Shown here in pieces: positions 1 to 33,419 of a DNA stretch of 33,419 nt (positions are counted from its first letter, which is position 1; every line of letters begins with the position of its first letter). Source of the DNA: a virus; the IMG/VR virus record IMGVR_UViG_3300042309_001463, positions 1-33,419 of that record. The stretch is one strand, 5' to 3'. A program made the translations under genes and the position numbers. Below the pieces are notes generated by a model, which was given only the letters and a program-made list of their open reading frames with translations, had not been told where the DNA came from and did not search any database.

Positions 1-586
1 TCTGCCGGATCCAGTAGCCCTCCAGCCGGCCGTCGCGGTCGTACTGCTGGCCGAACTTGATCCGGCTGCCGTCGTCCCGGCTGAAATCCAGCATGTCGGG
101 CTCCATCACCTGCAGCCGCAGGCCCACTAGCCCCTGATCGGCCAGCCGCTCATCCATCCGCCGCCGGATCAGGCAGCTGCCGCGCACGGCGGTCGTTCTC
201 GCGATCAGCGACTGCAGGCCGTACCAGTTCAGTTTCCCGGCGTAGTCGCACTCAATCGTGTCCGCCCAGTCGTTCCAGGCCTGCTCATACCGCCGGCTGC
301 CACCCTGCGGGCTGCCGATGATGCCATCCCCCACCCAGTTGTTGACGATCACCCGAACCGCACGATTGGCCCAAGGGTTGGAATCCACCAGATCCTGATG
401 CCGCCGCGTCAGCAGCCGCCAGGCGGTGCGGATGTCGGCATTGGGTCCGCCGTTGCGGGTGTACCAGTTCTCCGTTCTGCGGCTCTCCTTTGCCGACTCA
501 AACGCCCGCAAATGGGTGACCGCCAGCTCTTTCTGCGCGGACTTCAGCGCCAGCTCCAGCTGAGCGCGGGTGGGTCGCTTGGCCAT
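1..586 (-). CDS. Phage portal protein, lambda gpB family (N-terminal part, runs off the left edge)
   Basis: Portal proteins form the dodecameric ring at the capsid vertex through which DNA is packaged and ejected. Reading leftward from the ATG at 586, about 195 residues are visible: a basic helical start (MAKRPTRAQLELAL), then NADIRTAWRLLTRRHQDLVD followed by NPWANRAVRVIVNNWVGDGI, the signature opening of lambda-type portals. A downstream LRLQVMEPDMLDF segment also fits the family. The start codon overlaps the stop of the gpW-like gene (ATGA). The order small terminase, large terminase, gpW, portal is that of lambda. The reading frame is open to the window edge, so the C-terminal part lies outside. 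Confidence 0.9.
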   Translation of the reverse strand, partial: MAKRPTRAQLELALKSAQKELAVTHLRAFESAKESRRTENWYTRNGGPNADIRTAWRLLTRRHQDLVDSNPWANRAVRVIVNNWVGDGIIGSPQGGSRRYEQAWNDWADTIECDYAGKLNWYGLQSLIARTTAVRGSCLIRRRMDERLADQGLVGLRLQVMEPDMLDFSRDDGSRIKFGQQYDRDGRLEGYWIRQ

Positions 587-783
587 CAGTCCCTCTTGAA
601 GCTGGCGTAGTGCCGGCGGCGGCCAGCGCCGGCGATGCCAAGATCCTCCTCCATGGTGGCCTTGAGTTTCATCATGTCGGTCAGGTTCCGGTAGCTCACC
701 TGCCGGCCGTTGCTGCTGACGCTGGTAACGCCCTCGGCAATCGCAGCTACCAGGTCGTCGTACTGCTGCTGCGTGAATGCCAT
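586..783 (-). CDS. gpW-like head-tail joining protein
   Basis: This 65-residue protein sits between the large terminase and portal genes, exactly where lambda has W. Lambda gpW (68 residues) binds the portal vertex after packaging and prepares the head for tail attachment. The pattern matches: an N-terminal helix (LVAAIAEGVTSV), a short beta hairpin around SNGRQVSYRNL, a second helix (MMKLKATMEEDLG), then a basic tail with RRRHYASF. The ATG at 783 is chosen over the upstream GTG at 792 because an AGGAGGT Shine-Dalgarno overlaps that GTG and is well spaced from the ATG. The stop overlaps the portal start. Confidence 0.85.
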   Translation of the reverse strand: MAFTQQQYDDLVAAIAEGVTSVSSNGRQVSYRNLTDMMKLKATMEEDLGIAGAGRRRHYASFKRD

Positions 784-812
784 CGGCGACACCTCCTAGG
801 TCAGGCTACGGA

Positions 813-2663
813 TCAGCGACTGAGCCAGGAGCCTTTGCGGCGTTCGACTTGGGTGGGGGTGGCGGGGGTGGTGAGTTGTGCCTCCAGCTGCTCCCACATC
901 GTGGCGCGGTTGTACTTCCGCTTGAGCAGCTCCAGCATCGCTAGGCAGTACACCTTCAGGTCGAGCGGTTCGTTGCGGGCGCCGCTGGGCTTAACCCATT
1001 CCAAGACTTGAAACCCTTTTACGTAGCGCGGCTGCAGCCGTTCACACGTGAGGCCCTGCAGGTAGTCCTCTGTTGTGGCGTTGTCGAAGTGGATGCAGCC
1101 GGGGCCCGGTTCCTCAACCTTCAGGCGGCTGTAGATCGTGCGCTTCAGGCCGTGCGTGCCCACCAGGTACAGCGCCACGCCGTTCTTCACGGTCTTGCCG
1201 CGGAACGTCACGTCCTGTTTCGAGGGCTTGCCCAGCACTGGCGCGCCGCGGTTGCTGCTGCCCTTGATCGCAACCACACCTTCGCGGGCATGCTGCCGGC
1301 AGTATTCGTAGCCCTCGTTGGTGCGGTGGCCGCCGGTGTCCACCGCGCAGAGTGTGGCCCGCATCGTGCCGCCGCCCTGCCGCGGCCAGTCGATCTCGCG
1401 GATGGTGGTCACCTGCTCCCACGGCTCATCCATGCTGGGGTCGCCGTCGATCTTCTGGTGCCAGATCCGCCAGGCCTCCTCGCCCTTGCCGTAGCCCCAC
1501 ACGGACACCTCCAGCCAGGAATCCTGCACGTCCACGGCCATCACCACCGCCAGCACGCCAGCCGGGCAGGTGCCGTGGTCGTAGCCGCCCACCCGGGCCA
1601 TCAAGCCGTCGGCGGTGACCTTGGCCAGGCTCTCATCCTCCCAGGCCTCAGCGGCGCGCTTGTTGACCCAGCCCTTGAGCAGGAGGGGGTCAGACTTGGC
1701 GCGCAGGAACTCATCGCGGATCTGCTCCCAGCTGGTCCAGCCCAGAGGCGCATACCAGCCGGGCAGGTGAAACCCTGCCGTCATGCCGTCGCCCTTGGCG
1801 GTGGGCGTCCAGATCGCTTTGCTCAGCATCTGCTGCTTGTGGTACTGGGCCACCCGTTCGCCGCAGGCCGGGCACTGGCAGAACACCTCACCATCAGGCC
1901 GATCCCAGACCATGTGCTCTCGCCAGCGGATCACCTCGTTGGCGCCGCAGCAGGGCATCCATGCGTGGTAGTACCGGCGATCGGATCGCGTCTCAAACTC
2001 TTGGGTGATCCGGCAGGCGCCGCGGCTGCCCGGGGTGCTGGTGATCAGCACCTTGCCCATCGGAAACGTGGACGTGCGGGCTTCTGCGTTTTCCAGCGGG
2101 TCGCCCTTGTCGTCCGCCTCCATCGGATAGGAGCTCACCTCATCAGCCGCCAGGTAGGCCGCCGGCATGGACTGCAGGCCACTGCCGCTGTTGGCGCCGG
2201 TGAGCACGAACAGTCCGCCGTCAAACTCCTTCAGGAACATGGTGTTCCCCGAATCCCTGGACCGGGCCGGGGCGATCTTCTCCGCCAGTTGCGGGGTCTC
2301 CCGCAGCAGCGGATCCAGCCGTTGGCGGTTGAGGCGCTTGGCCATGTCCAGCGTCGGCTGAACCAGCAGGGTGGGGCCTGGCCATAGATCGATGATCGAT
2401 CCCAGCCAGTTCAGGATCACCTCCGTCTTACCCATCTGGCTGCCAAACATCAACACCACCCGCCGGGTCGCGCTGCTGGGGCTCAGGCAGTCCATGGGCT
2501 CGCGCAGGTACGGCGTGCGCTCGGTTCGCCAGGGGCCTTTCTCGGCGGCGCCCTTGCCGCTCAGGATTCGGTGCTGATCAGCCCACTCGCTCACCGTCGT
2601 GGCAGACGGCGGGGCCAGCGCCGCCAGCAGGGCATCCCGATACAGCAGTGCGCCGTCAGCCAT
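813..2663 (-). CDS. Terminase large subunit, lambda gpA family
   Basis: This is the ATPase/nuclease that cuts concatemeric phage DNA and drives it into the prohead. The 616-residue length is normal for GpA. Walker A is GSQMGKT (about residues 74-80) and Walker B is AYLAADE with Asp173-Glu174. A Cys cluster (PCCG, then CQCPACG) is typical of the family and may bind zinc. The C-terminal half carries the RNase H-like nuclease strand AVDVQDSWLEVSVWG. It overlaps the small-subunit gene upstream by 8 nt and is followed by gpW and portal. A 459-codon reading frame on the opposite strand (1008-2387) is a shadow produced by GC-biased codons. Confidence 0.97.
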   Translation of the reverse strand: MADGALLYRDALLAALAPPSATTVSEWADQHRILSGKGAAEKGPWRTERTPYLREPMDCLSPSSATRRVVLMFGSQMGKTEVILNWLGSIIDLWPGPTLLVQPTLDMAKRLNRQRLDPLLRETPQLAEKIAPARSRDSGNTMFLKEFDGGLFVLTGANSGSGLQSMPAAYLAADEVSSYPMEADDKGDPLENAEARTSTFPMGKVLITSTPGSRGACRITQEFETRSDRRYYHAWMPCCGANEVIRWREHMVWDRPDGEVFCQCPACGERVAQYHKQQMLSKAIWTPTAKGDGMTAGFHLPGWYAPLGWTSWEQIRDEFLRAKSDPLLLKGWVNKRAAEAWEDESLAKVTADGLMARVGGYDHGTCPAGVLAVVMAVDVQDSWLEVSVWGYGKGEEAWRIWHQKIDGDPSMDEPWEQVTTIREIDWPRQGGGTMRATLCAVDTGGHRTNEGYEYCRQHAREGVVAIKGSSNRGAPVLGKPSKQDVTFRGKTVKNGVALYLVGTHGLKRTIYSRLKVEEPGPGCIHFDNATTEDYLQGLTCERLQPRYVKGFQVLEWVKPSGARNEPLDLKVYCLAMLELLKRKYNRATMWEQLEAQLTTPATPTQVERRKGSWLSR

Positions 2664-3237
2664 CGGCCAGCACCCGTAAGGCCGTGCGAAGTTCCTCGCT
2701 CAGCAGCCGGTGCACCTCGCCGCTGTCCTGGGCTGCGGCCAGCAGCGGGGCCACGCGGTTCGGGATCGAGAGGATGTTGTCGCGGATCTGCCGGCCCAGC
2801 GTGCTGGCCATCCGTTTCACGTCGGCGGTGGGCACCAGTTCCTCGCGCTCCTTCAGGGCCTGGAGCCGGGCAATCTCGGCGTTGTAGTGCTCCTTCCGCT
2901 CCCGGCTCACGTCAAGGCCAGGGATCTGATCCTCAGGCAGGCCCATGATCAGGGTTTTGAGCTGCTCGCCGGTAGCGGCAGGCGCCTGAGCGGGTGGCGG
3001 CGGGTCGGCGCTCAGCTCCAATGGGCGGCGATCACGCTGCTTGGCCTCTTCGGAAACCTTCTCCGATCCGTTGCGCGTGGTGTTTCGGTCCCAGAGCTCT
3101 AGGGCTTTTTCACGGTCGAGCATGCGCCGGCCGTTGCGCATGACAACTGCGTCTGCGATTCGATTCTTGATAGCGCCAGTTACTGCAGGCTTTGAGACTT
3201 CCTTGATGCGGGCAAACTCCGCAAAGCTGACCAGCAC
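2656..3237 (-). CDS. Terminase small subunit, Nu1-like
   Basis: The 193-residue protein lies directly upstream of the gpA-type gene with an 8-nt overlap, the position of lambda nu1. The N-terminus (SFAEFARIKEVSKPAV, then GAIKNRIAD) reads as a winged helix-turn-helix of the Nu1/MerR kind. A Pro-rich linker follows near residues 85-100, and a long helical C-terminal half would hold the oligomerisation and large-subunit contact regions. In this family the protein recognises sites near cos. The non-coding stretch just upstream holds repeated TTAACC motifs that could be its targets. Function is assigned from position and HTH pattern rather than strong sequence identity. Confidence 0.8.
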   Translation of the reverse strand: MLVSFAEFARIKEVSKPAVTGAIKNRIADAVVMRNGRRMLDREKALELWDRNTTRNGSEKVSEEAKQRDRRPLELSADPPPPAQAPAATGEQLKTLIMGLPEDQIPGLDVSRERKEHYNAEIARLQALKEREELVPTADVKRMASTLGRQIRDNILSIPNRVAPLLAAAQDSGEVHRLLSEELRTALRVLADG

Positions 3238-3503
3238 TTAACCTCAGGGTTAACCATTAAGTTAAGGCTACCGATCTGGTTAACCCCCGAGCTGGGGTAG
3301 GGGATCTCATATCGATGCGCGGCGCGTCCTGGTTAATCGGTTCTCAATAGTTCCGCTAGGAAAACCGCGCGCGACGGGACGACCCATGCCAAGACACCCC
3401 AGGGAGGACCCGAGACCCCCTGCGCCGCAGGCGTTCTCATTGTTTGCAATAACTTAACCGCTTTCTGCCGCCCTGCCGTTGGGCTTGTTGATTCTCAATA
3501 GCC
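3238..3503. other. Non-coding region upstream of the small terminase: candidate cos / packaging site
   Basis: No convincing gene lies here. The stretch contains two perfect GGTTAACC palindromes (3248-3255 and 3278-3285, 30 bp apart) and further TTAACC or GGTTAA copies at 3238, 3331 and 3454. A related TTCTCAATAG pair lies at 3341-3350 and 3491-3500, and there is a CG-rich core near 3360-3380. In lambda-type phages cos lies immediately upstream of nu1, with repeated binding sites for the small terminase. Position and repeats fit; the cut site itself cannot be identified by eye. Confidence 0.45.
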
Positions 3504-4163
3504 TTAGAGAGCGCTCGCCAACGCACGCTCCAACGAACTGCGAAGGTAGGGGCCGGCAACTTGGCTGATAGTGACTTGGCCGATGAGAAGCATGGGAAAG
3601 CGTGCGCGGTAACGGGGCTCGCGGCTCACTTCAATGAAGTAGGGATAGAGCTGGCCGCGAGAGCGGCGATAGACGCCAGCTGGACGGTTACCACCCTTGG
3701 GCTTGCCGATAAAAAAACCACCGCGATCTGTAGTGCTCAGGCCTTGAGCGATTTCAGCGAAGACGCCTTTTCTTGGGTTGCCTCTGTCATCCAAGGCGTA
3801 CTTGGTCGGGACCATCTTCCCTCTAATCCTGCCCCGACTCATTCCCCGGAAGTATCCTTCATAGCCCTTGGGGTAACGCCGGCCGCCGCGTATCTGCGGG
3901 CCGAAATAAGGCCTATTGGCCTGCGCTCCCACCAGCACGGTGGGGTTTGCTTTGGTGCCCCGTTGGACGATAAAGGCCGTCTCCGTAAATCGGGTGGGGT
4001 TTTCGAAATATCGCCGGGTTTCTTCTGCTAGCGCTTTCCGTACATCGAATCCCGTTTGATTCAGGGCTTGGCTAATCGCAAATGGCAACTGCCCCTGCAT
4101 CGCTCCTAGCCACCTGAGCGCCCGGGGCAGGTCGGATTGGATGTCGATCTGCAGGTCTGCCAT
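3504..4163 (-). CDS. Minor tail protein Z (GpZ)-like protein
   Basis: This basic 219-residue protein has an N-terminal helical part (PFAISQALNQTGFDVRKAL), then EETRRYFENPTRFTETAF and many Arg/Gly/Tyr-rich strands. That pattern resembles the prophage minor tail protein Z family, which in lambda acts at the tail terminator/connector. The similarity is from memory of the pattern, not an alignment. The location is odd: it sits upstream of the presumed cos and terminase instead of in the head-tail block. Its DNA looks less GC-rich than the flanking terminase genes, which hints at separate acquisition. No clear Shine-Dalgarno precedes the ATG. Confidence 0.55.
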   Translation of the reverse strand: MADLQIDIQSDLPRALRWLGAMQGQLPFAISQALNQTGFDVRKALAEETRRYFENPTRFTETAFIVQRGTKANPTVLVGAQANRPYFGPQIRGGRRYPKGYEGYFRGMSRGRIRGKMVPTKYALDDRGNPRKGVFAEIAQGLSTTDRGGFFIGKPKGGNRPAGVYRRSRGQLYPYFIEVSREPRYRARFPMLLIGQVTISQVAGPYLRSSLERALASAL

Positions 4164-4201
4164 GCGTGCGGGATCAGCACACCCAGTCTGGACACCCCCT
4201 A

Positions 4202-4426
4202 TCAGGATTCGGGAGCGGCCAGCAGCTCTTCCAGCTCCAGCCTGGTGAGCTCCAGATCAGAGGGCAGATCCCAGGCGGCGAACTCTTCAGGGTCGGCGGC
4301 CGAGGTAACGGTGAGGCAGCCGATGGAATTCCACGACGACACCCAGTTAAGGATCAGCTCCTGCCACCAGGCCAGCCATGGTGTCGAGCGGTCCAGCAGG
4401 TGCCAAGTGGTGGCAGCGCGTTTCAC
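4202..4426 (-). CDS. Small Trp-rich hypothetical protein
   Basis: The product is 74 residues with a Trp-rich first half (WHLLDRSTPWLAWWQELILNW) and an acidic helical C-terminus (DLELTRLELEELLAAPES). The frame extends upstream through a strong terminator at 4465-4492, so translation probably begins after it. The GTG at 4426 is my best guess and a second GTG lies slightly upstream. It precedes the gpZ-like gene by 38 nt and may share its transcript. Function unknown; a small tail-assembly role is possible but not shown. Confidence 0.45.
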   Translation of the reverse strand: MKRAATTWHLLDRSTPWLAWWQELILNWVSSWNSIGCLTVTSAADPEEFAAWDLPSDLELTRLELEELLAAPES

Positions 4427-4464
4427 GGTGGCAGGGCATCTGCGCACAGTCTGCCGTGGCCAAT

Positions 4465-4492
4465 AAAAAACCCCCGCCTGCCAAGGCGAGGG
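4465..4492 (-). terminator. Rho-independent terminator
   Basis: On the minus strand an 8-bp stem (CCCTCGCC with GGCGGGGG, one G-T pair) closes a 6-nt loop and is followed directly by six T. It lies 52 nt past the stop of the J-domain gene and would end that transcript before the small Trp-rich gene and the gpZ-like gene. Confidence 0.85.
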
Positions 4493-4543
4493 TCGCGGTC
4501 CACTCGATGCGCCATGCACCGAGGGCAGTGTAGGGGATGGCCG

Positions 4544-5041
4544 TCAGGCGGCGGCTAGCTGGCGGTGTGCGGCAGGCTGCTTGGCCTCGCTGGTGAAACC
4601 CTGATAGCCGTATTTGGCGGCCAGCGTCTCCAGCCCGCCGGGGTTGCTGCGGCTCTTGCCGCACCATGCGGGCTTCCAGTACCAGCAGCTGCGGCCGGAG
4701 TGCCAGCGGCACTGCTGAGCCTTGAGCTGATCCTTGACGGGCTTGGTGTCACCCTGCACCCAGATCCAGTAGCCGATCAGGCTGATCTCTAGGTTGGGGA
4801 TCTTGAGCAGTTCAGCGATCACATCCATGATCTCCTGCTCCGACTTGGCGTTGTACTTGTAGGTGCGGCCGTCGCTGGTCTTGCCGTTCTGGCCACTTAG
4901 GGCAGCGTGGTAGGCGGCATTGATCGCCTTCATGGTCTCCAGGTCGCCGCCGAGGTCGGGGTGGTGCTGGCGGGCGAGATCGCGGTAGGCGCGCTTGATT
5001 TCTTCAGGGGTGCTGAGGCCGGCGAAGTAGGTGGCGGTCAT
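4544..5041 (-). CDS. J-domain (DnaJ-like) protein
   Basis: The 165-residue product has an N-terminal J domain: EEIKRAYRDLARQHHPDLGG with the HPD motif at about residues 27-29, followed by MKAINAAYHAAL. J domains stimulate the ATPase of Hsp70 (DnaK). The C-terminal part (IGYWIWVQGDT, then CRWHSGRSCWYWK) matches a Trp-rich module found after J domains in several phage and plasmid proteins. No G/F or zinc region is present. The ATG at 5041 is chosen because a CACTCGCCA leader box and hairpin lie just upstream. A terminator follows the gene. It may recruit host DnaK to replication or assembly; this is inference. Confidence 0.85.
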   Translation of the reverse strand: MTATYFAGLSTPEEIKRAYRDLARQHHPDLGGDLETMKAINAAYHAALSGQNGKTSDGRTYKYNAKSEQEIMDVIAELLKIPNLEISLIGYWIWVQGDTKPVKDQLKAQQCRWHSGRSCWYWKPAWCGKSRSNPGGLETLAAKYGYQGFTSEAKQPAAHRQLAAA

Positions 5042-5048
5042 GGCTGGC

Positions 5049-5057
5049 TGGCGAGTG
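5049..5057 (-). promoter_or_regulatory. CACTCGCCA leader box before the J-domain gene
   Basis: An exact CACTCGCCA lies 7 nt before the ATG at 5041. Directly upstream is a perfect hairpin (GGAGGG, ACG, CCCTCC). No Shine-Dalgarno is visible in this leader. Confidence 0.6.
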
Positions 5058-5078
5058 GTGGAGGGCGTCCCTCCGATG

Positions 5079-5100
5079 CACATACCTTAGCGCGTCCCTT
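5079..5100 (-). promoter_or_regulatory. Candidate promoter, ACGCGCTAAGSTATG family
   Basis: On the minus strand this stretch shares ACGCGCTAAGSTATG, preceded by AAGG, with 5951-5973. The two copies differ at two positions. TATGTG or TAAGGT could be the -10 element. It lies upstream of the hairpin and leader box of the J-domain gene. Confidence 0.5.
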
Positions 5101-5129
5101 ACGGTGTGGCGACCATCAGGGCGGCCAGT

Positions 5130-5351
5130 TCACAATCCGTCACGCTTGCGGCGCTGGGCACGCCTGACCCGCTCGGAGTGGGCCGCCTTGCCCTCTGGCG
5201 TGGTGCGCTCCCAGCAGCTGGCACACAGGTCGCCATGGGCGCCACGGTGGACCTTGCCGCAGGCAGTGCAGCAGGGGCGCTCCACAGGCGGCAGGCGGCC
5301 TGCTTGACGTTCTCGCCAGCGGCGCTGGTGTTCGGCGTTGGTGAGGGCCAT
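5130..5351 (-). CDS. Small zinc-ribbon protein
   Basis: The 73-residue basic protein has two Cys pairs (CTAC and CASCW) separated by a short loop, flanked by Arg-rich helices (HQRRWRERQ and ERVRRAQRRKR). This suggests a zinc ribbon that binds nucleic acid. The ATG at 5351 overlaps the stop of the OB-like gene (ATGA), so the two are translationally coupled. A clear paralogue, with the same CxxC spacing, CW motif and C-terminal ERVARQRQK-like helix, lies at 27022-27255. Function unknown. Confidence 0.7.
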   Translation of the reverse strand: MALTNAEHQRRWRERQAGRLPPVERPCCTACGKVHRGAHGDLCASCWERTTPEGKAAHSERVRRAQRRKRDGL

Positions 5352-5638
5352 CAGGCGGGGATTCCTAGTGGCTTGCCGAGGATCTCCAGGCAATCGAGCC
5401 GAATGATCGCGTGGGCGTTTTGCTCTTCGATCGGTCGCAAGGTGCCGATGATGCCCACCAGGCTGCCCTCATCCATTGACTCGAACGCTTCAATGTCGCG
5501 CTCCCGGTGCGCGTGGCACTCGACAACAAGCTCAGGCCGCTGGCCTTTGCCGTTGACGGTGAGCAGGAATGACACGTGATCAGCGTGGCACTGCAGCTGT
5601 GAGGCGCGGCCGACGAGAGTGATGCTGCGTTTTGACAT
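5351..5638 (-). CDS. OB-fold-like protein (possible single-strand DNA binding)
   Basis: The product is 95 residues, mostly predicted beta strands: ITLVGRASQLQ, VSFLLTVNGKG, LVVECHAHRERD, SLVGIIGTLRP and IIRLDCLEIL. This order resembles a small SSB/PriB-type OB fold, although the acidic C-terminal tip of SSB is missing. It has its own hairpin leader (a perfect CGCCGGGG/CCCCGGCG stem near 5663-5683) and a degenerate leader box before the ATG at 5638. The following zinc-ribbon gene overlaps it. Assignment is from pattern only; it could be another beta-barrel protein. Confidence 0.5.
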   Translation of the reverse strand: MSKRSITLVGRASQLQCHADHVSFLLTVNGKGQRPELVVECHAHRERDIEAFESMDEGSLVGIIGTLRPIEEQNAHAIIRLDCLEILGKPLGIPA

Positions 5639-5695
5639 GGTGGTGAATGGCAGTGGAGTGATCGCCGGGGTAAGCCCCCGGCGGGATGGGGTGGG

Positions 5696-5911
5696 TTAGG
5701 CGCGGAAAGCGCCGTCTTTGATCAGTCCGGTCCAGAACTTGCGGGCTTCCTCGCGGGTCATCTGAAACTGGCCGGTCACCTTGAGCTGCCCAGCGCCCCA
5801 ACCCTTGCGGGCCCGGACTGGCTGAGGAGCGCGGCGAGTGATGGCGACGCCTTGAGCGTGGGGGCGGAACTCGAAGGTCTGGCAGTTGTAGAGGCAGAGG
5901 GTGTGAGTCAT
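5696..5911 (-). CDS. Hypothetical small protein (weak DUF1651-like C-terminus)
   Basis: This 71-residue protein starts at the ATG at 5911, directly behind a CACTCGCCA leader. The C-terminal TREEARKFWTGLIKDGAFR recalls the end of DUF1651 proteins, common in picocyanobacteria, but the match is weak. The middle is basic (RRAPQPVRARKGW). Function unknown. Confidence 0.6.
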   Translation of the reverse strand: MTHTLCLYNCQTFEFRPHAQGVAITRRAPQPVRARKGWGAGQLKVTGQFQMTREEARKFWTGLIKDGAFRA

Positions 5912-5920
5912 GGCTGGCGG

Positions 5921-5929
5921 TGGCGAGTG
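5921..5929 (-). promoter_or_regulatory. CACTCGCCA leader box
   Basis: Exact CACTCGCCA 9 nt before the ATG at 5911, preceded by a small GGAGC/GCTCC hairpin. No Shine-Dalgarno is seen. Confidence 0.6.
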
Positions 5930-5950
5930 GCGGAGCGCTTCGGCTCCTGT

Positions 5951-5973
5951 CCCCATAGCTTAGCGCGTGCCTT
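5951..5973 (-). promoter_or_regulatory. Candidate promoter, ACGCGCTAAGSTATG family
   Basis: Near-identical to the element at 5079-5100 and placed the same way: promoter-like core, hairpin, leader box, ATG. TATGGG or TAAGCT may serve as the -10. Confidence 0.5.
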
Positions 5974-6012
5974 ATGGGTTGGGGTGGCCGTGGGTGGCCG
6001 GTTAATGGATTG

Positions 6013-6336
6013 TCACACTTCCGCCAGCAGCTCGCGGAACTGCTCCAGGCTCATCACCACAAACTGATCGGCCGGGTCCGTGGTGCCCTTGCGCTTCACC
6101 ACCAAGGCATGGAGGCGCTTGCCGGCGTTGACCTGCTGCTCCATCGCATCGCGCAGCCAAGCGCCGAGGCTCAGGGTGCGGCAGCACTTCGCCTGAATTG
6201 CACAGCTCGGTGTCCACAAATCACCCCGGTCAAGGGTGGCACCGGCGGGGATGCGCTCGCAGGGCATGCGCTCCGCCAGGTAGTCGCAGATCAGCCGCTC
6301 AAAGGCTGAGCCCTTGCGTTTCTGGGGGTTGGCCAT
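6013..6336 (-). CDS. PD-(D/E)XK nuclease, Holliday-junction-resolvase-like
   Basis: The 107-residue protein has the layout of small Hjc-like phage nucleases: KRKGSAFERLICDYL with Glu13, then DRGDL with Asp39, then AIQAK with Lys50, followed by a helical half ending in VVMSLEQFRELLAEV. The usual Glu of the ExK motif is Gln48 here, which could lower or change activity, although the family tolerates such swaps. Such enzymes resolve branched DNA during phage recombination and before packaging. It lies 3 nt past the stop of the preceding gene and is part of the replication region next to the origin candidate. Confidence 0.7.
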   Translation of the reverse strand: MANPQKRKGSAFERLICDYLAERMPCERIPAGATLDRGDLWTPSCAIQAKCCRTLSLGAWLRDAMEQQVNAGKRLHALVVKRKGTTDPADQFVVMSLEQFRELLAEV

Positions 6337-6339
6337 GGA

Positions 6340-6726
6340 TCAAGCGCCGAGACGTGCGGCGAGTCGCTGCAGAGCAGTCTGAGGGCAGCAGCTGCTCTCC
6401 ACCTCGCTGCCGTCGGGCAGGTAGATCGCGTTGCGCTGATACGGCTCCAGGGTGATGGGCGGGTCGTAGCTGGGGATAGGCAGCGGCCGCACCCACTCGC
6501 GGCGCCACCAAGCCACCAGGAAGCCATGGAGCAGCACTGCACGCTGAGCCTCTCCAGGCTGCGCCTGTGGGTCGGCGCGGGGCAGCCAGTCGCCGAACGT
6601 GAACGGACAGGGCCGCAGGGGCGCCGCTGCGGGGGCTGCAGGCGACGGGGCGGGTGTGGGCACCGGCGGAGTGGTCGAGGCGCCTTCCTGGGCCACCGCG
6701 GCGCGCAGCTGCTGCAGGACGTTCAC
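6340..6726 (-). CDS. Hypothetical protein with Pro/Ala-rich N-terminus
   Basis: The product is 128 residues, starting at a GTG (6726). Residues about 15-40 are a disordered Pro/Ala run. The remainder (FTFGDWLPRADP, VLLHGFLVAWWRREW, IYLPDGSEVESSCCP, LQRLAARLGA) looks folded but is not recognised. A GTGC-type promoter lies close upstream, giving a very short leader. It is followed by the Hjc-like nuclease gene. Function unknown; the context suggests replication or recombination. Confidence 0.6.
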   Translation of the reverse strand: MNVLQQLRAAVAQEGASTTPPVPTPAPSPAAPAAAPLRPCPFTFGDWLPRADPQAQPGEAQRAVLLHGFLVAWWRREWVRPLPIPSYDPPITLEPYQRNAIYLPDGSEVESSCCPQTALQRLAARLGA

Positions 6727-6747
6727 GGCATGGCGGCGGGTAGGGGC

Positions 6748-6776
6748 ATCCTACCGGCAGATGCACCCATCCGCAC
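6748..6776 (-). promoter_or_regulatory. GTGC-type promoter (GTGCGG, 17 nt, TAGGAT)
   Basis: On the minus strand GTGCGG (6771-6776), a 17-nt spacer ending in CGG, and TAGGAT (6748-6753) form one of five matching promoters. It would fire into the GTG-start gene at 6726. Confidence 0.65.
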
Positions 6777-6810
6777 GAAAACACCGGATTTCGGAGGGTT
6801 GGGGGTGTTT

Positions 6811-7189
6811 TGGGACATTTGGGACACTTGGGACAGCACTGTCCCAAAGCAGAAACAGCATCAGCACTGGCAGGTTGCCCGTGTTTTGGGACTTTGGGAC
6901 ACCTCTAGGGACATTTCCATCCATACCTATGGGACTAGGTACTAATACTTAAATAAATAATAGAAAAGGTATTTTCTTAGGAGCTGTCCCAAAGTCCCAA
7001 AACTTGCCCAGATCCGTTGCGCCGCAGTCGATTTGCTCTGGGACACTTCTGTCCCAAACTGTCCCAAAAGTCCCAAAACGCAGTAGACCCGCCCTTCTCG
7101 GCACCATCCCCGGCGCCTGAAACTGCAGGCAGGGACAGGCCTGCCGCTGCATGGGACAGCCGCGCAGCAGCTTTGGGACGTGTCCCAAA
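6811..7189. other. Candidate replication origin: TGGGAC iterons around an AT-rich island
   Basis: The 539-nt gene-free stretch 6727-7265 contains 16 exact TGGGAC/GTCCCA hexamers within 379 nt. Plus-strand copies start at 6811, 6820, 6829, 6887, 6895, 6930, 7039, 7152 and 7174. Minus-strand copies start at 6841, 6986, 6994, 7051, 7061, 7070 and 7182. AGGGAC variants lie at 6907 and 7131. The first three are spaced exactly 9 nt. Two pairs form palindromes with 8-bp arms and a 2-nt gap (6829-6846 and 7172-7189). The middle (about 6938-6978) is strikingly AT-rich for this genome. The adjacent gene encodes a primase-helicase. Iterons plus an unwinding element fit a phage origin; an operator array is the alternative. 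Confidence 0.7.
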
Positions 7190-7194
7190 AGGGC

Positions 7195-7249
7195 GTCAGC
7201 TCAGCTGACACCCTCAGTTGAAATGAGGGTGGCCGGGATTTCCGGCCAC
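7195..7249. repeat. Three adjacent perfect hairpins
   Basis: The hairpins are GTCAGCT/AGCTGAC with a 1-nt centre (7195-7209), CCCTCA/TGAGGG with a 7-nt loop (7211-7229), and GTGGCCGG/CCGGCCAC with a 5-nt loop (7229-7249). They lie between the iteron array and the 3' end of the primase-helicase gene. There is no T-run, so an origin structure is as likely as a terminator. Confidence 0.6.
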
Positions 7250-7265
7250 GGTGGAGCAGTGCGGC

Positions 7266-9860
7266 TCAGTCGCCGGGTGGCACCCACTCCACAGCCTTGC
7301 CCTTGCGGATCACCTGCCCGCAGTCGGGCGTCTCGGCCACTACGGATAGCAGCCAAGTGCGCACCTCAGCGGCAGGGGTGCGGCGAGCAGGGAGGCACCA
7401 TGCTCTGATCTGCGACTGAGGCACGGGCCGGCCGCCATGACTGCGGCGCCACTCGCGGCCCTTGTCGAGCAGCCGCTTGATTGCCCCGCCTGCGCCTGTT
7501 CGCACCGGGCCGAGCACCTTGTCCCGCTCACGGGCGAAGAGGGCCGTAAAGATGATCGCGGCGCGAATCACGTCTTCAGGGATGGGGGTGTTCAGGCTCA
7601 GCCCTGCAGAGGCCTGCCGGATGGCGTGAATGGCCAGGGCGATGCGGAGGGTGGCGCCGCGCTGCTTGCCCCAATACTGCCGGTCAGATGGATCGCTGGC
7701 GGCGAACTTAAACGACTCCGCCTGTCTGACCCACTGAACCATCGTGGCCTTGGCATCCTCGGCCACGGTGATGATGATCGGCTCGCCATCTTCACCAAGC
7801 GGTAGATTCGATGCGGCAGCGTCCACCTGCTTGTAGAGGTTGGTGACCGCAGGGGCGATCAGCACGGTCGAGTCCTGATAGTCGTAAGCCCACTCGCCTA
7901 GGTCGAACATCAGAAAACGGCTCCACAGTCCGTCAGCGTCCGCCATGCCCTCATTGGCATCGGCGTCCGCTTTCCACAGGCCTTCGAGGCGTGCCGGCTG
8001 CAAGCTGCCGAACAGGGAGACGGCAGGGTTGGGCACGAAGATCGAATCGCGCCCCACCCGGTCGGTGATGATCTGCTCTCCGGGGTAGAGGCTGAGCCAT
8101 TTCGCCCGATCGCTGCGGTTCGGTGCGCGGCACAGCTGAGAGAACCACCCGGCGAGCTCATCGTGCACGGCCAGTAGGCCTGGATTGGATCCGTTGCTGA
8201 GGATCATTTCAATCCGCTCAAAGGTGGCGTCGCTCACCAGCAAGTGCCGCAGCTCAGGTTGTGGGTTTTCCGCAAGGAACTGGGCCATAGGATCGCCGCT
8301 GGCGCCGCCTGACTCAGAGGCCGCGGCCTTCGCCTCACGCTCCGCCTGGGCCCGGCGATGCTTCCAATCCGCAAGCGCGTCGGCGTGTCGCTTGCGTTCC
8401 TGCGCCTGCCACGGCTTGAACGCCTGCATCGTGGTCGGGCCGGAGGTTGGGGACTTGCCCGAGCTGGCGGTAGCGATGTTGGCACCCCATAGCACACAAG
8501 CCTCCTTCCATGCGTGGGTGGGCGTCATGGCCACCCTGGCGCGGTTGCCGATGACAGAGCACACGCTGCAGAGGATCGGCAGCAGAAAGCCGCAGGGCTT
8601 GAGGGTCTGCTCCTTGGCGTAAGTGTTGATGAAGCTGGCCAGGCCAGGCGGGAATGCCAGATCGATCGATGCCAGCTCAGCTGCCGCGGCCACGTCGCGG
8701 TAGTTGCGGATTTCAACCGCAAGCTCTTGGCGCTCGATGTCATCGCCCTCCTCATCCGGCTCCAACTGCCACGGCGGCAGCTCCACCGGCGCATCAGGCG
8801 GGATGAACTGCTCGCCGTTGAGGGGTGGGGTTGGCGGCGGCGGCTTGGGGATGTCGTGGCGCTTCACGTCCACCCCGGCAGCCTTGCATTGCTTGATGAA
8901 GCTGCCGGCGTCGAACTGATCGAACTTCCAGCGGTCCACCTGCTCGAAGGTGTCGGCCGCCTGGGGGTGGTAGCGGCTGGCCAGGGCGATCGCGTCGAGC
9001 TTGCCCTTGCCGATCAACTCCATGCAACGCGCCAAACCACAAACCAGCCGCAGCGCCTCCTCGCGTTGGCCGTTCTTGGCCAGGATCTGCGGGTAGCTGC
9101 TGACCAGCCGCTCCAGCTCCTCATAGGTGCGCGGCTGATCTGCTGCTGCGCTCCGGGTTGGTGCCGCTGGGGCTGGCGCTGGTGCTGGCGGCTCAGGTTT
9201 CGGCAGCTCCGGCAGCCGCTCCTCGAACACGTCCGCTGAGTAGATCGCCGCTGGGCTGTGGCGGATCATGCGGGCGGGGTGGGCGCCCAGGCTGCCGCCG
9301 ATGCTCTGGCCATCGGGGGCCAGGTCGTCGCTCTTGTGGATGTAGCTGCTGCCCGCCAAGCGCATCAGTCGCGAGGGGTTTTTGCAGGTGGGGTCCGATT
9401 TGCAGTAAGCGATCAGCCGCTGAATCAGCGGGCGCCAGCGCTCAGGGGCGATGGGCTCGCTGAGGCGCCAGTAGGCATGGACGGACTTGCCGCCAGTGGC
9501 CAGCAGTACGGTCGGCTCGGGCAGTCCGAGGGCCTGCCATGCCCCCACCTGCCACTCCATGGGCTGCTCATCCCATTCGACGAACAGGAAGCTGCAGGCC
9601 TTCACGTCAGCGTCGTTCGGCCCGCCGTTGGGCAGCCAGTACAGCCGATAGCCGGCCTGCTGCAGCTGCTCCAGCCGGGCCCCCCGTGGTTGGAAGGTGG
9701 GTGCCAAGTGCACAGCCCGCTCGCCCTTGGGCTCGTGATTCTTGTCCCAGTGGATGGCGCGGTAGTGCACCGCCGACGGCTCAGCGCCGAGGGCCTGCAG
9801 AAAGGACAAGGCCGCAGCGCCATCGAAGCGGGGCGCCCCGGCGTGATCGAGTGGCTGCAT
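7266..9860 (-). CDS. Primase-helicase: RepB-type PrimPol plus DUF3987 domain
   Basis: The 864-residue replication protein has two parts. The N-terminal part looks like an archaeo-eukaryotic (RepB-like) primase: FLFVEWDE with Glu95/Asp97 as metal ligands, ATGGKSVHAYW with His128, and SRLMRLAGSSYIHK. A Pro-rich linker and a PriCT-like helical stretch follow (about 220-380). The C-terminal part matches DUF3987, a P-loop helicase-like domain: SIDLAFPPGLASFI, Walker A ATASSGKS (about 463-470) and Walker B LLAVHDE (Asp567-Glu568). It likely primes and unwinds at the adjacent iteron region. The start follows the RHH gene stop by 5 nt. Large opposite-strand frames here are shadows. Confidence 0.88.
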   Translation of the reverse strand: MQPLDHAGAPRFDGAAALSFLQALGAEPSAVHYRAIHWDKNHEPKGERAVHLAPTFQPRGARLEQLQQAGYRLYWLPNGGPNDADVKACSFLFVEWDEQPMEWQVGAWQALGLPEPTVLLATGGKSVHAYWRLSEPIAPERWRPLIQRLIAYCKSDPTCKNPSRLMRLAGSSYIHKSDDLAPDGQSIGGSLGAHPARMIRHSPAAIYSADVFEERLPELPKPEPPAPAPAPAAPTRSAAADQPRTYEELERLVSSYPQILAKNGQREEALRLVCGLARCMELIGKGKLDAIALASRYHPQAADTFEQVDRWKFDQFDAGSFIKQCKAAGVDVKRHDIPKPPPPTPPLNGEQFIPPDAPVELPPWQLEPDEEGDDIERQELAVEIRNYRDVAAAAELASIDLAFPPGLASFINTYAKEQTLKPCGFLLPILCSVCSVIGNRARVAMTPTHAWKEACVLWGANIATASSGKSPTSGPTTMQAFKPWQAQERKRHADALADWKHRRAQAEREAKAAASESGGASGDPMAQFLAENPQPELRHLLVSDATFERIEMILSNGSNPGLLAVHDELAGWFSQLCRAPNRSDRAKWLSLYPGEQIITDRVGRDSIFVPNPAVSLFGSLQPARLEGLWKADADANEGMADADGLWSRFLMFDLGEWAYDYQDSTVLIAPAVTNLYKQVDAAASNLPLGEDGEPIIITVAEDAKATMVQWVRQAESFKFAASDPSDRQYWGKQRGATLRIALAIHAIRQASAGLSLNTPIPEDVIRAAIIFTALFARERDKVLGPVRTGAGGAIKRLLDKGREWRRSHGGRPVPQSQIRAWCLPARRTPAAEVRTWLLSVVAETPDCGQVIRKGKAVEWVPPGD

Positions 9861-9865
9861 CAGGA

Positions 9866-10030
9866 TCAGGCCTTCGCTTTCAGCTGCGCGTCTGCCTGCT
9901 CGATCAGCATGCGGACAACGGCGCTGCGGGTGTCAACCCCGGCTGTGGCGGCGGCGATGCGGTCGAGCGCCTCGACGTGACCTGGCTTGACCATCACGTT
10001 GAGGGGGATGCTGCGGGCTGTGGCCGGCAT
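9866..10030 (-). CDS. Ribbon-helix-helix (CopG/Arc-like) regulator
   Basis: This 54-residue protein has a strand followed by two helices: SIPLNVMVKPGHVEALDRIA, then TRSAVVRMLIEQA, the classic RHH pattern of small dimeric repressors. It is encoded immediately upstream of the primase-helicase and divergently from the nuclease/helicase operon, with only 37 nt between the two start codons. It is therefore well placed to control both directions and perhaps replication copy number. No other domain is present. Confidence 0.75.
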   Translation of the reverse strand: MPATARSIPLNVMVKPGHVEALDRIAAATAGVDTRSAVVRMLIEQADAQLKAKA

Positions 10031-10060
10031 GTGGTAGGGTTGCGCAGTGTTTGTAGGACC
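10011..10060 (+). promoter_or_regulatory. Divergent control region, candidate promoter for the nuclease-helicase operon
   Basis: CTGCGG, 18 nt and TAGGGT (10035-10040) resemble the GTGC-type promoters on the plus strand, though with a longer spacer and imperfect -35. On the minus strand GCTAAGGTCC recalls the second promoter family. Both start codons lie within 40 nt. Confidence 0.4.
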
Positions 10061-10067
10061 TTAGCAT

Positions 10068-10718
10068 ATGGACTGGGAAGCGCGTCAGCGCACGACAGCC
10101 AGGCAAACGGACAGCCGCTACTACTGGGAGCTGTACGACGATCGAGAGGCGCAGGTCAAAAGCCGCTTTATGCCAGCGCTACAGCAGTTGGGTGTCGTTG
10201 AGACCGAAGTCACCGGAATCTGTGACTATGCGTTTCACTCTAACTCCGAGTCACAAAAGCCTAAAAAGGTGCGCATTGATGCGGTTATTCAGCTGCACAA
10301 ATCAGTTGACCGCTACGAAAGCTGTTTAGGTGTTGAGTTTAAGGGGGGGGAAATGCGCACGGCCGAAATCGGCGCCTTCATGCGGCAGTGCGTGGATTAC
10401 AGGCAGACAAGCTGGAAGAATTATGGACAGCTTCCTGTCGTTGCTTGCCCAGGCCTTACTGAGCTGATCTGCGAAAAGGTTGACATGAACCCTAGAACTC
10501 CAACGCTGGCAGAAGTGCACGGAGAGTCATTGGCTTACCTGGTAAGGAGATTCGTTGCGGCTTTTGGAATCGGGGAAATGTTTTTCTCCAGGATTGCCCG
10601 TGGATCCAACGATGCAAAGCATTTAAGAATTACCTTTGCGGATGATATTTGGTTGATGGATGGCGAGCGCGTCAACTACACGCGTAAAGAGTTCGGCCGC
10701 AACCAAGGGAGCAAGTAG
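10068..10718 (+). CDS. Putative PD-(D/E)XK nuclease
   Basis: The 216-residue protein contains a good nuclease core: KKVRIDAVIQ with Asp71, then LGVEFKGG with Glu90 and Lys92, and a following helix with MRQCVDY. This is the D-x(n)-ExK arrangement of restriction-like nucleases. The rest (VVACPGLTELICEK, SLAYLVRRFVAAFGI) is not recognised. The gene is two nucleotides from the SF2 helicase gene, suggesting a helicase-nuclease pair for replication, recombination or restriction. Its DNA is visibly more AT-rich than the surrounding genes, a sign of recent acquisition together with the first half of the helicase gene. Confidence 0.65.
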   Translation: MDWEARQRTTARQTDSRYYWELYDDREAQVKSRFMPALQQLGVVETEVTGICDYAFHSNSESQKPKKVRIDAVIQLHKSVDRYESCLGVEFKGGEMRTAEIGAFMRQCVDYRQTSWKNYGQLPVVACPGLTELICEKVDMNPRTPTLAEVHGESLAYLVRRFVAAFGIGEMFFSRIARGSNDAKHLRITFADDIWLMDGERVNYTRKEFGRNQGSK

Positions 10719-10720
10719 AC

Positions 10721-12217
10721 ATGTTCACCCTCCGCGACTACCAGACCCGCCTAGCCGATGCCGGCGATGCGGCCATGCTGCAGAGGCAATACCCATTGCT
10801 GCAGTCAGGCACCGGCACCGGCAAGAGCGTGGTGCTTGCCGAGCTGGCGTTGCGAGCTCTGGCGCGGGGCGAGCGGGTGGTTGTGATCTGCCATCGGGAC
10901 ACCATCCACGGCCACCTTGTCAAGGCACTTCGCTACCACTTGGGGCCATCGGAGATTATTGCCAATATCGTTTCCGGCTCGAAGCCCCGATTGGATCGCC
11001 GGGTGACCGTGGGGATGGTGCCAACGATGGCGCGGCGATTGCACTGCCTCTCCGCTTTTAAGGATTGCACCTTGCTGATTGATGAAGCGCATCATTTAGA
11101 CATGCGCGAGAAAAACAGCACAACCTGGCAGCGAGTTGTGCAAGCATTGCAGCCGAAGAAGTATTGCGGCCTAAGCGCCACACCTGTTCGCCCGGACGGC
11201 AAAGGCTTGGGCGATGCTGGCGCATTCACTGTGATGATCAAAGGGCCGCCGATTGCGGAAATGATGCGCAAGGGGAACCTTTGCAAGAAGTACGAGATTA
11301 TCGCCTCAAAGCACAGTATCAGTTCTAAGGGTATGAAAAAGACAAGGGGTGATTACAGCCAGTCTGAAATGGAGCGAAAGGTTGTGGCCATTAACGGCCA
11401 CATCGTCTCAGACTGGCTGGAGTTTGTCCCTGGCCGGCTGCCAACGATATGCGTTGCTGTCAGCGTCAAACATGCTTACGAAGTGGCGGAAATGTATCGC
11501 AATGCTGGAGTCGCTGCCGAGGCCGTAGAAGGAACAATGCCCAAAGAAAAAAGCCGCGCAATCTTCAATCGTTTTCAAAGCGGCAAGACAACCGTGCTGG
11601 TTGCGTGCTGCATGGTCGATGAAGGCCTAGATGTTCCCGAGGCTGCAGTTTTACAGCTGACACGCAATGTTGACAGCATCAGGCTGTGGAAACAGTTAAT
11701 GGGCAGGGTGATGAGGCCGGCGACAGGCAAGGATTGTTTTTACCTGCTTGACCATACCGATAGCTGGATGAAGCCGCACCTAGGGTTGCCAGATCAAGAG
11801 GTTGATTGGCAGTTAAACAGTGAAATGGCGGAGCCTATCAAGCGCCTCAAGTTGGTGCGCAATGAAGAGACGTCCCGCGTTGAGGTTGAGGGCGAAATAG
11901 TTGAGGTGGAGGTTGAAACCACTGGCGCGCGGATGGAGCGCATCACCCCCGACCTGCTGGCCCAGTCGCATCCTGTGGTGGCGCGGCGGCTGCTGAATGA
12001 GCGGTGCCGTTTGGAAGTGGAGCAGCGTGCCCCGGATCTCCGCCGCTGGCTGAACTACCTTGACGTGCTGGAGGATGAAACCCTGAAGGTGCTAGAGCCA
12101 GCGCTAGGGCTGCAGCCTGGCTGGGCACAGGGGCAGATGATGCTGAGGATGCTGCTGAGCCCTGCGCAACGGCTGGCAGCGACAAAGCGGCTGCAGCGGT
12201 CGTGGGGTGGTGTATGA
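10721..12217 (+). CDS. DEAD/DEAH-box superfamily 2 helicase
   Basis: The 498-residue helicase has all core motifs: motif I SGTGTGKS (29-36), motif II DEAH (121-124), motif III SATP (152-155), motif V EGLDVPEA (about 301-308) and motif VI QLMGRVMRP (325-333). It belongs with UvsW/RadD-like phage helicases that remodel forks and recombination intermediates. The C-terminal 120 residues are helical and lack a known domain. A Shine-Dalgarno AAGGGAG precedes the ATG. The stop overlaps the next RHH gene (ATGATG). The neighbours are a nuclease upstream and the annealing/exonuclease cassette downstream. Confidence 0.95.
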   Translation: MFTLRDYQTRLADAGDAAMLQRQYPLLQSGTGTGKSVVLAELALRALARGERVVVICHRDTIHGHLVKALRYHLGPSEIIANIVSGSKPRLDRRVTVGMVPTMARRLHCLSAFKDCTLLIDEAHHLDMREKNSTTWQRVVQALQPKKYCGLSATPVRPDGKGLGDAGAFTVMIKGPPIAEMMRKGNLCKKYEIIASKHSISSKGMKKTRGDYSQSEMERKVVAINGHIVSDWLEFVPGRLPTICVAVSVKHAYEVAEMYRNAGVAAEAVEGTMPKEKSRAIFNRFQSGKTTVLVACCMVDEGLDVPEAAVLQLTRNVDSIRLWKQLMGRVMRPATGKDCFYLLDHTDSWMKPHLGLPDQEVDWQLNSEMAEPIKRLKLVRNEETSRVEVEGEIVEVEVETTGARMERITPDLLAQSHPVVARRLLNERCRLEVEQRAPDLRRWLNYLDVLEDETLKVLEPALGLQPGWAQGQMMLRMLLSPAQRLAATKRLQRSWGGV

Positions 12218-12393
12218 TGCACCCAACTGCGCCCGCGATGATGCCAGCAGCAACCACTGAGGCGCGCAGCATCACGCTGCGGGTGCCTGCTCCACTGCTT
12301 GACCGCCTAAGGGCGGCAGCAGCTGATGACCGGCGATCCATGAACAGCATGGCAGCGTTGCTGCTGGAGGCTGCGCTTGATCGCCGCAGCTGA
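12214..12393 (+). CDS. Ribbon-helix-helix protein
   Basis: The 59-residue product has RSITLRVPAPLLDRLRAAA followed by RRSMNSMAALLLEAAL, an RHH (Arc/CopG) fold. Such proteins bind operator DNA as dimers. The ATG at 12214 overlaps the helicase stop; a second ATG follows at 12217. It ends 54 nt before the ERF-like gene and may regulate this operon. Confidence 0.7.
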   Translation: MMHPTAPAMMPAATTEARSITLRVPAPLLDRLRAAAADDRRSMNSMAALLLEAALDRRS

Positions 12394-12447
12394 CCCGGCC
12401 CGCCAGAGCCGTGCCCAATCTGGCTGTTCAACCGCTCGATCCTGACC

Positions 12448-13122
12448 ATGCCCACAGCACGCGGGGCTGATGCCGCCCCGATTGATGAACTGCTGCCGCC
12501 GAACTGCGGCCCCACGTCGCAGCAGCTCGCCGCCCTTGATGCGGCAGTGGCTGCCGCATTCCCTGCGTTCGGCAGCCTGGCTCCGAACGACGCAGCCGAC
12601 ATCAAGGGCCGGCGTCACGCCTTCCTGAACCTGCCAGGGCTGCTGGAGGCCGTCCGCCCTGCCTTGATGGCGCAGCAGGTGATCATCGCCAACACCATCA
12701 GCATCGTGCCGGGTGGGTTCGTGGTGTCCACCATGCTGCGGCACAGCGGCGGCGGCTGGCGACTGTCCCAGTTCCCGGTGCTCAGCCTGACCAGCTCCAG
12801 CGCGATCAGCGCCGCGGCCACCAGCGGCTTCAGGGTGAATTTGCAGCTGCTGCTCGGTATCTGCGCCTCCGATGAGGATGCAGCGCATGATGCGGCGCCT
12901 GCTGCAGCTCCACAGCCGTGGGAGCAGCCGGCGCCGGCGGCGCCCGCCTATGCCGCTCCGCCCCAGCAGCAGCCCTGGGCTGCTGCTGCTCCACAGGGCG
13001 GCTACGACATGACCCAGGCGATCCCTCAGCACGAAATCGCCGCCGCTGTCGCTGCTGCCCAACAGCAGCCCAACTCGCTGCAGTATCAGCCCACCCCAAC
13101 CGATCCCTCCGCTTACGTCTGA
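12448..13122 (+). CDS. ERF-like single-strand annealing protein
   Basis: The 224-residue protein has an N-terminal domain matching the ERF pattern: a helix (LPGLLEAVRPALMAQQV), strands VVSTMLRHSGGGWRLSQFPVL, and the helix-strand segment that in ERF reads GSAxTYxRRYxLxxxLGI, here AISAAATSGFRVNLQLLLGI followed by acidic residues. The family's Tyr/Arg residues are not kept, so it is divergent. The C-terminal 90 residues are a Pro/Ala/Gln-rich linker with a short terminal helix. These proteins anneal complementary strands in phage recombination. The neighbours are an SSB-like protein and a RecB-like exonuclease, which support the call. Confidence 0.65.
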   Translation: MPTARGADAAPIDELLPPNCGPTSQQLAALDAAVAAAFPAFGSLAPNDAADIKGRRHAFLNLPGLLEAVRPALMAQQVIIANTISIVPGGFVVSTMLRHSGGGWRLSQFPVLSLTSSSAISAAATSGFRVNLQLLLGICASDEDAAHDAAPAAAPQPWEQPAPAAPAYAAPPQQQPWAAAAPQGGYDMTQAIPQHEIAAAVAAAQQQPNSLQYQPTPTDPSAYV

Positions 13123-13125
13123 TCC

Positions 13126-13635
13126 ATGAAGAGTGCACGTGTGAACCTCTGGAACGCCCAGCCGTCCCAGAACCCGAAGGCTCCGATCTTGAGCGGTTCC
13201 GTCGAGCTGTCCGCCCAGCTGATCTGGGAGCTGTCCCAGGCGATGCAGCAAGGCCAGGGAATGGAAGTGAACCAGCAGACCGGGGAGCAGTTCTTTAAGC
13301 TGCGCCTCTCTGTTTGGCGCGGCACCGGCGAGAACAACGGGCCGGTGTTGAACGGCACAATCGAGAGCCTCTCTGAGCGGGCAGCCTACTTGGCGCAGAA
13401 GGCACAGCAGCAGGGCGGTCAGTCTTGGGGTGCCCCTGCTGCCCCGCCCCAGCAGCCCGCCTACGGGCAGCCTGCCCCACAGCCTGGGCCTGCTGGGTAT
13501 CCGCCGCAAGCGGCGCCGCAGCAGCCGCCTGCCGGGCCGCCAGCGGGCTACCCTGCCGCGCCTCCGCCGGCTGCTCCGCCAGCAGCAGCACCGCCCGCCT
13601 GGGGACAGCCTGCCGCCGGCGGGTGGGGCAGCTGA
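13126..13635 (+). CDS. Probable single-stranded DNA-binding protein (non-canonical)
   Basis: The product is 169 residues. The first 90 are beta-rich (VNLWNAQ, ILSGSVEL, FKLRLSVWRG, VLNGTIESL) and could form an OB fold. The rest is a disordered Pro/Ala/Gln/Gly tail ending in GGWGS, the architecture of SSB proteins. It lies 3 nt after the ERF-like gene and directly before the exonuclease gene, where an SSB is expected. No sequence motif proves ssDNA binding, so the call rests on architecture and context. Confidence 0.5.
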   Translation: MKSARVNLWNAQPSQNPKAPILSGSVELSAQLIWELSQAMQQGQGMEVNQQTGEQFFKLRLSVWRGTGENNGPVLNGTIESLSERAAYLAQKAQQQGGQSWGAPAAPPQQPAYGQPAPQPGPAGYPPQAAPQQPPAGPPAGYPAAPPPAAPPAAAPPAWGQPAAGGWGS

Positions 13636-14508
13636 TTGAGCACCGATTGCCCACGGATTGCCCTCCTGCCACCGCAGGGGGGCATTTCATTTGATGAGCC
13701 CAGCCATCGCTACTGGGTGTGGTCGCAGCGCCGTGGGCGGTGGCTGCAGCCGCCCAGCTGCTCGCAGGTGCTGGGCCTCTCTGGCGCCAAGGGTTTCAAC
13801 CCTGAGCACTGGCGCCGCAAGCTGATCAACAAGGAAGGCATGCGGCCGGATGAGGCCGAGGCCTACATGGAGCTCCACCGCAACGGCCGCGCCGACATCG
13901 GCACCGAGCTCCACGCCCTGATCAGGCAGGAGCTGCTGGGCATCGCTGCGCCGCCGGTGCAGTTCGCCGAGTCGCTGATGCTGCTGGCCACCTGGCGGCG
14001 GTTGTTCCTGCCGCAGATCGAGGAGGTCATTGCCTGCGAGTCGCCGCTGGCCTCGCTGCGGTACTTCTACACCGGCACGCCGGATCTGATCGCCCGCGTG
14101 GCTGGCCGCTGGCTGATTGTGGATTGGAAATCAAAGGTGAGCCAAGAGAAGGCGAAGCCCGATCAGGCGTGGCCGCTGCAGCTGGCGGGCTACGACCTGC
14201 TGGCCCAGGAGCGCTACGGCATCCGCTTGGATGGGGCGATGAATCTGATGATCTGGCCCGGCGGCTGCGAGGAAGTGTTCTGGCCGCCAGAGAAGATGAG
14301 CGAACTACGCCGCCGCTACATCGGCCACGTCGCTTGGGCCCATGCCGTCAAGGGGGTGCGCGGTGATGCTGCTGCCGCCGGTGCGCTGGCGCATGTGTTA
14401 CAGCTCCACCCTGAGGCGCTGGAGCTGGCCGCACCACCATCAGGACATGGGGCGTGGACGGTGGCGCAACTGCTGGGCAGCGATCACCCTACCTTGCGTG
14501 CGGCTTGA
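13636..14508 (+). CDS. PD-(D/E)XK exonuclease, RecB/lambda-exo type
   Basis: The 290-residue nuclease has the core YTGTPDLI (Asp150), then LIVDWKSK (Asp163, Lys165), then a Gln in WPLQLAGYDLL (about 182), the signature of RecB-like PDDEXK_1 exonucleases. It would resect double-stranded ends to make 3' tails for the annealing protein two genes upstream. The start appears to be TTG at 13636, immediately after the SSB-like stop; no better start is visible. Its 3' end overlaps the convergent RHH gene by 25 nt. Confidence 0.85.
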   Translation: MSTDCPRIALLPPQGGISFDEPSHRYWVWSQRRGRWLQPPSCSQVLGLSGAKGFNPEHWRRKLINKEGMRPDEAEAYMELHRNGRADIGTELHALIRQELLGIAAPPVQFAESLMLLATWRRLFLPQIEEVIACESPLASLRYFYTGTPDLIARVAGRWLIVDWKSKVSQEKAKPDQAWPLQLAGYDLLAQERYGIRLDGAMNLMIWPGGCEEVFWPPEKMSELRRRYIGHVAWAHAVKGVRGDAAAAGALAHVLQLHPEALELAAPPSGHGAWTVAQLLGSDHPTLRAA

Positions 14509-14675
14509 CGCTGAGCGCGAGCCTGCCGGCGCATGTCCTCAAAGAGGATCTGCCGCAGGTATCCGACCCTGCCGAGCCCTCGCAGTTCGGCCTCACGGTC
14601 AAGGTGCTCCACCTGCTCGGCGGGCAGCTCGACGGATATTTGCCGGTGTCCGGGTTTGATGGGCCAGCTGGGCAT
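14484..14675 (-). CDS. Ribbon-helix-helix regulator, divergent from a GTGC-type promoter
   Basis: The 63-residue product has RQISVELPAEQVEHLDREA followed by LGRVGYLRQILFEDM, an RHH pattern. It is the only minus-strand gene inside the long plus-strand operon. It lies back-to-back with the GTGC-type promoter at 14707-14735, a natural place for an autoregulated repressor. The ATG at 14675 is preferred to an upstream GTG at 14696. Confidence 0.65.
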   Translation of the reverse strand: MPSWPIKPGHRQISVELPAEQVEHLDREAELRGLGRVGYLRQILFEDMRRQARAQRQAARKVG

Positions 14676-14706
14676 TGCGTTCGATTCAGTGAACACACTC
14701 TAAGGG

Positions 14707-14735
14707 GTGCCGGATGGGAACCGATGCGGTAGGGT
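14707..14735 (+). promoter_or_regulatory. GTGC-type promoter (GTGCCG, 17 nt, TAGGGT)
   Basis: GTGCCG (14707-14712), a spacer ending GATGCGG, and TAGGGT (14730-14735). It faces the small basic gene at 14769 and lies opposite the RHH gene. Confidence 0.65.
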
Positions 14736-14768
14736 GTGGGGGCCATCCGCACACGCTGCTCCCTGATC

Positions 14769-14939
14769 ATGCCGACCACTGCCCGGACCAGGCGGTGGGT
14801 GCCTGTGGAAAAAAGGCGCCACAGGGTTTCGGCCTCTGATCTGCAACGGGTCCCGTCGAGGACTGCCGCTGGCTCCAGTTCCGTAAGGCGCGTGTGGGCG
14901 GCAGTAAGCAGCGAGCGGATGGCACCTATTCCACTCTGA
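14769..14939 (+). CDS. Small basic hypothetical protein
   Basis: This 56-residue Arg-rich frame (MPTTARTRRWVPVEKRRHRV at the start) begins 33 nt after a GTGC-type promoter. Position is the main support; composition alone would not distinguish it from a chance frame. No function is suggested. Confidence 0.4.
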   Translation: MPTTARTRRWVPVEKRRHRVSASDLQRVPSRTAAGSSSVRRVWAAVSSERMAPIPL

Positions 14940-14948
14940 GGCGATGCC

Positions 14949-15167
14949 ATGCAAGGCCGCAAGATCCCCAGCGGCGAGTCCTACGCTGTGAGGCTGACGC
15001 CCGACCTGGTGCTGATGGCTCGCGAGCTGGGCAGTGGCTCGATTGCCGCTGGCATCCGCCGGGCGATTCGCAGCTGCAGCCAGCGCAGCGCCCAGCCGGT
15101 GCCGCTCAGCACCCTGCTGCGCTCCGCTGCGCACATGGCGGCGGACCTGGAGGATCGCGCAAAGTGA
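14949..15167 (+). CDS. Putative ribbon-helix-helix protein
   Basis: The 72-residue product contains ESYAVRLTPDLVLMAREL followed by SIAAGIRRAIRSC, consistent with an RHH DNA-binding unit, then a helical tail. It follows the small basic gene by 9 nt. Function beyond DNA binding is unknown. Confidence 0.55.
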   Translation: MQGRKIPSGESYAVRLTPDLVLMARELGSGSIAAGIRRAIRSCSQRSAQPVPLSTLLRSAAHMAADLEDRAK

Positions 15168-15178
15168 CGGCTTTATGG

Positions 15179-15207
15179 GTGCAAATGGGGTTCCGTTGCG
15201 GTAGGGT
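15179..15207 (+). promoter_or_regulatory. GTGC-type promoter (GTGCAA, 17 nt, TAGGGT)
   Basis: GTGCAA (15179-15184), a spacer with GGGGTTCCGTTGCGG, and TAGGGT (15202-15207). It fires into the winged-helix gene at 15233. A GTGGT/ACCAC hairpin follows the -10. Confidence 0.7.
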
Positions 15208-15216
15208 GGTGAAGAC

Positions 15217-15225
15217 CACTCGCCA
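15217..15225 (+). promoter_or_regulatory. CACTCGCCA leader box
   Basis: Exact CACTCGCCA 7 nt before the ATG at 15233 and only 9 nt after the -10, so it would lie at the extreme 5' end of the transcript. Confidence 0.6.
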
Positions 15226-15232
15226 TGCACCG

Positions 15233-15568
15233 ATGAGCCTTCATCAGGCGCCCTGCGCGCCGCCGGGGAACCTCACCCCACTCGTGCACCATCTCCTGTC
15301 CCGCCGGCATCAGCTGCCGCAGCGGGCGATCATCAGCTGCCTCGCGCTGGCTCAGCTGAATCCCCAGCCGACCCGCCGGGTGCCCACTGCTGAGCTGATG
15401 CAGGTCCTAGACGTGCTCCGGCATCCTCACCTATCGAAGCTCCTCCGCGAGCTCAAGGCCGCCGATCTGGTCGAGTACGAACCCGGCACGGTTTCCGATC
15501 CGGGATACCTGTTCTGGAGGGTTGGGCCTGCTGATCCTGCTCAGCTTCGGTTGGAGGTCTCCCCATGA
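15233..15568 (+). CDS. Putative winged-helix DNA-binding protein
   Basis: The 111-residue protein has helices IISCLALAQL, PTAELMQVL and HPHLSKLLRELKAADLVEYE followed by a strand pair ending in YLFWRVGP. This is the arrangement of a winged helix-turn-helix. It starts at the ATG 15233 after a GTGC-type promoter and leader box, and it heads a run of ATGA-coupled small genes. A transcription or replication regulator is the likely role; no family was recognised. Confidence 0.6.
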   Translation: MSLHQAPCAPPGNLTPLVHHLLSRRHQLPQRAIISCLALAQLNPQPTRRVPTAELMQVLDVLRHPHLSKLLRELKAADLVEYEPGTVSDPGYLFWRVGPADPAQLRLEVSP

Positions 15569-15693
15569 CCCTCTCAATCCTCGCCGGCCTGCTGCAAATA
15601 ATCTGCGTTGAGGCCGTGGTTGGCGCCGCTGTGGTGGCCACGTCGCTTTGGTGGGCCGCATGCCAGCGGCTCAGCAATCGGGAGGGGGAGTGA
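15565..15693 (+). CDS. Small single-span membrane protein
   Basis: The 42-residue product has a hydrophobic N-terminal stretch (MTLSILAGLLQIICVEAVVG onward to about residue 30) and a short polar tail. Start and stop overlap both neighbours (ATGA), which supports translation. Function unknown. Confidence 0.6.
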   Translation: MTLSILAGLLQIICVEAVVGAAVVATSLWWAACQRLSNREGE

Positions 15694-16028
15694 TGGACCA
15701 GCTAATTGCCCTTTTCATCGTCGCGATAGTGCTCTGCTTTGCCGCTGGACTGGCCGCCACGCTGGTGGCTGCGTCCATAGGCCTATGGCTGGACCTGCTG
15801 GACCGACTGGCTGAGCGCCGCGGGCGAAAGGCGCGGCCATTGCGCAGACCCACCTTCGCCGAGCTGCTGATGCCACCCCCTCGCGACCAGGACCCCGACT
15901 GGCGCCGCAGCTTCACCCACGAGAACACCAACAGGCCGAGCGGCCCGCCGCCGTTGAGGCTTCGGCGCTCCGGCTATCAGCCGCGCCCGCAGCAAGGCAC
16001 GCCTAACCCACCACCACGCGAGCCATGA
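15693..16028 (+). CDS. Small membrane protein with basic Pro-rich tail
   Basis: The product is 111 residues. Residues 3-37 are hydrophobic (LIALFIVAIVLCFAAGLAAT onward), forming one long or two short membrane segments. The rest is basic, Pro-rich and probably disordered in the cytoplasm. It is ATGA-coupled to both neighbours. It is not recognised; it is unlikely to be a holin given its place in the accessory region. Confidence 0.6.
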   Translation: MDQLIALFIVAIVLCFAAGLAATLVAASIGLWLDLLDRLAERRGRKARPLRRPTFAELLMPPPRDQDPDWRRSFTHENTNRPSGPPPLRLRRSGYQPRPQQGTPNPPPREP

Positions 16029-16210
16029 CCTTCCCACCCCTATCTGAACAGAACTGCAGCAACTGCCGGTACTGCCGAATCAGCACGGCTTGGCCAGGCG
16101 ATCTGTACTGCCATTGCAACCCACCACAGATCGGCCCACGCGGCGAGCAGTGGCCCCAGGTGGACCGCAGCGAGTGGTGCGGCGAGTGGGTCGCACGGGA
16201 GGGGGAGTGA
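16025..16210 (+). CDS. Small Cys-rich protein
   Basis: The 61-residue product has CSNCRYC and CHC near the N-terminus and a further Cys at WCGEW, suggesting zinc binding. It is ATGA-coupled to the gene before and after. Function unknown. Confidence 0.6.
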   Translation: MTFPPLSEQNCSNCRYCRISTAWPGDLYCHCNPPQIGPRGEQWPQVDRSEWCGEWVAREGE

Positions 16211-16350
16211 TGCTCTGGTACACCCCACCCGCGATCCTCGCCGCACTGCGCGGCTACCAGCCCGCCGCCGGCACTGGCGGGTTCTTGCTGCAGGCGCCAG
16301 CTCCTGGCCTGGTGCTGGCCAATCCGCCCTTCAGTGTGGAGGCCAGCTGA
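16210..16350 (+). CDS. Mini-ORF with adenine-methyltransferase motifs I and IV
   Basis: The 46-residue product contains AAGTGGFLL, resembling motif I (SAM binding) of HsdM-type N6-adenine methyltransferases, and LANPPFS, motif IV (catalytic), with only about 11 residues between them. A real enzyme has roughly 60 or more residues there. It looks like an internally deleted relic or a peptide derived from a methyltransferase. Start and stop overlap the neighbouring genes, so it is probably still translated. It precedes a full methyltransferase gene whose motif IV is also NPPFS. Confidence 0.5.
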   Translation: MLWYTPPAILAALRGYQPAAGTGGFLLQAPAPGLVLANPPFSVEAS

Positions 16351-16628
16351 TGGCGCCACACATCATCTACGACTCGCGCAGCAACGCGAACACGCCGGGC
16401 GCGGGCTGGACCATCACCCAAGACCCTACCTTCAGCCGCAATCCCAACCTGGTGCGCTTCCACCGCAGCAACGGCCAACGCAAGCTGCTTGATCGAATCG
16501 CCCAGTGGGATCCTCACGCGCAAGCCTGGAGGGCCAGCCGCTGGGCGCCGAAGCCGCCGGCCGTGCCGCAGTGGCTGATCGACAAAGTGGTCGCCCACAT
16601 GAACTTCGAGGGGCGGCCTGATGTTTAA
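16350..16628 (+). CDS. Hypothetical protein
   Basis: The 92-residue basic protein contains TPGAGWTITQD and PQWLIDKVVAHMNF and is not recognised. It overlaps the mini-ORF stop by one base and the methyltransferase start by 8 nt, so it is part of the same translational run. Confidence 0.6.
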   Translation: MAPHIIYDSRSNANTPGAGWTITQDPTFSRNPNLVRFHRSNGQRKLLDRIAQWDPHAQAWRASRWAPKPPAVPQWLIDKVVAHMNFEGRPDV

Positions 16629-18054
16629 CCCCGACTTCTACCCCACGCCGCCGGAGGTGGCGGCCACCATGCTGGACCCGCTCGACCTGCGCGGCCGGGT
16701 GGTGGTGGAGCCTTCCGCCGGCTCGGGCAACCTGGTGCAGGCCTGCCTAGAACGCGGCGCCGCCGAAGTGCTCATGGTTGAGCCTGAGCCGAAGCTGCGG
16801 GCCATCCTCGCCGGCATTCCCGCCGACTGCCACCTGATCGGCAACGACTGGCTGGCCGTCACGGCCGACCAGATCAGCCACGTGGATCTGATCGTGATGA
16901 ACCCGCCGTTCTCGGCCGATGAGCGGCACATCCTGCACGCCTGGGAGATCGCCCCGCCAGGTTGCGAGATCGTCGCGCTGTGCAACTGGAACAGCATCAG
17001 CGGCCACTGCCGGGGCCTGCAGCTCCAGCTGGGGAAGCTGATCGAGGCCTACGGCAGCAGCGAGTGCCTAGGCGAGGTCTTCGCCGACTCTGAGCGTCCA
17101 ACACGTGTCAGCGTCGGCATGGTTCGTTTGACACGACCTGGCCAACGTGTAAGCGGGGCTGATGAGTTCGACGGGTTCTACCTGGGCCCGGACGACATTG
17201 AAGCCCAGGGCGAGGGGCTGATCCCCTACCGCCGCAGCCGGGACATCGTGCAGCGCTACGTTGAGGCGTGCCGGATCTTCGACGAGCAGGTGGCCGCGGG
17301 CACCAGGCTGCGGTCGGTGCTCGACGGGTTCTTCGGCAAGGATCTGGGGCTGCAGGTGACCGTTGAAGGCGCGCCGGTGACCCGCAACCGGTTCAGGAAG
17401 GATCTGCAAAAGCAGGCGTGGCAGCACGTGTTCGATGAGTTCCTGCCGCAGCAAATGGCCACCAGCCAGCTGGCGAAGGACATCAACCGGTTTGTGGAGG
17501 AGCAGTCGAAGATTCCGTTCACGGAGCGGAACATCTGCCGGATGCTGCAGATCGTTGCCGGCACCCAGGAGCAGCGGATCGACCGGGCGGTGGAGGAGGC
17601 CATCGATGAGCTGACCCGCTACACCAAGGAAAACCGCTACGGCGTGGAGGGCTGGGCGACCAACTCGGGCTACATGCTGAACAAGCGATTCATCCGGCCG
17701 TATCTGGCCGAGCTGGCATTCAGCGAGCCGAGCAAGGTCCGCATCAGAAGCTACGGCGGCCAGTGGGATGAGATTCAGGATCTGATCAAGGCGCTGTGCT
17801 TCATCACCGGTCGGGCCATTGAGGAGGTGCGCCTGCCGAAGCGATTCAACGCCAACAGCTACGAGCCCGGCATGTGGCACGACTGGGGGTTCTTCCTGTT
17901 CCGCCCCTACAAGAAGGGCACGGTCCACTTCGAGTTCAAGGATCAGGAAGTCTGGGCGGCCTTGAACGCCCGCTATGCCCGTATCAAGGGCCAGGTGCTG
18001 CCGGAACAGCAGCGCCGGCCGAAGCAGCGCAGGCGGCAGGGGGTGGCGGCATGA
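16621..18054 (+). CDS. N6-adenine DNA methyltransferase with DUF4942-like C-terminus
   Basis: The 477-residue protein has N-terminal SAM-binding motif I VVVEPSAGSGN (about 28-37) and catalytic NPPF (94-97). These mark an N6-adenine (gamma-class-like) methyltransferase. The C-terminal portion resembles DUF4942 of phage methyltransferases: RDIVQRYVEACRIFDEQ, LPKRFNANSYEPGMWHDWGF and YKKGTVHFEFKD. It probably modifies phage DNA against host restriction or marks it for regulation. Target sequence cannot be read from the protein. ATGA coupling to a 48-residue gene follows. Confidence 0.85.
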   Translation: MFNPDFYPTPPEVAATMLDPLDLRGRVVVEPSAGSGNLVQACLERGAAEVLMVEPEPKLRAILAGIPADCHLIGNDWLAVTADQISHVDLIVMNPPFSADERHILHAWEIAPPGCEIVALCNWNSISGHCRGLQLQLGKLIEAYGSSECLGEVFADSERPTRVSVGMVRLTRPGQRVSGADEFDGFYLGPDDIEAQGEGLIPYRRSRDIVQRYVEACRIFDEQVAAGTRLRSVLDGFFGKDLGLQVTVEGAPVTRNRFRKDLQKQAWQHVFDEFLPQQMATSQLAKDINRFVEEQSKIPFTERNICRMLQIVAGTQEQRIDRAVEEAIDELTRYTKENRYGVEGWATNSGYMLNKRFIRPYLAELAFSEPSKVRIRSYGGQWDEIQDLIKALCFITGRAIEEVRLPKRFNANSYEPGMWHDWGFFLFRPYKKGTVHFEFKDQEVWAALNARYARIKGQVLPEQQRRPKQRRRQGVAA

Positions 18055-18197
18055 GCGCTACGAAACTCCGCATCGCCGCCGAGACCGTGCTGGCCCAGCT
18101 CCGCATGGAGGCCCAGCGCAACGGCTGGGGCACGGATGACCGCTTCCGTGGGCCGGATCAGGAGCGGTTCAGGAAGGATGACGGGGTGGAGGCATGA
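18051..18197 (+). CDS. Small hypothetical protein between two methyltransferases
   Basis: The 48-residue polar product (LRIAAETVLAQLRMEAQRNG at its core) has start and stop overlapping the flanking methyltransferase genes. Function unknown. Confidence 0.55.
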   Translation: MSATKLRIAAETVLAQLRMEAQRNGWGTDDRFRGPDQERFRKDDGVEA

Positions 18198-19177
18198 ACC
18201 TCGCAGCTCCGTTCCCATATTTCGGCGGCAAGCGCCGCGCCGCGCCACGGATCTGGCAGGCCCTAGGCGACCCGTCCGGGTACGTCGAACCGTTCGCCGG
18301 GTCAGCTGCTGTGCTGCTGGCCAGGCCGTCGTTTAAGGGGCGCCGGGTCGAGACACTCAATGATGCCGACGGCTGGCTGGTGAACACCTGGCGAGCCATC
18401 CAGCTGAGCCCCGATGCCGTCGCTGCTGCGGCATGGGGCCCCGTGGCAGAGATCGACTATCACGCCCGCCTGGCGTGGCTGCAGGAACGCCGCACGCCTG
18501 ATCTGGTGGCGTGGCTGGAGGGCGACCCTGAGGCGCACGACGCCAAGGCTGCCGGCTGGTGGCTGTACGTCGTGGCCTGCGGAATCGGTGATCCTTTCGG
18601 CCCTGGCCCCTGGCGCGTTGTCGATGGCCATCTGCGAAAAGTGGGCAACGCAGGCCAGGGCGTGAACCGCGAGCTGCCCCATCTGGGTGACGCAGGCCAG
18701 GGCGTGAACCGCGAGCTGCCCCATCTGGGTGACGCAGGGCAAGGCCAACTGCGGGCCTACATGCAGGCTCTGGCGGAGCGGCTGCATCGGGTGCGAATCA
18801 CCTGCGGATCATGGGAGCGGGTGGTGAAGCCATCCGTCACCCGATCTGGCACCGGTGGAGACGGCAGCCGCGCCGTCTTCCTCGACCCGCCCTACGCCAC
18901 CAGCGGCGATCTGTACGCTCATGCCGGCGGTGATGTTGCCGTTGGCGTGCGCGAGTGGTGCACTGCTGCGCCGCGAGAGCTGCGGATCATCCTCTGCGGC
19001 TACGACGACGAGCACGACGCCCTGCTGGCCCACGGCTGGAGCGTCACCGAGGGCAAAGCGGGCGGAGGGGCTGGCTACAGCGTCAACCCGATTAACGGTC
19101 GCCGCGAACGGCTCTGGCTGTCCCCGGCCTGTATCGGCACGGAGCAGCCGTCACTTCTCACCCTCGCCACCCCATGA
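18194..19177 (+). CDS. D12-class (Dam-like) N6-adenine DNA methyltransferase
   Basis: The 327-residue enzyme shows PYFGGKRR (about 8-15), YVEPFAGSAAVLL (motif I, about 30-42) and FLDPPYA (motif IV, 229-235), all diagnostic of D12/Dam methyltransferases. The insert between them, where the target recognition domain lies, holds two exact 14-residue repeats (AGQGVNRELPHLGD) and a partial third. It would methylate adenine in a short site. With the preceding methyltransferase it gives the phage two DNA-modifying enzymes and no visible cognate restriction enzyme. Confidence 0.92.
   Translation: MNLAAPFPYFGGKRRAAPRIWQALGDPSGYVEPFAGSAAVLLARPSFKGRRVETLNDADGWLVNTWRAIQLSPDAVAAAAWGPVAEIDYHARLAWLQERRTPDLVAWLEGDPEAHDAKAAGWWLYVVACGIGDPFGPGPWRVVDGHLRKVGNAGQGVNRELPHLGDAGQGVNRELPHLGDAGQGQLRAYMQALAERLHRVRITCGSWERVVKPSVTRSGTGGDGSRAVFLDPPYATSGDLYAHAGGDVAVGVREWCTAAPRELRIILCGYDDEHDALLAHGWSVTEGKAGGGAGYSVNPINGRRERLWLSPACIGTEQPSLLTLATP
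18650..18733 (+). repeat. 42-bp tandem repeat inside the D12 methyltransferase
   Basis: Two exact 42-bp units (18650-18691 and 18692-18733) are followed by a decayed partial third. The unit length keeps the reading frame, so copy number can change without breaking the enzyme. Confidence 0.95.
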
Positions 19178-19314
19178 CCGAAACCCGCCGCCTAACCCTT
19201 GTCCTTACCCTCCCTGAGGTTGAGTCGCTCCGCCGCCAGCTCCGGCCTGGCGAGGGGATGAACGATCTGCTCCGCCGGATCGTCAACGACCGGATCGCTA
19301 CGCCATCACGATGA
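19174..19314 (+). CDS. Ribbon-helix-helix-like small protein
   Basis: The 46-residue product has RRLTLVLTLPEVESLRRQL followed by GMNDLLRRIVNDRI, fitting an RHH fold. It is ATGA-coupled to both neighbours. Probably a DNA-binding regulator. Confidence 0.55.
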   Translation: MTETRRLTLVLTLPEVESLRRQLRPGEGMNDLLRRIVNDRIATPSR

Positions 19315-19523
19315 CCACCACCACGCAACCCACCCCATCCACCCGGTTATCCCTGGCCGCCTGCCCCACGCCGCTGCGCTGCCCTGAGCCGTGCCAGACC
19401 TGCACCGCCGTCGCCCGCAGCGTCGCCGGTGAGCTGGGGCAGGTGCTCAGGGAGCGCCACGGTGGGTCCAGTTCGGTGGCGGACTGGTTGGATGGATTCA
19501 CACACTCTGGAGATGAACGATGA
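19311..19523 (+). CDS. Hypothetical protein with Cys cluster
   Basis: The 70-residue product has CPEPCQTC in the middle and a helical C-terminus (VADWLDGF). It is ATGA-coupled to both neighbours. Possibly zinc-binding; function unknown. Confidence 0.55.
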   Translation: MTTTTQPTPSTRLSLAACPTPLRCPEPCQTCTAVARSVAGELGQVLRERHGGSSSVADWLDGFTHSGDER

Positions 19524-19831
19524 GCACTGATTGGAAAGCGCTGTGCGCTGAGTTATTGCCTCTGGCCTCCTCTTGCCTTTGCGCCGAAGAAATGGTTGAT
19601 TCGGCAGTCAAATCTATAGACAGAGCCCGCACCGCCCTGACCCAGCCCGAGCCGGAGGGGGTGACGGATAAAGAAAAGTGGTATCCCGGCTTTGCTGACT
19701 GGCTTGAGCGAGAGATGCCAGAGGGCACGGTAATAGGCGATCCACTGTGGTGGGCTTCAAAGATTGCTGACTATCTGCAACGCCATGGCCGCCCCGCCAT
19801 CGAGCCGGTGCCCGGTGCGGAGGTGGGGTGA
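19520..19831 (+). CDS. Hypothetical protein
   Basis: The 103-residue acidic, helical protein (WKALCAELLPLASSCLCAEE at the start; DPLWWASKIADYLQRHG near the end) resembles small proteins I associate with Synechococcus prophages. No function is known. Confidence 0.6.
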   Translation: MSTDWKALCAELLPLASSCLCAEEMVDSAVKSIDRARTALTQPEPEGVTDKEKWYPGFADWLEREMPEGTVIGDPLWWASKIADYLQRHGRPAIEPVPGAEVG

Positions 19832-20031
19832 TGAATCGTCTTGCAAAGTGGTTCCGATGTCTGATTAGCCGCTGCGATTATTGCGGCAGATTTGGAGCCT
19901 TGACCTATCACCAACGCACCCAATACGAGAATCCCGCCGAAAACATCGTCACTCTTTGCCCTGCCTGTAAAGAGCGAAATGATGAATACTGGGATGAGCG
20001 ATGGGCCGATTATTACAGCGACATACTATGA
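19831..20031 (+). CDS. Small CxxC zinc-finger protein
   Basis: The 66-residue product has CDYCG and CPACK separated by about 30 residues that include YHQRTQYENPAENIVTLC. This looks like an HNH-type zinc scaffold lacking the catalytic His pair. A GTG lies directly before the chosen ATG. Function unknown. Confidence 0.6.
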   Translation: MNRLAKWFRCLISRCDYCGRFGALTYHQRTQYENPAENIVTLCPACKERNDEYWDERWADYYSDIL

Positions 20032-20261
20032 CCACCCCAACCCAACCCCTATCCCCCGCCGCGCAGGCTGTATGGGATGCCTGGAATGACGCCTACGAAG
20101 CTCAAGGCCCACTAGAGGACATGGGTTACCCGCTTGCCGCCGCGCTGATTGCTGCAGCGGATCAGGTGGTGCCAGTTGATCGCGGAAGTCGCCGGCAGTG
20201 CAACATCCGCCGCGAACTCCTAGCCCTCGCCGCCGAGCTACGGCAGGAGGGGCGGGCATGA
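20028..20261 (+). CDS. Hypothetical protein, LSPAAQAV family
   Basis: The 77-residue helical protein begins with a Thr/Pro stretch, then LSPAAQAVWDAWNDAYE, AAALIAAADQV and a terminal ELLALAAELRQEG. The same pattern occurs at 21583-21813, so the two are paralogues. Function unknown. Confidence 0.65.
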   Translation: MTTPTQPLSPAAQAVWDAWNDAYEAQGPLEDMGYPLAAALIAAADQVVPVDRGSRRQCNIRRELLALAAELRQEGRA

Positions 20262-20305
20262 CCCACCCATTCCGCCCACGCACTGCCAATCCCAACCCCT
20301 GAGGG

Positions 20306-20334
20306 GTGCGAAACCGGAACCCATCCGGTATGAT
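20306..20334 (+). promoter_or_regulatory. GTGC-type promoter (GTGCGA, 17 nt, TATGAT)
   Basis: GTGCGA (20306-20311), a spacer containing the inverted repeat CCGGA/TCCGG, and TATGAT (20329-20334). It fires into the membrane-HTH gene at 20375. Confidence 0.75.
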
Positions 20335-20356
20335 TCCACCACGGGCACCGGCCCGC

Positions 20357-20365
20357 CACTCGCCA
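20357..20365 (+). promoter_or_regulatory. CACTCGCCA leader box
   Basis: Exact CACTCGCCA 9 nt before the ATG at 20375, preceded by a small CGGGC/GCCCG hairpin. Confidence 0.6.
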
Positions 20366-20374
20366 TTGTTCGCC

Positions 20375-20566
20375 ATGACAACCACGATTCTCTGCACCGC
20401 CCTGGTGCTGCTGTTGTTTCCCGTCCTGTTCCTGCTGTGGGCCACAGAGTCCCGCCAGCAACGCGCCCGCCGCTGGCGCCGCGACGGGCTCACCTATCGG
20501 GTGATCGCCGAGAGGCTGGGCTGCTCACAGACCACCGCTCGCCGGCTGGTGGGGGTGGGAGCATGA
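20375..20566 (+). CDS. Membrane-anchored mini helix-turn-helix protein
   Basis: The product is 63 residues. Residues 3-23 form one hydrophobic span (TILCTALVLLLFPVLFLLWA), followed by a basic stretch (RQQRARRWRR) and then LTYRVIAERLGCSQTTARRLV, a compact HTH of the resolvase/Fis type. The basic side would be cytoplasmic, placing the HTH at the membrane. It has its own GTGC-type promoter and leader box and heads the next ATGA-coupled run. Confidence 0.7.
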   Translation: MTTTILCTALVLLLFPVLFLLWATESRQQRARRWRRDGLTYRVIAERLGCSQTTARRLVGVGA

Positions 20567-20802
20567 GCTCCGAGAACGAAGCCGGCGTGCTCACGTTTCC
20601 AGCCGGGCAAGGGCCGCACCAAATCGTCGCCGCCCGCGTTGAGAAGGGAGCGCCCGACGCTTACCGGTTGGCGCGATACAGAACCGACGACGGCGCCATT
20701 GAGTTGAGGCTGCAGGGCTGCTACCTGTGGTGGCAGGGCTCAGACGTTGGCCACGAATGGCGCGACATCCCGACCGTTGACCTTACGGAGATCCAACCAT
20801 GA
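20563..20802 (+). CDS. Hypothetical protein
   Basis: The 79-residue, mostly beta-strand protein (VLTFPAGQGPHQIVAARVEK, then IELRLQGCYLWWQGS) is ATGA-coupled on both sides. Not recognised. Confidence 0.6.
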   Translation: MSSENEAGVLTFPAGQGPHQIVAARVEKGAPDAYRLARYRTDDGAIELRLQGCYLWWQGSDVGHEWRDIPTVDLTEIQP

Positions 20803-21590
20803 CCGACCAGTACCGCGCCACGCCGGAGCAGTGGGCCAAATGCGAGGAAGACGCCCGTCTTTGGTCTGGCGCGTTCAACTGCATCCTCGAACTCCGCGCC
20901 CGCGTCGAGGCGCTGGAGGCCCGGCAACCAGCAACGGAATGGGATCCTCAAAAGACAGTTGCGCCGCTCCAAGAGCTGCAGTCCAGGCATATCCACTATC
21001 AGGCCGAGCTGGCGAGGCTACAGGCGGCGGCGATGCAACAGCCAGCACCTCATGCCAGCGACCCTGCCCCAGCAAGCAAGCCGCCCCCGCTGGGGCTGAT
21101 GCCACGCTGGCTCGCCGATGAGAAGCGCTTGGCCGACGTGCAGGCCGCGCTGCAGCGCTACAGGGACGCCAACCTGGAGCCACCGGGTGAGTGGCTTTGG
21201 GAGAGGCAAGACTTGCTGGACAACCTGCGGCGCCACCGGCCTGCTGAGGCTGCAACCGTCAAGGAATCCTTGACAGCTCCCCCTGCCCACACCATCGCCG
21301 AGTGCGGCGGGCCCTGCGAGGACGACTTCCGCCTGTGCGACTGCGGGCTGCTCCAGCAGCTCAATCCGCAGCGCACCCCTGCCCCCACCACCGAGGCTTG
21401 GCCTGCTGGGTTGGTGGAGAGGGTGGCGGATGCCATCGTTGAACAGGCCACGTCCGCTGGCATCGTCAACGACCGCCCAGCCCGCGCCGCAATCCGTGAG
21501 GTGGCCAAGTGGTTGCGCGACCGCTACCCCAAGTCTCCCGAGGCTGGCGCGGTGGCGTTCAACCTCTGCCAAGAGGCCGACCGTGGCTGA
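20799..21590 (+). CDS. Hypothetical coiled-coil protein
   Basis: The 263-residue protein has helical segments prone to coiled coil (LELRARVEALEARQ, then LQSRHIHYQAELARLQAAAM), a Pro-rich linker, a CGGPCEDDFRLCDCG Cys cluster and a C-terminal helical domain (VERVADAIVEQATSAG, then AAIREVAKWLRDRYP). Such composite proteins are common in cyanobacterial phages and have no known role. It is ATGA-coupled to the preceding gene and overlaps the next by 8 nt. Confidence 0.65.
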   Translation: MTDQYRATPEQWAKCEEDARLWSGAFNCILELRARVEALEARQPATEWDPQKTVAPLQELQSRHIHYQAELARLQAAAMQQPAPHASDPAPASKPPPLGLMPRWLADEKRLADVQAALQRYRDANLEPPGEWLWERQDLLDNLRRHRPAEAATVKESLTAPPAHTIAECGGPCEDDFRLCDCGLLQQLNPQRTPAPTTEAWPAGLVERVADAIVEQATSAGIVNDRPARAAIREVAKWLRDRYPKSPEAGAVAFNLCQEADRG

Positions 21591-21813
21591 TCTCTCCCCA
21601 GCGGCTCAGGCGGTGCTGGATGCTTTTCTGAAGGCACCTTGCGATAACGAGCTATCGGTTGCCGCCGCCCTCCGCGCTGCTGCAAGGCAGATAGAGCCAA
21701 CGATGGAAGAACGCACAACGAACCCTGCAGCGCGCGGGCCAGGCTTCTTTAACGGAATAAGCTGCGCCGCCGCGCAACTCCTCGCCATCGCCACCGAACT
21801 GGAGACCCACTAA
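21583..21813 (+). CDS. Hypothetical protein, LSPAAQAV family (paralogue)
   Basis: The 76-residue paralogue of 20028-20261 has LSPAAQAVLDAF, VAAALRAAARQI and a terminal AAQLLAIATELE. It uses a GTG start overlapping the previous gene. Function unknown. Confidence 0.6.
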   Translation: MADLSPAAQAVLDAFLKAPCDNELSVAAALRAAARQIEPTMEERTTNPAARGPGFFNGISCAAAQLLAIATELETH

Positions 21814-21956
21814 TGCCCCGCCTCTATCACGTCAACACCACCCACGGCCCCATTGAGCTTTATGCCGTCACCCAAAGCCAGGCCATCGCATCTGCCCTAG
21901 AGCTGGCCGGCCCTGGCGCCCGAGTGATCAGGGTGTGGCGGGAGGGGGAGTGGTGA
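21813..21956 (+). CDS. Small hypothetical protein
   Basis: The 47-residue protein has a strand-helix-strand pattern (IELYAVTQSQAIASALELAG, then ARVIRVW). It overlaps the preceding stop by one base and is the last gene of the long plus-strand run. Function unknown. Confidence 0.55.
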   Translation: MPRLYHVNTTHGPIELYAVTQSQAIASALELAGPGARVIRVWREGEW

Positions 21957-21966
21957 TCAGCGACGC

Positions 21967-22176
21967 CTAAACCCCCGGCTCATCACACTCCGAAGGCCCG
22001 CGCCGCGGCTGCTCACTCCCTGCTGGGAGCTGCAGTCCGCGGCTTTCGCATGTCTGGCGAAACATCGCCTCAGCTGTGCGCCGATCACTGTCCACAGCCT
22101 CCACCCCGCCGCCCTGCACCAGCCAGACGGGGATCCCATCCCTGATGACCAGCTCGGTGGTGGGGAGGTGCTCCAT
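21967..22176 (-). CDS. Hypothetical protein
   Basis: The 69-residue protein begins MEHLPTTELVIRDGIPVWLV and ends in a polar tail. It is downstream of the NrdR-like gene on the minus strand and convergent with the plus operon. Not recognised. Confidence 0.5.
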   Translation of the reverse strand: MEHLPTTELVIRDGIPVWLVQGGGVEAVDSDRRTAEAMFRQTCESRGLQLPAGSEQPRRGPSECDEPGV

Positions 22177-22184
22177 GGCTCAGG

Positions 22185-22649
22185 CTACGGCTGAAACAGC
22201 GAACAGTCCCGAGCGAACCCTGGGCCCTCGATGACGGGATCAGGGAGCCCCATGCCGCAGCGCTCGCCCTCCCAGTGCTGGCACTGCTCGCACGACGGAT
22301 CGCCAGGCCGCAGCGGCTGCCGGTAGCTGATCCCGGTCCAGTCGCCGTAGGTCTGCCCAGTCCATATCTGCCGGATCGCCTCGCCGCTGCAGCCGAACTG
22401 TTGCGCGGTGAGCCGCTGGCTCTGCTGGCCTTTGAGCATGACGATCTGCGCGATCTGATCACGGGTGAACCGCCGCGGCCCACCAGGCCGGTTCGGTGGC
22501 TCAACCTGCTCGCCGTCGAAATCGACCGTGAGAAAGCCGCATGATTTGCAGTGCCTGCGCCGACGGCGCCGACCACGAATCATGCGGCTGTAGACGATGC
22601 AGAACGACGAAGGATCGCCGCACTTGGGGCATTGCTGGCCCTGTCTCAT
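22185..22649 (-). CDS. NrdR-like zinc ribbon plus HTH protein
   Basis: The product is 154 residues. N-terminal CPKC (Cys7, Cys10), then RGRRRRRRHCKSCG (Cys34, Cys37) and FLTVDF match the zinc ribbon of the NrdR repressor, including the Arg-rich turn. Instead of the NrdR ATP-cone there is an HTH-like stretch (FTRDQIAQIVMLKGQQSQ, then TAQQFGCSGEAIRQIW). The C-terminus has a second Cys group (CEQCQHW, then RCGMG). It is probably a DNA-binding regulator; the domain order is unusual. Confidence 0.65.
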   Translation of the reverse strand: MRQGQQCPKCGDPSSFCIVYSRMIRGRRRRRRHCKSCGFLTVDFDGEQVEPPNRPGGPRRFTRDQIAQIVMLKGQQSQRLTAQQFGCSGEAIRQIWTGQTYGDWTGISYRQPLRPGDPSCEQCQHWEGERCGMGLPDPVIEGPGFARDCSLFQP

Positions 22650-22668
22650 GCCTGAATTAGTGAGACGC

Positions 22669-22899
22669 TCAATCTAGGGAGTTTGAGCTTATTCTGTTCT
22701 CCAGCACCTCCATGGTGCGTCCGCTTTCGTCTCGCACAACGTAGGCCGGAGCATTGATGTATCCTACCGTTTTAGGGGTTTCCACCTGAAGGCGTTTAGA
22801 GGTAAATCCAACGACAGTGAATGACTCCCCCGGCAGCCCGGCAATGTAGATCGTCTGCCCCGTTTGATAGCGAGGCGTTGAGCTGTTGCGTGGTTTCAT
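22669..22899 (-). CDS. Small beta-rich hypothetical protein
   Basis: The 76-residue protein has alternating strands (YQTGQTIYIAGLPGESFTVV, then LQVETPKTVGYINAP, then RTMEVLENRI), suggesting an SH3-like barrel. Not recognised. Confidence 0.6.
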   Translation of the reverse strand: MKPRNSSTPRYQTGQTIYIAGLPGESFTVVGFTSKRLQVETPKTVGYINAPAYVVRDESGRTMEVLENRISSNSLD

Positions 22900-23123
22900 A
22901 ATGCAGTCTTGCGAGGAAGGATTTTAATCGAGCTGGCATCAGGATGCCGGCGCTCGGCGAACTGGTACGCCTGCCGTTTGCAGGTGGCGCGGATGGTGCA
23001 GCGCATCGGCCGGCAGCCGGGCCAGTGGATCTGCACCGGCCAGAACCTGGCGCCGGGCTCGCTGGTCCTGGTGATGCCCTCGCCAGCGGACTGGCAGGCG
23101 TCGTCGTCGGGAAGGAAAGTCAT
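22896..23123 (-). CDS. Small Cys-containing hypothetical protein
   Basis: The 75-residue product has GCRPMRCTIRATCKRQAYQF, a possible metal site, near its centre. The ATG at 23123 overlaps the DnaJ-zinc-like gene stop. Function unknown. Confidence 0.55.
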   Translation of the reverse strand: MTFLPDDDACQSAGEGITRTSEPGARFWPVQIHWPGCRPMRCTIRATCKRQAYQFAERRHPDASSIKILPRKTAL

Positions 23124-23482
23124 TGCTGGGCCTCCCCTGTGCCGTTGCACCGCTGACATTCCCGGTACTTGGTCCTCTCGGCCTTGCTCCAGCCCGCCCA
23201 TGTCTGACCGGTGCCTTTGCAATCCCAGCACTTGCCGGTTTCCGCTTCATAGGCAGTGGCGATAACCTGCAGTTCCGACCTGGTGATGACCACCCGCCGA
23301 CCCGAGCCTTTGAATCGTGGGCGACCTTTGCGGGGCCCTGAGCGATAAACGCCATCAGGAATGTCACCTGTGACAATTGAATCGTCGTCGCAGGCTTCCC
23401 ATCGATAGGCTTTCCAGCCTTCAATGCCGACCTTGGCCTCTGCTGCTTTCATGTAATCGTTAATGCTGAACCCGTGTTTCAT
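23120..23482 (-). CDS. Protein with DnaJ-type zinc finger (CxxCxGTG)
   Basis: The 120-residue protein has C-terminal CWDCKGTGQ (Cys85, Cys88) and CQRCNGTG (Cys109, Cys112), the CxxCxGxG repeats of the DnaJ cysteine-rich domain. There is no J domain in this protein; the window's J-domain protein is encoded separately at 4544-5041. The N-terminal part (FSINDYMKAAEAKVGIEGWK) is not recognised. Possible roles are protein binding with host DnaK or simple nucleic-acid binding. Confidence 0.65.
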   Translation of the reverse strand: MKHGFSINDYMKAAEAKVGIEGWKAYRWEACDDDSIVTGDIPDGVYRSGPRKGRPRFKGSGRRVVITRSELQVIATAYEAETGKCWDCKGTGQTWAGWSKAERTKYRECQRCNGTGEAQQ

Positions 23483-23841
23483 TGCTGGGCCTCCAGTTCG
23501 GCGAGACGGTTGAGGGCGGCGCGGATTGCTGGGGCGTCAAACCCCATGCCCATTGCGTTGGCGTCACCCTTGAGCGATTCCAGTTCTTCAATTCCTTGCT
23601 CCGCCAGCGACGGCGGCTTGGGGCGGCGGGCGGTGCGGAGATAGCCAACATCAACGCGGGAGAATCCTCTGGCCTGTAACCACTCACAGCACGCCTCCAG
23701 CTCCCGATCTGCGGCCCAGTCCGCGATCGACTGGGCGAACACGTGAGCCCGAAACGTGTTGCACTCTGCCGGCTTGTCGGCCGACTCGGACCACAACTGT
23801 TCGGCCAACTCCGCCGGCACCTTCACAGGATGATCAGCCAC
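23479..23841 (-). CDS. Hypothetical helical protein
   Basis: The 120-residue helical, acidic protein starts at GTG 23841, supported by a good AGGAGG Shine-Dalgarno. It contains VPAELAEQLWSESADKPAE and EACCEWLQARGF and ends in RAALNRLAELEAQQ. Function unknown; ATGA-coupled to the next gene. Confidence 0.6.
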   Translation of the reverse strand: MADHPVKVPAELAEQLWSESADKPAECNTFRAHVFAQSIADWAADRELEACCEWLQARGFSRVDVGYLRTARRPKPPSLAEQGIEELESLKGDANAMGMGFDAPAIRAALNRLAELEAQQ

Positions 23842-23998
23842 GCCGCACCTCCTGAGCTTGAATCCCCACCTCCCGCACCAGCGCCACACTGCCGCCCACC
23901 ATGCCCAGCAGGGCCAGCGCGGCGGCAATCACGGCTCGGCGACCGGCAGCGGCCTGGGCAGCAGCCTGAGCGCGGCGGGCCTGGGCCTGACGGAGCAC
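23834..23998 (-). CDS. Small membrane protein
   Basis: About 54 residues: an Ala/Gln/Arg-rich helix (VLRQAQARRAQAAAQAAAGR), then one hydrophobic span (AVIAAALALLGMVGGSVALV) and a short tail. The GTG start at 23998 is uncertain. It overlaps the next gene by 8 nt. Function unknown. Confidence 0.45.
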   Translation of the reverse strand: MLRQAQARRAQAAAQAAAGRRAVIAAALALLGMVGGSVALVREVGIQAQEVRRG

Positions 23999-24014
23999 AG
24001 CAGCCAGGCGGTGA

Positions 24015-24197
24015 TCAGATGGAGCATGGGGCCTCCGTGATCTTGATGATCTCGGCGCCGGGGAAACGGATCTGGAAGGCCTCTCGAACGGCAGTGAGAC
24101 TCCACCCCTTGGGGCAGGTCCATTCGAGCTTGTGGATGGTGTCATCGATAGGACGGCGATAGATGATTTTGTGAGTGATTCCGGTGCTCATGGCCAT
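24015..24197 (-). CDS. Small hypothetical protein
   Basis: The 60-residue product contains THKIIYRRPIDDTIHKLEW and PGAEIIKITEAP, a plausible alpha/beta fold. Start at MAMS (24197) or the internal ATG. Function unknown. Confidence 0.5.
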   Translation of the reverse strand: MAMSTGITHKIIYRRPIDDTIHKLEWTCPKGWSLTAVREAFQIRFPGAEIIKITEAPCSI

Positions 24198-24200
24198 GGG

Positions 24201-24503
24201 TCAGAAGGCATCCAGTGATCGGCGCAGCGCTGAGGCGCAGTGTTCGAGCTCAATGAGCAGGCCAACGATCAGATCAGCCGGCGGGGGCTGACCGGCATCC
24301 CAGGCATTGTCCGCCACGGCGCCGGCCGTGGCCTTCACCGAGTCGATCAGCCCCACCAGCAGGGGCATGAGGGGCTGGTTGCGCTCGCCGCAGTCGGGGA
24401 GTCGGATCAGCTGCTGCGGGTTGGCCGGCAGCGCTTGGCGGGCAGCCTGAAGGATCAAATCCGCCAGGGCGCCGTCACAGGAGAGGGATTGGGTGGGGGT
24501 CAT
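24201..24503 (-). CDS. Hypothetical helical protein
   Basis: The 100-residue all-helical protein (DLILQAARQALPANPQQLIR, then IVGLLIELEHCASALRRSL) has its start at 24503 overlapping the Gp157 gene stop. Function unknown. Confidence 0.55.
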   Translation of the reverse strand: MTPTQSLSCDGALADLILQAARQALPANPQQLIRLPDCGERNQPLMPLLVGLIDSVKATAGAVADNAWDAGQPPPADLIVGLLIELEHCASALRRSLDAF

Positions 24504-25036
24504 TTGATACTCCAACTCCGCCGCTCCACCAGGGAACAGCCGTCGATCTCTTCGCCAGCCTTGAGGGCGTCTTTGATCGCGGTCTTGTTGGCTTCGATCT
24601 TGGTGCGCTGGCAGGTCGCCGGCAGATCCTCCGGCTCGCAGTCCACCACCACAACCGTAGACTTCCGGCTGGCCAGCTTGTGCTCAGGCAGGTCGTATTT
24701 CGTGGCCTCGGGGTCAACCTTCTGCAGCGCCTGAATCAGCCGATCCTGCAGCGCATCGGCCTGCTGATCATCGGCAGCGGCCAGCTCTGCCAGCGCCTGA
24801 GCGCGAGCTTTGCGGGCAGCGTGGCGGGCCCTGAGCTGGTCGATCACCCAGCACCAGGCGTCGGCCTTGGCGAAGATGGCCTGTTTGTTGTCGTCCTCAG
24901 CAGAGATGAGACCCTCCAGGGTGGCGGTGGCCGCGGCCACCACTGCGGGGTCATCAGAGAACAGATCGGCGGCGGCCTCGTCGATCTGACTTTGGAGCCT
25001 GAGAGCGTCGCCGGTTAGGGCGTAGAGGGTGGTCAT
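24500..25036 (-). CDS. Siphovirus Gp157 family protein
   Basis: The 178-residue protein matches the Gp157 family layout. It has an acidic N-terminal helix, the central TLEGLISAEDDNKQAIFAKA, a long helix rich in Ala/Arg (RARHAARKARAQALAELAAA), and the C-terminal strand block with EATKYDLPEHKLASRKS, EDLPATCQR and TAIKDALKAGEEIDGCSL ending in a WSIK strand. In streptococcal phages the protein was linked to altered phage resistance, but its mechanism is unknown. In many phages it lies next to replication genes such as SSB and recombinases. Confidence 0.85.
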   Translation of the reverse strand: MTTLYALTGDALRLQSQIDEAAADLFSDDPAVVAAATATLEGLISAEDDNKQAIFAKADAWCWVIDQLRARHAARKARAQALAELAAADDQQADALQDRLIQALQKVDPEATKYDLPEHKLASRKSTVVVVDCEPEDLPATCQRTKIEANKTAIKDALKAGEEIDGCSLVERRSWSIK

Positions 25037-25338
25037 TAGCGAGGCTCCACAACAAGGCGGAACCGGGACCCGTGCAGCAGCTGGCGCATGGTGGCTTCCA
25101 ACTCCACCACCCGCTGCTCCAGCGCGGCGATGCGGTCGGGTTCGGTGGGGGCGGGCTCGGCGGGTGGCCGCCAGCTAGGAGTGTGCTGCCACGGGACGGC
25201 ATCGCCCACGTAGCTCCAGTGAACCAGCACGTAATCGTCAAAGTCTGCGCCTGGGGCGGGAACCATCCGCACATCCCCATCCATATCCCCATCCGCCTCC
25301 GTGGGCGGGCGGTCTGTGATCCATTCGGCGTTGCTCAT
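25036..25338 (-). CDS. Hypothetical protein, WITDRPPTEADGD type
   Basis: The 100-residue protein begins EWITDRPPTEADGDMDGDVR, then YVLVHWSYVGDAVPWQHT, features I associate with small cyanobacterial phage proteins. It ends in a coiled coil (RIAALEQRVVELEATMRQLL). Function unknown. Confidence 0.65.
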   Translation of the reverse strand: MSNAEWITDRPPTEADGDMDGDVRMVPAPGADFDDYVLVHWSYVGDAVPWQHTPSWRPPAEPAPTEPDRIAALEQRVVELEATMRQLLHGSRFRLVVEPR

Positions 25339-25544
25339 CGGTCAGCCTCCACGCGCAGCTCGACCCAGAGGGCGTCCCAGGTTGTGGCCTTGGGGCCGGT
25401 AGTGAAGCGGTTGAAAACGGCGGCCTCTTGGCTCGACTTGAGCCAAACGATGGGGGCGTAGATCGTGGCTAGGACAATCGCCCCAACTACTAACCCCGCG
25501 ACTGCAGGGGCAAGCTCCCTGAGCGCATCCTTGAAATTGTCCAT
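25335..25544 (-). CDS. Small membrane protein
   Basis: The 69-residue product has one membrane span (AVAGLVVGAIVLATIYAPIV) and then a soluble C-terminal part with NRFTTGPKATTWDALWVEL. It is driven by the minus-strand GTGC-type promoter that shares the intergenic region with the sigma gene. The ATG at 25544 follows a variant leader box (CACTCGCTA). Confidence 0.65.
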   Translation of the reverse strand: MDNFKDALRELAPAVAGLVVGAIVLATIYAPIVWLKSSQEAAVFNRFTTGPKATTWDALWVELRVEADR

Positions 25545-25548
25545 GGCG

Positions 25549-25557
25549 TAGCGAGTG
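25549..25557 (-). promoter_or_regulatory. Variant leader box CACTCGCTA
   Basis: One mismatch from CACTCGCCA, 4 nt before the ATG at 25544 and 14 nt after the -10. Confidence 0.45.
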
Positions 25558-25571
25558 GTGAACGCCCCCAC

Positions 25572-25600
25572 ACGATACCGGATCGGAACCCCTTTCGCAC
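25572..25600 (-). promoter_or_regulatory. GTGC-type promoter (GTGCGA, 17 nt, TATCGT)
   Basis: On the minus strand GTGCGA (25595-25600), a spacer with GGGGTTCCGATCCGG, and TATCGT (25572-25577). It drives the membrane-protein gene and is interleaved with the sigma-gene promoter. Confidence 0.7.
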
Positions 25601-25602
25601 CC

Positions 25603-25632
25603 TATGATGGGGGCAAATCGTCACACTCGACC
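25603..25632 (+). promoter_or_regulatory. Sigma-gene promoter region: TATGAT and variant leader box
   Basis: TATGAT (25603-25608) is a good -10. The -35 is not GTGC-like. CACTCGACC (25624-25632) lies 2 nt before the GTG start of the sigma gene. This region overlaps the divergent minus-strand promoter. Confidence 0.5.
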
Positions 25633-25634
25633 CG

Positions 25635-26693
25635 GTGCCAGCCACCTCAAACCAGTCCTGGTGGGCTGAGTGCATCGACCGGATACCGTTGCTCTCGCCA
25701 GCTGAGGAGATCGAGCTGGGCACAGCGATCCAGCGATGGCAGTCGCACCCCGACCCGTGCCCGCCAGGCATCCGGCGCCGGGGCCAGCGGGCCCGTGATC
25801 GGTTCGTCTCAGCGAATCTGCGGCTGGTGGTGGCGTTCATTTCGCGCCGCTCCCGATTGTTCGCCGGGCACGACCGGGATGATTTGATCCAGGCGGGGAA
25901 TCTTGGCCTTGTCACAGCAGCGGAACGGTTCGACCCGACCAAGGGCTACAGATTCAGCACGTATGCCTGGTGGTGGATCCGCCAGGCGGTGAGCCGGCAT
26001 ATTGACCAGTACAGCAGGGCGATCAGCATCCCCGGCAGCCACTGCCAGCACCTGAGCAGGCTGGAGGGCATCACCCGACGGCTGGAGCTGGAGCTGAACC
26101 GATCGCCCACGCAGGCGGAGATCGCCGCAGAGCTGGGCGTCAGCGTGGCGGTGCTGGAGCAGGTGGTTGAGAACGGCCGATCGGTCGCCAGCCTCGACCA
26201 GGTGGTGGGCGATGACGGGCTAGAGCTCGGCAGCCTGTGCGCCACCTGGGACCGCTCACCAGAGGATGAGGAGGAGCAGCGCGAGCGGTGGCGGCAGGCA
26301 GAGGAGCTGCGCGGCCTGATCGCCCGGTTGGCGCCGCAGGATCAGCGGCTGCTGTCCCTGGCCTGGGGCCTCGACGGGGTGGAGGTGCCGCGGCCTGAGC
26401 TGGCCGACATGGAGGGCATCAGCACGCGGGCGCTCGATACGAAGCTGCACCGGCTGCAAGCGGCCTTGGCGTCGCAGTCGGTGCAGCTGGTGTTGGTGGC
26501 GGTGGAACGGAAGAAGCCGGAGCCGAAGGATCGGAGCAGGCGGCGGCGGGAGCGGCCTGATCAGCTAGTGCTGGTGCCGGTTGAAAGGGTGAAGCCCGCG
26601 TCACCGGCGCTGCGCAGGGTTGGGGGATTCCCTCGGAACTGGGTCTGCCTCGGCGATCGGCTGCGGGTCGCTGCTGCTGGGGGGAGCTGGTGA
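25635..26693 (+). CDS. Phage-encoded sigma-70 family RNA polymerase sigma factor
   Basis: The 352-residue protein is a group-2-like sigma factor. Region 1.2 is DRIPLLSPAEEIELG. Region 2 runs from ANLRLVVAFISRRSR through DDLIQAGNLGLVTAAERFDP to YRFSTYAWWWIRQAVSRHID (about 60-124). Region 3 has NRSPTQAEIAAELGVSVAVL, and region 4.2 has an HTH at about 253-278. The extra Arg-rich loop between 1.2 and 2.1 is typical of picocyanobacterial sigmas. Residues 280-352 are an unusual basic tail holding two copies of a QLVLVxVER motif. It starts at GTG. It likely redirects host RNA polymerase to phage promoters. Confidence 0.93.
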   Translation: MPATSNQSWWAECIDRIPLLSPAEEIELGTAIQRWQSHPDPCPPGIRRRGQRARDRFVSANLRLVVAFISRRSRLFAGHDRDDLIQAGNLGLVTAAERFDPTKGYRFSTYAWWWIRQAVSRHIDQYSRAISIPGSHCQHLSRLEGITRRLELELNRSPTQAEIAAELGVSVAVLEQVVENGRSVASLDQVVGDDGLELGSLCATWDRSPEDEEEQRERWRQAEELRGLIARLAPQDQRLLSLAWGLDGVEVPRPELADMEGISTRALDTKLHRLQAALASQSVQLVLVAVERKKPEPKDRSRRRRERPDQLVLVPVERVKPASPALRRVGGFPRNWVCLGDRLRVAAAGGSW

Positions 26694-26695
26694 GG

Positions 26696-27025
26696 TCAGC
26701 CCTCCCACGGCTCGCCCAGCGAGGGATTGGCCCACGGCTCGCCCAGTGAGTGGTTGACGCTGAAAATGCTTGTTTTAGCAATCACGTGTCCCCTTGCGGC
26801 ACCCATCTCCAGCAGACTCGGGCGGCTGGGGTCGAGCGGCACGCGGAACCAGTGGCCATGGCCCAGTGCCTGCCTAGCCTCAATCCGCCGCCCCCTGGCC
26901 CTGCGCGCGCGGCGCTTCCGGCCGAAATGAGCGGGAACAGGATTTGGTGCAAACAGCCAGCGGCCAAACCAGCCAGCAGTTGCCTCAGTGGGCACGATGA
27001 CCTTGAAAATGCTGTAGCTCCTCAT
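26696..27025 (-). CDS. Hypothetical basic protein with SLGEPW repeats
   Basis: The product is 109 residues: N-terminal MRSYSIFKVIVPTEATAGWF, a very basic centre (RKRRARRARGRRIEARQ), then WFRVPLDPSRPSLLEMG and a C-terminal tandem SLGEPWANP/SLGEPWEG. The repeat is seen at DNA level as CCCACGGCTCGCCCAG at 26704 and 26731. It ends 2 nt from the convergent sigma gene, and no terminator separates them. Function unknown. Confidence 0.55.
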   Translation of the reverse strand: MRSYSIFKVIVPTEATAGWFGRWLFAPNPVPAHFGRKRRARRARGRRIEARQALGHGHWFRVPLDPSRPSLLEMGAARGHVIAKTSIFSVNHSLGEPWANPSLGEPWEG

Positions 27026-27255
27026 CCCTGATCTCCTGGTGATGGTCTGCGTGATTTCTGGCGCTGCCTCGCCACTCTTTCCCGGTTCCACTCCCTGGCA
27101 GCTGGCGATCGTTTCCAGCACCGGGAGCACAGGGGCGCGGTGCGGTCGCTGATCACGCTCCGGCCGCACTGGGGGCAGGTGGGCAGCGCGGGGATGTCGC
27201 CCGCCAGGCGGAGGCGATGGCGGGCGGTTTTGTCGCGGCTGGGTTGGCGGGGCAT
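27022..27255 (-). CDS. Small zinc-ribbon protein (paralogue of 5130-5351)
   Basis: The 77-residue basic protein has CPQCG and CSRCW pairs and a C-terminal Arg-rich helix (EWNRERVARQRQK). It matches the 5130-5351 protein in Cys spacing, the CW motif and the tail. ATGA-coupled to the next gene. Probably nucleic-acid binding. Confidence 0.65.
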   Translation of the reverse strand: MPRQPSRDKTARHRLRLAGDIPALPTCPQCGRSVISDRTAPLCSRCWKRSPAAREWNRERVARQRQKSRRPSPGDQG

Positions 27256-27557
27256 TAGTTCTCTGTGTCGAAGCGCACCAGCCGGGCTAGCTGTCGCTTA
27301 GCTAGGGCAATGTCTCTTTCGGCTTCGCTTACAACCTCTTGGCGCGGATAACGGCGAACACGGCGACTTGATTCGTCGCGCTCAATTTCAATGTCGATGC
27401 GCCTGTGCTCGATAAACCAAGTCAACAGCTCAAGGCTGAGCGTGTTGTCTCCAGCCCGCACGCGAGGGCTTATCAGGCCGCAAAGAATTCGGACGGCGGA
27501 TTCGGCGTTTTTGCGCGCTTCGTCTTCGTAGGTCGGCGGATGGTCGTAGCAAGGCAT
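27255..27557 (-). CDS. Hypothetical protein, MPCYDHPPTYE type
   Basis: The 100-residue protein begins MPCYDHPPTYEDEARKNAES, a start I recognise from a widespread family of small phage proteins without known function. It has a helical remainder (LELLTWFIEHRRIDIEIE, then AERDIALAKRQLARLVRF). It follows the leader box at 27566. Function unknown. Confidence 0.65.
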   Translation of the reverse strand: MPCYDHPPTYEDEARKNAESAVRILCGLISPRVRAGDNTLSLELLTWFIEHRRIDIEIERDESSRRVRRYPRQEVVSEAERDIALAKRQLARLVRFDTEN

Positions 27558-27565
27558 GGCGCTGG

Positions 27566-27574
27566 TGGCGAGTG
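27566..27574 (-). promoter_or_regulatory. CACTCGCCA leader box
   Basis: Exact CACTCGCCA 8 nt before the ATG at 27557. Just upstream lies the GCCGGA/TCCGGC hairpin that is shared with 28197-28222. Confidence 0.6.
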
Positions 27575-27580
27575 GATGGG

Positions 27581-27606
27581 GCCGGATAGGCTCCGGCGGG
27601 CCGTGG
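27581..27606 (-). promoter_or_regulatory. 26-bp repeated leader element, copy 1
   Basis: Identical over 26 bp to 28197-28222. It contains a perfect GCCGGA/TCCGGC hairpin with a 5-nt loop. CCTATCC inside may be part of a -10. It leads into the box at 27566. Confidence 0.6.
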
Positions 27607-27607
27607 T

Positions 27608-28171
27608 TCAGGGCAGCGTGCCGGTCGTGACCAGCTGACGGAAGGCGGCGGCTTGAGCATCCCAGAATGCCCGCCAGTCCTCCCATTCGGCGCTTGAAGG
27701 GTCCTCTTCCAGCGCATCTGTCCGCGCGGTTTCCCATGCAACGTAAGACGCCACGCTGGCGGACTGTGCGGCCCATGCGGCGTTCCGCATGGCGGCCGTT
27801 CGTGCGGGGGCCGTCCACACAGCACCCCCTGCAGCCCATGTAGCTGCTTCGGCTGCGGCCAGTTCTTCATCGCTTGCGTTGCCGCTAGCGTGGCGCTCGG
27901 CCACATCGAGCGCGTTTATTAAGCGCTGATCAACTAAGAAGTGCTGCACTCTGCGCGCACACCAAACGGCGTACCTGCGCCAGATCGGTGAGTGGGAGGG
28001 CTCAGCGCGACAACACCAAAGGGCATCGTTAAGCCCGAGCGTGTCTAGCAGTTGCTCGTAGCTGATCAGCTGATCACTGGGCTCAGTTCCGAGCCGGAAT
28101 CGGATGGATCTGCCTTGTCCGCAGGGTCCACACGCATCAAGGCGGCTGGTGGTGGTGGTCAGTGGATACAT
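27608..28171 (-). CDS. Ala/Trp-repeat helical protein
   Basis: The product is 187 residues. Residues 35-85 include DALWCCRA and RRYAVWCARRVQHFL. Residues 95-150 are a degenerate Ala/Trp repeat (EELAAAEAATWAAGGAVW, then AMRNAAWAAQSASVASYVAW). The same layout occurs in a broad family of phage and bacterial proteins, some annotated as putative immunity proteins. It is probably an all-helical solenoid. Role unknown. Confidence 0.65.
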   Translation of the reverse strand: MYPLTTTTSRLDACGPCGQGRSIRFRLGTEPSDQLISYEQLLDTLGLNDALWCCRAEPSHSPIWRRYAVWCARRVQHFLVDQRLINALDVAERHASGNASDEELAAAEAATWAAGGAVWTAPARTAAMRNAAWAAQSASVASYVAWETARTDALEEDPSSAEWEDWRAFWDAQAAAFRQLVTTGTLP

Positions 28172-28179
28172 GGCGATAG

Positions 28180-28188
28180 TGGCGAGTG
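28180..28188 (-). promoter_or_regulatory. CACTCGCCA leader box
   Basis: Exact CACTCGCCA 8 nt before the ATG at 28171, downstream of the second copy of the 26-bp element. Confidence 0.6.
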
Positions 28189-28196
28189 GGATAACT

Positions 28197-28222
28197 GCCG
28201 GATAGGCTCCGGCGGGCCGTGG
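28197..28222 (-). promoter_or_regulatory. 26-bp repeated leader element, copy 2
   Basis: Identical to 27581-27606, including the hairpin; same spacing class to leader box and start codon. Confidence 0.6.
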
Positions 28223-28228
28223 GGTGGG

Positions 28229-28540
28229 TTAGGCGGCGCGGTAGCCGACGTAGCCGTAGGCCACGGTGATGTCGGCGGAAACAGGCACGCGGAGGGCCCG
28301 GCACAGGCAGGCCTGCCAGAGCCGGCGCAGTTGCTTGGTGTCTGAGTATTTGCCCCATGGGTGATCAGGGCGGCTTGAAAGCTCAGATTCCAGCGCCTGC
28401 CAAGGGCGGTCTTCCATGCCGAGGTTGAGGCCGTCAGCCCCGTTGGCGAAGTGGCGCTCAGCAAAGCGCAGGGCCGATGCAGTCAGCGCTGCGTCATCGT
28501 CTGTAGTGAAGGGGCGGATGGTGCCGATTGCGTTGGTCAT
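28229..28540 (-). CDS. Hypothetical protein
   Basis: The 103-residue alpha/beta protein (AALTASALRFAERHFANG, then KQLRRLWQACLCRALRVP) ends in a Tyr-rich strand. It is not recognised. It begins at the ATG at 28540 behind a leader box with a perfect GAACCG/CGGTTC hairpin (28558-28573). Confidence 0.6.
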   Translation of the reverse strand: MTNAIGTIRPFTTDDDAALTASALRFAERHFANGADGLNLGMEDRPWQALESELSSRPDHPWGKYSDTKQLRRLWQACLCRALRVPVSADITVAYGYVGYRAA

Positions 28541-28543
28541 GGC

Positions 28544-28552
28544 TGGCGAGTG
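28544..28552 (-). promoter_or_regulatory. CACTCGCCA leader box
   Basis: Exact CACTCGCCA only 3 nt before the ATG at 28540, with a GAACCG-GGAA-CGGTTC hairpin just upstream. Confidence 0.6.
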
Positions 28553-28638
28553 GTGGTGAACCGTTCCCGGTTCGGTCCCCTCACTGTAACCCGTGGGGCA
28601 CCACGCTGGCGCCGATCAAGGAGTCAGTTCACAAACTG

Positions 28639-28992
28639 TCACCGGGCCAGCATCCGCAGCGCCAGCTCATCACGGCCCAGCCTGGCGGCCCGCAGCAGGT
28701 GAGGGCGCATCACACGCCGCACCCAGCCCTCAGGGCGCTCACGGCGGCCCAGCACCTCGCGGGCCATCTGCCGGTGCTCATCGCTCACAGCGCCGTCTAG
28801 GGCGCTCTGCACCATCAGGTTGGCAGCGCACCGCTGCAGCTCCAGAATCAGGTGCTCCTGTTGGTGACAGCGCTGGATCAGCTCATCCGCCAGCTGGTGC
28901 AGCTCATCGCGGCTCATCCGCGCTGCGCGCTGCCGGTGATCGGCCATCATCGCCTGCCTGGACAGACTGAGAGAGAGATCGAGCCCCAGCAT
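28639..28992 (-). CDS. Hypothetical coiled-coil protein
   Basis: The 117-residue helical protein (MSRDELHQLADELIQRCHQQ, then EHLILELQRCAANLMV, then RRVMRPHLLRAARLGRDELA) may start at 28992 or at the internal Met pair at 28950. The 28992 start shares a CATG with the divergent frame at 28991. Function unknown. Confidence 0.5.
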   Translation of the reverse strand: MLGLDLSLSLSRQAMMADHRQRAARMSRDELHQLADELIQRCHQQEHLILELQRCAANLMVQSALDGAVSDEHRQMAREVLGRRERPEGWVRRVMRPHLLRAARLGRDELALRMLAR

Positions 28993-29179
28993 GGCAGCCG
29001 CAGCAGAGTTCCCCCAGTCTGGCGACGATCGCCCCCATATCACAGTCGGAACCGATACGAACGGGGGCACCTGCTGGGTGGTAGTGGGGCTGGGCAAGCG
29101 GATCCGCTGCTACTCAGGCCACCACGCCATCGACGTGCTGACAATGATGCTCGCCATCCGGGGGATTCCGATGCCTTAG
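28991..29179 (+). CDS. Possible small protein
   Basis: The 62-residue plus-strand frame has a plausible fold (HITVGTDTNGGTCWVVVGLG, then HHAIDVLTMMLAIRGIP). It is isolated among minus-strand genes, and its start codon overlaps that of the divergent gene. No promoter is evident. It may be real or a shadow. Confidence 0.35.
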   Translation: MAAAAEFPQSGDDRPHITVGTDTNGGTCWVVVGLGKRIRCYSGHHAIDVLTMMLAIRGIPMP

Positions 29180-29312
29180 GATTGACCCCGCAGAGACAGC
29201 GGACGTCGGGGATCAACGCCTGACCAACAGGCGCCACGCAGCAGCAGGGGAAATCGAGCCGGCGCGACACCGGCCCCGTCTGAAATGCCGGGCTCCCTGC
29301 TGCTTTCTGCCC
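29180..29312. other. Intergenic region with nested inverted repeats
   Basis: No convincing gene. A 10-bp inverted repeat AGCAGCAGGG/CCCTGCTGCT (29240-29249, 29295-29304) encloses a GCCGG/CCGGC hairpin (29258-29274), so either strand could form a branched structure. It lies downstream of the HNH gene on the minus strand. It could be a transcript end or a structured RNA. Confidence 0.45.
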
Positions 29313-29630
29313 CTATTCGCCCCCACCCCCTAGCCATCCATCAATTCTGCCCTCCCGCTCTGGGCAGTGCCAGGCCTGGGCCCTGAACCATTCCCGCCAG
29401 TCAGTGGAGGATTTCGCCCCGTTGCAGCGGCGGCAGGCCGGCACCAAGTTCTCAGCCACCGTCAGTCCGCCACGGGACCGGGGCAGCACATGGTCAAGGG
29501 TGTCCGCCGGGTCGGTGCAGTATGCGCACCGGTGGTCCCACTCGGCGAAGATCCGCCGCCTGAATCGGGCTTTGGTGAGTTTTTTGGGCTGGAGCTCGGT
29601 CTGGTCGATCAGGTGATCGAAGGGAGGCAT
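29313..29630 (-). CDS. HNH endonuclease
   Basis: The 105-residue nuclease has RCAYC (Cys35, Cys38), LDHVLPRSRGG with the His-containing DH at 46-47, ENLVPACRRCN with Asn61 and Cys66/Cys69, then GAKSS. This is the McrA/phage HNH type with a zinc scaffold. In phages such enzymes assist terminase at packaging or act as homing nucleases. It lies directly after the endolysin gene (TGATG overlap) and is not adjacent to the terminase genes. Confidence 0.9.
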   Translation of the reverse strand: MPPFDHLIDQTELQPKKLTKARFRRRIFAEWDHRCAYCTDPADTLDHVLPRSRGGLTVAENLVPACRRCNGAKSSTDWREWFRAQAWHCPEREGRIDGWLGGGGE

Positions 29631-30841
29631 CAGCGCTCAGCGATGATCGCCCAGCCGGTACGCGCCCCCTCTACTTCCCACCGTGGCCCGAAGTTCCGGC
29701 GGCTGTACTTCATAAACCGTGCCACGCCGCCAATCGTGCGACCACTCACTAGGTCCGCTTCCCCGAACGGGTCATGCACGATCAGGTGATCCTTGGTGTG
29801 GCCCACCACAATCAGCCAGTGGCCGCCGCCAGAGGGTGCCGACACCGGGCCCCTGTGCAGGAACCCGCAGGGCACAGGCACGCCCCGGTCGATCTGCTGC
29901 TCCAGCTCCGCGAACCCGGCCACCTTGGTGAACCGGGCCCTGATGCCGTAGCTGCTCAGCGCCCGAATCTGCGCGGTCGGGTCTGTGGTGTCGCCGTACT
30001 GCTGGACCCGTTTGAGATACTGATCGTCGCCGTTGGCGCCCTTCAAGGTGCCGGGCTTGAGGTACTGGAGCAGCATGGCGCAGCTGGAGCTGAAACACAT
30101 TCGAGCCGCCTGGGCCCGGTCGGCAGAGTCCATCTGCGCGTACCAGGGCACCTGGAGCGGGTTGCCGTAGCCGGTGGTCTGCTGCAGCTGCTGCCCCACG
30201 AACAGCGCCACCTCTGCAGCGCGGCGGCGGGGCAGGCCGGGCAGCTCGCGGCCATCGGCCTTGTTCCACCTGGGCAGCTCCGCCGGCACCACCTTCGCCG
30301 GATCCTCGCCAGCTAGAAGCCGCCGCCGCAGGGTGGAATCCTGCATCGCCCCCACGCCCACGTTGTAGGTCCAACTCACCAGCGCGGCAGCCCGGTTCCC
30401 TGGCCAGCTGCTGACCGCAGGGATCGCCCTGGTGAGGGCGTCGTAGAACCGCTGCAGATCGGCATCCAGCTGCGCGTCAGCCTGCGCTTGGGTGACGCTC
30501 TGACCCTCTCTGACGGTCTTCCCGCCGATGGTGGTCGAGCCCCAGCCGACCGTCCACACGCCAGCAGGGCACAGGTATGCCTGCAACCGGCACCCCTCAA
30601 ACTCCCGCACGATTGCGCGGGCTGGCGTCAGCCAGCTGGCCTCGGGCACCGGCGCTGCAGGATCATGCTGAAACCCCGACTGGCTCCAGGTGTGGAACCA
30701 GGGCCGATCGCGGCGCATCGCCACGTCGTAGCCGTTCTCCCGCAGATCCTGCTCAAGCTCGACAATGGCCGCCCTCTGGTGGGGCAGCCCGCGCCAGAAC
30801 CGGAACAGCGCCTCAACGGTGATCGGTGCAGTGTTGGTCAT
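29630..30841 (-). CDS. Endolysin: GH24 lysozyme plus C39-like peptidase
   Basis: The 403-residue enzyme has two catalytic domains. Residues 70-220 are a GH24 lysozyme with the E-8-x-5-T triad Glu82, Cys91, Thr97 in REFEGCRLQAYLCPAGVWT; Cys replaces the usual Asp, as in P22-type enzymes. Residues 230-403 resemble a C39-family peptidase: VPWYAQMD, ARMCFSSSCAML (Cys249 likely), GGGHWLIVVG (His341) and HDPFG (Asp357). The N-terminal 60 residues are a small helical module that might bind the wall. It would cut both glycan and peptide. Three small membrane-protein genes precede it. Confidence 0.85.
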   Translation of the reverse strand: MTNTAPITVEALFRFWRGLPHQRAAIVELEQDLRENGYDVAMRRDRPWFHTWSQSGFQHDPAAPVPEASWLTPARAIVREFEGCRLQAYLCPAGVWTVGWGSTTIGGKTVREGQSVTQAQADAQLDADLQRFYDALTRAIPAVSSWPGNRAAALVSWTYNVGVGAMQDSTLRRRLLAGEDPAKVVPAELPRWNKADGRELPGLPRRRAAEVALFVGQQLQQTTGYGNPLQVPWYAQMDSADRAQAARMCFSSSCAMLLQYLKPGTLKGANGDDQYLKRVQQYGDTTDPTAQIRALSSYGIRARFTKVAGFAELEQQIDRGVPVPCGFLHRGPVSAPSGGGHWLIVVGHTKDHLIVHDPFGEADLVSGRTIGGVARFMKYSRRNFGPRWEVEGARTGWAIIAER

Positions 30842-30990
30842 TTCAGATCAGGCAAGCGGTCGCCGATGGCCCTGTCGGCACGGCGGTAAACCCGGCGCCA
30901 AGCGGGTTTCACCACCAGCTCGGCGAATCCGGTGGTGACTAGCCAGACGGTTAGACCTAGCAGCACGTCAGGGGCGGGATGCAGCGTCAT
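30838..30990 (-). CDS. Small single-span membrane protein of the lysis region
   Basis: The 50-residue product has an N-terminal hydrophobic span (VLLGLTVWLVTTGFAELVV) followed by a basic tail (RRVYRRADRAIGDRLPD). It is ATGA-coupled to the endolysin gene. A holin or holin-modulator role is plausible from position only. Confidence 0.6.
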   Translation of the reverse strand: MTLHPAPDVLLGLTVWLVTTGFAELVVKPAWRRVYRRADRAIGDRLPDLK

Positions 30991-31298
30991 GCGTCCGGGT
31001 CGTCAGGGAGGCGCCGAGCGCCGGGCGGGGCGTCGTCTTCGCGGCGCCGGAGGGCGGGGTTGTAGGTGCCGTAGCCGGCGAGGAACATGCCGGAGGCGGC
31101 CTTGCCCATACCACCGAGTCCCATCACGCTGCCGCCGGTGAAGTAGCAGGATTGGGCCTGCTCCCAGGTCTTGGCCCAGCTACGGCAATCGATGGTCATG
31201 ATGGCGCCGAAAACAAATGCCAGGACCGATGCTGTGCCGATGGCGCCGGCAATCTCAGCGACCGTCTGCACCTTGGACGTTGCGGCCTGGCCGATCAT
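30987..31298 (-). CDS. Membrane protein of the lysis region (holin candidate)
   Basis: The 103-residue product has a strong span at 14-35 (EIAGAIGTASVLAFVFGAIM) and a second weak hydrophobic stretch (GSVMGLGGMGKAASGMFLAG), followed by a charged tail (RRREDDAPPGARRLPDD). Size, topology and location before the endolysin suit a holin, but no holin family was recognised. ATGA-coupled on both sides. Confidence 0.55.
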   Translation of the reverse strand: MIGQAATSKVQTVAEIAGAIGTASVLAFVFGAIMTIDCRSWAKTWEQAQSCYFTGGSVMGLGGMGKAASGMFLAGYGTYNPALRRREDDAPPGARRLPDDPDA

Positions 31299-31561
31299 CG
31301 GTTCAGCTCCAGCCGAATGGTCCGCCTGTCCAGCTCTTGCACCTCCTGCTCCAGCTTCTCAAACCTGAGCCCGAACTGGTTCTGATTAGCCAGGATTTGC
31401 GTGATCTGCGCTTCCAGCTGCTGCAGCCGATTTGGCAGACTCACCACCAGCCACCCCATGCCGCCGGCTGTGGCGAGGATTGCCGCGGCCATCAGGCTGG
31501 CGGCTGTGGCTTCCAACACCTGGACCCTAGAAAACCTGCGGCGCTCGGGCGGAATGGTCAC
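31295..31561 (-). CDS. Membrane protein with coiled coil
   Basis: The product is 88 residues: one span at about 20-42 (ASLMAAAILATAGGMGWLVV), then a long coiled coil (RLQQLEAQITQILANQNQF, then FEKLEQEVQELDRRTIRLE). The shape is like XhlA-type lysis accessory proteins, although the span is N-terminal here. It lies between tail genes and the other two lysis-region membrane proteins. Confidence 0.6.
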   Translation of the reverse strand: MTIPPERRRFSRVQVLEATAASLMAAAILATAGGMGWLVVSLPNRLQQLEAQITQILANQNQFGLRFEKLEQEVQELDRRTIRLELNR

Positions 31562-31600
31562 GGGAGGTGCGGATCTGCAGCCAGTCTGCAGACCTGCCCC

Positions 31601-31972
31601 TTAGATCACCTGCAGCAGCCGCACCGAGCCATTGAACAGCAAACCCTGCAGGTGCTCCTCTTCGGTCTGCGCGGCGTAAACCCAGGAGGTCCCCAGCGGC
31701 ACGATGTTCGATGGGCTGGAATGGCCGGCCCAGATCGCGTTCGGCAGCATGAACGATCGCGCCCCGCCGTCCTGGCCCCGGTAGTGATCGCGCAGGGTCT
31801 GCGCTTCGGCCTCGCTGAGATACTCATAGCCCAGCTCCAGCTCAATGCCGTAACGGGTGGTGCCATGCCGGAACCGCACCGACCCACCACCGAAGCCGCG
31901 CTCGGTGGTGACCGGAAACACCCCGAACCCGTACCGGCGCGCAGAGGGCACGATCGCCGGGAATGCTGCCAT
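31601..31972 (-). CDS. Tail-associated protein
   Basis: The 123-residue beta-rich protein (FPAIVPSARRYGFGVFPVTT, then RHGTTRYGIELELGYEYL) contains SEAEAQTLRDHYRGQDGGAR, the loop-helix pattern of lambda gpM/DUF2460-like minor tail proteins that contact the tail tip. The order adhesin, structural protein, this protein, then lysis genes agrees with a tail role. The exact family is from memory. Confidence 0.6.
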   Translation of the reverse strand: MAAFPAIVPSARRYGFGVFPVTTERGFGGGSVRFRHGTTRYGIELELGYEYLSEAEAQTLRDHYRGQDGGARSFMLPNAIWAGHSSPSNIVPLGTSWVYAAQTEEEHLQGLLFNGSVRLLQVI

Positions 31973-32394
31973 CAGTTCTGCAGAGGAATCGTGCTGGCGG
32001 CAACACTGAAGGTAGTGCCCGAGGTCGTGACGTTGCCGCCGAAGTCGTTGTAAAAAACGAGGATGTCATCGGCAGCTGTGCCGTCGTTGAAATACACCAC
32101 TTCGCCAGCGGCGGTGATGGTGGACACGGGCCAGGATTCAGCGGCAAAAGTAAGAGTGACGCGATCGGTGGCGTTGTCCCTCGTCACGGTGCAGGCCACG
32201 ACCTTCCCGCCAGCGGTGTAGCCGCCGGTCGCCGCCACCTCATTGGTCACGTCGGCGCGGTCGTTGTGGGTGTCGTTGTTCGGGGTGTAACTGCTGGTCA
32301 CCAGCATTCTCTTGAAGGCGTTGCTGGCCTCGCAGTCCCCAATAATCCCTTTCGCCATCGCCTCGGGAAAGGCGTTATAGATCAGGTCTGCCAT
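31972..32394 (-). CDS. Phage virion structural protein
   Basis: The 140-residue protein begins MADLIYNAFPEAMAKG and contains KRMLVTSSYTPNNDTHNDRA, EVAATGGYTAGGKVV and VVYFNDGTAADDILVFYND. These features recur in a family of small phage structural proteins (often annotated as virion or tail-associated), beta-sandwich in nature. It overlaps the next tail gene by one base. Exact position in the particle is unknown. Confidence 0.65.
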   Translation of the reverse strand: MADLIYNAFPEAMAKGIIGDCEASNAFKRMLVTSSYTPNNDTHNDRADVTNEVAATGGYTAGGKVVACTVTRDNATDRVTLTFAAESWPVSTITAAGEVVYFNDGTAADDILVFYNDFGGNVTTSGTTFSVAASTIPLQN

Positions 32395-32428
32395 GGTGGT
32401 CTGGGGTTTGAGGTCAGGCTAGAGAGAG

Positions 32429-33419
32429 TCAGATCGCTTCGCGGCGGAAGGCGCGGACGCGATTGGTAATAGTTTTACCAGTACTGCCAAACCGCCCATC
32501 ACGAAAAAGAACCTGCTGCGCAGAGGAGCTAGTTGTTGAAGTAGACGACCAATGGTATGCGTCGATAAACGCTTCGGTGCCTTGGAAGTCGGCGACAGAT
32601 GTTTGGCTTGGCTCTGAGCTGGTTCGGTTAGAGGTGCGCTTGGGCACAGAGTAATTATTGACGCCAAAGCTCGTACTGTTAGAGTCCGTGGTTGGCTTTA
32701 GGTTTTGGTAGGCAATGTCTAGCTCATCTTTAGCCGGCAAATACCAATCACTGAAACCGCCAATGGTCAACTGCGTGCAGAATTCTGCTGCAGGGTGGTT
32801 TGCAATGCCCGCCGCCACTATTGCGTCAGTGTTGGCAACACCATCAAAGCTGCTGCCAGTGCCAGACGTAGCTGTTTGACTTGTCTTGTATCGCAGATTC
32901 GTTGTCAGCGTGTACCCGGTCCCTGTTGCCCCCGTCGCAGCAGGCGCCACGATCAGCCTATGTGTTGCCACGCCATCGGCAGTGTGAGAGATGTAGCCGG
33001 CGAAGTATCCGCCGCCGTAAGCGGCGCCGATTTCCGGTTCGGCACTTGCCGCTCCCCCCTCCAGTGAGAAGGTGATGGCCTCATTGATGCCGTCCAAAAG
33101 GTTGAACGCATCCCCAGCCTCCAGCGCCAGGGTGATGGCCTCATCAATGCCGTCCATATTGACGTCGCCGATTGCGACCCCAGCCTCCAGCGAGAATGTG
33201 ATGGATTCGTTGATCCCTTCAACCTCAACATCGCCAATCGCGGCTCCCCCTTCCAGTGAGAAGGTGATTGACTCGTTGATCCCGTTTGCGGACTCCACAG
33301 CCTCACCAGCCACCAGCGATAGGCTGATCGGCAGGTTGATGCCGCCCACGCTGGCGGACACCGGCGGCACCGTCTCCAGTGCCAGGCTGACGTTGTGGCC
33401 GCCACAAGGCAAATCCTCA
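32429..33419 (-). CDS. Tail adhesin with GINESITFSLE repeats and DUF1566-like domain (start probably beyond the right edge)
   Basis: At least 327 residues are visible; a TTG at 33412 could start it, but the frame is open to the window edge. The N-terminal part has five imperfect units of about 20-22 residues, each opening GI(N/D) (for example GINESITFSLEGG), probably a beta-helix or beta-prism shaft. Residues about 135-327 resemble DUF1566 (C-type-lectin/FGE-like): GGFSDWYLPAKDEL, YHWSSTSTTSSSAQQ and VRAFR at the end. Such domains serve as receptor-binding tips. It is the likely host-recognition protein. Confidence 0.7.
   Translation of the reverse strand, partial: EDLPCGGHNVSLALETVPPVSASVGGINLPISLSLVAGEAVESANGINESITFSLEGGAAIGDVEVEGINESITFSLEAGVAIGDVNMDGIDEAITLALEAGDAFNLLDGINEAITFSLEGGAASAEPEIGAAYGGGYFAGYISHTADGVATHRLIVAPAATGATGTGYTLTTNLRYKTSQTATSGTGSSFDGVANTDAIVAAGIANHPAAEFCTQLTIGGFSDWYLPAKDELDIAYQNLKPTTDSNSTSFGVNNYSVPKRTSNRTSSEPSQTSVADFQGTEAFIDAYHWSSTSTTSSSAQQVLFRDGRFGSTGKTITNRVRAFRREAI

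Follow-up and report, generated by a model that had tools for sequence, protein, structure and literature searches.

A mirror-symmetric iteron array beside a PrimPol-DUF3987 gene is a candidate replication origin of a cyanosiphovirus-like virus, and its repeated word follows the helicase half of the gene product

In PICIs, two sets of iterons flank an AT-rich region located immediately 3' of the initiator gene, and replication from such loci has been shown; the iteron sequences have been given element by element and the layout is said to be unique among known bacterial replicons (PMC6092414). In the SaPI Rep protein, the C-terminal domain reads iterons downstream of its own gene, and Cch2 is described likewise (PMC7581432). 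A comparable layout of iterons was found in a 33,419-bp virus contig, the whole of which is referred to below as the window. Its iterons, at 7187 down to 6811, lie immediately 3' of the presumed initiator gene, which ends at 7266, and two sets of them flank an AT-rich region. Sequence comparison makes it very probable that this array is the bidirectional replication origin of the virus, and that its repeated word is bound by the protein encoded next to it, through a C-terminal half consisting of the DUF3987 helicase and a predicted winged helix. The initial annotation of this DNA had proposed a phage origin at the site, and this stands as the best reading, now with comparative evidence from a domain swap and a shared scaffold.

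Exact copies of TGGGAC/GTCCCA occur 25 times in the window, with 16 in 6811–7187 and 9 elsewhere, while shuffled sequences give an expectation of 0.22 copies per 379 nt (Poisson P ~1e-24). The 16 hexamers in both orientations within 6811–7189, which the initial annotation had contrasted with less than one copy by chance, were therefore reproduced. The AGGGAC variants it listed were located at 6907 and 7131, and the three copies at exact 9-nt spacing at 6811, 6820 and 6829. Both of the reported palindromes with a 2-nt gap are present; the 8-bp arms ascribed to them are found at 7172–7189 (TTTGGGAC-GT-GTCCCAAA), while the arms at 6828–6847 (TTGGGACAG-CA-CTGTCCCAA) are 9 bp long. The array does occupy gene-free DNA, flanked by the stop of the DUF3987 gene at 7266 and by the start of the next conserved gene at 6726, and the AT-rich stretch at 6938–6978 contains 33 A+T in 41 positions, compared to ~35% A+T in most of the window. 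As TGGGAC is sparse in the rest of the window, the equal density elsewhere in the genome that had been named as evidence against an origin is not seen there.

What the initial annotation had not described is that 12 of the sites form an almost exact mirror, comprising six pairs with a common centre at 6942.5–6943 (6811/7070, 6820/7061, 6829/7051, 6841/7039, 6887/6994 and 6895/6986). The pairs lie at approximately ±46, ±54, ±99 (opposite orientation), ±111, ±120 and ±130 from position 6943, and share one centre within 1 nt. The putative origin core (6811–7075, unstranded), with its two-fold symmetry about 6943, is made up of a left outer arm (6811–6846, plus strand; sites 6811, 6820 and 6829 in plus and 6841 in minus orientation), a left inner pair (6887–6900, plus strand; 6887 and 6895, 8-nt spacing), a right inner pair (6986–6999, minus strand; 6986 and 6994) and a right outer arm (7039–7075, minus strand; 7039 in plus and 7051, 7061 and 7070 in minus orientation). 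The AT-rich island (6938–6978, unstranded), presumed to be the unwinding element, is situated between the inner pairs, with its richest A+T part somewhat off the symmetry axis. Four exact sites are unpaired or lie outside the mirror core (6930, 7152, 7174 and 7182). The unpaired TGGGAC beside the island (6930–6935, plus strand, at −10 relative to the centre) and the weaker AGGGAC near it (6907–6912) are degenerate in several relatives. The additional sites beyond the core, next to the initiator gene (7131–7187, unstranded; AGGGAC at 7131, TGGGAC at 7152 and 7174, GTCCCA at 7182), are kept in most class-A relatives, and all of the class-A relatives whose arrays were mapped keep the site positions of the window.

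The presumed initiator, a PrimPol-DUF3987 primase-helicase of 864 aa, is encoded at 7266–9860 on the minus strand. Its match to DUF3987 scores above the Pfam gathering cut-off (PF13148, aa 427–784, E=6.5e-48; 164 bits compared to 27). A proline-rich linker near residues 345–365 divides the protein into an N-terminal primase half (aa 1–345; 8826–9860, minus strand), which is exchangeable independently of the array, and a helicase half. The latter contains the DUF3987 domain (7509–8582, minus strand) with the Walker-like motifs SSGKS and HDEL, followed by a predicted winged helix (aa 786–860; 7281–7505, minus strand), the presumed reader of the word. In an AlphaFold2 model of A3 (pLDDT ~87), these last 75 residues form three helices and two strands in the order H-H-H-beta-beta, and the same elements recur in a longer model, in which the helicase core is poor (pLDDT 57.8). 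A Foldseek search with the winged helix returned many winged-helix-containing proteins, all weak and none below E 0.001; a fold search with the helicase-half model gave matches at chance level only. The PrimPol-DUF3987 protein had no real match in a sequence search of solved structures and no close homologue in GTDB genomes, where one match of 31% identity was found in a Gammaproteobacteria MAG.

An RHH-like ORF of 54 aa without a Pfam match lies upstream of the initiator gene (9866–10030, minus strand). Directly beyond the array on its other side are a conserved gene of 128 aa (6340–6726, minus strand), ~90% identical in most relatives whichever word they carry, and a gene for a RusA-like Holliday junction resolvase (6013–6336, minus strand; phrog_244, E=8e-20). 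The contig also encodes terL, terS, a portal fragment, an endolysin, a sigma factor, an Erf-like annealing protein and an exonuclease. The host is probably Synechococcus-like, given the 73% identity of the terminase to those of Synechococcus phages S-CBS1 and S-CBS3. The contig is cyanosiphovirus-like (Synechococcus-siphovirus-like) and is taken here as a virus contig rather than as a prophage. No known RNA families or tRNAs were found in the window, and the array showed no consensus match to a promoter or terminator. A hairpin (GTGGCCGG-AAAT-CCCGGCCAC) is present at 7220–7250, just past the DUF3987 stop, and was not called a terminator because it lacks a T run; a similar hairpin occurs in contig L069 near 4615–4645.

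The array was then compared with those of 26 other contigs obtained from viral scans, a few of which match only part of the locus. Two types of primase half (Na and Nb) and two types of helicase half (Ca and Cb, 43% identical) were distinguished, and all four combinations are present: Na-Ca (the window, L003 and L004), Na-Cb (L005 and L013), Nb-Ca (L006–L008, L010–L012, L014–L016 and L018, with L009 assigned by a partial primase half) and Nb-Cb (L062–L064). Every Ca contig contains 14–18 copies of TGGGAC within one 400-nt stretch, so that the same array does stand beside the primase-helicase gene in these relatives, a check that had been suggested at the outset. All Cb contigs contain 6–8 copies of GGTGGAAT within 400 nt, and neither word clusters in the opposite helicase class. 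One of the Ca contigs, L014, has a further cluster of ~15 CCCCAGC at ~13050–13450, distant from its origin array.

One exchange is that between the window and L005. In blastn alignments, the two are 94% identical through the primase half up to 8768, without detectable homology from there to 6802, and 93% identical thereafter. The helicase half and the whole array were therefore exchanged as a single block of 1.97 kb (6802–8767, minus strand) between flanks of 93–94% identity, and the second breakpoint is 10 nt outside the array. Homology likewise resumes at the outer edge of the array when L018 is aligned with L064, or the window with L069 (blastn). The converse case is provided by the window and L018, in which the primase half has been replaced and the helicase half, array and downstream genes are 93% identical. 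A change of word leaves the 128-aa gene and the other downstream genes as they are.

These natural four-way recombinants isolate the half of the protein that goes with the word. Na and Nb each occur with both words, which rules out the primase half as the reader. The RHH protein, which the initial annotation had offered as one of two possible binders, is disfavoured and was rejected as specificity factor, since its alleles do not track the word: the 54-residue proteins of the window (TGGGAC) and of L005 (GGTGGAAT) share 93% identity, and L003 (TGGGAC) and L064 (GGTGGAAT) carry near-identical alleles that differ from that of the window. The other binder then proposed, the adjacent PrimPol-DUF3987 protein, gains comparative support, because the word tracks its DUF3987 half in the relatives. 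As the primase half is exchangeable without a change of word, and the RHH-like ORF is disfavoured, the helicase half (aa ~365–864) remains as the probable binder. A winged helix is predicted at the end of this half, and in view of the model we infer that this element may read the repeated word. Joint transfer of the helicase half and the array would be expected by linkage alone, because the two are adjacent; what linkage does not explain is a conserved geometry with changed words.

Such a geometry was observed in contigs with more divergent helicase halves. L069 carries a third type, with 51% identity to Ca, and its array repeats the word TGACCAG; L082 and L148 carry a fourth type, 58–59% identical to Ca, and the word TAGCRC. 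All four word classes have an AT island between the arms. The fit of each array to the 12 positions of the window was scored with a tolerance of ±3 nt and a requirement for matching orientation, and compared with 2000 random placements. All 10 exact sites of L069 fitted (null maximum 7), as did 8/10 in L082 (null maximum 7), 6/8 in L013 and 6/7 in L035; in each of these four contigs, random placements as a rule stayed below the observed count. For L005, the exact word gave 4/6, which is not significant (p 0.03–0.17), and a relaxed consensus gave 8/12 positions (p=0.002); L148 fitted at 7/10 (p=0.002). The choice of relaxed consensus sequences followed inspection of the data. The window and L069 have no alignable DNA across the array and their sites nevertheless fit one scaffold, so the positions are kept while the sequence is not. 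In L082 and L148 the array is 1–2.7 kb from the initiator gene, with other sequence between the two (L082 1613–4290, L148 5437–6487), and the L082 array remains upstream of a homologue of the 128-aa gene. Four words on one scaffold constitute a test set for a change of winged-helix specificity under a fixed geometry of initiator assembly.

The array might instead be an operator cluster, at which a phage regulator controls either the 128-aa gene and RusA downstream or the expression of the initiator. This would suit the location of the array, which has a conserved gene downstream of it on the same strand, and the RHH-like ORF resembles small repressors. However, the alleles of that ORF do not track the word, the downstream genes stay constant across word changes, a scan restricted to sigma-70-like promoters found none in 6300–7300, and an operator has no need of a 265-bp mirror layout around an AT island; we regard this explanation as very unlikely. 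Partition in some plasmids relies on iteron arrays acting with small RHH proteins, a precedent for reading the locus as a centromere-like partition or incompatibility site of a plasmid-like prophage. Against this, no ParA-like gene was seen among the window proteins scanned (part of the ORFs), the word tracks the helicase half and not the RHH protein, and the AT island near the centre of symmetry would be left unexplained, which makes a partition function extremely unlikely.

It is also conceivable, albeit highly unlikely in our estimate, that binding of the array by the initiator serves only to regulate copy number or initiator synthesis, the true origin being located elsewhere. Plasmid iterons can act in negative control through handcuffing, and the GC skew of the window, which had been put forward as a check, has no clear switch at the array and so does not point to it. 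An island kept inside a symmetric core in all four word classes argues against a purely regulatory role, as does the fact that the layout is the same as that of tested PICI origins (PMC6092414).

At an origin of this kind, the repeated word would be bound by the DUF3987 helicase and predicted winged helix of the C-terminal half. One set of protomers would assemble on each arm, the two sets being mirror images of each other and probably hexamers. They would open the AT-rich island that separates them and then travel in opposite directions, giving two forks for which the N-terminal PrimPol half would make the primers. A function is thereby proposed for DUF3987, a domain still labelled as being of unknown function.

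The generality of this arrangement was assessed in two sets of PF13148 genes, drawn from genomes within the class and phylum of the Gammaproteobacteria MAG match, using a fixed statistic in which an array was scored when it exceeded shuffled sequence at p<=0.04. In the first set, arrays were found 3' of 11/28 DUF3987 genes, compared to 0/24 on the 5' side. The enrichment was weaker in the second set (9/28 vs 4/27) and not significant there alone. Pooled, these unrelated genes of Pseudomonadota gave 20/56 on the 3' side vs 4/51 on the 5' side (Fisher p ~0.0009); most of the surveyed genes had no detectable array. The words differ between loci, often with inverted arms and a 9-nt period. Directly 3' of one proteobacterial DUF3987 gene (L106 2841–3110) there are ~15 copies of TAACACA, and inverted copies lie at a greater distance. 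Arrays of TGTAGCA or TTAGCAA whose arms are inverted stand beside an unrelated DUF3987 gene (L105 2905–2990) and likewise downstream of the DUF3987 ORF of L103, and similar words recur in several loci. We tentatively suggest, as a possibility somewhat short of probable, that DUF3987 helicases are widespread, undescribed self-loading origin initiators; that in this phage group they act on a fixed ~265-bp mirror scaffold with a replaceable word; and that helicase-plus-origin cassettes are swapped independently of the primase half, perhaps as a way of evading satellites or co-infecting phages whose origins carry the same word.

Among the openly accessible papers searched, those naming both DUF3987 and an origin of replication make no mention of iterons, and a prior description may exist elsewhere. 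Compared to iteron plasmid origins of the Rep_3/RepA type, the window has a PrimPol-DUF3987 helicase as initiator rather than a member of the winged-helix Rep family, and an array that is mirror-symmetric rather than purely direct. The PrimPol of cyanophage S-2L is 41% identical over 162 aa to the N-terminal half, whereas its C-terminal half is VapE-like (PF05272) and not DUF3987. No clear iteron array follows the S-2L PrimPol gene, and none was found in DSL-LC05. S-CBS1 and S-CBS3 share with the window a helicase with matches to a winged-helix-like domain and short repeats around an AT-rich stretch; they differ in that the helicase is of the AAA_25/RepA type and the repeats (GTGCGAAAC or TTTGTCACC) are located inside the 3' part of its gene. 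In S-CBS1 (L087 28710–28880) the flanking repeats are GTGCGAAAC/TTTCTCACC and in S-CBS3 (L088 31515–31680) TTTGTCACC/GGGACAAAC; these two cultured cyanophages may thus each have an origin within the helicase gene.

The PICMI satellites of Vibrio require for their replication a primase gene that is defined by DUF3987/DUF5906 (PMC10803314), but they are satellites and not phages, and the word iteron is absent from that report. SCCmec Cch2 and its putative origin are similar in that the helicase is self-loading, has a dsDNA-binding domain at its C-terminus and a primase partner, and is followed by direct repeats downstream of its gene; they differ in having three 5-bp repeats and a D5-like helicase, and no mirror layout is described for them (PMC7581432). 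From the pri-rep-ori module of PICIs and SaPIs, the closest in layout, the window differs in its helicase, which matches only PF13148 (DUF3987) and not DUF927 or D5/Primase_Cterm, while an exact mirror scaffold and swaps of primase and helicase halves were not found described for them in the parts of the sources available. Nor does the helper dependence of PICI satellites apply, the window having terL, terS, a portal fragment and an endolysin. With a different helicase family and a location in a phage, the system is not classed as a PICI. A PICI-like origin layout, which PMC6092414 held to be shared by no other known bacterial replicon, is thus indicated also in a phage with its own packaging genes.
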